From Holophagaceae bacterium (GTDB lineage: Bacteria > Acidobacteriota > Holophagae > Holophagales > Holophagaceae): a DNA stretch of 53,462 nucleotides. This document shows, piece after piece, positions 1 to 53,462 of this stretch. The translations under genes were made by a program, and so were the position numbers. Each line of letters begins with the position of its first letter. The first letter of the stretch is position 1. The stretch covers positions 1 to 53,462 of the forward strand of contig JAAXXS010000006.1 of the NCBI GenBank assembly GCA_013334395.1, written 5' to 3'. The notes beneath the pieces were generated by a model. That model saw only the letters and a list, made by a program, of their open reading frames with translations, searched no databases and was not told where the DNA came from.

Positions 1-2
1 GC

Positions 3-641
3 TACCTCAAGGCGCCGCCCAAGCCCCCGGCCTATCTGGCGCCCTTCGCCTCGGTCTTGCTGGTGGCCTCGGCCCTGCTGGGCTTCCTGCTGCCCCTGCC
101 CTTCGCCCTCATCAACCTGAGCTGCGTGGTCATGAGCGTGCTCTACTCGGTGCCGCCCGCCCGCATCAAGGCCCGGGCGGGCTGGGACCTGCTGATTAAC
201 TGCGTCGGCTTTGGCCTGCTGACCCCCCTGGGCGGCTGGGCGCTGACCGGGCGCCCCTTCAGCTCCGGTGTCCTGCTCGCCGCGCTGGGCTTCGGCCTGC
301 TCTTTGCGACGCTCTACCCCCTGACCCAGATCTACCAGGTGGCCGAGGACAGCCGCCGCGGCGACCGCACCCTGGTCATCAAGGCTGGCGTGGGCCGCAG
401 CCTGCTCCTGGCGCTGCTGGCAGCCCTGCTGGCCCACATCTGCTTCGTCGCCGCCGTGAAGACCATGGGCCGCTCGCCGCTGCCGCTGGGACTCTCCCTC
501 TTCGGGTGGCTGGTAGTGCTGGTGCCCTGGCTGCGGGGCTGGCGCACGTGGACAGACCAGCAGCACGAGCAGGGCATGTACTGGGGTCTGGGCGCCTGGG
601 CCGTGACCGACCTCAGCCTGCTGGCCCTGCTCTGGCCCTAG
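3..641 (+). CDS. UbiA-family prenyltransferase (5' truncated by window edge)
   Basis: The reading frame is open from the first bases, so the N-terminal half lies outside the window. What remains is very hydrophobic, with about five membrane segments. It carries the second aspartate-rich motif of UbiA-type prenyltransferases, YQVAEDSRRGDRTL near position 335-375, where the aspartates bind Mg-diphosphate. Family members transfer an isoprenoid chain to an aromatic ring or other acceptor in the inner membrane (UbiA, MenA, heme O synthase and relatives). The first motif is not visible, so the acceptor cannot be assigned. It ends with TAG about 110 bases before the next gene. A methionine at 57 is probably internal, because the coding frame continues upstream of it. 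Confidence 0.8.
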   Translation, partial: YLKAPPKPPAYLAPFASVLLVASALLGFLLPLPFALINLSCVVMSVLYSVPPARIKARAGWDLLINCVGFGLLTPLGGWALTGRPFSSGVLLAALGFGLLFATLYPLTQIYQVAEDSRRGDRTLVIKAGVGRSLLLALLAALLAHICFVAAVKTMGRSPLPLGLSLFGWLVVLVPWLRGWRTWTDQQHEQGMYWGLGAWAVTDLSLLALLWP

Positions 642-749
642 GCGGGTGCTGCTCCAGGTGGGATTTTTCAGTAAATCCACTTAGGTTTTTTCCCACTTCC
701 TCCGATAGACTGGGAAGGACGACAACCTGCTTTTTTTTCCGGAGTCGGC

Positions 750-1589
750 ATGACGTTCAACCTGGGAGTGCGGATCTGCGGCCTGGCTCTGGCGGGGATC
801 AGCTTCCTGCAGGCCGGGACTCCCCGCGCCCAGAGCGGTCAGTTGCTCCTCAAGTCCGCCTCGGCCCTGGTCCTGGACCAGGCCACTGGCCAGACCCTGC
901 TGGAGAAGCAGGCTGGCGCCGTGCTGCCCATCGCCTCCATCACCAAGCTCATGACGGCCATGGTGCTGCTGGATGCCCACCTGGACCCGCAGGAGACCCT
1001 CACCATCAGCAAGGATGACAAGGACGAGCTGCGGCACAGCAAGTCGCGGCTGCCCGTGGGCACCCGCCTGCCCCGGGAACAGGCACTCCTGCTGGCCCTG
1101 CTGGCCTCCGAGAACCGCGCGGCCCACGCCCTCGGCCGGACCTTCCCCGGCGGGCTGGGAGTCTTCGTCCAGGCCATGAACGCCAAGGCCAAGGCCCTGG
1201 GGCTCGTGGGCGCCCGCTTCGTGGATCCTTCCGGCCTCTCCAGCGCCAATGTGGCCACCGCCCACGACCTGGCCCGCATTCTCGAGGCCGCCTACCAGTA
1301 TCCCGAGATCCGCGACTTCACCACCCGTCCGGACACCACCATCCGGGCCGGCCGCCGCCAGATCCAGTTCCCCAACACCAATGCCCTGGTGCGCAACCCG
1401 CGCTGGACCATCGGGCTCTCCAAGACCGGCTACATCGAGGAGGCCGGCCGCTGCCTCGTCATGCAGGCCAGCCTGGCCAACCGCCCCGTGCTGATCATCC
1501 TGCTGGACTCCTGGGGCAAGTACACGCGCCTGGGGGATGCCAACCGCATCAAGCAGTGGCTGGAAGCCCGCCTCGGCGCCAAGAACTGA
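750..1589 (+). CDS. pbpG: D-alanyl-D-alanine endopeptidase/carboxypeptidase, S11 family (PBP7-like)
   Basis: This 279-residue exported serine peptidase trims peptidoglycan stem peptides or cross-links in the periplasm. A signal peptide covers about residues 1-28. The three active-site motifs of penicillin-binding proteins are present: S63-I-T-K66, S120-E-N122 and K225-T-G227. Length and the absence of a long C-terminal membrane anchor fit PBP7/PbpG better than PBP5/6, but the endo- versus carboxypeptidase choice cannot be settled by eye. GGAG lies eight bases before the ATG. The laccase-domain peptidoglycan-editing gene starts six bases after the stop, so the two are probably co-transcribed and share a cell-wall role. 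Confidence 0.88.
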   Translation: MTFNLGVRICGLALAGISFLQAGTPRAQSGQLLLKSASALVLDQATGQTLLEKQAGAVLPIASITKLMTAMVLLDAHLDPQETLTISKDDKDELRHSKSRLPVGTRLPREQALLLALLASENRAAHALGRTFPGGLGVFVQAMNAKAKALGLVGARFVDPSGLSSANVATAHDLARILEAAYQYPEIRDFTTRPDTTIRAGRRQIQFPNTNALVRNPRWTIGLSKTGYIEEAGRCLVMQASLANRPVLIILLDSWGKYTRLGDANRIKQWLEARLGAKN

Positions 1590-1595
1590 GGCCCC

Positions 1596-2261
1596 ATGCT
1601 GGTCCCCGGAACCGAGCCCCCCTTCCCGCTGAGCTGGGGCTTCTCCACCCGCCTGGATGAAGGCGGTGACCTGCCCATCCGCCGGCTCAACCAGGTGCAC
1701 CGCTGCGGCGTGGTGGAGGCCGGTGACACCTTGGTGGATGCCGATGGCCTCTGGACCACCCGGCCCGGCCAGCGCATCGGCGTGCGGGTGGCGGACTGTG
1801 TGCCCATCCTGCTGGCGGGCCCCCTGCCTGGCGGCATCCCCTGGGTGGCGGCCCTCCATGCTGGCTGGCGCGGCGCAACGGGCCTGGGCGACTCCGAGCC
1901 CGGCGGCGGCATCCTGCGGCGCGGCGTGGCCCGCTTCCGCGCCCTGGGTGGCGCCCCGGAAGCCCTGGCCTGGGCCTTGGGTCCCGCCATCCTGGCCTGC
2001 CACTTCGAGGTCGGCCCCGAGGTGATCGAGGCTGCCCGCCAGGATCCTGCCTGGCGGGAGGACCTCCAGGCCACCGGTCCTGCGGGGCGCCCCCACCTGG
2101 ACCTCCACGGCTTCCTGCGGGCCCAGGCCCTGGACCTGGGTCTGGATGCGGCCCGGGATGGCAGTGTGCCCCTCTGCACCGTCTGCCGCCCCGACCTGCT
2201 CTACTCCTACCGCCGCGGCGACACCCAGGGACGCCAGTGGGGCTGGGTCGAGATCGGGTGA
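1596..2261 (+). CDS. pgeF: Laccase-domain purine nucleoside phosphorylase / peptidoglycan editing factor (YfiH family)
   Basis: A 221-residue cytoplasmic protein of the DUF152/YfiH family. The hallmark HAGWRG sits at residues 88-93, with C68 in RVADCVPILL and H35 in NQVH completing the expected metal-binding set. Members have been described both as purine nucleoside phosphorylase/adenosine deaminase-like enzymes and as peptidoglycan editing factors that remove wrongly built muropeptide precursors. Its placement six bases after the PBP7-like gene favours the cell-wall role here. It is slightly shorter than the usual 240-250 residues, with a compact N-terminus. The ribosome binding site GAGG overlaps the preceding stop codon, suggesting coupling. 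Confidence 0.85.
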   Translation: MLVPGTEPPFPLSWGFSTRLDEGGDLPIRRLNQVHRCGVVEAGDTLVDADGLWTTRPGQRIGVRVADCVPILLAGPLPGGIPWVAALHAGWRGATGLGDSEPGGGILRRGVARFRALGGAPEALAWALGPAILACHFEVGPEVIEAARQDPAWREDLQATGPAGRPHLDLHGFLRAQALDLGLDAARDGSVPLCTVCRPDLLYSYRRGDTQGRQWGWVEIG

Positions 2262-2569
2262 GCGACCTCTCCGGAGGCTAGAAGACAGAAGCCTTCACCG
2301 CCAAGACGCCAAGGAAAAGCTGTAACCACAAAGAAGTACATGCAGTCCCGAGCATTTCTGTTCTTCGAGGTCTTCTCGGTATCGGCAGGGCCGACACACG
2401 AGGCGGACTAAATTCCCCTGTCTTCGTGGTGAGCTTGTTCCTGTTTTTTCTTGGCATCTTGGCGTCTTGGTGGTGAGTCTTCAGCTCTTTCTGCCTTTGC
2501 CTGAGCCAGGGCTTTCGACAGTGCATCTGTGTTGCGGGGTATTCTGGGGGACTGCCACAGGGACTCACC
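2262..2569. repeat. Intergenic spacer with CCAAGACGCCAAG inverted repeat
   Basis: This 308-base gene-free stretch is bracketed by two inverted copies of a short motif: CACCGCCAAGACGCCAAG at 2296-2313 and its near-perfect reverse complement CTTGGCGTCTTGGTGGTG at 2458-2475. The right copy is preceded by an extra CTTGGCAT unit, giving a tandem CCAAG-type pattern. Between the arms the sequence is lower in G+C than the genes around it and has no credible coding frame. Similar CCAAGACGCCAAG runs are, from memory, scattered between genes in many unrelated bacterial genomes. The 3' part must also carry the promoter of the SpoVG gene. Confidence 0.6.
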
Positions 2570-2929
2570 ATGCTCAACATCACCGACATCCGCATCACCA
2601 AGGTCGAAGGCGACGACAAGCTGCGGGCCTTCGCGGCCCTGGTCTTCGATGACTGCTTCCTGGTGGGTGACCTGCGCGTGGTGGAAGGCGAGGACGGGTT
2701 CTTCGTGGCCATGCCCAGCCGTCGCAAGCGGGATGGCAGCTTCAAGGACATCGCCTACCCGCTGAACAACCCCCTGCGCGAAGAGCTCGAGACCAAGGTC
2801 CTGCTGGCCTACGAGACCGCCACCGGCCGCCGCGCCATCAGCCGCATCGAGCGCGAAGAGACCAATGAGGTGCGCCCGGACCTCCTCGGCGTCGCGGAGT
2901 TCGGCTTCACGCCCAAGTCCGGCAGCTGA
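2570..2929 (+). CDS. spoVG: SpoVG-family septation / RNA-binding regulator
   Basis: A 119-residue protein matching the SpoVG family along its length: an N-terminal ITDIRITKV strand, FDDCFLVGDLRVVEG, and the strongly conserved VAMPSRRKRDGSFKDIAYPL segment at about residues 50-70. SpoVG acts as a small nucleic-acid-binding regulator; it affects septation in sporulating Firmicutes and is a global RNA/DNA-binding regulator in other phyla, so presence here does not imply sporulation. The C-terminal 35 residues extend beyond the core and are rich in charged residues. GGGA lies upstream of the ATG. It stands alone between the repeat spacer and tRNA-Gln. Confidence 0.92.
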   Translation: MLNITDIRITKVEGDDKLRAFAALVFDDCFLVGDLRVVEGEDGFFVAMPSRRKRDGSFKDIAYPLNNPLREELETKVLLAYETATGRRAISRIEREETNEVRPDLLGVAEFGFTPKSGS

Positions 2930-2999
2930 AGCGGTCGGCACCCCCGCCGCCCTGCCCCTTGGGCCGAACCCAGACCCACGCTATCCTTGCCATTCCGCC

Positions 3000-3074
3000 T
3001 GGGGAGTAGCCAAGTGGTAAGGCAGCAGGTTTTGATCCTGCGTACCGAGGGTTCGAATCCTTCCTCCCCAACCA
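3000..3074 (+). tRNA. tRNA-Gln (anticodon UUG), CCA encoded
   Basis: A complete cloverleaf can be folded by eye. The acceptor stem TGGGGAG (3000-3006) pairs with CTCCCCA (3064-3070), followed by discriminator A and an encoded CCA. The anticodon stem GCAGG/CCTGC encloses the loop TTTTGAT, giving anticodon TTG, which reads CAA and CAG. The T-loop GGTTCGAATCC is canonical. The gene is oriented with SpoVG. Its last 11 bases form the left part of a perfect palindrome (separate entry). Confidence 0.95.
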
Positions 3075-3111
3075 ATAGGGCCACCGCAGGGTGGCCCTAT
3101 TGGTTGGGGAG
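3064..3111. terminator. Long perfect palindrome overlapping the tRNA-Gln 3' end, probable terminator
   Basis: Two 22-base perfectly complementary arms (3064-3085 and 3090-3111) enclose a GCAG loop. The left arm begins inside the tRNA acceptor stem and runs through CCA. The core is GGGCCACCGCAGGGTGGCCC. Just beyond, the bases to about 3130 are a reverse-complement imperfect copy of the tRNA T-arm, so the right side looks like an inverted duplicate of the tRNA tail. There is no T-run. It lies between the converging tRNA-Gln and the histidine kinase and could stop transcription from both sides. The same core recurs at about 48037. Confidence 0.65.
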
Positions 3112-3178
3112 CACAGGAAGGACTCGAAGCCGCCGAGAGATGCCGCTGAACCCGGATGGGTCTTGCCGAGACGCCTCT

Positions 3179-6100
3179 TCACTCTGGCAGCAGTGAGGCC
3201 AGTTTCTGCCGGACCTCCGAAAGGTCGAACGGCTTTGGCAGGAGCACGATGCGGGCATGGGAAGCGACCAGGTCGATGGCCAGCTGGTCGGTCCGGCCCG
3301 TGGCCAGCAGGACGGGAACCCCTGGGCAGAGGTCCCGGAGCAGGGGCAGGGTCTCAGCCCCGCTGAGGCCTGGCATGTTCATATCCAGGATGACGGCATC
3401 AGGGCGGAGACCGCGCTCCACCAGGGCCAGCGCTTCCTGGCCTCTCCTCGCGGTTGAGACCCGGTGCCCCAGAACCACAAGCATGGGGGGGATGGAGCTC
3501 TGGATCAGCTCGTCGTCATCCACCAGCAGCAGATGGAGACTCTGGGATCCTGCTGTCGTTGGGCCAGTCGTGGCGCCGTGGCCGCTCTCCAGCTCTGGGT
3601 GGCTTGCCGGCAGGTGGATGAGCACGCAGGTGCCGGCTCCAAGTTCACTTTGGAGTTCAATGCGCCCGTGGTGGGCCTTCACCGTGCTGTAGGCCATGGA
3701 CAGGCCCAGCCCGGTCCCCTTCCCAGGATCCTTGGTTGTGAAGAAGGGGTCGAGCGCCCTCTCCAGGATTTCCGGACTCATGCCGCTCCCTGTGTCCTCC
3801 ACGCTTATGGCCACCCACGCATCCTCGTTCCGAGTCCGAAGGGTGAGCTTGCCTCCCCCGGGCATGGCATCGACAGCGTTGACGCAGAGGTTCATGAACA
3901 TGTGGGTCAGCGCCCCCGCGTCTCCTCGCACGGGCTGCAACTTCTCCACCAAGTCCAGCTCGAGATGCACCTTGGCGAGCGTCGTTCTCTCCAGGAGCCG
4001 GACCTCCTCCCGGAGCAGGGCATTCACGTCCAGCTGACGCTCCTCGGCCGGGCTCTGGCGTGCGAAGCTCAGCAGACTCTTGACCATCTTTCCACCGCGT
4101 TCACAGGCCTTCATGATGGTCTTGAAGGTCCGATGCGTTGCGGTGCCTTCGGGCTCAGCGTAGATGTGGGCCGAGGCCAGGCCGAGGATGGCGCCCAGCA
4201 CGTTGTTCATGTCATGGGCCACGCCCCCCGCCAGGCTGCCGAGGCTTTCCATCTTCTGGGACTGCAGCAGCTGGCTCTGAAGGCGCTTGCGTTCTTCCTC
4301 GGCCTGCCGGGCCTCGGTCACATCCAGGGCCACACCGTCGATGATGAGCTCGCCATCGGGTTCCTGGTGGCAGGAGGCGCGGTCCCGGAGCCAACGTTCC
4401 TCGCCGGAGGCGTGGTGGACCCGGTAGACAAGATCCAGGCTGGTGCATGTGGCCGAGGCCTTTGCGATGGCCTCGGCGACCCTGGGCTGATCCTCCGGGT
4501 GGATGGCGTCGTGCCAGCGCATGGGGTCCGCGAGCAGGTCCTCCGCAGTGAAGCCCAGGAGGTCGTAGACCCGGGGTGAGTAGTAGAGCCCGCCACGCCG
4601 ATCGGAGAAGCGATAGATCCCCACCGGAGAGTTCTCCGTGATGGAGGCGTAGCGGGCCTCGCTATCCCGGAGCCGCTCCTCGGCCAGGCGGCGCTCCGTG
4701 ATGTCCCGCAGGCTCACCACGGTGTGCACGCAGCCCTCCCGTTCATAGGAGGCGGCATGGATCTCCATGCGGAAGGTGCTGCCGTCCCGCCGCCGGGCCA
4801 TCACCTCGTAGTTGGAGGGCACGAACTCGCCCGCAGCTCGCGACCGCATGTTGGCATCGATTTGCGCGCGACTCTCGGGGGCGATGAGCTCCAGGAGGGG
4901 GGTTCCCAGGAGTTCCTCCGGCCGATCAAAGCCAAACATGGCCAGGTAGGCGGGGTTGACCATCTCGTGAAGTCCGTGCGCAGCCACGCCGATGGCATCC
5001 TGGGAGCTCTCGAAGATGGCACGCAGGCGGGCTTCACTTTCCTTGACGCTTTCCTGGGCCTGCAGCAGGGCCGAGATGTCCTGGGAGGTGGCCAGAAGGC
5101 ACAACCTCCCCTCGATCGTGATCAGCTCGGCGCTGTAGAGGCAGGTCACGACCCGGCCATGTTTGGCGTGCAGCTCCAAGGTCACATTGGAGATGCGCTG
5201 CTTGTTGCCCAGTTGCTCCAGGAGCCCCGCTCGATCTTCCCGGGTCATCCAGCCAAGGTCCACGGGAGAGTGGCCCAGGATCTCCTGTCGCTCGAAGCCC
5301 GAGACCCGCAGGAAGGCCTCGTTCACCTCCAGGTAGTCACCCGAGTCCAGCTCGCTCAGCGTCAACAGCATTGGCGCGTTGCGGAAAGCCAACGAGAACA
5401 TCTCCTGGCTCTCCCGAAGAGCGTCCTCGGCCCGCTTCCGCTCTGTGATGTCCTGGAAAGCGGCGACCAGACCCTCGGGAGCGCCCTCCTTCCCTGGGAT
5501 GAAACTGGCGGAAACCTCCACGTCAAAGGGTATGCCATCCCGTCTGATGGCTTTCATCTCCCCGGACCAGCCTAATTGGTGATTCAGGGCGGCTCTCACC
5601 TTTTCCGCCTGCTCCGGGGACTGCCAGAAGGAGGCCGAGGAGCGGCCAAGGACCTCTGCCGGATCCCGGTAGCCCCAGATCCGCAGGAAGGCCGGGTTGA
5701 TATAGGTCAAGCGTCCCTCGAGGTCCGCGATGGCGATGCCGGTGAGACTGGCGTCCAGGGCCCGGTCCTTGGCACGAAGCGCCTCCTCGGAAGCCTTCTG
5801 CTCCGTGATGTCCCTCGCTGCCGCATAGATGACGTTTCCTTTGGCCGTGCAGCGCCATTCGATCCAGCGCCAGGATCCATCTCGGTGGCGGTAGCGGTTC
5901 ACGAAGTTGATGAGGGGCTTTTGCGCGACAAGGGTGTCGACGGCGGCAAGCGTCTCCTGAAGGTCATCCGGATGGACAAACTGAAGGAACGGCGCCCCCT
6001 CCAACTCGGACAGGGGATGGCCCAGTACGGCTGTCCACGAGGGATTGAGCTTCCGGAAAAAGCCTTCCGTGTCGGCGATGGCGAAGAGGTCCAGCGCATT

Positions 6101-6679
6101 GTTGAAGTAGCTGTCCAGCTCCTCGCTCTTCCTGCCCAGCGCCTCCTCAGCCGCCTCGCGCGCCCGCCGGCGAAGCTCATTGCTGAGCATGAGCGCCGTG
6201 TGGTGGAAAAAGACCGGCAGATGCACTCCCAGGGAGTGGCTGCTCAGGTGGAGGTTCTCAAGGGTGACGATCCCGATGAGTTCCTCTTCCACCAGGAGCG
6301 GGTAGCCCCATGAACACACGACCGGCACCACGCCATCCAGGAGCCGGCCCGCCTCAAAGGGGGACTCCTGCTGGATGAAGGTCCTCTGCTCTGCCACCCG
6401 CCGGGCCAAGGGATCGTCGATCTCCGCAAGAATCTGATTGCTGCCCAGGAAGTCGAGGTAGTGGAGGTCCCCGGCCTCCCAGTAGTAGAGCTTGATGTTC
6501 GTGCCCCCGATGGTGTCCATGATGCTGCGCAGGACCTCGCGCAGCATGTCGTCGATCTTGGCCAGCGGGTTCAGCCGCTCGATCAGCTGCAGCACCAGGT
6601 GGAGGGTGGCCTTCTCCCCCGCCACCTGCTGGAGGCGCGCTTGGAGCCGGCTGAGCTCAGGGTTTTCCGGGCCGGTCAT
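3179..6679 (-). CDS. GAF/multi-PAS hybrid sensor histidine kinase with receiver domain
   Basis: A 1166-residue cytoplasmic hybrid kinase with no membrane segment. Domain order: N-terminal coiled region and GAF-like domain (about 1-170), five PAS units (about 190-295, 300-415, 420-535, 545-665, 670-790; each ends in a DITE- or DVTE-type linker), HisKA with phospho-acceptor His in GGVAHDMNN (about 815), HATPase with [10 protein letters not shown] and GTGLGLSMA, then a receiver (about 1045-1160) with LLVDDDE and phospho-acceptor Asp in VILDMNMPG. It is the last gene of the corrinoid operon; its ATG overlaps the DUF1638 stop by four bases. No DNA-binding output partner is nearby, so phosphotransfer must go elsewhere. 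A ligand or redox signal tied to methyl transfer is inferred only from gene order. Confidence 0.93.
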
Positions 6680-7281
6680 CGGGAGTCCCCCCTGGGCTGC
6701 CCTTGCTGCTCAAGCGCCTGCGCCAGCACCTCCTCGAGGTGCCTGAGGTCGGCGTCCATCCACAGGAGAGGCAGGTCTACGAACCGCGCAGCGGCCTCCG
6801 CCGCCGCGGTGAACTCCCCGGAACAGGGCGTTCGGATGGCGATCATGCAGTGGTGGCTGCTGTGGAAGATCTCCCTCACCACCGTCAGGTTCTTGCCGAA
6901 GGCCGCCGTGATCATGGGTTCCCACGTAAGTGCCCAGTCCTCGAGGAGGAAGTAGGCCCCCTTGCCCAGCTCCTCCATGAACCGGTCATAGCCGATCAGC
7001 TGAACGATACAGTTCTGCCCAGGCGTGCGATGGGTCTGATGCTTCTCGAGGATCCTCTCCATCAGCGGATGGCAGGCGCCGTAGAGGACGATGGGGTCCA
7101 AGCCCCTGCCCTCGTCGTCAGTCAGGGCCGATTCGAGCTTCGCGGACAGATGGTCCAGGTAGTTGTGCAGGGCTGAGGCGAGGTAGTGGGTCTCCAGCTG
7201 CCAGCCGTTCTTCGCGATGAGGGCGTCCACCTCCCTGTGGAGGATGCCGCAGCCCACGAGAACGCGCGTGCGGGCCGTCAT
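6676..7281 (-). CDS. DUF1638 family protein of corrinoid methyl-transfer operon
   Basis: A 201-residue soluble protein. Recognised as DUF1638 from the start RVLVGCGILHREVDALI, the GACHPLME segment (about residue 70) and the HSSHHCMIA/WMDADLRH pattern. Conserved Cys and His residues suggest a metal or corrinoid role, but the biochemical function of the family is not established to my knowledge. Such genes commonly sit beside MtaA-like methyltransferases and corrinoid proteins. The ATG at 7281 is chosen because it overlaps the stop of the upstream methyltransferase as ATGA; the frame stays open further upstream, but that would run into the neighbouring coding sequence. Its own stop overlaps the kinase start in the same way. 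Confidence 0.8.
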   Translation of the reverse strand: MTARTRVLVGCGILHREVDALIAKNGWQLETHYLASALHNYLDHLSAKLESALTDDEGRGLDPIVLYGACHPLMERILEKHQTHRTPGQNCIVQLIGYDRFMEELGKGAYFLLEDWALTWEPMITAAFGKNLTVVREIFHSSHHCMIAIRTPCSGEFTAAAEAAARFVDLPLLWMDADLRHLEEVLAQALEQQGQPRGDSR

Positions 7282-8306
7282 GAGTAGCTCCCAAAGCCGA
7301 GAGCCTCCTCGACCATCGCACGGATGTTGGCCTCGGGAATGGCCTGGGGCATCACCCCTGTGCCGAACAGGAACCGCCCGCCCCCCATGCCGATGCCGCA
7401 CAGGCGCCTCACTTCGGCGCGAGTCTGCTCCGGCGTCCAGTGGATCATCTGGATGTCATCGATCACGCCACAGGTCAGTCCCTTCTGGCCGATGGTGGCC
7501 TTGGCCTCCGCAAGATCAGCCAGGGGACTGATGTAGTAGGCACCGATGCCGAGCTCCTGCTGCACCTGCTCGATGACCGCATTGAAGGGCGCCATCCCGC
7601 AGTAGTAGACGATCCCTTCCACGCCGCCGGGCAGCAGGTCCACCTTCATCCAGGGGAGGATGAGCTCCCGGAAGCGCTTCATGCCCACGAAGGCCGGGCA
7701 CCCGAAGGGCGTCGAGTAAATGAGGACATTGGCCCCCGCAGCCCGGTAGGCGGCCACCTCCCTCTGGAAGAACAGAGCGCACTTGCGGAGCAGCTCGTCT
7801 CGCAGGTCCTCGGGCCCCATGAGCAACAGCTGCATCCAGGCTTCCATGCCCATGAGCATCGCGGGTAGCGCCGTGGAGGACGTGATGTAGGCGCAGATGG
7901 GATGCGTGGCTCCGACTTCCCGCTTCAGGATTCGCAGGCACTGGGCGGTCTCGCTCCAGGCTGGATGGGAGCTGATGTCCTCCGGTATCTCAAGCCTGGC
8001 GATGTCGTCCAGGGACTTGATCACGAAGTCGGCCACATTGGGGGCACCTTCCTCGGAGTACAGGATCTCCTGGCAACCCAGCAGCTCCGCCTCCTTGCCC
8101 ACGTAGAGGAGGCTCCAGACGTTGTCGTGGCCATAGCGCTCGCGCATCCGGAGCTGCCCCTCGGCCACATGCTCGCCCTTGGCGTAGTAGTCCTTCTGCG
8201 TCAGGCCCAGCTCGCGGGCTCCCTGGTCGAGCAGGTTGCAGAAGACCGGGATCCGCGGCGCCGGCTGTCCGGTGGCCGCGGCGGTGAGGATCTCCAGGGG
8301 CGTCAT
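7278..8306 (-). CDS. Uroporphyrinogen decarboxylase-family methyltransferase (MtaA/CmuA-like)
   Basis: A 342-residue (beta/alpha)8-type protein of the UroD family, in the branch that moves methyl groups between corrinoid proteins and thiols or other acceptors (MtaA, MtbA, CmuA) rather than in heme synthesis. Family features include the N-terminal RIPVFCNLLDQGARELG segment, the GANVLIYSTPFG strand and the C-terminal NIRAMVEEAL helix. Known methyltransferases of this type hold zinc through H-x-C plus a later C. Here the corresponding sites read Y234-Y-C236 and G-T316-G, so two of three ligands appear lost, which makes the acceptor uncertain. It overlaps the corrinoid-protein gene and the DUF1638 gene by four bases each. 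Confidence 0.85.
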   Translation of the reverse strand: MTPLEILTAAATGQPAPRIPVFCNLLDQGARELGLTQKDYYAKGEHVAEGQLRMRERYGHDNVWSLLYVGKEAELLGCQEILYSEEGAPNVADFVIKSLDDIARLEIPEDISSHPAWSETAQCLRILKREVGATHPICAYITSSTALPAMLMGMEAWMQLLLMGPEDLRDELLRKCALFFQREVAAYRAAGANVLIYSTPFGCPAFVGMKRFRELILPWMKVDLLPGGVEGIVYYCGMAPFNAVIEQVQQELGIGAYYISPLADLAEAKATIGQKGLTCGVIDDIQMIHWTPEQTRAEVRRLCGIGMGGGRFLFGTGVMPQAIPEANIRAMVEEALGFGSYS

Positions 8307-8971
8307 GGCTTCACCTCCCGGATCAGGTCGGTGATCACCTTCCCGGCCGAGATGCCGTCCGCCGCCCAGGCATCGGCCCCAATTTTTCGGTAGAGTTCCT
8401 CGTCGAAGCGGAAGGGTGCTCCGCCCACGATGACCCTGAACTGCCCCTCCAACCCCTGACTCTGGATAAGCTTGCGCACCTTCATGCAGCCGTTCTCGCC
8501 CGTCGCGGTGTGCACCATCATCGAGGAGATGGCGATGACCTGGGCCTCATGCTTGAGGGCGGCCTCCACGAACTGCTCGGCTGAGACATTCACGCCGAGG
8601 TCGATGACATCGACCATGAGCGACTTCAGGCACCCCGAGACGATGCGCTTCCCAAGGGAGTGGAGGTCCCCGCTGGAGGTCCCGATCACCACCCTGCCAA
8701 GGACCTCCGGCGGCTGGCTGAACCGCTCCAGCATCCACTCGGTGACCTCGGAGGCGATCTGGGCGGTCATGAAGTGCTGGGCAAGATTGGCGTCCGGATC
8801 CTTGGTGATGGCGGACATGGTGTCCTCCGTGGCCGGCACGACCAGCTCGAACACGATCTGCTCGGGCGTCATCCCCTCTTCGAGGGCCGCCCTCACCGCC
8901 GCGAAGGCGGCCGCCTTGTCGGTGTCGAAAACGGCCTCCATGTAGGTCCTGAACAGTTCGGCACGGCTCAT
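8303..8971 (-). CDS. Corrinoid (cobalamin-binding) protein, MtaC/MtbC type
   Basis: A 222-residue two-domain protein: a helical cap domain (about 1-90) followed by a Rossmann-like B12-binding domain (about 92-222). The lower-axial-ligand motif is present as D102-L-H104-S-L-G107, with the later SSMM and VIVGGAPF segments that line the nucleotide tail. It should carry a methyl group on cobalt between a donor methyltransferase and the UroD-family enzyme encoded next. The start ATG at 8971 overlaps the activator stop codon (ATGA); earlier in-frame starts would lie inside that gene. No substrate-specific methyltransferase I (MtaB, MttB or MtvB type) is in the window, so the methyl donor is unknown. 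Confidence 0.92.
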   Translation of the reverse strand: MSRAELFRTYMEAVFDTDKAAAFAAVRAALEEGMTPEQIVFELVVPATEDTMSAITKDPDANLAQHFMTAQIASEVTEWMLERFSQPPEVLGRVVIGTSSGDLHSLGKRIVSGCLKSLMVDVIDLGVNVSAEQFVEAALKHEAQVIAISSMMVHTATGENGCMKVRKLIQSQGLEGQFRVIVGGAPFRFDEELYRKIGADAWAADGISAGKVITDLIREVKP

Positions 8972-10599
8972 GGGGAGACCCTCCGGCAGGATTCGAGTGG
9001 AATGGGTCCGAGGCGCAGGTGGGCCATGTATCGGTCCTCCCAGTCCGGGATCAAGGACAGATTCACAAGTCGGGCCCGGCTGGCGACCGCAGCCAGGACC
9101 GCGTTGGCATCGGTGGCAAGGAGGGCCCACTCACAGCCGACCAAAGCCGCATGACCATGCAGCTCAATGCGCTGCTCCTCCACCTGCGGCAAGAGGCCCA
9201 CGGCCTGGGCATGGCCGACATGGAGGCTCCGCCCGAAGGCGCCACAGACGCAGAGGCGCCGGAGGTCCCGCCAACCTAGACCGGCCAGCTCCAGCAGCTC
9301 CTCCATGGCGGAGGCTTGGGCTGCCTTGGCCCGCTGGAAGGTGTCCACATCCCCCGCGCTGAGGGCGCTCTGCGGAATGGCCGGATCCAGCGGGTGGCCC
9401 CCGGGCCCGGCTGGCCGGGAGAAGCGACCCGAGGGTTTGAGGAGGCCTGCTCCTAGGAGAAGCGCCACCGCATCGACGAGGCCGGAGCCGCAGAAGCCCC
9501 GCGCTGGCAGCCCGCCGAAAGTCTCGCAGATGAAGCCCTCGCCTTCCGGACAGGGGAGCACATGGGCGATGGCGCCCGGTCCGGCGGGGGCACCGAAGCG
9601 GAGTCCGGCTCCCTCGAAGGCCGGGCCGCCGGGCACCGAGGAGACGTGCAGCACGGACCCATCCCAGAGGGCCAGCTCCGTGTTGGTCCCCACGTCCACC
9701 AGCAGGGAGCCAGGCGGTCCTTCCAGAAGGCCGGTTCCCACCACGGCGGCCAGCAGATCCGATCCCACGAAGCCCGCCAGGGGAGCGGGAAGCAGGATTT
9801 CCGCCCGGCCGAGGTGCCACTCCGCCTGCCAGGCGGAGGGATCCATGGGGCTCACTTCGATGGCGCGCTGCCACTGCGTGGGATCGAGAAGAGCCGGCAG
9901 CCCCGCTCCCGTCAGCAAAGCCAGCATGGCCGTATTGCCCACCACCACGATCCGGCCGAGCTCCGCTGGCGGGACCCCGGAGTCCCCCAGCTCCTGCGCC
10001 AGGATGTCGCCGATGGCCTGCAGGATGGCCCCGCGCGCGAGGTCGGTGAGCTCTGGCCTGCGATGGGGATAGTTCACGGCCGTGCTCACCCGGTTCAGCA
10101 CATCGGCCCCGAAGACCTCCTGGGGGTTCGGGCCGCTGCGGGAGGCGATCCGTCGCCCCTGCGCAAGGTCCCAGAGTGAGACCCGGATTCGGGTTGTGCC
10201 CAGGTCCACGGCTACCCCATAGCGGGCGGCCCCCGCCGCGGATCGCAGCCCCGGCCCAGGGGGCAGCTCCTCCAGCGGGATGCTCGCCCACGACGAAGCC
10301 TTCTCGCCCTGCTCTACTTCAATTTCCGCGTCGCCCCCTACCCTGAGCTGGCAGGCCAGACGCAGCCCGCGGGCCAGCTCCTCACCGGACAGCTTCCGAC
10401 ATTCCGCTGCCGTCGGAGGGTTGGTCTGGCCGCTCACCACGCGGACCACGCAGGCGCCGCACGTGCCCACCCCTCCGCAGGCTGTGGGAACCCGGGCCTC
10501 CGTCTCGGCCAGGGCCTCGCGAACCGACTGCGCACCGTCAACGGTCAGCCAATGCTGACCCTTGGAAGTGCCTACGCGCAGATTCGCCATCAGAGACAT
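8968..10599 (-). CDS. Reductive activator of corrinoid proteins: 2Fe-2S ferredoxin plus ASKHA (DUF4445) domain
   Basis: A 543-residue protein of the RACo type, which uses ATP and an iron-sulfur cluster to reduce accidentally oxidised Co(II) corrinoid back to Co(I). The N-terminal plant-type ferredoxin domain has C41-x5-C47-x2-C50 and C83. A linker leads to an actin-like fold beginning with GVAVDLGTTRIRVSLWD (about residue 130), with a second phosphate-binding motif, SLLVDVGTNTELALWDG. The C-terminal region is the DUF4445 domain with CGAFGRSLHVGHA. It is the first gene of the five-gene unit and is preceded by an AT-rich leader with a palindrome. A second ATG nine bases downstream is an alternative start. 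Confidence 0.9.
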   Translation of the reverse strand: MSLMANLRVGTSKGQHWLTVDGAQSVREALAETEARVPTACGGVGTCGACVVRVVSGQTNPPTAAECRKLSGEELARGLRLACQLRVGGDAEIEVEQGEKASSWASIPLEELPPGPGLRSAAGAARYGVAVDLGTTRIRVSLWDLAQGRRIASRSGPNPQEVFGADVLNRVSTAVNYPHRRPELTDLARGAILQAIGDILAQELGDSGVPPAELGRIVVVGNTAMLALLTGAGLPALLDPTQWQRAIEVSPMDPSAWQAEWHLGRAEILLPAPLAGFVGSDLLAAVVGTGLLEGPPGSLLVDVGTNTELALWDGSVLHVSSVPGGPAFEGAGLRFGAPAGPGAIAHVLPCPEGEGFICETFGGLPARGFCGSGLVDAVALLLGAGLLKPSGRFSRPAGPGGHPLDPAIPQSALSAGDVDTFQRAKAAQASAMEELLELAGLGWRDLRRLCVCGAFGRSLHVGHAQAVGLLPQVEEQRIELHGHAALVGCEWALLATDANAVLAAVASRARLVNLSLIPDWEDRYMAHLRLGPIPLESCRRVSP

Positions 10600-10621
10600 C
10601 CCACTGTCGGAGTCAGAGCAT

Positions 10622-10636
10622 GCGACATCATGTCGC
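10622..10636. promoter_or_regulatory. Perfect 15-base palindrome upstream of the corrinoid operon, candidate operator
   Basis: GCGACATCATGTCGC is a perfect palindrome with seven-base arms around one central base. It sits 23 bases ahead of the activator start codon in an AT-rich leader. The position is right for an operator or a leader hairpin of the corrinoid operon. No regulator gene lies next to it, and it matches no operator family that I recognise. Confidence 0.45.
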
Positions 10637-10860
10637 TTAATTACTCCTCGTCCGCAGCAGAGTGAGGCCCAAGTTATGGAGTGGAATTCAGAGCGATTTT
10701 TCGAATAAAGGAATTTATGATCCTATTAATATGCATTACCTTAATACGGCGCACCTGAAACAATGCGGATTCAAACCATCGATACACGCCTGAGTATTGG
10801 TTCATCAGTTGCGATGAACTATCTCTTTAATCAAGGTATATCAAGAAATTCCATCCTTCC

Positions 10861-11040
10861 TCACAACCATGAAAGCGCCTGGCGAACGGCCAAGCGCTTG
10901 TCTTGCCCGCCGAAGAAGGTCAGCTTGTCGGCCTCAGGCTTGGACAGGAGCACCGCCTGCAGGTCGGGTGCCAGGTTAGTGAGGGCATGCACCTGGGCCA
11001 GAGCTCGGGCATTGGCGTGCTCTAGAGACGAGGGCGCGAC
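10861..11040 (-). pseudogene. Remnant of an unidentified gene (C-terminal about 59 codons)
   Basis: On the minus strand the frame ending with TGA at 10861 reads like genuine protein: NLAPDLQAVLLSKPEADKL followed by TFFGGQDKRLAVRQALSWL and stop. Third-position G+C and residue content match real genes here. However, the frame is closed by a TGA at 11041-11043 and has no start codon, so only the tail of a former gene remains. I do not recognise the family. It lies directly behind the 5'-nucleotidase gene on the same strand but in another frame, and next to the AT-rich spacer, so it may mark an old insertion or deletion. Confidence 0.4.
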
Positions 11041-11055
11041 TCATGCGGCCCGCAT

Positions 11056-12834
11056 CTAGCTGAAGGGGTGCAGGAACCCGGCAGCCCCCGGGTTCCCGGC
11101 CTCTGCCCTGCGGGAGAGCAGGCCCATGCTGATCGCGGATGACAGGATGGTGATGCGGGGCTCTGTGGGATTCCTGACCGTGACCAGCGTTTTCAGGTGG
11201 TCCCTGAGGGCGTCGCTGTCGATGATCCCGGTGTCGCTCCGGAAATCCGTGGCATTCCGGAGGGTGGCAAAGCCGTCGCCGCCCCCGGCCACGAAGGCGT
11301 TTACCACCACGCGGTAGGTGGCGTCGGAGCGCACTGGCTGGTAGGCGCCGCTGGCATCCTTGATGGCTAGGCTCGCCACCCGGAGGCCCTTGGCCGCCGC
11401 CGGCTGGACACTGAAGCTGACGCCGCCGACGTAGGGCATGAGGGGTGGCACCTGCTGGGGATACTTGGTCAGCAGGAAGTCGATGCCTTCCTCTAGGGCC
11501 GTCCTCAGTTCCACCCCGGTCAGATCCACCAGTACCAGGCTGTTGGCGAAGGGCATGACCTCCAGCACATCGCCCACGGAGATGGTGCCGGCCGCGAGGT
11601 CCTTGCGCACCCCGCCCTGGTTCAGGATGGCCACCTGCGCGTGCGGCACCGCGGCCAGCATGGAGTCCGCCGCCAGCGGCCCCGGGCCAGAGTTCAGGCC
11701 GCGCGGCAGGGCCTCGGCCGCAGTGGCAACGGAGACGGAACGGAACGCGGCCACCTGCTCGGTGTAGGGCGCGAGCTGCGCGGAGAGGCCCGGGTCCTCG
11801 GCCACGATGCGGGCCAGGCCGGACTGCGTCAGGGTCTGGACGAGCTCCCGGTAGGGCTCGGTGCCGGGCAGCACCATGACGCCGCTGCGGGTGAAGGTGT
11901 CGCCCACGGGCAGGATGGGGTTGGCGCGCCAGGAGAGCACCTGGCCCGCAGGGTCGAACCGCACCTGCAGCCGCCCGACCACCTGGCCCCACTGCCAGGC
12001 CTGGGTCACCAGGACCCGGGCACCGTCCGGGGCCAGGACCACGGTGGGAGTGAGGCCCTCGGGGGTCAGGCCGAGGGTGGCCAGGGCCGACCCCTCCCCC
12101 AGCAGGGTGTGGCTGTGCCCGCCCACGATGATGTCCACCCCTGAGATCTGGGCAGCCAGGGCCAGATCCTGGGCGTAGCCGAGATGGGACAGCAGGACGA
12201 TCTTGTCGATCCCCATGGCGCCGAGGTCGGCGACCTGCTGGTGGACACTGGCCACAGCGTCCTTGAACACGGCCTTGCCCACATCGAGGGTGGTCTGGGG
12301 CGTGGTCTCGGTGGTGACGCCGAGGATGGCGACCCGCTCGCCGTTCACCCGCTTCACCCGGAACGGACTCACCAGGGGGGCCAGGCTGGGCTCCGCCGAG
12401 AAGTCGATGTTGGCGGAGAGCCAGGGGAAGCGGCTCTGACCGATCCAACCCGGGATGGGCTTGAGGCCCCGGTCGAACTCGTGGTTGCCGAAGGTCAGGG
12501 CATCCACGCCAAGACGGTTGAGGAAGTCGTATTCCACGGCGCCGCTGAACAAGGTGAAGTAGAGGGTTCCCTGCACGGCGTCGCCGCCATGCAGCAGCAG
12601 CAGGGCGGGATCCTCGGCGCGCATCTGGTCGAGGGTGGTCTTGATCCGCGCCATGCCCCCCATGGGCACGGTGGTCTTCACGCCGCCGAGGGTCAGGTCC
12701 ACGGGCACGGACTCCAGGTGGGAGTGGGTGTCATTCAGGTGGGCCAGGGTCAGCTCGAAGGTGGAGGGGTGGCTGCCGCCACAGGCGAAGAGCAGGAAGG
12801 CTGCCGCGCAGACAAGAACCTTGACCGGATGCAT
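11056..12834 (-). CDS. 5'-nucleotidase / UshA-family metallophosphoesterase lipoprotein
   Basis: A 592-residue exported enzyme that hydrolyses nucleotides or related phosphate esters outside the inner membrane. The start at 12834 gives a lipoprotein signal peptide (MHPVKVLVCAAAFLLFACGG, lipobox LFAC). The N-terminal metallophosphoesterase domain has the metal motifs LAHLNDTHSH, HGGDAVQG, TFGNHEFDRG and VGGHSHTLLG. The C-terminal half is the 5'-nucleotidase substrate domain, including AILNQGGVRKDL and FVAGGGDGFATL. An earlier in-frame start would add eight residues and spoil the signal peptide. It follows the S10 carboxypeptidase by 42 bases on the same strand, so the two are probably co-transcribed as scavenging enzymes. 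Confidence 0.9.
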   Translation of the reverse strand: MHPVKVLVCAAAFLLFACGGSHPSTFELTLAHLNDTHSHLESVPVDLTLGGVKTTVPMGGMARIKTTLDQMRAEDPALLLLHGGDAVQGTLYFTLFSGAVEYDFLNRLGVDALTFGNHEFDRGLKPIPGWIGQSRFPWLSANIDFSAEPSLAPLVSPFRVKRVNGERVAILGVTTETTPQTTLDVGKAVFKDAVASVHQQVADLGAMGIDKIVLLSHLGYAQDLALAAQISGVDIIVGGHSHTLLGEGSALATLGLTPEGLTPTVVLAPDGARVLVTQAWQWGQVVGRLQVRFDPAGQVLSWRANPILPVGDTFTRSGVMVLPGTEPYRELVQTLTQSGLARIVAEDPGLSAQLAPYTEQVAAFRSVSVATAAEALPRGLNSGPGPLAADSMLAAVPHAQVAILNQGGVRKDLAAGTISVGDVLEVMPFANSLVLVDLTGVELRTALEEGIDFLLTKYPQQVPPLMPYVGGVSFSVQPAAAKGLRVASLAIKDASGAYQPVRSDATYRVVVNAFVAGGGDGFATLRNATDFRSDTGIIDSDALRDHLKTLVTVRNPTEPRITILSSAISMGLLSRRAEAGNPGAAGFLHPFS

Positions 12835-12876
12835 GGCGGCTCCCTGATGACAGCCCATTCCTGGGGCCGACCCCGG

Positions 12877-14646
12877 TTAGGGGGCCATCCAGTTCCGGAC
12901 ATCCAGGAGCAACTTATCGGGCTGCGCCGAGGAGACGGAGTGACCGGAGGTGGGGTAGTAGGGGTAATGGAGGGTGACGCTGGCGGGGGTGGCCAGGGGC
13001 GCCAGGGAACCCGGGACGTAGTTCACCTGGAAGGTGCCGTGGGTCTGCAGGGGCGTCTGGCTGCCCCGCACCGCTGTGACGGACTTGACGATGCTGGTGT
13101 GCCGCTGCAGGGCCTTGGGCAGCGCCGGAGAATAGATCACCAGATCCAGTTCCGCATCCGTCAGCAGCGTGGAGACCAGGCTGATGTTCTCCAGGAACAT
13201 GTTGCCGTAGAGAGGGGACTTGTCGGGACTGACGAGGTAGCCCTTGGCGGTGGCCTGGTTGCTCATGAATCGCTTGAATACGTAAGCATTGGTGGTGTCG
13301 AGGTGGGCGTCCCAGTAGTCCGGCTTGCCGAACTCGGCCTCGAAGGAACCGGCGCCCTGGGCGCCTAGCAGCGCGGCCTGGTAGAGGTTGGACTGCTCCT
13401 CGGTCTCGATCCAGGTCTTGGCCCACTCGGACAGGTCCTCCCCTGCGGTGGCGGTCATGGAGCTCCCGCCTGTGTGGTAGCGGTAGGCCTCCGTCCGCTG
13501 CTCCTTCCGGAAGCCGGGGATGTTCCTCACGTCCTGGTCACCGAGGATGGCGTTCATGGCACTCACACTGGTCAGGCTCTGGAGCGCGAAGTTCTCCAGG
13601 GCATCCGACCAGGCGTAGATGGGCGAGACCGCCCACTTGGTGTAGATGTAGCGGTCCCGGCGGCAGAAGGGCAGGACGATGAAGGTGACATAGGTGAACT
13701 TGTCGACGTTGCCAACCCGCAGAAACGGCAAGCCCCAGGCTTCCCGGGAGATCTGGTCGATGATGGAGCCGTCCTGGTAGTACATGGTCGCGGCTTCCTG
13801 GTTCTGGAAGTCCCCCGTGAGCTGCGGCTGGATGAGAACCTGCCGACCGAACTGCCGCGCCACGATTTCCGGGGCCACACTCGCCGTGCTCGTGGCCAGC
13901 CCCTGGTTGAAGAAGGTCTTGATCTCCGCGGCCAGGGTGGCGTCCTTGTAGACCTTCACTCCCGTGCCGTAATGCTCGTGGAAGAGCAGGAGGTTCAGCA
14001 TGGTGGACACGCGGGTGCCCCCGTAGCTCTCGCCGACCAGCACCACGGGGTTGTTCCGGATGTCGCTGTGCTCGTCCAGGAAGCGGAGCAGCACGCGGAT
14101 CACCTGGGCCGCGTCGATGAAGGGATTCTGGTTCTGGACATCAAACTCCGCCTGCCGCTTCAGGGTGACATCAGGGTTCGCCATGAGGTTGTAGGAGAAC
14201 CCTGTCATCGGGGCATCGATGTAGAGAAGGTTGCCGATGGCTGTCCAGCTGTGGGGGTTCTTGGAGAACTGCGAACCCGGGCTCTGCTGGTGCTCCCGGT
14301 CCAGGGTGTAGGGGGCGGTGTTCATGCTGAACAGGTTGCTCGTGGTGGCGCAGCCAGGCCCGCCATTGAGGAACACGAACAGGGGGGCGTCCTTCGGAGC
14401 CATGCCGGTCGCCGGGAAGTAGGCGTGCCAGACGCGGGTCCGGGAGGAGGCAAAGGCCAGGGTGCCGAGCCCGGTCTGCTGAAAGCTGAAGGGGATGCTC
14501 TCAAGTTCCCGGAAGCCCGCTTGGCTCTGCGAAGATGTGCGGACCGCCATCACCCGAGGCGGGGTCGCCCGGTTCGAGTAGCACCCACCCAGGCTCAGGG
14601 CCAGGAGCAGCGTGCCGCCACCAAGCAGACGGTTGGGAATCCTCAT
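12877..14646 (-). CDS. Serine carboxypeptidase, S10 family, lipoprotein
   Basis: A 589-residue exported peptidase. The start at 14646 opens with MRIPNRLLGGGTLLLALSLG and a lipobox ending in GGC. The oxyanion segment FLNGGPGCATTSNLF and the nucleophile motif GESYGG (about residue 190) are typical of S10 serine carboxypeptidases, which remove C-terminal residues from peptides. A late SGHSVSSAQP supplies the candidate catalytic His, and an Asp in LTDAELDLVIYSP or nearby would complete the triad. Bacterial S10 members are less common than eukaryotic ones but occur in Acidobacteriota. A frame extension beyond the ATG is not supported. It is divergent from the alpha/beta hydrolase gene across a 163-base gap. 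Confidence 0.88.
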   Translation of the reverse strand: MRIPNRLLGGGTLLLALSLGGCYSNRATPPRVMAVRTSSQSQAGFRELESIPFSFQQTGLGTLAFASSRTRVWHAYFPATGMAPKDAPLFVFLNGGPGCATTSNLFSMNTAPYTLDREHQQSPGSQFSKNPHSWTAIGNLLYIDAPMTGFSYNLMANPDVTLKRQAEFDVQNQNPFIDAAQVIRVLLRFLDEHSDIRNNPVVLVGESYGGTRVSTMLNLLLFHEHYGTGVKVYKDATLAAEIKTFFNQGLATSTASVAPEIVARQFGRQVLIQPQLTGDFQNQEAATMYYQDGSIIDQISREAWGLPFLRVGNVDKFTYVTFIVLPFCRRDRYIYTKWAVSPIYAWSDALENFALQSLTSVSAMNAILGDQDVRNIPGFRKEQRTEAYRYHTGGSSMTATAGEDLSEWAKTWIETEEQSNLYQAALLGAQGAGSFEAEFGKPDYWDAHLDTTNAYVFKRFMSNQATAKGYLVSPDKSPLYGNMFLENISLVSTLLTDAELDLVIYSPALPKALQRHTSIVKSVTAVRGSQTPLQTHGTFQVNYVPGSLAPLATPASVTLHYPYYPTSGHSVSSAQPDKLLLDVRNWMAP

Positions 14647-14689
14647 GGGGCGCACCTCTGGACCGAGTGTGGGGCGGAACCCAAATAAA

Positions 14690-14701
14690 GATATGCATAT
14701 C
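14690..14701. promoter_or_regulatory. Palindrome GATATGCATATC in the divergent promoter region
   Basis: A perfect 12-base palindrome lies 44 bases upstream of the S10 carboxypeptidase ATG and 109 bases upstream of the opposing hydrolase ATG, in a locally AT-rich stretch (AATAAAGATATGCATATCG). This is the usual place for a shared operator or promoter elements, but no regulator is adjacent. Confidence 0.35.
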
Positions 14702-14809
14702 GTCAACGTATGTGCCGGTTGCGCGCAGGGGGTGGACCTGAAGGGTGCTTTCTTCCAAGTTCGCGGGGTTCTCCATGAGATAGTCCACCGTCTCTCCTGG
14801 AGGACCTGT

Positions 14810-16288
14810 ATGTGCCTCAACCCTGGACTTCGCGGTAAAGCAGCTCCTCAGCCATCTGGGGCGCCCTGCCCGGCACCCCGAAGACACCCGCTGGTCCTTC
14901 GCCTGTGCCTTGGCGTCCTGCTGGCTGCAACCCTGCTTTCTACCGGATGTGCAGGCAAGTCTTCAAGCTCCCAGCCTTCACCCGCCGAGCTCGGTGGGGA
15001 GCTCCTCCTGGCAGAGAAGGTGGGGGAACCGGCCAACCGCGACGACATGGAAAGCCGCTTCACCAGCCTGAAGTTGCACTCGCTCGATGCCTCGGTCGGC
15101 TCCGACGACCAGAGCATCGTCAAGTTCCTCGTGGATGTCGTCTGGAGCGCCGCGAAGAAGACTGCCCAGGGCGACAACTACTGGGTGACGACCGAGAAAA
15201 TTCACTACACGACCACGGATGCCAAGGGGAATGAAATCAGGGTGAGCGGCATTGCCTTCATTCCCTGGAACGCATCTCTGGTCAAGGCACCGATCCTCTG
15301 CCTGCAGCACGGGACCCAGATCTATCGGGATTACACTCCGTCCAAATTCCTGTACGACATGTGGAAATACATCGATGACCCGAAGGAGATCATGCTCTGG
15401 GCCGAGTCCATCGTTGGCTACATGTACGCCCATGCGGGCTACATTGTCGTCATGCCGGACTACCCGAGCATGGGTATCAACCGCGACTACCACCCCTACA
15501 TGGACCCGAGCATTGCCAACAGTGTCGTGGACTTGCACAAGGCCGTGCAGACCCGGCTGCTGCAGGACACGTGGAAGAAGTGGACCGTCTGGAACCAGCA
15601 GACCTTCCTCGTCGGCTTCTCCGAGGGGGGGTATGCAACCATGGTGGCCGCGCGGCGGATGCAGGAAAAGAGCCTTACCGTCACTGCGGTGGCGCCCCTG
15701 GACGGGCCCTACGACCTGTCCACGACCATGCGCAACCTCATGACCGCAAACGCGCCCCACAAGGCCCCGTATTTCCTCCCCTATACCCTGGTCTCCTTCC
15801 AAAAGATCAAAGGGGATGGCAGCTACAAGTTTTCCGACACCATGAAGACCCCGTGGAACGAGACCCTGCCCCCGATGCTGGACGGCAGCCGTAAGTCCGA
15901 GGAAGTCACCGACGCCATGCCCGTTCGCACCGATGGTCAGTGCTACCCGCTGGACATCCTGACCGCCAGCTTCCTGGCCCAGATGGCCAAGCCATACACC
16001 GGGAACGCGACCACCGACGGGCAAGTGGTCACGGACCTGGCCGCCAACGATGCCTACCGGGGGTGGAAGCCTGCCATGCCCATGCGCTTGTTCCATTGCC
16101 AGACGGACGACCTGGTGCCGGTCGGCAACTCGAGGGCGGCACTAAAGGCTTGGATCGACCAGACCAATGTTACGGGCGTCCAGGATGTGGTGCCGCTGAA
16201 CCTGGCGAATTCCCCGGTCCATGTCCAGGCCGCCCTCCCGGCCCTCCTCGATGGATTCCTTTGGATCGACGGCTATCGGAAGCGCTGA
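14810..16288 (+). CDS. Exported alpha/beta hydrolase lipoprotein (secretory lipase-like)
   Basis: A 492-residue hydrolase. The chosen ATG has TGGAGGA six bases upstream; the frame is open further left but without a ribosome site. A basic leader and hydrophobic segment LCLGVLLAATLLSTGC form a lipoprotein signal. The nucleophile elbow is GFSEGGYA (Ser within FLVGFSEGG), the candidate acid is in HCQTDDLVPVGNS, and the candidate His is in NSPVHVQAAL, in the order expected for the alpha/beta fold. Overall the pattern resembles secretory lipases and peptidase-like esterases; the substrate cannot be named. It is divergent from the S10 carboxypeptidase and convergent with the IlvA-RidA fusion. Confidence 0.75.
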   Translation: MCLNPGLRGKAAPQPSGAPCPAPRRHPLVLRLCLGVLLAATLLSTGCAGKSSSSQPSPAELGGELLLAEKVGEPANRDDMESRFTSLKLHSLDASVGSDDQSIVKFLVDVVWSAAKKTAQGDNYWVTTEKIHYTTTDAKGNEIRVSGIAFIPWNASLVKAPILCLQHGTQIYRDYTPSKFLYDMWKYIDDPKEIMLWAESIVGYMYAHAGYIVVMPDYPSMGINRDYHPYMDPSIANSVVDLHKAVQTRLLQDTWKKWTVWNQQTFLVGFSEGGYATMVAARRMQEKSLTVTAVAPLDGPYDLSTTMRNLMTANAPHKAPYFLPYTLVSFQKIKGDGSYKFSDTMKTPWNETLPPMLDGSRKSEEVTDAMPVRTDGQCYPLDILTASFLAQMAKPYTGNATTDGQVVTDLAANDAYRGWKPAMPMRLFHCQTDDLVPVGNSRAALKAWIDQTNVTGVQDVVPLNLANSPVHVQAALPALLDGFLWIDGYRKR

Positions 16289-16319
16289 ACCCGGCCCTGA
16301 GGTTTAGGCCACGCGTAGC

Positions 16320-17777
16320 TCAGCGCCCCGCGATGGCGGAGATCTCAACCCGCGCCCCGGCCACGGGCAGGGCGGCCCCGACAGTGGCCCGGGCCGGAGG
16401 ACCTTTGGCAAAGAAGGTGCCGTAGACCTGGTTCATGCGGGCGAAGTCCGCCGGATCCGCCAGGTAGACCGTGGTGGACAGCAGGTGCTCCAGGGTCAGG
16501 CCCGCAGCCCCTAGCACCGCCTTCAGGTTCTCCATGACCTGGCGGGTCTGCCCCTCGATGTCCAGGTCACCGCGAAAGCGGCCATCCTTGGGGTCCGTGG
16601 CCAGCTGTCCAGAGAGGAAGAGCAGGTCGCCATGACGGATGGCCTGGGAGTAGGGGCCCCTCGCCACCGGCGCCAGGGGGGTGTTGATGACCTCCTTGCC
16701 CAGCAGCTTCGGCACCGGGACCGGAGGCTTGTCCTCGAGGGTCCCCTTGTAGCGCCTGAGGATGTCTGCGAGGTGGGCGTGGTCCAGGTTGCCCCCTGAC
16801 AGGACGAGGCCGACTTTCTTCCCCGCGAAGAGGGTGGGATGCATCACCAGGGCCGCCAGGGGCGTAGCGCCGGCGCCCTCGGCCACGACCTTCAGGTTGG
16901 CCGCCAGGGCCGCCACAGCCCACTCGATGGTGTCCTCCTCCACCAGCAGGATCCCCTGGATCAGGCCCGGGAGCAGGCTCAGGGCCATGGCCCCGACATC
17001 GCGCACGGCGATGGCCTCGGCCACGGTCGGCCCGCCGACCTGGACGGGCCGCCCCTCCAGCTGCTGGGCCATGGCCGAGTAGCGGGTTGACTCCACCCCG
17101 TAGATCCGGATCTCAGGCCTGAGGCTGCGGGCCGCCACAGCACACCCCGTGATGAGGCCACCGCCGCCCACCGGAATGATCAGCGCATCGAGGTCCGGCT
17201 GGTCCTGCAGCATTTCCAGGGCGAGGGTGCCCTGCCCCGCGATGACCGCAGGATCGTCGTAGGGGTGGATGAGGACCAGTCCCTTCTCCCTGGCAACGGT
17301 TCGGGCCAGGGCGGCAGTGTCGTCGAACGTCGCCCCCTTGATCACCACGCTCGCGCCCAGAGCACGGGTCCGCTCCACCTTGCTGACCGGAGTGCTCTCC
17401 GGCATGTAGACCGTGGCTGGGATGCCCAGGCGGGTCGCGTGCAGGGCCACGCCCTGGGCGTGGTTGCCGGTGCTCATGGTGACCACGCCCCGCTTGCGCT
17501 CCTCAGGGCTCAGCTGGAGCAGGCGGTTGAGGGCGCCCCGCTCCTTGAAGGCCCCCGTGGCCTGGAGGTTCTCCAGCTTCACGAAGACCTGGGCACCCGT
17601 GAGCTTGGAGAGCAGCGGGGAGTGCAGGAAGGGGGTTCGGATCAGCTGGCCCGCAAGCCGCTGCTGAGCTTCCCGAACCGCCGAAGCACGGACCGGCGCC
17701 TCCGCCCGGAGGAGCGGCGTCAACCTGGAGAGGACCAAGCAGAGGCCGAGCAGGGAACGGAACAGCGCAGACCGCAT
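16320..17777 (-). CDS. Threonine ammonia-lyase (IlvA/TdcB-type) fused to RidA, with N-terminal signal peptide
   Basis: A 485-residue fusion. Residues about 28-345 are a fold-type II PLP enzyme: K78 in GAFKERG, STGNHAQG for phosphate, and VGGGGLITG for the cofactor. This is the catalytic core of biodegradative threonine/serine dehydratases without the ACT domains. Residues about 360-485 are a complete RidA (YjgF) domain with GPYSQAIRHGDLLFLSGQL, the key Arg in PPARATVG (R463) and VEISAIAGR. RidA hydrolyses the 2-aminoacrylate/2-aminocrotonate released by such dehydratases, so the fusion joins producer and remover. The ATG follows a strong GGGGAGG, so the hydrophobic N-terminus (LFRSLLGLCLVLSRL...LLRAEA) looks real and suggests export, which is unusual. 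Confidence 0.88.
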   Translation of the reverse strand: MRSALFRSLLGLCLVLSRLTPLLRAEAPVRASAVREAQQRLAGQLIRTPFLHSPLLSKLTGAQVFVKLENLQATGAFKERGALNRLLQLSPEERKRGVVTMSTGNHAQGVALHATRLGIPATVYMPESTPVSKVERTRALGASVVIKGATFDDTAALARTVAREKGLVLIHPYDDPAVIAGQGTLALEMLQDQPDLDALIIPVGGGGLITGCAVAARSLRPEIRIYGVESTRYSAMAQQLEGRPVQVGGPTVAEAIAVRDVGAMALSLLPGLIQGILLVEEDTIEWAVAALAANLKVVAEGAGATPLAALVMHPTLFAGKKVGLVLSGGNLDHAHLADILRRYKGTLEDKPPVPVPKLLGKEVINTPLAPVARGPYSQAIRHGDLLFLSGQLATDPKDGRFRGDLDIEGQTRQVMENLKAVLGAAGLTLEHLLSTTVYLADPADFARMNQVYGTFFAKGPPARATVGAALPVAGARVEISAIAGR

Positions 17778-17914
17778 GGCACCTCCCCAGAGGCATCCGC
17801 CGGTCGCAGAGCCCTGTTCTGGTCAGTCTAGCGAGGTCGCTAGGCGCATGGGTGGCTTCGGCGATGGCCGGGGTAGCTGACATACTCGGGCTGCAGTCCC
17901 GCTGGAGGTCTGGC

Positions 17915-18772
17915 ATGTGGATCACGAGACGGGACTGGCTGGCGGGGGCGGGTGGCGCGCTGCTGCTCGGTCTCGGCTGCACCGGGACAAGGGCTGAGCG
18001 GCCCCGGCTTGGCCTCGGGCTCCTCCACCTCGACCCCGTACAGGGGGACCTGGACGCCAACGTGGCCCTGATCGAGCGCGGGATGCGCTTGGCGGCCGCC
18101 CGGGGGGCCCAGTGGGTCCTGACACCAGAGATGGCCCTGCCGGGCTACTTGTTCAGGAGTGTCCTCGGACTGGACTGGATTGGCGTGCAGCCAGACCCCT
18201 GGACCACCCGCCTGGCAGCGGTGTGCCGGGAGCTGAGGCTCGTGCTCTTCCTGGGAACCGCCGAGCGCGACGCCAGCACCGGCCTGCTCCACAACAGCCT
18301 GCTCGTGCTCGGGCAGGCTGGCTCCATCCTCGGCCGCCACCGCAAGATCAACGTGATTCCGGGCTTCGGAGAAGGCTGGGCCACGCCAGGAGGTCCTGCC
18401 GAGCCCGTCCTGGTCGGTGCCCTCTCGGTGGGCCTGCTGATCTGCGCCGACGCCTACAACGCCAAGCCCGCCGCTGATCTGGCCCAGCGGGGGGCCCAAC
18501 TCCTCGTCTCGGGGGCGGCGTGGATGCCCGGAGAGATGGGGCCCAACGGAGCCTGGGAGGACCGCACCCGGGAGACCGGGCTGCCGCTAGTGGTCTGCAA
18601 CCGCACGGGCGTCGAGGAGGACATGGACTGGCGGGAGGCGGAGAGCGTGGCCATCCAGGGGGGACAACGCCTGATGAACCATTCCGGGCCAGGCTCCCGC
18701 CTGCTGCGCGTGGACCTGCTGCTGGACCACCGCACCTGGTCTTCGGCAGGTCTGGAGCCCCTGGCCTTCTGA
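17915..18772 (+). CDS. Tat-exported nitrilase-superfamily (carbon-nitrogen hydrolase) lipoprotein
   Basis: A 285-residue amidase-fold enzyme. The start at 17915 follows CTGGAGG by about seven bases and gives a twin-arginine leader (MWITRRDWLAGAGGALLLG) with a lipobox ending at C22. The catalytic triad of the nitrilase superfamily is intact: E72 in LTPEMALPGY, K144 in RHRKINVIPG and C177 in GLLICADAYN. The enzyme should hydrolyse an amide or carbamoyl bond at the membrane outside the cytoplasm; the substrate is unknown. It is transcribed divergently from the IlvA-RidA fusion across a 137-base gap. Most relatives are cytoplasmic, so the Tat lipoprotein leader is noteworthy. Confidence 0.85.
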   Translation: MWITRRDWLAGAGGALLLGLGCTGTRAERPRLGLGLLHLDPVQGDLDANVALIERGMRLAAARGAQWVLTPEMALPGYLFRSVLGLDWIGVQPDPWTTRLAAVCRELRLVLFLGTAERDASTGLLHNSLLVLGQAGSILGRHRKINVIPGFGEGWATPGGPAEPVLVGALSVGLLICADAYNAKPAADLAQRGAQLLVSGAAWMPGEMGPNGAWEDRTRETGLPLVVCNRTGVEEDMDWREAESVAIQGGQRLMNHSGPGSRLLRVDLLLDHRTWSSAGLEPLAF

Positions 18773-19023
18773 GCCCGGGCGGCTCCGCCGAAGCGCCACC
18801 ATCAGCCAGCCAGGCATCGCTTCCGCCACCTGCCCCGGAGGTGATAGGTAAATGTAGCCTATATGGACTTATAAGCAACGTGTCATGCTTTCAAGGCCAG
18901 GAATAAATCACGACCATTCGCAGTCAACTGCTGCCCTTACCTAGGGATAAATAGCCACGATTTCCCAGACACCGGCAAACAAGGCAAGGCTAACCATGAA
19001 CATCGATAGTCGTGAGGCTTCGA
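18773..19023. other. Intergenic region before the membrane hybrid kinase
   Basis: About 250 bases with a drop in G+C from 18840 to 18960 (for example AGCCTATATGGACTTATAAG). It must hold the kinase promoter. No gene, hairpin with T-run or repeated motif was recognised. Confidence 0.4.
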
Positions 19024-20940
19024 ATGCCTAAGGGTCCGCTCTCTCCTCGGCTGAGAAGCCTCCTATGGGCGCTGTTCAGTCTCGGGCTGATCCACCTGCT
19101 TGACCGGAACACACCCGCCTACATCACGCTGAATGTCCTCTATACCATCCCGGTGATGATCGCGGCATGGGGCATGGGCAGGTCCGGGGCATTCGGCCTT
19201 GCGCTGCTTGCGACCGGCAGCTGGATTTATGTCAGCTTCCTGGTCACCGGGCCGTTCACCAGCTCGACCTCATTGACTTGGGTCTCGTTGACTCTGTTTG
19301 CCGGGTTCATCACTCCCGGGATCATTGTCGACCTGTTGAAGCGACGCATCGAATCCGAACGAGAGCTGAGGTTGAGCAAGGCCGCAACCGAAGACAAGCT
19401 GCTCGAGTCCAATGAGCTCCTGTCCCTATTTGTCCACCACTCCCCGATCTATGCCTACATCAAAGAGGTGGATTCCGGCCAGAGCCGCGTGCTGCATGCC
19501 AGTGAGAATTTTCAGCAGATGGTCGGCATCCCTGGTTCTGAGCTGGTTGGCAAGACCATGGCGGAGCTGTTTCCGCCAGCCATGGCCGAGAAGATCACTG
19601 CCGACGATCTCGCGGTGGTTTCTGGCGGGAAGGGACTTGAGCGCCAAGAGGACTTCGATGGGCGCAGCTATCTCACACACAAGTACCCCATCGTCCACGG
19701 GGGCAAGACCCTGCTGGCAGGTTTCACCATCGACATCACGGAGCGCAAGCAGGCCGAGGCAGATAAGGCCGAACTAGATGCCTGGAATCATCAGCTCCAG
19801 AAGGCCAGGAGCCTGGGCGTCATGGCCGGTTCCATCGCCCACCACTTCAACAACAAGCTGCAATCAGTCATTGGCTATCTTGAAATTCTTCCTCAGCTCA
19901 CGAACGATGAGGACCCGGGCAAATTCGTCGCCTTGGCGAAGGAGGCCGCGGAGAAGGCGGCCGAGGTGAGCAGGCTGCTCCTGATCTATCTGGGAAACGA
20001 CTCTGCTCCTCGGGAACCCCGGGACCTCTCGGAAATCTGCCTCGAGCACGTGCCCTTTCTGCAGAAGGGTCTGCCGAGTCAGGTCACCCTGGATCCCGAC
20101 TGCCCTTCCCCCGGTCCTGTCGTCAGCGCCAACGTGGACCAGCTGCAACGGGTTCTCGCCAACCTGGTTGGCAATGCCTCGGAGGCCATGACTCCTGCCG
20201 GGGGGTGGATCCGGATCAGCCTGCGGACCTGCCCTTCGGGAAGCATCCCCACCTCCCACCGCTTCCCCATTGATTGGAAACCGAAAGAACCCAGCTATGC
20301 GTGTCTGGAGGTGGCAGACAACGGCTGTGGCATCGGAGAAGAGGACGTAGAGAAGGTGTTCGATCCCTTCTTCTCGACCAGGTTCATCGGGCGGGGACTG
20401 GGCCTGCCCGTGGCACTGGGCATTGTTCAGGCCCATGGTGGGTCCATCACGGTGGAAAGCAGTCAGGGCCACCACAGCGTCTTCCGGGTCTATCTCCCAC
20501 TGTCGACGGAACCGGCGATCAGCCTGCCGGAAGGGGTGGCTCACGCGCCAGAGCATGAAGGCGACGGCACCCTCCTGCTGGTGGATGACGACGACATGCT
20601 CATCCAGTCCACCGGAGCCCTGCTGGGCCGACTGGGATTCACGGTGCTTACCGCGAGGGACGGCGTCGAAGCCCTGGAGGTCTTCCGCCAGCATCGGGGT
20701 GAAATCCGCTGCGTCATCACGGACCTGACCATGCCGCGACTGGACGGTTGGGGATTGCTGTCGGCGTTGCGGCAGCTCGACCCGGATCTGCCTGTGATCC
20801 TGGCCAGCGGCTACGACAAGGGCCAGGTCCTGGCTGGGACACGTCCCGATCAACCCCAGGCGTTTCTGAGCAAGCCCTTCGACCTTCGGCAGCTTCGTGA
20901 AGCCTTGGACCTGGCGTTGGTGACCAGCAGCAGAGCTTGA
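19024..20940 (+). CDS. Membrane-bound PAS hybrid sensor histidine kinase with receiver domain
   Basis: A 638-residue hybrid kinase. About four hydrophobic segments in residues 10-100 form a membrane sensor module. It is followed by a coiled stretch, one PAS domain (about 130-245, ending in TIDITERKQAEADKAE), HisKA with the phospho-acceptor in AGSIAHHFNNKL, HATPase with NLVGNASEAM, ADNGCGIG and GRGLGLPVALG, and a C-terminal receiver with LLVDDDD and the acceptor Asp in CVITDLTMPRLDG. The start at 19024 is preferred because GTGAGG lies just upstream; an in-frame GTG at 19012 would add four residues. The catalytic and receiver part resembles that of the corrinoid-operon kinase, suggesting paralogues. 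No partner regulator lies next to it. Confidence 0.9.
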   Translation: MPKGPLSPRLRSLLWALFSLGLIHLLDRNTPAYITLNVLYTIPVMIAAWGMGRSGAFGLALLATGSWIYVSFLVTGPFTSSTSLTWVSLTLFAGFITPGIIVDLLKRRIESERELRLSKAATEDKLLESNELLSLFVHHSPIYAYIKEVDSGQSRVLHASENFQQMVGIPGSELVGKTMAELFPPAMAEKITADDLAVVSGGKGLERQEDFDGRSYLTHKYPIVHGGKTLLAGFTIDITERKQAEADKAELDAWNHQLQKARSLGVMAGSIAHHFNNKLQSVIGYLEILPQLTNDEDPGKFVALAKEAAEKAAEVSRLLLIYLGNDSAPREPRDLSEICLEHVPFLQKGLPSQVTLDPDCPSPGPVVSANVDQLQRVLANLVGNASEAMTPAGGWIRISLRTCPSGSIPTSHRFPIDWKPKEPSYACLEVADNGCGIGEEDVEKVFDPFFSTRFIGRGLGLPVALGIVQAHGGSITVESSQGHHSVFRVYLPLSTEPAISLPEGVAHAPEHEGDGTLLLVDDDDMLIQSTGALLGRLGFTVLTARDGVEALEVFRQHRGEIRCVITDLTMPRLDGWGLLSALRQLDPDLPVILASGYDKGQVLAGTRPDQPQAFLSKPFDLRQLREALDLALVTSSRA

Positions 20941-21038
20941 CATTACGGGAAGCAGCTCTCACGGGACCTCGAAATGAGCGCACTTCTCCGTAGGTAGCCC
21001 AAGGACACTCGCCGGTTCTCATGCTCTCTCTGCCTAAA

Positions 21039-21083
21039 CCCCGATCAATAGGGGTACCGCACGGTGGCCCTTTGGATTACCCC
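21039..21083. terminator. Decayed copy of the GGCCACCGCAGGGTGGCC hairpin at the DUF554 stop
   Basis: CCCCGATCAATAGGGG, TACCGCACGGTGGCCC and TTTGGATTACCCC in series line up base for base, with substitutions, to the perfect palindrome behind tRNA-Gln (3066-3109). The arms now pair imperfectly. The element includes the stop codon of the DUF554 gene (21077-21079) and lies between two convergent genes, a terminator position. Confidence 0.5.
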
Positions 21084-21793
21084 ATCACTCGGGCCCAGAG
21101 GGCAGAGATTGGCATCGCTATAAACAGCGCGGGCACCATGTTTGCCGTATGAAAATGCTTGATTCCGGCCATCCGAAACCCGGTGGCCACCATGATCAGC
21201 CCTCCGCATGCGGAGAAATCTCCGACCATGTTTGGCGTAATCAAAGGGAGCAACCGACCGGCCAAAAAGAAGAGTCCTGCCTGGATGATGAATTGCGGGA
21301 TGGCCAAGGTCCCCACCGAGTAACCCAGGGCTGTGGCGAAGATGCCTGCGGTGAAAAGATCCAGGATCGATTTCACGATGAGGAGTGAAGTATCACCGGT
21401 CATTCCCTCATTCATGGCGCCAAAGATCCCCGTGGCACTCGCACAGAAGAGCACCATCAGCGCGACAAACTTCTCGCTGTGCTCTTCATGCGTTAGGTTT
21501 CCGTCCGCGGGCTCGGCGAATTGTTCGATGAAGCCCCGGGTTCGGGTTGCGAGTCGGGTGACTCTTGCTTCGATGTGAAGCAGTTCGCCAATGATCGTTC
21601 CCAGCAGGAGTGCCAAAACCACCGCCGGAAAATAGCGGACCTTCCCGATCATCACCACGCCCAGCCCCAGGGATGAGAGGCCGAAGAGAAGCGGCAACCT
21701 GGTTCGGAGGTTTTCACTGATTCGGTTGCCCAAAAAAGCGCCAGAAAGACTGCCCACCAGGACAGCTCCGCAGTTCACAACTGGACCGATCAA
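21077..21793 (-). CDS. DUF554 family membrane protein
   Basis: A 238-residue integral membrane protein with about six to seven hydrophobic segments. It is recognised as DUF554 (YdfK/YqgA type) by MIGPVVNCGAVLVGSLSGA at the N-terminus, the GLSSLGLGVVMIG segment and the central GAMNEGMTGDTSLLIVKS motif. The family is widespread and predicted to be a transporter, with no proven substrate known to me. The gene starts 31 bases after lpdA on the same strand and could be read through from the glycine operon. Its G+C is slightly lower than that of its neighbours. A decayed hairpin overlaps its stop codon. Confidence 0.85.
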   Translation of the reverse strand: MIGPVVNCGAVLVGSLSGAFLGNRISENLRTRLPLLFGLSSLGLGVVMIGKVRYFPAVVLALLLGTIIGELLHIEARVTRLATRTRGFIEQFAEPADGNLTHEEHSEKFVALMVLFCASATGIFGAMNEGMTGDTSLLIVKSILDLFTAGIFATALGYSVGTLAIPQFIIQAGLFFLAGRLLPLITPNMVGDFSACGGLIMVATGFRMAGIKHFHTANMVPALFIAMPISALWARVMG

Positions 21794-21824
21794 TACGGCT
21801 CCTGCTTCTGTTGACGGATCGTGA

Positions 21825-23240
21825 TCACAGGTTCAAAGCGCGGCCGTAGACACTGCGGGCAGCCTCCGGGAAGGCCTCGTTCAGGGTGGGGTGGGGATAC
21901 ATGGTGTGGATCAGCTGGTCCACCGTGAACCCCCCGCCCAGCAGCGCCACACTGGAGGCCACCAGCTCCGTGGCCTTGGGGCCGAGGATGTGGATGCCGA
22001 GGATCTTCCCCGTGGCCTTGGTGGCCACGATCTTGATGAACCCGTGGGGCTCCCCGAGGATGTTGGCCTTGGCCAGGGGCATGAAGGGGAAGCTGCCCAC
22101 TTCGACGTCGTCGTGCTGCGCACGGGCCTGCTCCTCGGTGAGGCCGATGCAGCCCACCTCCGGCTCGCAGTAGGTGCAGCTGGGGACCAGCCCGTAGTCG
22201 ATGGCGTGCGGGTGGGCGTCCCGGCCCAGCTCGCGGGCGGCCTGCTCGGCGGCGACGACGCCTTCGTCCGAGGCCACATGGGCCAGGAGCGGCGTCCGCA
22301 CGATGTCGCCGATGGCCAGCAGGTCCGGGTCAGACGTACGCATGAGCTCGTCCACGGCCACGAAGCCGCGCTCGACAGTGGCGCTCGTGGCTTCCAGGCC
22401 CAGGTCCGCCGTCACCGGCCCACGGCCCACGGCCACGAGCAGGTGGGAGCAGGCCACCACGCCAGGCTTGTCGCCCTCCAGCGTGGCCAGGACACCGTCT
22501 TCCTGGCGCTCGATGGAGACGATCCCGGTCTTCACGCGGACGTCCATCTTCAGCTGTTTGACGAAGATCTTGGCCAGCTCTTCCCCGATGGCCCGGTCCT
22601 CCAGCGGCAGAAGCCGGTCCTGGAGCTCGACCAGGGTCACCTTGCAGCCCAGGCGGCTGAAGACGGACGCGAACTCCACGCCGATGGCGCCGGCTCCCAG
22701 CACCATCAGATGGCTGGGCAGCTCGGTGAGGTCCAGCACGTGGTCGCTGTTCAGGACGCGGACGCCGTCTGTTTCCAGCCCCGGGATGGACTGGGGCCGA
22801 GAGCCCGTGGCCAGGATGATCTTCCGGGCCTGATGGGTTTCCGTCTCGGTCCCCTGCACTTCCACTGCGCCGCCGCCCAGGAGCCTGGCGCTGCCGCGCA
22901 TGACCGTCACCTTGTTCTTCTTCATGAGGAACTCGATGCCCTTGCCGCCCTTAAGGACGATGCGGTTCTTGCGCTTCACGAGGGCGGTCAGGTCTGCCCT
23001 CAGCTGGGAGATGTCGACTCCGGCGATGCCGTAGTCCGCCAGGTCGGCCATGTGCCCGTAGCGGTGCGCGGTCTCCAGCCAGGTCTTGGCGGGAATGCAG
23101 CCGCGCCGGAGGCAGGTGCCGCCGAGGCCCGCGGGATCCCGCTCCACGATAGCCGTAGCCAGGCCCAGCTGGGCGGCGCGGATGGCCGCGACGTAGCCGC
23201 CGGGGCCGGAGCCGATCACGATGAGGTCGAACGTCGCCAT
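21825..23240 (-). CDS. lpdA: Dihydrolipoyl dehydrogenase (glycine cleavage L-protein)
   Basis: A 471-residue FAD flavoprotein that reoxidises dihydrolipoyl groups with NAD+. The FAD-binding motif [17 protein letters not shown] starts at residue 10. The redox-active disulfide is in [15 protein letters not shown] replaces the commoner LNVG spacer, but the C-x4-C spacing is kept. The NAD-binding motif is [19 protein letters not shown]. The catalytic HxxxxE of the dimer interface is in [13 protein letters not shown]-like form near the C-terminus ([11 protein letters not shown]). It is last in the glyA-gcv-sdaA set, 28 bases after sdaA, so it most likely serves the H-protein. It could also serve 2-oxoacid dehydrogenases. 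Confidence 0.95.
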
Positions 23241-23268
23241 GGGATGGCTCCTGGATGGGCCGCCGGGC

Positions 23269-24669
23269 TCAGCACTCCGGCAGGTTGACGGTGTAGTCGA
23301 GAGGGGAGTCCGGATGGGCGAGGGCCAGCCCGCCCAGGGCGGTCTCCTTGTACTTGCTCTTCATGTCCGCGCCGGTCTCCCGCATGGTGCGGATGACCTT
23401 GTCGAGACTGACGAAGTGCTCGCCGTCGCCGTACATCGACATCCGGGCCGCGTTGATGGCCTTCACGGCGGCCATGGCGTTGCGCTCGATGCAGGGCACC
23501 TGCACCAGGCCCCCGATGGGATCACAGGTCAGGCCGAGGTTGTGCTCCAGCCCAATCTCGGCCGCGTTCTCCACCTGGCGGGGTGTCCCCCCGAGCACCT
23601 CCGCCAGGGCCCCGGCCGCCATGGAGCAGGCGACGCCCACCTCACCCTGGCACCCGACCTCAGCGCCGCTGATGGAGGCGTTCTCCTTGTATAGCGCCCC
23701 GATGGCCCCCGCCGTCAGCAGGAAGCGCACCACGCCCTCCTCCGAGGCCCCGGGCACGAAACGGTGGTAGTAGTGCAGCACCGCGGGAATGATGCCGGCG
23801 GCGCCGTTGGTCGGGGCGGTCACCACGCGGCCCCCGGCGGCGTTCTCCTCGTTCACCGCCAGGGCGTAGAGGCTGACGAAGTCCATGGCCGTGAGGGGGT
23901 CCCGCAGCCCCGACTCCGGGGACTCAGTGAGCCGCCGATACAGCGATGGGGCACGGCGCGGGACCTGCAGCCCCCCGGGGAGGATGCCGTCGGTGGTGCA
24001 GCCCCGCTTCACGCAGGCCTGCATGACGGACCAGATGTTCAGCAGCCCCTCGTAGATCTCCCGCTTGGAGCGCCAGGTGCGCTCGTTCTCCAGCGTGAGC
24101 CGGCCCACGGACAGCCCGGCCTCGCGGCAGCGCCGCAGCAGCTCCTCGCCCGTGCGGAAGGCGTGAGGAGGCTCCGCGCCCTGGGGCGTCAGCTCGGCCA
24201 TCCCTTCTTCCACCACAAAGCCCCCGCCCACGGAGTAAAAGACCCGCGCGCTCAGCGTGGCCCCAGCGGCGTCCAGGGCCGTGAACCGCATGCCGTTCGG
24301 GTGATAGGGCAGGTTCTTGAGCAGCAGCTGCAGGTGCTCGGGCTCGCGGAACTCCACCTCGTGCTGGTGGAGGAGGGAGAGGCGCTCCAGGACGCGCACC
24401 CGGGCCACCAGCTTGTCGACCTCCGCCACCGCCACGCCCTCGGGGGTCTCGCCCATGAGGCCCAGCAGCACGGCCTTGTCGCTGCCGTGGCCCCGGCCCG
24501 TGGCCCCGAGGCTGCCGAACAGCTCGACTTTCACCGTCGCGACAGCCCCCAGCCTGCCGGTGCTGGCCAGGTCCAGGGCGAAGGTGCGGGCGGCCCGCAT
24601 CGGTCCCACGGTGTGGGATGAGCTGGGGCCGATGCCGATCCGGAAGAGCTCGAAGACGGAGAGGTTCAT
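23269..24669 (-). CDS. sdaA: L-serine ammonia-lyase, iron-sulfur-dependent, single chain
   Basis: A 466-residue enzyme that converts L-serine to pyruvate and ammonia with a [4Fe-4S] cluster. The N-terminal beta domain opens with [21 protein letters not shown], the family signature. The C-terminal alpha domain holds the cluster cysteines in [17 protein letters not shown] and [20 protein letters not shown]. It is the fused single-chain form. The ATG overlaps the gcvPB stop by four bases (ATGA), so it is translationally coupled to glycine decarboxylase. With glyA at the head of the operon, glycine is turned to serine, and serine is then deaminated to pyruvate. Confidence 0.95.
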
Positions 24670-26216
24670 GCCGGGAGGATGGCGGGCTTCTGCCAGCGCA
24701 GGACTGGCTTGCGGGCGGCGGTGGTCTCGTCGAGGCGACGCAGGGGCGCCAGGATGGGCGCGTGGTGGAGCGCCGCAGGGATCTCCTCCGCTTCCCGGGC
24801 GATGGTGAGCATGGTGTCGCAGAAGGCGTCCAGCTCGAACTTATCCTCGCTCTCAGTGGGCTCGATCATCATCGCGCCGGGCACGATGAGCGGAAAGTAG
24901 ATGGTGGGCGGGTGGTAGCCGTGGTCGATGAGCCGCTTGGCAATGTCCAGGGTGTGCACCTCGCGCTTCGCCTGTCGCGTGTCGCTGAAGACGACTTCGT
25001 GCAGGCTGGGCGAGTCGATGTGGAGGTCATAGGCGCCCTGCAGCCGCACCCGGATGTAGTTGGCGTTCACGATGGCGCGCAGGGTGGCGGCCTTGAGGCC
25101 GTCCGAGCCGTGGCTCAGACAGTAGGTCAGCGCCCGCACCAGGATCCCGAAGTTGCCGTAGAAGGTGTGCACCTTGCCGATGCTCTCCGGGCGGTCCCAG
25201 TCCCAGCGGTAGGTGGAGACCGGCACCTCCCCTGCCCCGACCGAAGGAGTCTCTCGCACCACCACGGGCACGGGCAGGAAGGGCCGCAGCTGCTCGGCGC
25301 AGCAGACGGGGCCAGCCCCAGGCCCGCCGCCGCCATGGGGCGTCGAGAAGGTCTTGTGCAGGTTCAGATGCATGACGTCCACGCCGAAGTCCCCGGGCCG
25401 GGCCACGCCGATGAGCGCGTTCATGTTGGCGCCATCCATGTAGACCAGGGCGCCGATGCTGTGGAGCAGGTCGCTGATCTCCTTGAAGCGGTACTCGAAG
25501 ACGCCCACGGTGTTGGGGTTGGTGATCATGGCACCGGCGATCTCGGGGCCCAGTTCGGTCACCAGCGATAGCAGCCCCTTGCGGACCTTGCCGCTGGTGG
25601 GGTCCGTGACGTCCTTGAAGCTGATGGTGCCGTCCGGCTGGGACGGCAGCTCCACCACCTCGTAGCCCGCCATGGCGGCGGTGGCGGGGTTGGTGCCGTG
25701 GCCGCTATCGGGGATCAGGATCACGCGGCGCTTGGCGCCCCGGGACAGGTGGTAGGCGCGGATGAGCATCACGCCCGTGAGCTCGCCGGCCGCGCCCGCG
25801 CTGGGCTGAAGGGTGACGCCGGGCAGGCCCGTGATCTCCTTCAGCCATTCCTGCAGGGTATAGACCAGCTCCAGGTTGCCCTGCACCAGGGCATCGGGCG
25901 CCATGGGGTGGGTGTCCGTGAAGCCGGGCAGGCCCGCGACCCTCTCGTTGAGCCGGGGGTTGTGCTTCATGGTGCAGGAGCCCAGGGGGTAGATCCCGTC
26001 GTCCACGCCGTAGTTCCACTTGGACAGCCGGGTGAAGTGCCGGATGACATCCACCTCGCTGAGTTCCGGCAGTGCCTCGAAGCCGCCGCGCCGCAGGTGG
26101 ACGGGCCGGGTGTCTTGGGCCTCGGGCACGTCGAGTCGGGGCAGATCCATGCCCCGCTTGCCGGGGACGGAGCGCTCGAAGATCAGGGGTTCACGCTGAC
26201 GAAGGAACATGGCCAT
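24666..26216 (-). CDS. gcvPB: Glycine dehydrogenase (decarboxylating) subunit 2
   Basis: A 516-residue PLP-bearing half of the split P-protein. The cofactor lysine is in the canonical [19 protein letters not shown] (about residue 275). Other family segments are [16 protein letters not shown] and [17 protein letters not shown]. Together with GcvPA it decarboxylates glycine and loads the aminomethyl group on lipoyl-GcvH. The gene starts four bases after the gcvPA stop and overlaps sdaA downstream, giving tight coupling. Length and motifs are normal for the bacterial two-subunit form. Confidence 0.96.
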
Positions 26217-26220
26217 CTCC

Positions 26221-27573
26221 TCAGACGGTGGTGGGGACGCGGGCGAGGAGCTCGACGAGGCTCTCGATCATCGAGCGGGTGTGCAGCTCCGTGGCGCACC
26301 AGAGGATGCAGCCCTGGTACTCGGGGTAGTAGCGGCCCAGGTCCAGACCCGGGAGCAGGCTCTCCTTGAGGCAGGCCGCCTCCAGTGCCGCGTAGTCGCC
26401 GCGGTAGCGCAGCACGAACTCGTTGAAGAAGGGCTGGTCCACCACCACTTCCATGTCCGGGAGCTCCAGCAGCCGCTGCCGAAGGTACTGGGCCTTCGCG
26501 GCGTTCTGCTCCGCCAGCCCCTTCAGCCCCTCGGGGCCCGCCAGCTGCATGAAGATGTTGGCGCGCAGGGTCACCAGGCCCTGGTTTGAGCAGATGTTGC
26601 TGGTGGCCTTGTCGCGGCGGATGTGCTGCTCGCGGGCCGTGAGGGTCAGCACGTAGCCGGTGCGGTCCTGGAGGTCCTTGGCCTGCCCCACCACGCGGCC
26701 CGGCAGCTCCCGCTTGTGGGCATCCTTCCCCGCCAGGAAGCCCAGGAAGGGGCCGCCGAAGGTGGGCTTGTTGCCCAGACTCATGGCCTCGCCGCAGGCC
26801 ATGTCCGCGCCCAGCTTGCCCGGCGCCTCCAGCCAGCCGAAGGCGAAGGCCTCCTGGGTGACGCTCACCAGCAGGGCGCCTGCGGCATGGATGGGACCGG
26901 CCAGGGCCGCCAGGTCCTCCACGGCCCCCAGGAAGTTGGGATAGCCCACCAGCACCGCGGCCACGTCGCCGCTCAGCTTGGCCTGCAGGTCCGCCAGGTC
27001 AGTGATGCCCTCCTTCAGGTCCACCTCGACCAGGTTCAGCTCCGCATGGGGCGCGAAGTTCGTCTGCAGGACCTCGCGATAAAGGGGATGGAGGCCGCGG
27101 CTCACCAGCACCGTGTGGCGCTTTTTGGCCACGCGCACGGCCATGAGGGCCGCTTCCACACAGGAGGTGCCGCCGTCATAGAGGCTGGCATTGGTGACTT
27201 CCAGGCCCGTGAGGTCGCAGATCAGCGTCTGGTACTCGAAGAGGTGCTGCAGCGTGCCCTGGCTGATCTCCGGCTGGTAGGGCGTGTAGGCCGTGAACCA
27301 CTCCTGGCGGCTGATGAGCGCGTCGATGGCCGAGGGCACGAAGTGGTCGTAGGCCCCTGCCCCGAGGAACTGGGCGCAGAAGCGCGTGTTCCGGTTCGCC
27401 ATGGCCAGCATCTGCCCGGCCACCTCCTGCTCCGAGGACTGGGTAGGCAACTCCAGCTCCCGCCGCAGGCGCAGGGGCTCCGGAATGCCCGAGAGCAGGG
27501 TTTCGGCATCCATGACACCAATGGCGTCCAGGAGGGCACGGTCCTCGACGGGAGATGAGGGCAGGTAGCGCAT
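26221..27573 (-). CDS. gcvPA: Glycine dehydrogenase (decarboxylating) subunit 1
   Basis: A 450-residue N-terminal half of the split glycine decarboxylase. It begins MRYLPSSPVEDRALLDAIG, continues with YTPYQPEISQGTLQHLFEYQ (substrate side of the active site) and TNASLYDGGTSCVEAALMA, and ends with a dimer-forming small domain. It lacks the PLP lysine, as expected, since that is supplied by GcvPB. It lies 24 bases after gcvH and four before gcvPB. Normal length and no irregularities. Confidence 0.96.
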   Translation of the reverse strand: MRYLPSSPVEDRALLDAIGVMDAETLLSGIPEPLRLRRELELPTQSSEQEVAGQMLAMANRNTRFCAQFLGAGAYDHFVPSAIDALISRQEWFTAYTPYQPEISQGTLQHLFEYQTLICDLTGLEVTNASLYDGGTSCVEAALMAVRVAKKRHTVLVSRGLHPLYREVLQTNFAPHAELNLVEVDLKEGITDLADLQAKLSGDVAAVLVGYPNFLGAVEDLAALAGPIHAAGALLVSVTQEAFAFGWLEAPGKLGADMACGEAMSLGNKPTFGGPFLGFLAGKDAHKRELPGRVVGQAKDLQDRTGYVLTLTAREQHIRRDKATSNICSNQGLVTLRANIFMQLAGPEGLKGLAEQNAAKAQYLRQRLLELPDMEVVVDQPFFNEFVLRYRGDYAALEAACLKESLLPGLDLGRYYPEYQGCILWCATELHTRSMIESLVELLARVPTTV

Positions 27574-27597
27574 GGCGGCCTCCAGGAGACGTAGGGT

Positions 27598-27984
27598 TCA
27601 GTGGCTCTCTTCCGCCACCAGCTGCTCGTAGGCGGTGGCGTCCAGGAGCTCAGGGTTTAGCTCGCCCGCCAGGCGGATCTTGATGAGCCAGCCCTTGCCG
27701 AAGGCGTCCTCGTTGATGTACTCCGGATGGGCCTCCAGCTCGGTGTTCAGTTCCAGGACCTCTCCTGCGGAGGGCAGGAAGATCTCGGCCACGGTCTTGA
27801 CGGACTCCACCGTGCCGAACTCTTCGCCAGCCTCGAAGCTGTCACCCACCTCTGGCAGGTCCACGAAGACCACGTCGCCCATGGCGTCCTGGGCGTAGGT
27901 GGTGATGCCCACCAGGGCGGTGCCATCTCCGAGGGGCTTGATGAACTCGTGGTTCTTGGTGTACTTCGCGTCAGCAGGATACAT
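27598..27984 (-). CDS. gcvH: Glycine cleavage system H protein
   Basis: A 128-residue lipoyl carrier. The lipoylated lysine is in GTVESVKTVAEIF (about residue 63), flanked by GDVVFVDLPEVGD and the C-terminal GWLIKIRL. It carries the aminomethyl group from the P-protein to the T-protein and is reoxidised by LpdA. The start at 27984 (MYPADAKYTKNHEF) matches the usual N-terminus; an in-frame codon four residues earlier is less likely. It lies 62 bases after gcvT in the operon. Confidence 0.96.
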   Translation of the reverse strand: MYPADAKYTKNHEFIKPLGDGTALVGITTYAQDAMGDVVFVDLPEVGDSFEAGEEFGTVESVKTVAEIFLPSAGEVLELNTELEAHPEYINEDAFGKGWLIKIRLAGELNPELLDATAYEQLVAEESH

Positions 27985-28046
27985 GGTGACCTCCATCGGT
28001 GGCCGGGCCGGCGGCTTCGCAGCCGGCCTTGGTTTTGGGGGGGGGA

Positions 28047-29150
28047 CTACTTCGCGCGCTTGTAGAAGGGCGTGGCCACGACCTCGGCTTCGCAGGCCTT
28101 GCCGCGGATCTCGATCTCGATGCGGGTCCCGATCTCGGCGGCGGCCAGCGGCACGTAGCAGAGCCCCAGGTTCACGCCGCAGGTGGTGCTGGGCGCGCCG
28201 CTGGTGACGTACCCGGCGACCTGCCCATCGATCAGCACGTTCATGTGGTCCCGGGCGATGTCGCGCTTCTCCCGCATCTGGAACCCGACGAGCTTGCGGG
28301 TCAGGCCCCTGGCCTTGGCCAGCAGCAGCTCGTCCCGGCCCAGGAAGAAGCCCTTCTGCAGCTTGATGATCCAGCCCAAGTCTGCCTCCAGGGCGTTGGT
28401 GGTGTCGTCGATCTCATGGCCATAGAGCGACATCTTGGCTTCCAGGCGCAGGGTGTTCCGGCAGCCCAGGCCCGTGGGCATCAGGCCCAGGGGCTGACCC
28501 TGCGCCACGACGGCGTTCCAGACGGATTCGGTGCTGGCGGCGGGACAGTAGATCTCGTAGCCATCCTCCCCGGTGTAGCCCGTGCGGGAGATCATGACCG
28601 GTAGCCCCTGGAACTTCCCGAAGGCGAACCAGTAGTACTTGATCTCAGCGAGGTCGATGTCCACCAGGGGCTGCAGCACCGCCAGCGAGAGGGGGCCCTG
28701 GAGGGCGATCTGCCCGGTCGCGTCGCTCTCGTTGGTCACCGTGACCTGCCACGCGGTCGCGTGCTCCAGCACCCAGGCAAAGTCCTTCTCGATGTTGGAG
28801 GCGTTCACCACCAGCAGGAACTCGTCATCGCTGATCTTGTGCAGCAGCAGGTCGTCCACGAAGGTGCCGTTCTCGTAGAGGAAGGCGGTGTAGTGGATCT
28901 GCCCCTTGGCCAGCCGCGCCACTGCGTTCGGCGTGAGCCAGTCGAGGAAGGCCATGGCCTGGGGGCCCTGGACCCGGATCTCGCCCATGTGGCTCACGTC
29001 GAAGAGCCCCACCTTGGTGCGCACCGCGAGGTGCTCCGCGATGATCCCCTGGGGATACTGGACCGGCATGTCCCAGCCGCCGAAGTCGACCATCTTGGCG
29101 CCGAGGGCCCGGTGGGCCGCGTTCAGGGGGGTCTGCTTCAGATCGGACAT
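28047..29150 (-). CDS. gcvT: Aminomethyltransferase (glycine cleavage T protein)
   Basis: A 367-residue folate enzyme that moves the methylene group from aminomethyl-lipoyl-GcvH to tetrahydrofolate and frees ammonia. Recognised by the N-terminal KMVDFGGWDMPVQYP, the active-site segment DVSHMGEIRV, SRTGYTGEDGYEIYC and LGCRNTLRLEAKM. The ATG at 29150 gives the typical short N-terminus; an upstream extension through the spacer is not supported. It lies 35 bases after glyA and 62 before gcvH. Confidence 0.95.
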   Translation of the reverse strand: MSDLKQTPLNAAHRALGAKMVDFGGWDMPVQYPQGIIAEHLAVRTKVGLFDVSHMGEIRVQGPQAMAFLDWLTPNAVARLAKGQIHYTAFLYENGTFVDDLLLHKISDDEFLLVVNASNIEKDFAWVLEHATAWQVTVTNESDATGQIALQGPLSLAVLQPLVDIDLAEIKYYWFAFGKFQGLPVMISRTGYTGEDGYEIYCPAASTESVWNAVVAQGQPLGLMPTGLGCRNTLRLEAKMSLYGHEIDDTTNALEADLGWIIKLQKGFFLGRDELLLAKARGLTRKLVGFQMREKRDIARDHMNVLIDGQVAGYVTSGAPSTTCGVNLGLCYVPLAAAEIGTRIEIEIRGKACEAEVVATPFYKRAK

Positions 29151-29185
29151 GGGGGCTCCGTGGGAAGGGATCGGGTCAGTTGGTC

Positions 29186-30430
29186 CTATTCGGGGATGGG
29201 GAAGTGGCTGGTCAGCTCGAATACCTCGCGCTGGACCTGGGCCACGGCGGCCTCGTCGGCGCGGTTCCGGAGGGCGGTGTCGATCCACCCGGCGATGCGC
29301 TCCATCTCGGGCTCCTTCATGCCCCGGGTGGTGACCGCGGGGGAGCCGATCCGGATGCCCGAGGGCTTCATGGGCGGGTTGGGATCGAAAGGGATCCCGT
29401 TCTTGTTGACGGTGATGCCGGCATGGTCGAGGGTCTTCTCGGCCTCGTTGCCCATGATTCCCTGCCCGAACACATCCACCAGGAGCAGGTGGTTGTCGGT
29501 GCCGCCGGAGACCACCCGCCAGCCCTTCCGGGTCAGGGCGGAGGCCAGGCAGGAGGCGTTGCGCAGGACCTGCTCCTGGTAGGTCTTGAAGTCGGCTCTC
29601 AGAGCCTCCCCAAACGCCACGCCCTTGGCGGCGATCACGTGCATCAGGGGGCCTCCCTGGACGCCGGGGAAGAGGGCGCGGTCCAGGTCCTTGGCGTATT
29701 TCTCCTTGCAGAGGATCAGCCCGCCCCGGGGCCCCCGGAGGGTCTTGTGGGTGGTGGAGGTGACGAAGTCGGCGTGGGGAACCGGGCTGGGGTGCAGGCC
29801 CGTGGCCACCAGTCCCGCGATGTGGGCCATGTCCACCATCACCAGGGCGCCCACCTCGTCGGCGATGGCGCGGAAGGCCGCGAAGTCGAAGATCCGGGGA
29901 TAGGCCGAGGCCCCCACCACGATCATCCGGGGCTTGTGCTCCTGGGCCAGGCGGCGGACCTCGTCCATGTCCACCCGCTCGGTGTCCCGGCTCACGTGGT
30001 AACCGATGAACTTGTAGAGCAGCCCCGAGCTGTTGAGCGGGTGCCCGTGGGTGAGGTGGCCCCCGTGGGCCAGGTCCAGGCCCAGGACCGTGTCACCGGG
30101 CTTGAGCACCGCGAAGTAGACGGCCATGTTGGCCTGGGCGCCGCTGTGGGGCTGCACGTTGGCGTGCTCGGCCCCGAACAGCTCCTTGGCGCGGGAGCGG
30201 GCCAGGTCCTCGACCCGGTCCATGTTCACGCAGCCGCCGTAGTAGCGCCGGCCGGGATAGCCCTCGGCGTACTTGTTCGCGAAGTGGGTGCCCATGGCCT
30301 GCAGGACCGGCAGGGAGGCGTAGTTCTCGGAGGCGATCAGCTCCAGGTTCTGGCGCTGGCGCACGACCTCGAGCTCGAGAGCCTCGGAGATGGCGGGGTC
30401 GGCCTGGCGCAATGCTTGGGGGATGGTCAT
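29186..30430 (-). CDS. glyA: Serine hydroxymethyltransferase
   Basis: A 414-residue PLP enzyme interconverting glycine plus methylene-tetrahydrofolate and serine. The family motifs are [11 protein letters not shown] near the N-terminus, [14 protein letters not shown], and the cofactor lysine in [15 protein letters not shown]. The chosen ATG (30430) follows GAAAGGAAT on the coding strand. As the first gene of the glycine operon it would use the methylene-folate made by GcvPTH to convert a second glycine to serine for SdaA. The 219-base leader shows no recognisable glycine riboswitch. Confidence 0.96.
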
Positions 30431-30649
30431 CGCGATTCCTTTCTGCGCGGGGCGGCAGCGGAGGTGAAGCACTTCCTTGCCGGTGACTTCGGGGAGTTCT
30501 GCCAAGGGCGTTTGCGACGTTAGGGTTGAGTTTGGAAAAGAATGATGAATACCAAAAGACGGTATTTTAGATTTAGTGATTCATTTTGGTGTTCACTACC
30601 CAGCTCAAGCCATCGGCTCCCTCACGGGCTTCAGGGCAGGCAGATGGCC
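30431..30649. promoter_or_regulatory. Leader/promoter region of the glyA-gcv operon
   Basis: A 219-base gap between the ThrE-type exporter and glyA, with an AT-rich core (30530-30600). An AATACC...GGTATT inverted repeat at about 30546-30564 could be a weak terminator for the exporter or an operator. I looked on the minus strand for the paired conserved cores of a glycine riboswitch and did not find them. Confidence 0.4.
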
Positions 30650-31888
30650 TCAGAACCTCCGCCGCGGGACCAGCACATTGGCGAGCAGGAGGCCGAGCAT
30701 GAGGGCCACCGTCACGGTGAGAGACTGGAAGCCCGCCTGGAGGCCCTCCAGCGTGTGCTTGTGCAGCACCAGCAGGAGGCCCTGGAAGCCCTTGCTGCCC
30801 GGCACGATGAGCATGAGGGAGGGCAGCAGCAGCACCGCGCCGGGACGCCGGGTGCGGCGGGAGTAGTGGTTGCAGACCGCGCCCAGGACCAGCGCGGCGA
30901 TGCCCGCGCCGACCTCGGGGCCCAGCAGCTGGGTGGTCAGCCGGGCGCTGGCGTAGGCCAGGAGGCTCGCGCCCAGGGTCCAGGCGTAGTCCCGGAGGGC
31001 GCCCTGGAACACCACCAGGTAGCCCAGCGCCACCAGGGCGATGGCCGGGGGGATGGCCCAGAACGGCAGGGCCTGGGGCTCGGCCAGCAGGCCGCCCTGC
31101 CAGCCGCTGCCCAGCCGCTGCCCGATGGCGACGCCGAAGGCCAGGAGCATCAGCACGAACCCCGTGCCCACGAGGCGGGAGGACCCCGCCACGAGGTTGC
31201 CCGTGCCCAGCTCCTGCATGGACACCAGCAACCCCAGCCCCGGCACCAGGACGATGAACCCGCTGAGGATGATGATGGAGTGGGAGGCAGCAGGCACCAG
31301 GTTGCCGAGGACAATGCCGCCGAGGCTGCTGAGGATGCCGCCCACCAGCGGGGCCAGGCTGAGCTGGGTGCGCTTCTGCTCCAGCAGCTGCGCGGCCAGG
31401 CCCACCAGGGCGCCGATCAGGGTGCTGAGCAGCGCCTCCCGCCAGCCGCCGCCGAAGACCACCGCCATGCCCATGGCCGCGATGGCATAGGCGCCGACCT
31501 GGATCACGGGCCCGAAGCGGGGGCCACGCCGGGAGATCCGGTCCAGCCGCCGGAGCGCCTCCTCGACGCCCAGGCTGTCATGGATGACCCGGTCCACCAG
31601 GGCCTCGGTCTCCGCCAACTTCGCCAGGTTCGCGCTGTAGCTGCCGGTGCGGATCAGGTAGGTCTTGCTGGGGCCCCCCGCCTTCTGGAAAGACGCCAGG
31701 AACCCGGTCGGCGTGGCATAGACCGCGCCTTCCAGGCCCAGGTGGTGGGCCAGTCGCCCCAGGGCGTTCTCGAGGGTCTGGGCGCTGACGCCAAACTCCT
31801 GCAGCGCCCGCCCCAGGCCGAGAGTGAAGGCCACCTCGGGGATGGGGCTGACGACCGGCGCCGCAGGGTGGGAATCCGCCTCAATCAT
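30650..31888 (-). CDS. Threonine/serine exporter, ThrE family (fused DUF1212 and ThrE_2 halves)
   Basis: A 412-residue membrane protein. A soluble N-terminal region (about 1-130; TLGLGRALQEFGVSAQTLENAL, YATPTGFLASF) is followed by about ten hydrophobic segments in two groups, the layout of the single-chain ThrE exporter of Corynebacterium. ThrE uses the proton motive force to export threonine and serine. The gene is 21 bases after the M20 amidohydrolase on the same strand and just upstream of the glycine/serine operon. Its likely role is relief of amino-acid overload when acylated amino acids or peptides are broken down; this is inferred from position. Confidence 0.82.
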   Translation of the reverse strand: MIEADSHPAAPVVSPIPEVAFTLGLGRALQEFGVSAQTLENALGRLAHHLGLEGAVYATPTGFLASFQKAGGPSKTYLIRTGSYSANLAKLAETEALVDRVIHDSLGVEEALRRLDRISRRGPRFGPVIQVGAYAIAAMGMAVVFGGGWREALLSTLIGALVGLAAQLLEQKRTQLSLAPLVGGILSSLGGIVLGNLVPAASHSIIILSGFIVLVPGLGLLVSMQELGTGNLVAGSSRLVGTGFVLMLLAFGVAIGQRLGSGWQGGLLAEPQALPFWAIPPAIALVALGYLVVFQGALRDYAWTLGASLLAYASARLTTQLLGPEVGAGIAALVLGAVCNHYSRRTRRPGAVLLLPSLMLIVPGSKGFQGLLLVLHKHTLEGLQAGFQSLTVTVALMLGLLLANVLVPRRRF

Positions 31889-31909
31889 GGCGTGGGACGG
31901 CCGGGAAGC

Positions 31910-33172
31910 TCAGGCCGGAGCCTTGGCCAGCCATGTGCCGATGGCGGCCAAGCTGGTCTCGATGCCCGTCCTCAGGGTGGGATCCAGCACCGGTGCCCAG
32001 AAAGGCGAGTGGGGGCCAGGCAGCTGGGCCACGGTGCCGTCCTGCTTGGCCTGGTCGTATTTCTCGTGGGAGCAGCCCCCCACGAACCAGTAGGTGTAGG
32101 GCACGTTCCAAGCCTTCCCGAAGCGGCCGAAGTCCTCGCTGGCCCCCAGGGCCTGGGTTTCCACGGCCTGATCGCCGAACTGCCCGCGGAAGGCCTCCGC
32201 GACCTGCCGGGTGACGTCGGCGTCGTTCACCGTGAGGGGGAAGTTGCTGAGCTCCTGGAATTCCGGCTCCCGGGGCGCGTTCGAGGCCTGCGCCTCGGCG
32301 ATGCAGATGCGCCGGATGGCCGCCAGCACGTGCTCCCGGACGGCCGGGTCGGTGGTGCGCACGTTCAGCTTGAGGATGGCTTCCGCCGGGATGATGTTCT
32401 CGGCGATGCCCGCATGGAACTCGCCGACGGTCACCACGGCCGCCTGCTGGGGCGAGACTTCCCGGGCGACGATGCCCTGGAGGCGCAGGACCGCAGAGGC
32501 GGCCATCAGGATGGGGTCCACGGCATTCTGCGGCATGCCGCCGTGCCCGCCCTTGCCGAAGAACCGGACCTGGAGGCTGTCGCCGGCCGTGAGGATCTGG
32601 CCGGCCCGGAAGCCCACCACCCCCGCCCGGTACTGCAGCAGGTGCTGGCCCAGGATGACGTCGGGCTTGGGGACGCGCTCGGTCAGGCCGTCATCCAGCA
32701 TGGCCTGGGAGCCCTCCCCGTTTTCCTCGGCGGGCTGGAAGAGCGCCACCACAGTGCCGCGCCAGCCCTCGCGCGTCTCGGACAGCACCTTGGCGGAGGC
32801 AAGCAGCCAGCTGATGTGCATGTCATGGCCGCAGGCGTGGGACACGGGCACGGTGTCGCCCTTGGCATTGACGCCCTCGCAGGTGCTGGCGTAGGGGACC
32901 CCCGTGGCCTCCTTGATCGGCAGGGCGTCCATGTCGGCGCGCATCATCACGGTGGGACCCTCGCCGTTCTTCAGGACGCCGACCACGCCGGTTCCCCCGA
33001 TCTTCTCGGTGACCTGGAACCCCGCGGCGCGCAGCCGGCCCGCCACGACGCCAGCGGTGCGGAACTCCTGGTGGGAGAGCTCGGGATGCTGGTGCAGGTC
33101 CCTGTAGAGCTCCTCGGCGTCCGGCAGGACCTTGTCGATTTCGGCGGAGAGGGTTCGGACAAACTGGCTCAT
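31910..33172 (-). CDS. M20D-family amidohydrolase / aminoacylase-like metallopeptidase
   Basis: A 420-residue cytoplasmic hydrolase with the M20 dimetal signatures: MMRADMDALPIKEATG (metal Asp pair), HACGHDMHISWLLA, and QPAEENGEGSQAML with the catalytic glutamate. A bulging dimerisation domain is inserted in the middle, as in hippurate hydrolase, N-acetyl-amino-acid deacetylases and IAA-amino-acid hydrolases. It removes an acyl group from an N-acylated amino acid; the substrate is open. There is no signal peptide. It is third in the set MFS, porin, amidohydrolase, exporter, all on one strand, which suggests import of the conjugate, hydrolysis inside, and release of the amino acid. Confidence 0.88.
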   Translation of the reverse strand: MSQFVRTLSAEIDKVLPDAEELYRDLHQHPELSHQEFRTAGVVAGRLRAAGFQVTEKIGGTGVVGVLKNGEGPTVMMRADMDALPIKEATGVPYASTCEGVNAKGDTVPVSHACGHDMHISWLLASAKVLSETREGWRGTVVALFQPAEENGEGSQAMLDDGLTERVPKPDVILGQHLLQYRAGVVGFRAGQILTAGDSLQVRFFGKGGHGGMPQNAVDPILMAASAVLRLQGIVAREVSPQQAAVVTVGEFHAGIAENIIPAEAILKLNVRTTDPAVREHVLAAIRRICIAEAQASNAPREPEFQELSNFPLTVNDADVTRQVAEAFRGQFGDQAVETQALGASEDFGRFGKAWNVPYTYWFVGGCSHEKYDQAKQDGTVAQLPGPHSPFWAPVLDPTLRTGIETSLAAIGTWLAKAPA

Positions 33173-33263
33173 GGGGAGGCTCCAGGCTTGGCAGAGGAAC
33201 GGCGAGGTGGGGATCAGCCCGCCCCAGGCCTGGAAGGGGCGCGGGACGGGCCGGTGATAAGGT

Positions 33264-34574
33264 CTAGAAGGAGAAGCGGAAGCCCGCCCCCAGCAACGAG
33301 TTGGTGGAGAAGAAGGGCGCGCCGATGGCCATGCCGCCCGTGGAGGCGTTGCCCATGTAGCCCGCGTAGACGTCGAAGCGCTTGGTGATCTTGTAGTCGA
33401 CGACCAGGGAGTCGTACTTGCTGGTGCCGCTCTTGGCGGAGGCTGTGGCGGTGCCGGCGGAGAAGTCGTTCTGGGACACGTGGTAGTGGCCGGCGTAGAT
33501 GACGAGCTTCTTGGTCACGTCCCAGGCGCCGCCGAACCAGGTCATGTGCAGGTTCTTCGCCCCGGTGTCGAACTTGTGGACATTCACCGAGCTGATGAGC
33601 ACCCCGAAGATGCTTGTAAGGGCGGAATCCTCCACTGGGTTGCTGGGGTTGGTGTACTCGATGAACTGATGCCCGGCCTTCAGGGTGACGGGGCCGAGGG
33701 CGTACTTGGCACAGACCATCCAGGAGGAGGTGTCATAGGCCGTGAGGGGCACCTTGCCCAGAGTGGCGGCGCTGGCGTTGCTCATGCCGAAGGCGTCCTT
33801 GAAGGTCTGGTAGCTGGCCTGGATGCCGAAGGGACCCTTCTCGTAGCCGAGGTTGGCCTGGATGGCGGACTGGGCGCTCTGGGCCCCGGCCACGTTGCCG
33901 AACTTGTAGACGCCACCGAAGTTCACGTCGCCGACCTTCACCTTGTACTTCAGGCTGTTGTCGACCCGGGAGTTCTCGGTGGAGCCGCCGCCGCCGTAGG
34001 TGCCGGAGAAGCCCAGGGGGGAGAACAGCTGGGCGGCCACGAGGGGATCATAGGCCACGGCGTTTTCCAGCATCAGGCTGATGTTGCGGCCGAAGGTCAG
34101 GGTGCCGAAGCGCTCCGAGGAGATCCCGCCGTAGCAGGCCCGCGCGAAGAGCTGGTTGTTCACGGCGGAGTCCCCGGCCCAGTTGGGTCCAGTGGAGGTG
34201 TTGCCCACGAGGGCGATGGCCGAGTTGCCCATGACGCCCGAGGTAGCCACGAGGCTGGACTCCAGGTGCACCAGGGCCTGCCACCCCCCCCCGAGGTTGG
34301 CCGAAGCCCGGATGCCCCAGCGGGACCCGGAAAGGCCACCAGCGAACATGCCCGTCACGGGCTTCTTCCCCGTCAGGGCCAGGCCTGCCGTGGAGGGCGG
34401 CAGGGTTGCCTCCCAGTTCAGGCTGTGGGGCATGTAGCCGACACCGTAGTCCACAAGTCCGTAGAGGGTCACGCTGGCACTGTCGGTGCTGAAAGTGAGC
34501 GGGCTGCCAGGCGCCTGGGCCAGGGCTGGGAGGCCGGCGCAGAGGGCCAGGATCGAGAGGGCATGGCGGTTCAT
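33264..34574 (-). CDS. Gram-negative general porin (Porin_4/OmpC-like)
   Basis: A 436-residue outer-membrane barrel. A signal peptide MNRHALSILALCAGLPALAQ is followed by ASVTLYGLVDYGVGYM, the usual first strand of burkholderial-type porins, then SRWGIRASANLGGGWQALVHLES, and a terminal strand closing with FRFSF, whose final Phe is the assembly signal. Alternating amphipathic strands run throughout. It is placed between an MFS transporter and an amidohydrolase, so it probably admits their substrate across the outer membrane. GGAG precedes the ATG. Confidence 0.9.
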   Translation of the reverse strand: MNRHALSILALCAGLPALAQAPGSPLTFSTDSASVTLYGLVDYGVGYMPHSLNWEATLPPSTAGLALTGKKPVTGMFAGGLSGSRWGIRASANLGGGWQALVHLESSLVATSGVMGNSAIALVGNTSTGPNWAGDSAVNNQLFARACYGGISSERFGTLTFGRNISLMLENAVAYDPLVAAQLFSPLGFSGTYGGGGSTENSRVDNSLKYKVKVGDVNFGGVYKFGNVAGAQSAQSAIQANLGYEKGPFGIQASYQTFKDAFGMSNASAATLGKVPLTAYDTSSWMVCAKYALGPVTLKAGHQFIEYTNPSNPVEDSALTSIFGVLISSVNVHKFDTGAKNLHMTWFGGAWDVTKKLVIYAGHYHVSQNDFSAGTATASAKSGTSKYDSLVVDYKITKRFDVYAGYMGNASTGGMAIGAPFFSTNSLLGAGFRFSF

Positions 34575-34643
34575 GGGGGACTCCAGAGAGCTTATTGGAA
34601 AAGGGTTGGACGAACGGGGAACAGCAGTGCTGAGAAGAAGGAC

Positions 34644-36065
34644 CTACTTCTTCAGGCTGGGAGCCAGGAGGAAGGACACGCCCGAGGCCACCACGGCGGC
34701 GATGAGGCCAAAGCCGATGCTGTACTGGGCCGCCAGGTGGATGCTCTTGGTGCTCTGCAGCACCGCACCAAAGATGGCCAGGTGGATGGCGATGCCGAAG
34801 GCGCCGCCAAGGGAGCTGCCCATCTTGAAGATGCCGCCCGCCAGGGCCGCCTTCTCTGCGGGCGCCTCACCGATGGCCACGCTCGTGGCCGGAGTCATGA
34901 ACAGGCCGAGGCCCACGCCCAGGGAGGCTAGGCCGAAGAACACGAGGGTGAAATAGACTGTGTTACTCACCACGAAGGTGCAGGAGAGGGGCACCACCAG
35001 GCCGATGAGGAACAGGCCGCCGAGCACCATGGGGAACCGGGGGCCCATGCGCTGCCCGACCTTCTCGCCGACACGCATGAGGGAGAGCACGGCCGTGGCA
35101 TAACCCAGCGTCAGGAGGCTGGCCTGCATGGCCGTCAGGCCCCGACCCTTCTGGAGGTAGATCATGATGACCACCAGCACGCCCAGGAGCGAGTTGACGA
35201 ACAGGTTGGCGATCACGGTGCCGGTGTAGGCGCGGCGGTTGAACAGGCTGAGGTCGGCGATGGGGGCCGCATGGCGCTTCTCATTCGGCACGAAGATCGC
35301 GAGCATCAGGGCAAAGAGCCCCAGGCAGCCGAGGGAGGTCGTGCTGGTCCAGCCCCAGGCCTTGCCCTTGGCAATGAAGAGGTTCAGGGCCAGGAGGCCG
35401 ATGATGAGGGCCGAGAAGCCGATCACGTCGAAGGGGCGCTTGCCGGTGCTGACGGCCTTCCGCTCTGGCGCGGTGCGGAGGAGGACGAAGGAGAGCAGGA
35501 TGCAGGGCACGGCCAGGAGGAAGGCCCAGCGCCAGCCCACATGGGTGGCCATGACGCCGCCAAAGAGGCTGGAGAAGCTGGCGCACCCGGCGGTGGAGAG
35601 GGACCAGTAGCTGATGGCCCGGGGGCGGTCCGCATCGTTGTAGTAGACCTTCACCAGGCCGAGGGTGGCGGGCATGACGATGGCCGCGGACAGACCCAGG
35701 AAGAAGCGGCCGGCCACCAGGGGCCAGATGCTGGGGGCCAGACCGCAGAGCAGCGCCCCGATCAGGCCCAACCCGAGACCGATCCGGGTCAGGCGCATGC
35801 GCCCAAACTGATCGGCGAGGCCGCCCATGGGCATCATGCAGATGCCCGCCGTCAGGCCGGCCATGCTCACCGCCAGCGACAGGTTGGGATCCGCCACGCC
35901 CAGGGCCAGGTTCAGCTCCCGGGCGATGCTCGGCACCATGGGGTTCATCGACAAGGCGAACAGCCAGTAGATGGACACGCCAATGCACATGCCGAAGAGC
36001 ACGCTGGGCGGACATTTATAGGGCGTGGTCGGTGCGGCACCGATCGAGGTAGGAGTGCTGCTCAT
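34644..36065 (-). CDS. MFS transporter (14-segment, EmrB/QacA-like)
   Basis: A 473-residue transporter with about 14 hydrophobic segments. The loop 2-3 signature reads MGGLADQFGRMRLTRIGLGLGLIGALLCG-like, and motif C of antiporters is suggested by the fifth segment. Although the family includes drug exporters, the gene is the first of a LysR-controlled set with a porin and an amidohydrolase, so a role in moving an organic substrate is as likely. A strong AAGGAG ribosome site precedes the ATG. It is divergent from the LysR gene across a 241-base gap. Confidence 0.88.
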   Translation of the reverse strand: MSSTPTSIGAAPTTPYKCPPSVLFGMCIGVSIYWLFALSMNPMVPSIARELNLALGVADPNLSLAVSMAGLTAGICMMPMGGLADQFGRMRLTRIGLGLGLIGALLCGLAPSIWPLVAGRFFLGLSAAIVMPATLGLVKVYYNDADRPRAISYWSLSTAGCASFSSLFGGVMATHVGWRWAFLLAVPCILLSFVLLRTAPERKAVSTGKRPFDVIGFSALIIGLLALNLFIAKGKAWGWTSTTSLGCLGLFALMLAIFVPNEKRHAAPIADLSLFNRRAYTGTVIANLFVNSLLGVLVVIMIYLQKGRGLTAMQASLLTLGYATAVLSLMRVGEKVGQRMGPRFPMVLGGLFLIGLVVPLSCTFVVSNTVYFTLVFFGLASLGVGLGLFMTPATSVAIGEAPAEKAALAGGIFKMGSSLGGAFGIAIHLAIFGAVLQSTKSIHLAAQYSIGFGLIAAVVASGVSFLLAPSLKK

Positions 36066-36306
36066 TGGTGACTCCTTAGTAATCTATTTAGGCCAGACCA
36101 AGTCCGGGCGCTGGAAATGCCCGGAGTGGACGCGGTCCAGATCGACCAGGGCCCGAGGGGGAGGGGAATTCCGTAAAAGACCTGTAGGGCTGTATTGAGG
36201 CGTTGGTATTCGTTGAGGGAATTCTGGAGAATCCAAATGCATCCAAAAAGGCACAATTTTCGGTAACCTGAACACCAAAAGAGTTCAGCCATCCCCCGGA
36301 GGAACC
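36066..36306. promoter_or_regulatory. Divergent promoter with LysR-box-like site ATTC-N7-GAAT
   Basis: In this 241-base gap between the MFS and LysR genes, ATTCGTTGAGGGAAT at 36208-36222 has the T-N11-A dyad form of LysR binding sites. A second half-site-like GGAATTCC lies at 36165-36172 and another GAATTC at 36219-36224. This arrangement fits a recognition plus activation site for the adjacent regulator, upstream of the leftward operon. Confidence 0.5.
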
Positions 36307-37245
36307 ATGAAACTGCATCAGCTCCAGGCGTTCATGGCGGCCGTGGAAACCGGCAGCATCCGGGGCGCGGCAAGGCAGATGAACCTGTCCCAGTCGGCCC
36401 TCACCAAGGCCCTCCGGGAGCTGGAGCTCTATCTGGACGCGTCACTGATCCATCGCAGCGTCCGCGGGATCCACCTCACCGAAGATGGGGCGCGCCTGCT
36501 GGCGCGCGCCAAGCTGATTGTCCGCCAGGCGGACCTGGCCCGGAGCGAGATCCGACAGATGCAGGGCGCGGACGAGGGGTCGGTCTCCATCGGCGTGACG
36601 CCGCTGGTGGCCCTCACCGTGCTGCCCCATGCGGTGGCCACCTTCCGGAAAAAGTACAAAAACGTCCGCCTGCATGTGGTGGAGGGGCTGGAAGGCATCA
36701 CCCTCCCCGGGATCCGGCAAGGGAAGCTGGACTTCGGGATCATGATCATCGCCGGGGATCACGTGGGCGAGGACCTGGCCTTCGAGCGCTGGTTCCGGGC
36801 CCGAAACGTCGTGGCCATGCGCGAGAGTCACCCGCACGCCAAGGCCCGGAAGCTGCTTGAACTGGTCGACGTGGAGTGGCTGGCGACGAGCTTCGGGACC
36901 CACGGACTTGGGACCAAGCTCATGGGCTATTTCACCGAGGCCGGACTCCCCCCGCCCGAGCGCGTGCTCCGTTGCGAGTCGGTGCTCTCGGCCCTGGCCA
37001 TCGTCCGGAACTCGGATGTGGTGACCTTCATGCCCAGGGGGTTGCTGGACTGCCCTGAGCTGACGGGAATCCGTGCCGTCGACCTCGCCTCCTCGCCACC
37101 CGACAGCTCCATCGGGATCATCCTCCGGTCCGACGTGCCCCTCTCGCCCGTGGCCAAGGCCTTCGCGGACGTCTTGAAGGACAAGACCGCCCGCTGGTGC
37201 GCGTCCGCCGCAGGCAAGAAGAGCTGCTCGGGGCTCTTTCTCTAG
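36307..37245 (+). CDS. LysR-type transcriptional regulator
   Basis: A 312-residue regulator. The N-terminal winged helix (about 1-60: MKLHQLQAFMAAVETGSIRG, then MNLSQSALTKALRELE) is followed by a linker helix and a periplasmic-binding-protein-like effector domain (about 92-300). GGAGGA precedes the ATG. It is divergent from the MFS-porin-amidohydrolase-exporter set and probably controls it, with the effector likely the acylated amino acid or a product. The N-terminus is closest in style to the AbgR/CbbR/Nac-like group, but the effector cannot be predicted. Confidence 0.92.
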   Translation: MKLHQLQAFMAAVETGSIRGAARQMNLSQSALTKALRELELYLDASLIHRSVRGIHLTEDGARLLARAKLIVRQADLARSEIRQMQGADEGSVSIGVTPLVALTVLPHAVATFRKKYKNVRLHVVEGLEGITLPGIRQGKLDFGIMIIAGDHVGEDLAFERWFRARNVVAMRESHPHAKARKLLELVDVEWLATSFGTHGLGTKLMGYFTEAGLPPPERVLRCESVLSALAIVRNSDVVTFMPRGLLDCPELTGIRAVDLASSPPDSSIGIILRSDVPLSPVAKAFADVLKDKTARWCASAAGKKSCSGLFL

Positions 37246-37525
37246 GGGCAATCAGGCGCGGTTTTCATGGGACTGAGCCCAGGGAGTGTAACGCCTGCCC
37301 TCCTCATCCTTCTTCTTTGCCAGGGCATTTCAATTACACTTTACTGTGTAATTGCGACGAAGGCTTCCGTGACCTTTTCTTCCAGACCAGCCTCTGAGAA
37401 TCGCCGCCATCTTGGCTTGGCGGAAGCTGGGTACCTGACTCCCATGCGGAACCCTGCGTGACGAAGCTCCTGCATCCTGGCCTCCGCAGCAGCGAGGAAC
37501 AGCCACTCCGCAGGGTGAGGGCCTC
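37246..37525. promoter_or_regulatory. Promoter region of the RND operon with operator AATTACAC-N6-GTGTAATT
   Basis: A 280-base gap. At 37332-37353 two perfect eight-base arms, AATTACAC and GTGTAATT, enclose TTTACT. This is a 22-base dyad typical in size for a dimeric repressor (ArsR, CopY, TetR or MarR scale), in a local AT-rich dip. It lies 173 bases before the small cysteine-rich gene. No regulator gene adjoins the operon except the divergently serving LysR upstream. Confidence 0.5.
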
Positions 37526-37795
37526 ATGAGGCGCTGGATCGCCATCCTGCTCCTCTGCCTGGCCGGCGCCTACCTGAGCGCAGCCGATGTGGACGAATGT
37601 GCCACCTCGTCGGATGAGGCCTGTGCGCCCATCTGCCATCTGCTCTGCTCTGACGGCTGCGCAACGGTTCCTGTGCCGGAGCCGCCGGTGCCCCCCAGCC
37701 CCGATCAGCTGCCCCGGACGGTGTTCAAGGTAAGCCCCCCTTCGATGCCCCTGCTTCGCGCGGTGGAGCCCGAGAAGACCCCTCCTCGGGGGTAG
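37526..37795 (+). CDS. Small secreted cysteine-rich protein heading the efflux operon
   Basis: An 89-residue protein of unknown family. A signal peptide covers about residues 1-20 (RRWIAILLLCLAGAYLSAA). The mature part has cysteines at 25, 33, 37, 41 and 45; the last four are four residues apart with a His at 38, a spacing that could present thiols on one helix face for metal or disulfides. A proline-rich tail (PVPEPPVPPSP) follows. GGGTGAGG precedes the ATG. It starts the plus-strand run into TolC, adaptor and RND genes, so a periplasmic metal-binding or sensing role is a reasonable guess, no more. Confidence 0.65.
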   Translation: MRRWIAILLLCLAGAYLSAADVDECATSSDEACAPICHLLCSDGCATVPVPEPPVPPSPDQLPRTVFKVSPPSMPLLRAVEPEKTPPRG

Positions 37796-37862
37796 GCCAA
37801 TCCATTCATGGATCTTGTCGGGCGCAGCCCTGCCCGCTCAACCACCCATTCCGAGGAAACCC

Positions 37863-39059
37863 ATGCGTCGCGTCCTGCTCGGGGCCCTGCCCTGTCTCCT
37901 GCTGGCTCAAGCTCCCGCCAGCCCTCCGTCCTCCCCTCCCCTCACTTTTGAGCGCATCCTCAGCCAGGCCAAACCAGGCCTAGAGCAGCTGAGGCTGGCG
38001 TCCTGGCTGGCGGAGCGGAACCGCGAAGTGGCGGGCAGTGCTGGTTTCCTGCGGGAGGGGCCCACCCTCGGGCTGACCGCAGGCCCTCGCCGCTCGGCAG
38101 GACTGCCGGGGACCTCGGATCAATCCGCGGACATCGACCTGCCCCTCTTCCTCTCAGCGGGCACCCGGAAGAGCCTGACCCGAAGCCTCGATCAGGCCGA
38201 TCCACTGCTTCGGGAAGCCGCTCGCAGGGAGAGCCTGCTGCGCTTGCGCCAAGCCTACCTGGACGCATGGCTGGAGCAGCAGGTGACGCAGCTGCGGGAG
38301 CAGGACCTCCGGATTGTGGAAGCCTGGCTGAAGGCCGCGCAGGTCCGGTTGGATTCGGGAGCCGACCCGGCCTTCCAGGTTGCACTGGTGGAAGGAGAGA
38401 TCCTGAAGGCCCAGCTGGAGCTCGCGGACAGCCGACGCCAAGCCTCAAGCGCCTGGTCCGCCCTGCGCAGCCAGGCCGCGATCCCGGACCAACCGGTGCC
38501 GCTCGCGAACCCTGGACCCCTGCCCGCCCAGGATCCCGCAGGGCTTGTCCGCGGGTATCAGACGGCCCCCCTGCGGCGGGCCTTGACGGCGCGTCTTGAG
38601 GTGGAGCAGGAGAACCTCCGGCACCGGGAAGCCCTGGGCCTCAGCCGCTGGTCCCTCCGGGGCTCCTTCGCCAAGGAAGGCGAGGATCGCGTCACGAAGG
38701 TGGGGATGGCCTACCGCTTCAGCCGCCCCGGCGAATCCGCGGCCGTCCGGCGGGAGACCGAAGCCGGTCTGGCCCTGCTCCACCGCGAGCTTCAGGTCGC
38801 CCTGACTGAGCTGGACGGCAGGTTCCAGGCAGCCCTGGACCGCCTCCAGAGCCTCGGCGGCATGGCTCCCGATCGGTCCTTCCAAGCAGCCATCCAGGCG
38901 GTGGGGCTGCGGCTCCAGTCCGGGAAGGAACGCCCCTCCGACGCGCTGCCCATCCGGCGCCAGCTCCTGGAAGCCGAGGTGGCGGGGCTTCGGCGACAGC
39001 ACGCGCAACACCTTCTCCAGGCTGAACTGCAGGCACTCACCGAGGGAGTCACCCCATGA
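37863..39059 (+). CDS. TolC-family outer membrane efflux protein
   Basis: A 398-residue protein with a signal peptide (MRRVLLGALPCLLLAQAPA) and a long, mostly alpha-helical body with repeated AxxxLxxA patterns, as in the tunnel domain of CzcC/TolC-type proteins (for example QAYLDAWLEQQVTQLREQ and AEVAGLRRQHAQHLLQAELQ). Shorter than TolC but normal for metal-efflux CzcC types. The ATG at 37863 is preferred over an in-frame one 48 bases earlier because only it yields a signal peptide and CGAGGA lies upstream. Its stop overlaps the adaptor start by four bases. Confidence 0.82.
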   Translation: MRRVLLGALPCLLLAQAPASPPSSPPLTFERILSQAKPGLEQLRLASWLAERNREVAGSAGFLREGPTLGLTAGPRRSAGLPGTSDQSADIDLPLFLSAGTRKSLTRSLDQADPLLREAARRESLLRLRQAYLDAWLEQQVTQLREQDLRIVEAWLKAAQVRLDSGADPAFQVALVEGEILKAQLELADSRRQASSAWSALRSQAAIPDQPVPLANPGPLPAQDPAGLVRGYQTAPLRRALTARLEVEQENLRHREALGLSRWSLRGSFAKEGEDRVTKVGMAYRFSRPGESAAVRRETEAGLALLHRELQVALTELDGRFQAALDRLQSLGGMAPDRSFQAAIQAVGLRLQSGKERPSDALPIRRQLLEAEVAGLRRQHAQHLLQAELQALTEGVTP

Positions 39060-40198
39060 AAGCTCTGACCACGCTTGCCCTGATGACTGGCCTTCTTGGT
39101 TCCACCGGCTGTGGAAGGGACAAGGCTGCTGCGGAGGCCACTGAAAGCCACGAAGCCCACGGGGGCCATGGCTCAGCCAAGGGCTCGTCGCCCAAGGTGC
39201 CCCTGAAGGAGATCCGCGGCCTGCGGCTCATGCAGGTCCCGGAATCCCGCCGGGAGGGAGCCTGGTACCCGGCGGAGGCCATCGGCGATGAAGGTGCCCA
39301 GATCATTCTTTCGGCTCCGGTCAAGGGCATCGTGTCGGGCCTTCCCGCCTCGCCCGGGCGTCCCGTGGGCCAGGGAGCCACCCTGGCCGTGGTCCAGAGC
39401 CCGGAGCTCGCCCGCCTCAAGGCGGACTGGATTTCAGCCAAGGCCAAGCTCGAGCGGGCCGATTCCGAAGCGGCCCGCGAGGTGAAGCTCTACGAGGCCC
39501 AGGCCGGGAGTCGCCGGGAGCTGGAGGCCGCCCGGAGCGAGGCCGCTTCAGCGCGTGCCGAGGAGGAGGCCACCCGTCTGGCCCTGGAGGCGCGGGGACT
39601 TCGACCGGATCAGGCGGGCGCCACCTTCACGGTCAGATCCCCGAGGCCCGGGGTCGTGGGGGCCTGGAAGGTGCAGGTGGGCCAGGGCATCGAAGCCGGT
39701 CAGGAGCTGGGGACGTTTCAGGGAGCCTTCGCCGCCCTGGCCAAGGTGGAACTCCCCCTCCCGGTTCCCGAAGCGTGGACGCCTGGGGCCGCAACCAAGG
39801 TCCGCGCCAGTGACGGCCACCAGTGGCAGGGCCGCCTCGAGAGCGCCCCCATGGCCCTCTCCCAGGACACGCGCAGGCTCAGCTACCGCCTGCGGCTCTC
39901 GGGGGCGGCGCTCCCCATGGCCGGCACCCCCCTGGAGGTGTATATCCCCCTGGCCCAGGGCGTGAGCCTTCCTCAGAGTGCCCTCCAGCAGATGGAAGGC
40001 GTCTGGGGCGTGTTCGTCGGGGAAGGGGACTTTGGCGTCTTCCGTCCCGTGAAGCGCGGCGTCGAGCTGGGCACCGAGGTGCTGGTCCTGGAAGGCGTGA
40101 AGCCGGGCGAGACCGTGGTCGCCGAAGGCGCCTACCTGTTGAAGGCGCTCCAGCAGAAGCGGTCGGAACCCGCGGAAGGGGGCGGACATGGGCACTGA
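39056..40198 (+). CDS. RND efflux periplasmic adaptor (CzcB/CusB-like) lipoprotein
   Basis: A 380-residue membrane-fusion protein. The leader MKALTTLALMTGLLGSTGC gives lipidation at C19, followed by a His-rich stretch (ESHEAHGGHGSAKG) often seen in metal adaptors. A lipoyl-like barrel half, a coiled hairpin (about 125-180; KAKLERADSEAAREVKLYEA) and the second barrel half follow, then the membrane-proximal domain ending GETVVAEGAYLLKALQQK. The C-terminus EGGGHGH is also His-rich. It links the inner-membrane pump to the TolC protein. Both gene ends overlap their neighbours, by 4 and 11 bases. Confidence 0.9.
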   Translation: MKALTTLALMTGLLGSTGCGRDKAAAEATESHEAHGGHGSAKGSSPKVPLKEIRGLRLMQVPESRREGAWYPAEAIGDEGAQIILSAPVKGIVSGLPASPGRPVGQGATLAVVQSPELARLKADWISAKAKLERADSEAAREVKLYEAQAGSRRELEAARSEAASARAEEEATRLALEARGLRPDQAGATFTVRSPRPGVVGAWKVQVGQGIEAGQELGTFQGAFAALAKVELPLPVPEAWTPGAATKVRASDGHQWQGRLESAPMALSQDTRRLSYRLRLSGAALPMAGTPLEVYIPLAQGVSLPQSALQQMEGVWGVFVGEGDFGVFRPVKRGVELGTEVLVLEGVKPGETVVAEGAYLLKALQQKRSEPAEGGGHGH

Positions 40199-43100
40199 TC
40201 AGACCCACCACCGGTCCCTGATCCGACGCTGGTTCGACTGGATCCTCCCGCGGCGGGGCTGGGTGTTTGCGCTGTCCCTGGTCTGGGCGGTCGCAGGTGT
40301 CCTGTCTTTCCTCAACCTGAAGCGGGACCTGTTCCCGGACATGAGCCTGCCGGTGCTGTCCGTGCTCATCCAGAGCCCGGGGCGATCGACGACGGAGCTC
40401 GAGCTCTCCGTGGCTCAGCCCACAGAGCAGGCCCTGGGGGGCATGCCCGGTGTGCGTCGGGTCACCTCCCAGGTCCTGCCGGAGCTGCTCCAGGTCGTCG
40501 TCACCTTCGAGAGCGACACCGATCCCTGGCGGGCCCGTCAGCTGGTGGCCGAGCGCCTGGGTACGGTGGCTGGCGGCTTCCCGGCGGGCACCCGCCCTCC
40601 CCTCCTGTCCAGCGCATCAGGGCGGCTGCAGGAGCTCATGGAAGTCGTGCTTGAGGGCGAGAAAATCGACCCGCTGAAGCTGCGGGACCACGCCGAGCAG
40701 GTGCTGGTGCCGCGGCTCCAGGCGGTGGCCGGCGTGGCGCGGGTGGAGCGCCTGGGCGGCCAGGAACGGTCCCTGAGCATCATGCTCATCCCGGAACGGA
40801 TGCGGACCCTCGGCATCGGCCTGGACCGGGTCATGACTTCGCTGGAAGAGAGCCACCAGGACCTGGCGGCCGGAGTCCTGGAGATCCAGGACAAGGGCTG
40901 GTTCATCACGGTGGGCAACCTTGCGGCAAGCGCTGAGGAGGTCCGTCGCCTGCCCGTCCAAGGCCCCAAGGGCTACGTCACGCTCGGAGAGCTGGCCGAG
41001 GTCCGCGAGGCACCGGCCTTCCGTCGAGGCTTGGCCCGCCACGACGGCCATGAGGATGTCAGCCTGCGGATCGTCAAGCAGCCGACCGCCGCCTCTTTGG
41101 ATGTCGCCGAAGGGGTACGTGGAGCCATCAAGCAGCTGAAGCAGGACCTCCCCAAAGGCATGGTCCTGGCCGTGATCTATGATCAGGGCCGCCTAGTAAC
41201 CAAGGCCCTGAACGGCGTGACCCTCGCCCTCCTCGTGGGGGGCGTCCTCGTGGCCGTCGTCCTGGTCGTGCTGCTCGGCAGCTTCCGGGGCGCCCTGCTG
41301 GTGTTGACCGTGCTGCCCCTCGCCACCTTCGGCGCAGCCATTCCCCTCCACCTGGCGGGCCTGGGCCTGAATGCCATGACCCTGGGCGGCCTGGCCATTG
41401 CCGTGGGGCTGCTGGTCGATGCCTCCGTGATCATGGTCGAGAACCTGGCCCATCGACTGCACGACCACCAGGACCACTTGGAGCCCCGGCGCGTTGCGCT
41501 GACTCGGGCCTCCGCCGAGGTGGCTGTGCCGATCCTCACGGCGGTGCTAGTGATCCTGGCCGTCTTCATCCCGTTGCTCTCCATGGGCGGGGTGGCGGGG
41601 AAACTCTACGCGCCTCTGGGCGTAGCCGTAGCCTCGGCGATGACCATCAGCCTCGTGCTCAGCTTCACCTTGGTCCCGGCTCTGGTGGACCGCTTCCTGC
41701 CTCCGGGGATCAGCCTAGAGGAACCGAAGCTGGTGCTGGCCATCAAGGCGGTCTACCGCCCCGCGCTGGACTGGGCCATGGCCCATGGCCCGCTGGTGAT
41801 GGGTCTCGCCTTCGCGGTGACTCTGCCCAGCATCTGGCTGGCCCTTCGTCTGGGCTCAAACTTCCTGCCGACCCTGGACGAAGGCGCCTACATGCTGCTG
41901 TCCAAGGTCCCGGCGGAATCCAGCCTCGATGCCGTGGATCAGGCCAACCTCCAGCTGGATGAGCGGCTGAAGGCCATTCCTGGCGTGCACGCGGTCTACC
42001 GCCGAAGCGGGCGGGCGGAGGTCACGGAAGATCCCTGCCCTATCACCGACAGCGAGATCATGGTGATCCTCGAGCCCGACGCCCCCGAGAAGGTGATCGG
42101 AAAGCAACTGCTGGCCGTGGCCGAAGACATGCCGTTTCCCGTGGAAGTGAACACCCCCATGCAGGAGCGGATCGCGGAAGGCATCGGCGGGACCCCTGCC
42201 GACATCCAGGTCAAGCTCTTCAACCGGGACCTTGCGTCCCTTCAGAAAGCGATCCCGAACCTCCAGGAACGCCTGGGGAAAGTGCCGGGGGTCCGAAGCG
42301 TCACGCCGGACACCCCGGCTCCCATGCCGCGCTGGCGGGTCCTTCCGGATGACGAGGCGCTGCGCCGCCTGGAGGTCCCCCGGATGCTCGTCTCCCGAAC
42401 CCTCCGGGCCGCCCTCCAGGGTCTTCCGTCGGAAGCCCGCTTTGAGGGCCCCCAACGGATCGAGCGGGTGGTCCACTTCCCGAACGACGGCCAGGTGAGC
42501 TCTCAGACCCTCAAGAACACGCCCATCGTACTGGAGGACGGCCGGGTCATTTCCCTGGGCCAGGTGGTGGTCTTCCAGGAGGCCCAGACCCCGACCCTGA
42601 TCCGTCGGGAAGGCGGCCAGCGGCGCATCGGCCTCAATGTCCGCACTGACGGCGACCTGGGTGGCACGGCCCGACGGATCGAAGTGGCCCTGTCCGAGAC
42701 CAGGCTTCCGGAAGGCACCTTCGTCTCGCTGGGCGGCAAGATCGAAGAATCAAGAGATGCGCAGCGCCGCCTGTGGCTTGCGATCGCTTCGGCAATGGCG
42801 CTGGTGGTGGCCCTGCTCTACCTGGCCTTGAAGCAATGGCGCGAGGTGTGGGTGGTGCTAGCGACCCTGCCCAACGCCTTTGCGGGGGCCCTGCTCGCGC
42901 TCTGGCTTTCCGGGGAGACCTGGAACATCAGCTCCATCGTCGGCCTGATCGGGCTCTTCGGGGTGGCGGTGCAGAACAGCCTGGTGTTGATCACCCAGGC
43001 GAAGGGTCTGCTCGCCCAAGGCGTGCCCTTCACAGAGGCCTTGCGGGAGGCCAGCCTGGGTCGGGTCCGCCCGAAGCTGATGACCGCTGGGGCAGCGATT

Positions 43101-43295
43101 CTCGGGCTGCTGCCCATGCTCTTCGGCTTCGGGGGATCCGAGCTGGAGCGCCCTCTGGCCGTTGCCATGGTGGGCGGCCTCATCACCAGCACCCTGTTCA
43201 CCCTGCTGGCCCTGCCGAGCTTCTATGCATGGGTGGAGAACCTCGGAAATCCAGCAGCTGCCACCAACCCCGGGGCGCTGAACGAAGGTGAGTGA
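40188..43295 (+). CDS. RND efflux pump permease (CzcA/CusA-type)
   Basis: A 1035-residue inner-membrane pump with the RND plan: one segment, a large periplasmic loop, six segments, a second loop and five to six segments. Markers include LNLKRDLFPDMSLPVLSV, the porter-domain PTEQALGGMPGVRRV, the fourth-segment GGLAIAVGLLVDASVIMVENLAHRL (proton relay Asp) and a C-terminal VGLIGLFGVAVQNSLVLI. Sequence style and His-rich partners favour heavy-metal efflux, but a hydrophobe/drug substrate is not excluded. It overlaps the adaptor gene by 11 bases. A strong hairpin follows the stop. Confidence 0.92.
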   Translation: MGTDQTHHRSLIRRWFDWILPRRGWVFALSLVWAVAGVLSFLNLKRDLFPDMSLPVLSVLIQSPGRSTTELELSVAQPTEQALGGMPGVRRVTSQVLPELLQVVVTFESDTDPWRARQLVAERLGTVAGGFPAGTRPPLLSSASGRLQELMEVVLEGEKIDPLKLRDHAEQVLVPRLQAVAGVARVERLGGQERSLSIMLIPERMRTLGIGLDRVMTSLEESHQDLAAGVLEIQDKGWFITVGNLAASAEEVRRLPVQGPKGYVTLGELAEVREAPAFRRGLARHDGHEDVSLRIVKQPTAASLDVAEGVRGAIKQLKQDLPKGMVLAVIYDQGRLVTKALNGVTLALLVGGVLVAVVLVVLLGSFRGALLVLTVLPLATFGAAIPLHLAGLGLNAMTLGGLAIAVGLLVDASVIMVENLAHRLHDHQDHLEPRRVALTRASAEVAVPILTAVLVILAVFIPLLSMGGVAGKLYAPLGVAVASAMTISLVLSFTLVPALVDRFLPPGISLEEPKLVLAIKAVYRPALDWAMAHGPLVMGLAFAVTLPSIWLALRLGSNFLPTLDEGAYMLLSKVPAESSLDAVDQANLQLDERLKAIPGVHAVYRRSGRAEVTEDPCPITDSEIMVILEPDAPEKVIGKQLLAVAEDMPFPVEVNTPMQERIAEGIGGTPADIQVKLFNRDLASLQKAIPNLQERLGKVPGVRSVTPDTPAPMPRWRVLPDDEALRRLEVPRMLVSRTLRAALQGLPSEARFEGPQRIERVVHFPNDGQVSSQTLKNTPIVLEDGRVISLGQVVVFQEAQTPTLIRREGGQRRIGLNVRTDGDLGGTARRIEVALSETRLPEGTFVSLGGKIEESRDAQRRLWLAIASAMALVVALLYLALKQWREVWVVLATLPNAFAGALLALWLSGETWNISSIVGLIGLFGVAVQNSLVLITQAKGLLAQGVPFTEALREASLGRVRPKLMTAGAAILGLLPMLFGFGGSELERPLAVAMVGGLITSTLFTLLALPSFYAWVENLGNPAAATNPGALNEGE

Positions 43296-43345
43296 CTGGA
43301 TGAGAGGCCGAAAGGCTGCCTGGAGACAAGGACCATCACTGGGAT

Positions 43346-43371
43346 GGGACCGGCCCCCACGGGCCGGTCCC
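43346..43371 (+). terminator. Hairpin terminator after the RND operon
   Basis: GGGACCGGCCC and GGGCCGGTCCC form an 11-base perfect stem with a CCAC loop, 51 bases after the pump stop. There is no T-run, so it may act bidirectionally or as a stabilising 3' hairpin. Confidence 0.65.
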
Positions 43372-43393
43372 TCAGCGTCTCAGGGCATCCCGA

Positions 43394-43575
43394 TCAGGTC
43401 GTGGGCCACGCAGTGGGCTTGGCCTGGGCCATGGTGTTCACGTCGTTGAGCACGTTCACGCGGTAGGCGGCGGGGGCTTCCGTGAACTGGAGCTCGGCCT
43501 GCACCAGCCCTGACTGGGGCGCCTCGGCGCTGTCCACTCGGACGACCTTGGCGCCAGTGGCACCCATGGAGAGGG
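43394..43575 (-). pseudogene. C-terminal remnant of an unidentified gene on the minus strand
   Basis: The minus-strand frame ending in TGA at 43394 reads as protein-like sequence: GATGAKVVRVDSAEAPQSG, LVQAELQFTEAPAAYRVNV, LNDVNTMAQAKPTAWPTT. Upstream of about 43575 the frame continues only as an antisense shadow of the LysR fragment, so this gene appears to have lost its 5' part at the junction. The family is not recognised. An ATG at the junction (GGTGCCACTGG context) could allow translation of about 57 residues. Confidence 0.45.
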
Positions 43576-44155
43576 CCTGACTGATCAGCTCCAGGCCTTC
43601 AACGCCGACTTCCCCAAGGTGCGGATGCAGTTCGTTCCCGGCTACGCCCGGGACTTCAAGCGCCTGGTGCTGGAGGGCGCCATCGACTGCGCCATCGTGC
43701 TGGAAGAGCCCTTCCCCTCCAAGACCCTGGCCGTCGAGAAGCTGCGGGACGAGGAGATCCTCATCCTCGCCGCCCCGAAGCACCGCCTGGCCTCCGCCTC
43801 GGGCATCACGGCCCAGGACCTGGTGGGTGAGGCGGTGCTGCTCAAGGCCCTGGGCTGCAGCTACCGCAACCACTTCGAGCGGCAGATCTTCGCGGCGGGA
43901 GCCCACGCGGGCAGCGGCCTGGAGTTCCAGACCGTCGAGACCATCAAGCGCTGTGTGGAAGTGGGCCTCGGCGTCGCCCCCCTGCCCCGCATGGCCGTGG
44001 AGGAGGACCTGCGGACGGGCCGCATCGTGTCCCTGCCCTGGAAGGGCGAGCCCATCCGCATCTCCACGTTCCTGGTGTGGAACCCCCAGCGGCACCTGGG
44101 CTCCGCCGAGAGCGCGTTCCTGCAGCACGTTCGGAGAATGATCCGAGGAGACTAG
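43576..44155 (+). pseudogene. LysR-type regulator remnant lacking the DNA-binding domain
   Basis: The plus-strand frame reads DQLQAFNADFPKVRMQFVPG and continues as a LysR effector-binding domain: CAIVLEEPFPSKTLAVEKL, ILAAPKHRLASASGI, VETIKRCVEVGLGVAPLPR, ending VRRMIRGD. About the first 100 residues (helix-turn-helix and linker) are absent; just upstream is the tail of an opposing gene. An internal ATG at 43619 would give 178 residues but has no ribosome site. The coding quality of the remainder is intact, so the truncation is probably recent, or the fragment is expressed as a ligand-binding domain only. Confidence 0.75.
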
Positions 44156-44179
44156 CTTCGGCCGTGCGTACGGACTGCG

Positions 44180-45637
44180 TCAGCTCCTCAGCGCGTCCAG
44201 CAGCTCGGATAGGGGCATGCTGGCCACGGCGGAGGCGCGGTCGCTCATGGCGAAGGGGAGGATGAGCCGGCCCCCGTGCACGAGGGAGCCGCAGCTGTAG
44301 ACCACGTTGGGGACGTAGCCTTCCCGGTAGGTGCCTTCGGGCTCCAGCAGGGGCGTGCTGAGCCGGCCCAGCACCTTGGTCGGGTCGTGCAGATCCAGCA
44401 GGGCCGCGCCGATGCAGTACTTGCGCATGGGACCGACCCCATGGGTGATGACCAGCCAGCCGGCCTCGGTCTCGATGGGCGAGCCGCAGTTGCCGATCTT
44501 GACGGACTCCCACATCTCCACCGGGCGCAGCAGCGGCCGGGGATCGTTCCAGTAGTGGGGGTTGTCCGAGAACATGATGAAGAGGTTCTCGTCGTCCTGG
44601 CGCGAGAGCATGGCGTAGCTGCCGTCGATGCGCCGGGGGAACAGGGCCATGCCCTTGTTCTGCACGGCGCTGCCGTTCAGGGTGAGCACGCGGAAGTGCA
44701 GGAAATCCTGGGTCTCGATGAGCTGGGGCAGGATGGCGTGGCCGTTGTAGGCGGTGTAGGTGGCGTAGTACATCACGGTGCCATCGTCGTCCACGTGGCG
44801 GACGAAGCGGGCGTCCTCGATGCCGTTGGTCTCGTTGGGCGACACCGGAAAGATGATCCGCTCGCTCATGGCGAGCTTGGGGGAGAAGTTCATCTCGTAG
44901 TTGGAGTCCGCCAGCCACTGGATGCCGCGTAGTGTGCTGGCCAGGCCCTGGGTCACCGGCTGGGTTTCACGCCGCACGCGGGCCACGCTGCGGTTGAGGT
45001 CGCTGCGGGTGAAGCTCTCGCCCAGGGCGTCCATCACCGCGGCGGAGGCGCCGTTCTCAAAGCCCATCTCGTGCAGCTTCACGATGAACAGCTTCCGCCG
45101 GTATTTGGGATTGGGGTTGATCTCCGGCATGTTCACGAAGCGCGACACCGGATCCAGGTCGATCTCGCCCTCGGCGGTGATGAGGCCTGTGCGGAACTCG
45201 ATGGAGGAGATGTGCCCCTCCCCCGTCGCCCGCAGGCTCATGATGAAGCGGAGGGCCCCTGCGGGTACGCCGTCCTGGTCCGGGTGGGGCACCATGGAGG
45301 GGTTGAAGAGGGCTGCGGACTCCAGCGCGTACTCTCCGGAGAAGAGGGCCCCGATGAGCAGCTTCCGGGTGCGGCTCAGGGGCCGCTGGGTGAAGACGCT
45401 GGGCAGCACCCGCTCGTAGTTCGCCAGCAGGGGCGCCTCGAGATCCAGGTGCCGGGCGTCGAACTCCTTGAGCACCGCCCGCAGGTCCCGCTCGGCCTCC
45501 TCCTCGCTGATGGCCAGGGCCCGGCCGATGATGGTGGTGACGCTGTGCGAGCTGCCGGGAATGAAGGGGCGGACGAGCACCCGGGCGCTCTCGGGGACGA
45601 GCGCCAGCTCATGACGGCGGAGCTGGAGGGCGGTCAT
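44180..45637 (-). CDS. GH130-family glycoside phosphorylase/hydrolase (mannoside-type)
   Basis: A 485-residue enzyme with a five-bladed propeller pattern. GH130 members phosphorolyse or hydrolyse beta-mannosides. Recognisable segments: VRPFIPGSSH near the N-terminus (phosphate-binding Arg/His region), RFVNMPEINPNPKYRRKLF, NETNGIEDARFVRHVDDDG with the conserved catalytic-site ED-AR, NKGMALFPRRIDGSYAMLSRQDDEN, and GVGPMRKYCIGAALLDL. The long N-terminal extension and size fit the cytoplasmic phosphorylase-like subgroup without a signal peptide. The ATG overlaps the GT4 stop codon by four bases, so synthesis and breakdown of one mannose-containing glycan are probably coupled. Confidence 0.88.
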   Translation of the reverse strand: MTALQLRRHELALVPESARVLVRPFIPGSSHSVTTIIGRALAISEEEAERDLRAVLKEFDARHLDLEAPLLANYERVLPSVFTQRPLSRTRKLLIGALFSGEYALESAALFNPSMVPHPDQDGVPAGALRFIMSLRATGEGHISSIEFRTGLITAEGEIDLDPVSRFVNMPEINPNPKYRRKLFIVKLHEMGFENGASAAVMDALGESFTRSDLNRSVARVRRETQPVTQGLASTLRGIQWLADSNYEMNFSPKLAMSERIIFPVSPNETNGIEDARFVRHVDDDGTVMYYATYTAYNGHAILPQLIETQDFLHFRVLTLNGSAVQNKGMALFPRRIDGSYAMLSRQDDENLFIMFSDNPHYWNDPRPLLRPVEMWESVKIGNCGSPIETEAGWLVITHGVGPMRKYCIGAALLDLHDPTKVLGRLSTPLLEPEGTYREGYVPNVVYSCGSLVHGGRLILPFAMSDRASAVASMPLSELLDALRS

Positions 45638-47916
45638 GGGGCGGTGCTCACAGGGTGGGCGTTGAGGTGCTCGACCAGGTTCATCTCGGCCAGGGAGAGG
45701 TGGAAGGCCAGCGTGGACTCCGCGCCCTGGTTCTCGCTGACGCGATCCGCGTGCAGGCCGTCGCTGCAGCCGCCGCTGTTAGAGTCGTAGAGGGGGACCC
45801 CGAGGTCGTTCCGCCCCAGGAACCACTCGAAGGCCCGCTTCGCCTCCCGGGACCAGGCCGGATCCTCGGTGGCCCGGTAGGCCTCCAGGCAGGCGGACAC
45901 CATGGCCTGGGCCTCCACCGGCTGCTGGTCGAAGTCAGCGCGGGCACCATCCCGCTCGCAGAAGCCGTTGCTGCCGATGGGCCGGAAGTGACCGGCCTGG
46001 GTCTTCTGGAGAGAGGCCAGCCAGCGCAGGGACTTGAGGCCGACTTCCAGGGCCTCGGGGTGCGGCAGCCACTGGCCGCCAAGAATGAGAGCCTGGCAGA
46101 GGCGGGCGTTGTCATAGGTGGCTATGGGCTCGAACCAGGGCCAGTCCTCGGTGGCGCAGTCGTTCCAGAGCCGCACCAGGCGGTCCGTGAGCGTCCGGCA
46201 GGCCGCCAGCATCCCCGGGTGCTCCGGGAACCGCCCCAGGTATTCGTGCAGACCCAGCAGCGTGAAGGCCCAGGCCCGGGGCGAAGTAAAGCTGTCCACG
46301 GCGGGCAGGCCCCGCTCGAAGAGCTGGGCGGCGAGGCGCTGGTGGCCTTCGTTGAGCGAGCGGCCCGTGGCCGTGCCCAGGGCCCAGAGCGCACGGGCGT
46401 GGCTGTCCTCGCTGCCGGCCTCCTCTAGCCACTGCCGTCCGTGGCTCATGAAGTTGCGGAAGCGGCCCGTATCCATGTTCAGGGCCGCGAAGAGGAAGGC
46501 CAGGTAGGTGGTGGCCAGGTGGCTGAGGTCCTCCCAGGGCGGGCGCCCCCCCAGCTCGTCGAGCATGATGCAGAGGATCAGGGCCCGGGCGTTGTCGTCG
46601 GTGCAGTAGCCCTCGTGGAAGTTGGGCACGTTGAAGACCGCGTGCTGGAAGATGCCGGTGCCGTCGCTCATGCGCACGAGGTGGTTGAGCCGGAGCGGGG
46701 GCAGGTCGTAGGGCCGGCTGGCCAGGGTCCAGCCCGCGAAGGCCTTGCGCGGCGTGGCCTTGCGGTCGGCGCGGGCCCGCTGGAAGGAGTCGACATACTG
46801 CTGGGCCACCGAGGGCCAGATCATGTCGCGCCCCATGCGGTAGGCCTCTTCCCGCGTGGTGCGCAGCAGGTCCGGGTCATCGAGGTAGGTGCAGACCCCG
46901 GCGGCGATGGCGTGGGGATCGCGGAAGGGGACCAGGATGCCCCGGCCGTCGGCCAGCAGCTCCTGGGCGTGCCAGTAGGGCGTGGACACCACGGCCTTGC
47001 CCGCACCGAACACGTAGGCCAGGGTGCCCGAGGTGATCTGCGCCTCGTTGAGGTAGGGGGTCAGGTAGATGTCCGTGGCCCCGATGAACTCCTTGAGGTC
47101 ATCCAGGGACACGAAGCGGTTGTGGAAGATCACGTGCTCCTTGACGCCGCAGGCCTCGGCCAGCCGCTCCAGGCCCAGGCGATAGCTCTCGCCGTCCCGG
47201 GCCACCAGGTGGGGATGGGTGGCCCCCAGCACCAGGTAGACCACGTTCGGGTGCCGCGCCACGATCTCGGGCAGGGCCTCGATGACGTTCTCGATGCCCT
47301 TGCCCGGCCCCAGCAGGCCGAAGGTGAGCAGTACCATGCGGCCATCCACCCCGAACTGCGCCTTGTAGAAGCTGGAGTCGATGTAGGGGAGGTCGGGAAT
47401 GCCGTGGGCGATGACGTCCACCTTGGCATCCGGCACACCGTAGGTCTCCCGCAGGATCTCGGCGCCCTTCTGGGCCATCACCACCAGCCGGTCGCTGCGC
47501 AGGACCAGCTCCTCCATCACCCGCCGCTGGGCCGCGTTGGGGTCCCGCAGCACGGTGTGCAGGGTGGTCACCACGGGCATCCGGACTTCCTTGAGCAGGG
47601 CCAGGAGGTGGCTGCCCGCGGGACCCCCGTAGATGCCGAACTCGTGCTGGACGCACAACACATCCGCATTGTTGAAGTTCAGGAAGTCTGCGGCGCGGCG
47701 GTAGGAATCCAGGTCCTTCTGGGCCAGCTCGAAGCGAACGCGGGGCGGATAGACGTAGCCCTCGAGGCGATCGTTCACGGCGCCGGAGTAGCACAGCGCA
47801 GCGGGCGCCGCCTCGGCCACGGCCTCGCAGAGGTCATGGGTGAAGGTGGCGATGCCGCAGAGGCGCGGCAGGAAGCCGCCCAGGAAGGCGATCCGTTCGG
47901 GCAGAGTGGAGTCCAT
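45634..47916 (-). CDS. GT4 glycosyltransferase fused to C-terminal helical (alpha/alpha-toroid-like) domain
   Basis: A 760-residue two-part protein. Residues about 1-390 are a GT-B glycosyltransferase of family 4: the N-terminal FLGGFLPRLCGIATFTHDL loop, VQHEFGIYGG, the LTFGLLGPGKGIENVIEAL nucleotide-side start, and EAQITSGTLAYVFGAGKAVVSTPYW with the conserved E-x7-E-like region. Residues about 415-755 are all-helical with repeated aromatic/His motifs (DDNARALILCIMLDELGG, SPRAWAFTLLGLHEYLGRF, YDNARLCQALILGG), resembling an (alpha/alpha) toroid glycosidase or epimerase-like domain. It overlaps the GH130 gene. The combination suggests a bifunctional glycan enzyme; the sugar is unproven. Confidence 0.86.
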   Translation of the reverse strand: MDSTLPERIAFLGGFLPRLCGIATFTHDLCEAVAEAAPAALCYSGAVNDRLEGYVYPPRVRFELAQKDLDSYRRAADFLNFNNADVLCVQHEFGIYGGPAGSHLLALLKEVRMPVVTTLHTVLRDPNAAQRRVMEELVLRSDRLVVMAQKGAEILRETYGVPDAKVDVIAHGIPDLPYIDSSFYKAQFGVDGRMVLLTFGLLGPGKGIENVIEALPEIVARHPNVVYLVLGATHPHLVARDGESYRLGLERLAEACGVKEHVIFHNRFVSLDDLKEFIGATDIYLTPYLNEAQITSGTLAYVFGAGKAVVSTPYWHAQELLADGRGILVPFRDPHAIAAGVCTYLDDPDLLRTTREEAYRMGRDMIWPSVAQQYVDSFQRARADRKATPRKAFAGWTLASRPYDLPPLRLNHLVRMSDGTGIFQHAVFNVPNFHEGYCTDDNARALILCIMLDELGGRPPWEDLSHLATTYLAFLFAALNMDTGRFRNFMSHGRQWLEEAGSEDSHARALWALGTATGRSLNEGHQRLAAQLFERGLPAVDSFTSPRAWAFTLLGLHEYLGRFPEHPGMLAACRTLTDRLVRLWNDCATEDWPWFEPIATYDNARLCQALILGGQWLPHPEALEVGLKSLRWLASLQKTQAGHFRPIGSNGFCERDGARADFDQQPVEAQAMVSACLEAYRATEDPAWSREAKRAFEWFLGRNDLGVPLYDSNSGGCSDGLHADRVSENQGAESTLAFHLSLAEMNLVEHLNAHPVSTAP

Positions 47917-48029
47917 CGGCAGTCCCTCCTCATTCGCTGCAACACGTCACAGCGCGCCCAGTTGTCAAACCTCAGGTTACACCCCATGTCTGTTGGATTC
48001 GCGGAGGTGGTCTCTCCTCCCAAGACAGA

Positions 48030-48061
48030 CGAAACGGGCCACCGCAGGGTGGCCCGTTTCG
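48030..48061. terminator. Perfect hairpin with GGGCCACCGCAGGGTGGCCC core
   Basis: Fourteen-base perfect arms (CGAAACGGGCCACC and GGTGGCCCGTTTCG) enclose GCAG. The central 20 bases are identical to the palindrome core behind tRNA-Gln. It lies 34 bases past the DUF2917 stop on the minus strand and upstream of the glycosyltransferase gene, the right place to end DUF2917 transcription. Confidence 0.65.
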
Positions 48062-48094
48062 CCTGATCATTTCTTCAGGATTGAAGCGGGGGAG

Positions 48095-48409
48095 TCACCG
48101 AGACGCTGAGCGCCACTGCCTGAGGAACCCCAGGGACTGCCCTGCCCAGGCGCCTGCGGGCTCATGGCGGACTTCATAGTCGATCAGGTCGATCCAGGTG
48201 CTCTCGTCGATGGCCTGGACGAGGGTCCGGCCGTTCATGTTGAGGACCAAGTCCTCTCCGGGCTGGACCACGAAATCGGAGGAATCACCTTCCAGGGTCA
48301 CCCAGACCTTGGCTTCATAGGGGCTGATGGTCACGCCCTTGGCATCGTCGAGGATGACGCTCTGGCCCGGGTGGAGCAGCAACCGGGGGTTGGACATTCG
48401 GAGATTCAT
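48095..48409 (-). CDS. DUF2917 family small protein
   Basis: A 104-residue protein predicted to be a small beta-sandwich/cupin-like fold: MSNPRLLLHPGQSVILDDA, then KVWVTLEGDSSDFVVQPGED and LVLNMNGRTLVQAIDES. The VWVT-EG-DF-L-PGE pattern is that of DUF2917, a family without known function. The ATG at 48409 follows GGGAGG; an in-frame GTG seven codons earlier is less likely. It stands alone, with a hairpin terminator behind and an AT-rich promoter region ahead (about 48470-48590). Confidence 0.7.
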   Translation of the reverse strand: MNLRMSNPRLLLHPGQSVILDDAKGVTISPYEAKVWVTLEGDSSDFVVQPGEDLVLNMNGRTLVQAIDESTWIDLIDYEVRHEPAGAWAGQSLGFLRQWRSASR

Positions 48410-48600
48410 GGGGGCCTCCCTCAGGGTCACTGGCGTGAGGGGGGCCAGCGGAAATCGGACTCAACGGCTGGAACAGGGTTCGAGTTGTTGTTCCGACAGG
48501 GTCGGCCTCTTATTGATGCGAGTCAAGAGTATGTTTGCTTGTTTTTTCCATGCTTGACCCTTGTCTGTGTAATCTGACTCTAGCGGCAGGCCAGCACTCT

Positions 48601-49428
48601 CTACTTCACGCCATCCCGAATGATTGCGTAGAGATCGTGGGGGCCGAGGCCATTGGCTTCGGCCAGGGCGCGCATCGGCTGATCCACCTTCACCTTCATG
48701 TTCCGCGCTTCCAGCAGCGTCCGGACCTGACCCAGGTCGAGCCGGTATTCCCGGCAGAGCTCGTCCAGCGTCTTGCGGCCCAGCCCCGGCGCCACCTCCT
48801 CGGGCAGCCCCCGAACAGGTGCCTTGGCGAGCTCGGCGGCCTTCATGGCGAGGTGGACCTGCTGGGGCGTCAGTCCGTTCTGCTTGGCGATGTCCTGGAT
48901 CCGCTGCTGCGGCCCCTGGAAGGCGATTCCGCGCGCCTTCAGCAGGGACTGGGCCTTCGCCAGATCGAGGCCGGTCTTCTGGGCGAAGGACTGCAGGGTG
49001 CTCTGCTCCGCGTGGCCGTAGGGCGGCTCACCGTAGGTTCGGCTGCCCTGATCCTTGACATAGAGATTCAGGTCCATGACCCAGCGGAAGGGGGGCCACC
49101 CAAGCAGGGCTCCCGCCGTGAAGAGCCCGGTCAGCAGGACCGAGGCCACGGACTCGGGGGTGATGACTCGCATCTTCCGGGTGTGGTCCCGCAGGTAGGT
49201 GAGGATGGCGGCCCAGTTCAGGACGATGTGCACCACCCCTGCCACCAGGAACAGGAGGCTGAGGAGGATGTGCAGAGATCCCCAGGCTTCCTTGGTCAGC
49301 CCCCAGAGGCGCCACTCGGACCAGAAGGCCACCCGCCCCTGGGGGGTCAGGAAGAGCACGGCCCCGGACGTCACGAGGACGACGAAGGTGAGCAGCGCGG
49401 TGAGGGAGGTGAGTCGACGCAGGTTCAC
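48601..49428 (-). CDS. DUF4405-like membrane protein with duplicated helical C-terminal repeat
   Basis: A 275-residue protein. The first half has three to four membrane segments (LTALLTFVVLVTSGAVLFL, SLHILLSLLFLVAGVVHIVL, SVLLTGLFTAGALLGW) with His and Trp near the segment ends, resembling DUF4405/cytochrome-b-like membrane domains. The soluble second half holds two copies of a helical motif of about 55 residues: TLQSFAQKTGLDLAKAQSLL/ARGI with IQDIAKQNGLTPQQVHLAM, and TLDELCREYRLDLGQVRTLL/ARNM with MRALAEANGLGPHDLYAII. The GTG at 49428 is preferred as it follows TGGAG; an ATG at 49443 lacks a site. Function unknown. Confidence 0.72.
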   Translation of the reverse strand: MNLRRLTSLTALLTFVVLVTSGAVLFLTPQGRVAFWSEWRLWGLTKEAWGSLHILLSLLFLVAGVVHIVLNWAAILTYLRDHTRKMRVITPESVASVLLTGLFTAGALLGWPPFRWVMDLNLYVKDQGSRTYGEPPYGHAEQSTLQSFAQKTGLDLAKAQSLLKARGIAFQGPQQRIQDIAKQNGLTPQQVHLAMKAAELAKAPVRGLPEEVAPGLGRKTLDELCREYRLDLGQVRTLLEARNMKVKVDQPMRALAEANGLGPHDLYAIIRDGVK

Positions 49429-49536
49429 GGGGGCTCCAGGCATGCCCAATTAGGACACTCCGAAGCGGGCGCAGAACCGCCAGCACCCTCAGTGACAGCC
49501 CGTGGGGGCCCACTGACAGATTTCCGGGGCCTGCTG

Positions 49537-50262
49537 TCAGGCGAGGCCGAGCCGGGCCTTGAGACCCGGGGCAGCACCGCGGCTGACCTCCACGGTGAGG
49601 CCGCCCTGGAGCCGGACCGAGGCACGACCATAGTCGCTGGCCTTGATGCTCAGCACGGCCTCCGGGCGCAGGAGCATGTTCCGATGCCCCTTCACCAGGA
49701 CATCCCTGGGAAAGGAGGCTTCGGCCTCGGTGAGGCTCTTCCAGGTGGTCCGGTGCCGTTCGCCCCCCACGAAGGCCCAGACGACCTCGTCCTCCACGAG
49801 GAAGTGGCTGGTGCGCGCCAGCTCCATGAACACGAGTCCCTCGCCCGCTCGGACGGGGTAGCGGAGGGGAGCCGCGGGCCGCTTGGCCGAGGGACTCCCG
49901 GTGCGCCGCTCCCGGACCCGGGCCAGGGCGATGGCAATCCTCTCCGGAGTGGCGGGCTTGAGCAGGTAGTCCAGCGCGGCCGCCTCAAAGGCCCGGACGG
50001 CGTGCTCCGCGAAGGCCGTCACGAAGACGACGGGGAGTGAGCTGGGGAGATCCAGAGCCACTTCCAGCCCGGTAGCTCCGGGCATCTCGATGTCAAGGAA
50101 GGCCGCGTCCGCCTGGCCACCCGCCTCCAGCCACTCGAATACCGCAGGCCCATCCGGAAGCTCCGCCACCACCACACAGCCGGCTTCCCGCAGCAGGCGG
50201 GCGATCCGTTTCCGGTTGTAGGGTTCATCCTCGGCCACGATCACACGCAGGGCATCAGGCAT
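49537..50262 (-). CDS. LytTR-type response regulator
   Basis: A 241-residue regulator. The receiver (about 1-120) has VIVAEDEPYNR, the acceptor Asp in AAFLDIEMPGATG, VFVTAF and LLKPATPERI. A short linker leads to a LytTR DNA-binding domain (about 140-240) with VRAGEGLVFMELARTSHFLV, RTTWKSLTEAEASFP and GHRNMLLRPEAV. It forms a two-component pair with the LytS-like kinase just upstream, whose stop overlaps its start by eight bases. Likely targets are the membrane and outer-membrane genes on either side, but this is inferred from position only. Confidence 0.92.
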   Translation of the reverse strand: MPDALRVIVAEDEPYNRKRIARLLREAGCVVVAELPDGPAVFEWLEAGGQADAAFLDIEMPGATGLEVALDLPSSLPVVFVTAFAEHAVRAFEAAALDYLLKPATPERIAIALARVRERRTGSPSAKRPAAPLRYPVRAGEGLVFMELARTSHFLVEDEVVWAFVGGERHRTTWKSLTEAEASFPRDVLVKGHRNMLLRPEAVLSIKASDYGRASVRLQGGLTVEVSRGAAPGLKARLGLA

Positions 50263-51310
50263 CGGCGCGCTCCAGGATCAGTTCAGCGACCGTCCGTCCG
50301 GCCTCACCGCGCAGCTCAAGATGACTGCGGAACCCATCCAGCAAGTCCAGACGCTTCCGGAGATTGGTGAGCCCTGTGCCGGCGGACTCCTGTGCTTCAA
50401 GGGCCTTGCCTGTGTTTGAGACCCACAGCCTCAGGCGCTCAGGACTCCCGGACAGCCCGATGGTCAGCTCACCGCCTTCACGACAAGGGCCAATGCCATG
50501 CTTGATGGCATTCTCGACCAGGGGTTGCAGCAGCAGGGGCGGGACCTCGGTGTCCTCCAGCCTGGCGTCCCAGTCCCAGGTGACCGAGAGCCGCGCTCCC
50601 AGGCGAATGCGCTCCAGGGCGAGAAACCCCTCCACCAGGCCCCGCTCATCGTCCAGCGAGACGCGGGTGAGGGCCGAGTGGTTCATCAGATTCCGCAGCA
50701 GACCCGCCAGGTTCACCAGGGCGGCCTCCGTGGCCACCCCGTCCTCCCGGGCGAGCTCCGCCAGTCCGCTGAGGGTGTTGAAGAGCACATGCGGGTTCAT
50801 CTGCCCCTGGAGCGCCCGAGCCTGGGCCTCACGGGCCAGCCTGGCCTGGGCGTCCGCTCTCAGCGCCTCCTGGTCTCTGTCCGCCAGAATCCAGCCGGAG
50901 AGCAGCCCGAAGGCCCCACACGAAATCAGCAGGATGAGCATCCGTGGGGGAAGGTTCGGGAACAGGCCCACGGAACGGCTGCCGCCCCGCCCTCCCCGGC
51001 CCCCATGTTCGGGCAGCAGCGCGAGCAGCAGGAGCAGGAGGATCGCGTTCCAGGGCAGAGCCTGCGCCAACCCTCGCGGAAGGGAGGCCACCGGGGCCTC
51101 GTCTCCAGTCCATTGCCAGGGGGCGGCCGCGAGTCCAAGCAGCAGGATGCCGAAGGCAAAGGGCAGCACAAACTCCCCGGCGGAGAGTGACTCGGGCCCC
51201 GCCAGCCAGCGCAGTCCATTCCAGAGCGACCCGAACACCAGCACGGCGCCCCAGGTGCTCGGGCGCCGGAGGCGGGTGGTGACGCTGTCCATCACTTGGT
51301 GGATCTTCAT
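50255..51310 (-). CDS. LytS/YehU-type sensor histidine kinase (His_kinase family)
   Basis: A 351-residue membrane kinase. About four hydrophobic segments lie in residues 20-150, followed by a coiled linker, the phospho-acceptor box QGQMNPHVLFNTLSGLAELA (His in NPHVLFN) and a C-terminal ATPase domain with LVENAIKHGIG and GTGLTNLRKRL. This is the compact kinase class that pairs with LytTR regulators. The downstream regulator overlaps it by eight bases. The stimulus is unknown; no extracellular domain is present. Confidence 0.9.
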   Translation of the reverse strand: MKIHQVMDSVTTRLRRPSTWGAVLVFGSLWNGLRWLAGPESLSAGEFVLPFAFGILLLGLAAAPWQWTGDEAPVASLPRGLAQALPWNAILLLLLLALLPEHGGRGGRGGSRSVGLFPNLPPRMLILLISCGAFGLLSGWILADRDQEALRADAQARLAREAQARALQGQMNPHVLFNTLSGLAELAREDGVATEAALVNLAGLLRNLMNHSALTRVSLDDERGLVEGFLALERIRLGARLSVTWDWDARLEDTEVPPLLLQPLVENAIKHGIGPCREGGELTIGLSGSPERLRLWVSNTGKALEAQESAGTGLTNLRKRLDLLDGFRSHLELRGEAGRTVAELILERADA

Positions 51311-51352
51311 GGCCTCAGTCTAGTTCTGTCCTGTTCACAAGGGATCAAAGCT

Positions 51353-52219
51353 TCAGAAGGAGACGATGGCCTGCAGGCTGCCGCTCCACACCTTGAACTG
51401 GGTCTCTCGCTGACCCCAGGCCAGGTCGCCGCGAATGGCCAAGCGGCTGGTGATGGGGATGTGGCTGCTGGTGCTGACCAGGAATTCCTTGTAGCTCGGA
51501 TAGCTGGTCTGGGCGACGGTGGTGGCAGTCGTGCCCGTGATCCCCGTCCCTGCCCCGTTTCCCCGCCCTCCCCCGCTGTAGGTGGTGCTGGTGTAGGACG
51601 TCCCGCTCGGCTGGAGGGCGTCAATGACACCCCTGCCCCACCCGATGCGGAGGCTGTGCCACCGGCGGAGGTTGTGCGTGCCCCAGCGGAGATCCGCCAG
51701 GCAGCCCGTCTCGGCGTCCCGACCAGGCTGGTAGCGCAGCTGCTGGACCCGCGCCGAAGCGCTCCAGTCCTCCCCCAGCCAGGCCGGACCCGCCTGCAGC
51801 AGGGTGGTGGTGGAGCCATCCCGGAAGCGGTTCCAGGCCGTCTCCAGCCCCATGGACCAAGGTCCCGAGAGCCCGAGGCTGAGGTCGATGTTCCCCCGGA
51901 AGGTGGGGACAAAATCCGCCCCCGTGCCCGTGCCGAGGCTGGCATAGACCCAGCTGCTCTCCCCGAAGGCGTGATCCTTGGCCACGGTGAACAGGGTGCC
52001 CTTCCCTTCGGGACGCTGGGTGCCCACGGCCGAGAAGCTCCAGGGCCCCTGGTCATCCCGGAACCAGGCGCCATTGAGCGTCCAGCCCTTCCAGGTGCCG
52101 GTGCTGTCGGAGTAGTTGTCGGTGAAGGTGCCCACACTCACGCGGGCCGTGGGGCGGGTGGGGGCCTCCTCGGCCATGAGGAGGGAGGCGGCGAACAGCA
52201 GGACAGCGATCCGGATCAT
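51353..52219 (-). CDS. Outer-membrane beta-barrel protein (YaiO-like)
   Basis: A 288-residue predicted barrel. The start at 52219 gives a signal peptide MIRIAVLLFAASLLMAEE; longer upstream frames cross into the spacer. The body alternates polar and hydrophobic residues with aromatic girdles (GWTLNGAWFRD, WVYASLGTGTGADFVP, WSMGLETAWNRF) and ends with AIVSF, the usual terminal Phe. The pattern resembles YaiO-type barrels, though similarity is modest. A Gly/Thr-rich low-complexity loop sits at about residues 210-230 (SGGGRGNGAGTGITGTT). It is upstream of the LytS gene on the same strand, with a 42-base gap. Confidence 0.65.
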   Translation of the reverse strand: MIRIAVLLFAASLLMAEEAPTRPTARVSVGTFTDNYSDSTGTWKGWTLNGAWFRDDQGPWSFSAVGTQRPEGKGTLFTVAKDHAFGESSWVYASLGTGTGADFVPTFRGNIDLSLGLSGPWSMGLETAWNRFRDGSTTTLLQAGPAWLGEDWSASARVQQLRYQPGRDAETGCLADLRWGTHNLRRWHSLRIGWGRGVIDALQPSGTSYTSTTYSGGGRGNGAGTGITGTTATTVAQTSYPSYKEFLVSTSSHIPITSRLAIRGDLAWGQRETQFKVWSGSLQAIVSF

Positions 52220-52301
52220 GGGAGTCCCTTGAGCAGAGGGTTCAGATGCTTGGGAGGGAGGGCGCTGCCGCGTCCTCCCTCCTCGTGCCGATGGCCGTCG
52301 C

Positions 52302-52541
52302 TCAGCGACCCTGGCCCTTGCGAGAACCCTGGCCAGCGCCGCCGGGGGTGCCCGTGGGAGCCGGATTCCCGCAGCTTCCGTCGCGCAGGCGGGACCCGGT
52401 CTTGGTGGCAGAGGCGGGACCCGTCCCGGTGCCGTCCTGCTTGCGGATCTGGTCACCCTTGGGGCCGGCACCCGTGGTCTGGGCCGCGAGAGGCAGGGCC
52501 AGCAGCAGGGCAGTGGCAGCAGCGATTGCAGAAGCTCTCAT
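52302..52541 (-). CDS. Tiny secreted Gly/Thr/Lys-rich protein
   Basis: A 79-residue frame. The ATG at 52541 starts a clear signal peptide (MRASAIAAATALLLALPLAA), with GGAG upstream. The mature 59 residues are low in hydrophobics and rich in Gly, Thr, Lys and Arg (GPKGDQIRKQDGTGTGPA; GGAGQGSRKGQGR) with a single Cys. No family recognised. It lies 82 bases ahead of the barrel gene on the same strand. It could be a small periplasmic or surface peptide; low complexity leaves some doubt that it is a real gene. Confidence 0.5.
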   Translation of the reverse strand: MRASAIAAATALLLALPLAAQTTGAGPKGDQIRKQDGTGTGPASATKTGSRLRDGSCGNPAPTGTPGGAGQGSRKGQGR

Positions 52542-52755
52542 GAAGACCTCCTTCGTTTCTCCAGGGCACCTCGCCCGTGGGGCACGACAGGTGATCCCGC
52601 CGCACACCCAATGGACCGCCGATCTCCAACCCGGGAGCAAACCAACGCAGAGACGCAGATCCAGGGGGCCTGATGACAGATCGGGAGGGCTGAGCGCCTC
52701 CTTCCGGCAAGCGGAGCGCACGATGCAGCAGCAGCTCAGGACTTCGAAGGTCCCC

Positions 52756-53199
52756 TCAGTTGTAGGCGACCTTGACCTCGGTGGCCTCGTCCAGCAGGGG
52801 CTGGATCAGCTCGTGGAGCTTCTCATCCTTCCAGAAGCTAAGGGTCTCGTGGCGGTCCTGGTATTTCTGGGGGATGGGATGGGTGCCGATCACCACGGGC
52901 AGCCCGTAGGCGGACTCGATGTAGGCCTTGAACTGCCGGATGCTCGGGCACGGCGGGTAGCCCACCACCAGGCACGTGGCCAGGTGCAGGACCTCGGCCC
53001 CGTTCCGCTTCATCTCCTCGGGCACGTACTCGACGTTGCCTCCGGGGCAGCCGCCGCAGGTGGCGTAGCCGACAACCTCCACGGCCTCCTCCGCGGCATA
53101 GCGGGCGAAGGAGCCGCGCCGCTCCCGGACGGCCCGGAAGCACTTGCCCCCGCCGCACCCCTGGTAGCGCCCGCAGATGATGATGCCGACCTTGGTCAT
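52756..53199 (-). CDS. CGGC-domain metal-binding protein
   Basis: A 147-residue protein of the CGGC family. Cysteine motifs: ICGRYQGCGGGKCFRAV near the N-terminus, the name-giving ATCGGCPGGNVEYVPEEM at about residues 46-63, ATCLVVGYPPCPS further on, and the IGTHPIP segment. The family is presumed to bind a metal or Fe-S cluster and often occurs in anaerobes; its reaction is unknown. It probably shares a transcript with the hotdog thioesterase 39 bases upstream. No signal peptide. Confidence 0.85.
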   Translation of the reverse strand: MTKVGIIICGRYQGCGGGKCFRAVRERRGSFARYAAEEAVEVVGYATCGGCPGGNVEYVPEEMKRNGAEVLHLATCLVVGYPPCPSIRQFKAYIESAYGLPVVIGTHPIPQKYQDRHETLSFWKDEKLHELIQPLLDEATEVKVAYN

Positions 53200-53238
53200 G
53201 GCTGACTCCCTGCCCGTGTGGCTTGATTCTGCCCTGAA

Positions 53239-53462
53239 TCAGCTGGCGGAGCCGAAGTTCGGGGGCATCTGGGCCGCGACCACCTCGCCCCGGGCCGTGG
53301 GCTTGCCACCGGACAGCACCGTGACCTCCACGATTACCTTGCGGCCCCGGATCTCCTTCACCCGGCCCCGGATCTCGATCTCGGTGTCGATGGGCGTCGG
53401 CGCCAGGTAGTCCACGTGCAGGGACGCGGTGACGAACCGGAAGGCCGGCAGGCTGTCCAGGG
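53239..53462 (-). CDS. Hotdog-fold thioesterase, PaaI-like (N-terminus beyond window)
   Basis: The minus-strand frame ending TGA at 53239 runs to the edge. It reads LDSLPAFRFVTASLHVDYLA, PTPIDTEIEIRGRVKEIRGR, KVIVEVTVLSGGKPTARGEV and VAAQMPPNFGSAS. The VDYLAPTP strand followed by GRKVIVEVTV and GxPxARGE is the C-terminal half of PaaI/4HBT thioesterases, which hydrolyse acyl-CoA esters. The catalytic Asp/Asn lies in the missing part, so the substrate cannot be assessed. Confidence 0.75.
   Translation of the reverse strand, partial: LDSLPAFRFVTASLHVDYLAPTPIDTEIEIRGRVKEIRGRKVIVEVTVLSGGKPTARGEVVAAQMPPNFGSAS

What the first reader, a model, noticed from the sequence alone, without database searches (positions are those of the whole stretch)
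3179..10599. Five-gene corrinoid methyl-transfer operon hard-wired to a giant sensor kinase, every junction ATGA
Activator, corrinoid protein, UroD-family methyltransferase, DUF1638 protein and a 1166-residue GAF/5xPAS hybrid kinase are joined by four successive 4-base ATGA overlaps. Such tight coupling of a sensor kinase to corrinoid enzymes suggests they act as one unit. The corrinoid module may feed a methyl or redox signal to the kinase, or the kinase may report the methyl donor. No substrate-specific methyltransferase I is present. Holophaga is known for O-demethylation and methyl transfer to sulfide, so a link to methoxylated or methylated compounds is plausible, but a sensing role is my inference.
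Basis: partly seen in the sequence, partly recalled or inferred. Interest (0 to 1): 0.78.

Follow-up and report, generated by a model that had tools for sequence, protein, structure and literature searches.

The report
Vitamin-B12 methyl-transfer module feeding sensor kinases
Four genes that look like a vitamin-B12-dependent methyl-transfer enzyme travel together, in fixed order and across distant bacteria, with a signalling protein that always carries the same front end, which suggests that the enzyme set works as a chemical sensor rather than as a metabolic pathway.

Summary
In detail: five minus-strand genes (RACo activase, corrinoid protein, UroD-like protein, DUF1638, 1166-aa hybrid kinase), with all four junctions ATGA. 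A DUF1638-only search found 40 loci in Alpha-, Beta-, Gammaproteobacteria, Magnetococcales and Holophagaceae; in 39 of 39 testable loci the next gene begins with the same ~185-aa GAF-fold domain. The reciprocal search, with that domain alone in 398 genomes, found 9 new loci, all behind the same four genes. The flanks are not conserved. The rest of the signalling protein is swapped: histidine kinase in 33 of 40, GGDEF-EAL in 3, PAS scaffold in 4. In 12 methanotroph loci the next gene is REC-PAS-GGDEF-EAL. The GAF domain co-evolves with the enzymes (r=0.76), the kinase core much less (0.37). In related cassettes DUF1638 is fused to the kinase (8 cases). RACo is single-copy and confined to the cassette in 16 of 16 genomes. 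The UroD protein lacks two of three zinc ligands of MtaA. Best reading: an enzyme-coupled corrinoid sensor for two-component and c-di-GMP signalling. The ligand (methyl donor or cobalt redox state) is unknown. I found no published description.

The parts
8968..10599 (-). RACo-type reductive activase of corrinoid proteins (2Fe-2S ferredoxin domain + RACo middle + ASKHA C-terminal domain), 543 aa
   Evidence: Pfam Fer2, Raco_middle, RACo_C_ter above cut-off; the only RACo_C_ter gene in this genome
8303..8971 (-). Corrinoid (B12-binding) methyltransferase protein, 222 aa, cobalt-ligand motif DLHSLG at residues 102-107
   Evidence: PF02310 77.8 bits; motif invariant in the alignment and present in all full-length group-1 relatives
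7278..8306 (-). UroD-fold, MtaA/CmuA-like methyltransferase, 342 aa; zinc-ligand positions of MtaA read Y-x-C ... T instead of H-x-C ... C
   Evidence: PF01208 132 bits; alignment to 4ay7; Tyr 35/35, Cys 34/35, Thr 27 / Asn 8 of 35
6676..7281 (-). DUF1638 protein, 201 aa; conserved Cys11, Cys70, Cys91, His39, His140, His143, Cys153
   Evidence: PF07796 81.3 bits, cut-off 27; conservation; AF2 pLDDT 92.5, no solved relative
6095..6679 (-). Kinase residues 1-195: helix + GAF-fold domain, the conserved partner domain of the cassette
   Evidence: Found in 39/39 testable loci, alignment, fold, reciprocal search
3179..6094 (-).
   Evidence: Pfam; kinase core tracks the cassette only weakly
10600..10691 (-). 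Leader upstream of the activase; DNA similarity to the nearest relative (L031) stops here
   Evidence: blastn window 3264-10691 vs L031, 92.6% identity, no flank similarity

Best explanation
The five genes are one dedicated sensory system. The UroD-like protein, the corrinoid protein and DUF1638 form an enzyme-like input module, kept in the active cobalt(I) state by its own RACo activase. The state of that module (most likely methyl-cobalt loading from an unidentified methylated small molecule, alternatively the cobalt oxidation state) is read through DUF1638 and the conserved N-terminal GAF domain of the last protein, and is converted into phosphotransfer or, in many relatives, directly into cyclic-di-GMP turnover. 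Shown: gene order, two-way linkage, co-evolution of the GAF domain with the enzymes, swapping of outputs, natural DUF1638-kinase fusions, single-copy dedicated RACo. Inferred: physical contact, direction of signal flow (enzyme to kinase), and the nature of the ligand.
For: (1) DUF1638-only search: 40 loci; the GAF-headed protein is next in 39/39 testable ones across Alpha/Beta/Gamma/Magnetococcales/Holophagaceae. (2) Reciprocal search with the GAF domain only: 11 of 398 evenly drawn genomes, the 9 new ones all directly behind RACo-Corr-UroD-DUF1638. (3) Outputs are swapped behind a constant GAF: 33 HK, 3 GGDEF-EAL-CZB, 4 PAS scaffolds next to separate kinases; 12 Methylococcales loci add an overlapping REC-PAS-GGDEF-EAL gene. 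(4) On the same 19 loci, GAF distances follow cassette distances with r=0.76, the kinase core with r=0.37 (bootstrap difference 0.09-0.68). (5) DUF1638 fused to histidine kinases in related cassettes: L006, L128, L129, L169-L173. (6) RACo single copy, only in the cassette, in 16/16 genomes; DUF1638 single copy in 15/16; MetH reactivation domain present separately in 15/16, so the cassette is not needed for methionine synthase. (7) Flanks differ; no transporter, MtmB/MttB-type gene or folate gene is conserved beside it; the nearest relative shares 7.4 kb at 92.6% and nothing outside.
Against: No biochemical data. Co-conservation in an operon could also reflect regulation of the enzymes by the kinase. 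Loci are close relatives (DUF1638 60-94% identical), so they are not 39 independent events. Three genomes carry an extra GAF-headed kinase without the enzymes nearby (L106-L108), although each also has the cassette. RACo implies real catalytic turnover, which a metabolic enzyme would need as well. DUF1638 elsewhere is tied to methionine synthesis (PMC5764234).
Confidence: 0.62

Rival explanations
1. The module senses redox or oxygen, not a methyl donor: the corrinoid's Co(I)/Co(II)/Co(III) state, reset by ATP-driven RACo, is what the GAF domain reads; the UroD-like protein has lost methyl transfer.
For: UroD protein lacks two of three MtaA zinc ligands. Sister cassettes without any RACo in the genome keep the corrinoid protein and the kinase (12/12 genomes). 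Hosts come from groups with many micro-oxic or sediment dwellers (host names; ecology from general knowledge).
Against: The UroD active-site region is strongly conserved within the family (YYCG, PFG), which suggests it still does chemistry or binds a ligand.
Confidence: 0.25
2. A small methyl-transfer metabolic pathway whose expression is controlled by a co-transcribed kinase; signal flows from kinase to enzymes.
For: Known precedent of methyltransferase-associated kinases in Methanosarcina (MsmS, RdmS; PMC11619418, PMC11784639). RACo, corrinoid and UroD are bona fide enzyme families.
Against: No conserved DNA-binding regulator, transporter or further pathway gene was seen in the neighbours sampled; outputs include c-di-GMP enzymes instead of transcription factors; GAF co-evolves with the enzymes while the kinase core does so much less; DUF1638-kinase fusions.
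Confidence: 0.13
3. A general corrinoid-reactivation set (RACo + DUF1638) serving methionine synthase or other B12 enzymes, as in Phaeobacter.
For: DUF1638 and a RamA-like protein support methionine synthase in P. inhibens (PMC5764234) and are induced on N-osmolytes in R. pomeroyi (PMC12478193).
Against: 15/16 cassette genomes have MetH with its own Met_synt_B12 domain, and all Holophagaceae genomes of the sister cassettes tested lack RACo.
Confidence: 0.05
4. Light sensing through photolysis of an alkyl-corrinoid, as in CarH.
For: B12-binding domain with the base-off motif; CarH is a precedent (own knowledge).
Against: CarH model match is weak (19 bits against 400); activase and methyltransferase would be superfluous.
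Confidence: 0.03

Closest known systems
Methanosarcina acetivorans methyltransferase-associated kinases MsmS and RdmS (heme/thiol, PMC11619418, PMC11784639)
   Same: Sensor kinases with GAF/PAS-type domains genetically associated with corrinoid methyltransferases.
   Different: MsmS/RdmS lack an H-box (PMC11784639), while the window kinase has an H-box-like HisKA; no five-gene RACo-Corr-UroD-DUF1638-kinase cassette, DUF1638-kinase fusion or c-di-GMP output is described for them in the passages read.
Phaeobacter/Ruegeria methionine synthase and glycine betaine module (DUF1638 + RamA-like + MtgC; PMC5764234, PMC12478193)
   Same: DUF1638, RACo/RamA-like activase and a short corrinoid protein work together.
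   Different: There the acceptor is homocysteine or folate and no kinase is linked; here a UroD-like protein and a kinase are linked and MetH has its own reactivation domain.
MtaA/MtbA/CmuA methylcobamide:thiol methyltransferases (PDB 4ay7)
   Same: UroD fold, alignment over nearly the whole length.
   Different: Zinc ligands H-x-C...C replaced by Y-x-C...T/N; 61.7 bits against a cut-off of 235.4.
CarH and other B12-binding sensors (own knowledge)
   Same: A corrinoid-binding domain used as a sensor.
   Different: CarH is a one-protein DNA-binding photoreceptor; here a multi-enzyme set feeds kinases and c-di-GMP enzymes.
Hybrid histidine kinases with PAS/GAF input (two-component systems)
   Same: HisKA, HATPase_c, REC architecture.
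   Different: The input is a dedicated corrinoid enzyme cassette, with a constant GAF domain in front of swappable outputs.

Membership tests
RACo/RamA corrinoid activases | Ferredoxin domain plus RACo middle and ASKHA C-terminal domains | tested here: met
   Pfam matches above cut-off; TIGR04270 subfamily cut-off not reached (82.8 of 500), so not the methylamine RamA subfamily
Methyltransferase corrinoid proteins (MtaC/MtbC/MtgC-like) | B12-binding domain with D-x-H-x-x-G cobalt ligand | tested here: met
   PF02310, DLHSLG invariant
Named MtaC/MtbC/MtgC subfamilies | Score above the curated subfamily cut-off | tested here: not met
   TIGR02370 89.9 of 215.3, MtgC 90 of 370, MtbC 78 of 350
MtaA/CmuA methyltransferases | Zinc site H-x-C...C | tested here: not met
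   First ligand Tyr in 35/35, middle Cys kept in 34/35, last ligand Thr 27 / Asn 8 of 35
MtaA/CmuA methyltransferases | TIGR01463 curated cut-off | tested here: not met
   61.7 of 235.4 bits
DUF1638 (PF07796) | Pfam gathering score | tested here: met
   81.3 bits against a cut-off of 27
Hybrid histidine kinase | HisKA with H-box, HATPase_c, receiver | tested here: met
   HATPase_c and REC above cut-off; HisKA 24.1, just under its 26.9 cut-off; His822 nearly invariant in the family alignment
GAF domain | GAF fold | tested here: met
   AF2 model and Foldseek top hits are GAF domains; no sequence-level Pfam match in the window protein
MsmS/RdmS-type kinases | No H-box | tested here: not met
   The window kinase has an H-box-like AHDMNN sequence within a HisKA match; the type lacks the H-box
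MsmS/RdmS-type kinases | Heme or thiol redox switch | not testable with these tools
   Needs purified protein
Methionine-synthase reactivation module (DUF1638 + RamA-like) | Needed because MetH lacks its own reactivation domain | tested here: not met
   Met_synt_B12 domain present in 15/16 cassette genomes, this one included

The most novel reading that the evidence does not exclude
A categorically new kind of sensor: a complete ATP-reactivated corrinoid methyltransferase acts not to make a product but to report a methylated compound, with methyl-cobalt occupancy as the signal passed to interchangeable kinase or c-di-GMP outputs.
Probability: 0.38. Interest if true: 0.92.

Novelty: new variant of a known kind. 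Interest (0 to 1): 0.75.

Why it matters
If right, it adds an enzyme-coupled corrinoid input to two-component and cyclic-di-GMP signalling, gives DUF1638 a second role as a kinase input domain (so far known only from methionine synthesis and osmolyte demethylation, where its function is unassigned), and makes a ligand search feasible in a culturable host, Methylomonas sp. LW13 (L042). It would also warn that RACo/corrinoid/UroD gene clusters in methanotrophs and Rhodocyclaceae should not be annotated automatically as methyl-compound degradation.

Tried and rejected
All-against-all ORF comparison for conserved flanking genes was swamped by shadow ORFs of GC-rich genes; outside the core no ORF was shared widely, and the neighbours were then sampled by Pfam. 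DUF1638 has no solved structure or convincing fold neighbour. A suspected in-frame TGA in MetH turned out to be the normal stop. A possible ORF remnant upstream of the activase contained stops and was dropped. The sigma-70 promoter scan found none in 2900-11100 and no terminator excess, which neither supports nor excludes an internal kinase promoter. Literature searches for the cassette gave nothing relevant; the library holds open-access papers only.
Full report
OBSERVATION. The five genes and four ATGA overlaps are exactly as described. Pfam identifies Fer2 + RACo, B12-binding, URO-D, DUF1638, and PAS/HisKA/HATPase/REC. No NCBIfam equivalog is reached, so none of the four enzyme genes belongs to a named substrate-specific subfamily. 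The window is the whole contig C191 of a 3.16-Mb, 96% complete Holophagaceae-type genome (family name from the 94% identical relative L031).

CONSERVATION. A search seeded only with the DUF1638 protein returned 40 loci. The order RACo-Corr-UroD-DUF1638-signalling protein recurs in them, wherever the contig is long enough, in Methylococcales, Rhodocyclaceae/Azonexaceae, Gallionellaceae, Thiobacillus, Terasakiella, Magnetococcales and Holophagaceae. The signalling protein varies from about 400 to over 1300 aa across the whole set, but residues ~7-185 are the same domain in 39 of 39 testable loci (L069 ends at a contig edge). Invariant residues include G58, G59, D89, W124, P127, L128 and G136, with H160 nearly so. 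AlphaFold gives a GAF fold with a leading helix (pLDDT 87.8; Foldseek).

RECIPROCAL TEST. A profile of that domain alone was run on 398 genomes drawn evenly from the phylum of Methylomonas LW13. It hit 11; the nine new ones all lie directly behind RACo-Corr-UroD-DUF1638. In the same 398 genomes DUF1638 occurs in 57, and most of the other loci examined carry a corrinoid protein near DUF1638 but no kinase of this type. The sensory context is therefore a specific subset of DUF1638 use, not its default. In Acidobacteriota the domain is in 2 of 297 genomes, and the cassette of this type (group 1) is in 3 of 93 genomes of the window's class. DNA similarity to L031 covers only the cassette (window 3264-10691, 92.6%). 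Both fit transfer as a block.

INPUT MODULE, OUTPUT MODULE. Of 40 GAF-headed proteins 33 are histidine kinases, 3 (L054, L062, L064) are PAS-GGDEF-EAL-CZB proteins, and 4 (L114-L117) end in a coiled coil after PAS domains and have separate kinases encoded downstream. In 12 Methylococcales loci an overlapping or abutting downstream gene encodes REC-PAS-GGDEF-EAL, and an orphan GAF-kinase (L108) is followed by REC-HD. On the same 19 loci, pairwise distances of the GAF domain track those of the enzymes (r=0.76), those of the kinase core of the same polypeptides only weakly (r=0.37; bootstrap 95% of the difference 0.09-0.68). A front end that co-evolves with the enzymes while the back end is exchanged is what a sensory input module predicts.

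FUSIONS AND SISTER SYSTEMS. Holophagaceae carry a second, diverged cassette (group 2), Corr-UroD-DUF1638-GAF/PAS-kinase, with HHGG in place of YYCG in most of the UroD proteins. In 12 of 12 genomes with the sister groups 2 or 3 there is no RACo at all. In a third group, DUF1638 is the N-terminal domain of a histidine kinase encoded straight after Corr-UroD: L128 and L129 (Holophagaceae) and L169, L170, L171 and L173 (Pseudomonadota sample); L172 has the fusion at a contig start. L006 is an in-frame DUF1638-GAF-PAS-kinase fusion of the second group. MAG frameshift artefacts cannot be excluded for a single case, but eight cases in two groups argue for real fusions.

DEDICATED, NOT HOUSEKEEPING. 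In 16 of 16 cassette genomes RACo is single-copy and sits in the cassette, and in 15 of 16 DUF1638 is single-copy. MetH carries its own reactivation domain in 15 of 16. This argues against the role known for DUF1638/RamA-like proteins in Phaeobacter (PMC5764234) and Ruegeria (PMC12478193).

CHEMISTRY. The corrinoid protein keeps the cobalt-ligating DxHxxG motif. The UroD protein aligns with MtaA (4ay7) but has Tyr for the zinc His and Thr/Asn for the second zinc Cys, so it is unlikely to activate a thiol the MtaA way. The YYCG and PFG motifs are strongly conserved, so it probably binds or demethylates something. DUF1638 has invariant Cys70, Cys91, His140 and His143 and nearly invariant Cys11, His39 and Cys153, suggestive of a metal site; this is inference.

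MECHANISM. Most likely: unknown methyl donor -> UroD-like protein -> methyl-corrinoid -> DUF1638/GAF contact -> phosphotransfer or c-di-GMP; RACo rescues Co(II). The competing reading is that cobalt oxidation state is the signal. The data do not decide between them. In the window the partner of the C-terminal receiver is unknown.

LIMITS. All evidence is genomic. Loci are phylogenetically related. Gene calls in flanks are mechanical. The literature library is open-access only; absence of a paper there is not proof of novelty.

Noticed in passing
L006, L128, L129, L169-L173: DUF1638 as the N-terminal input domain of histidine kinases next to corrinoid and UroD genes, in Holophagaceae and in the Pseudomonadota sample.
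   Followed up: partly
L118-L124 and genomes G014, G018, G027, G059, G075, G077, G079: Diverged Corr-UroD-DUF1638-kinase cassettes in genomes with no RACo gene at all; how the corrinoid is kept active there is unclear.
   Followed up: partly
L125:7820-9058, L127:7288-8583: DUF1638 in ~410-430 aa proteins without a recognisable kinase domain, after Corr-UroD; the C-terminal half has no Pfam match.
   Followed up: no
window 3000-3130: tRNA-Gln gene just beyond the kinase 3' end, followed by an inverted imperfect copy of its 3' end; could mark an insertion boundary, but the relatives L031 and L132 have no tRNA beside the cassette.
   Followed up: partly
L035:6975-8015: An RRXRR/HNH endonuclease gene inserted between RACo and the corrinoid gene, showing that the RACo junction tolerates insertion.
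   Followed up: no
L106-L108: Extra GAF-headed kinases away from the enzymes in genomes that also carry the cassette; possibly second outputs of the same input.
   Followed up: partly
window 10600-10900: AT-rich stretch (GC about 0.53 against 0.65-0.70 around it) upstream of the activase.
   Followed up: no
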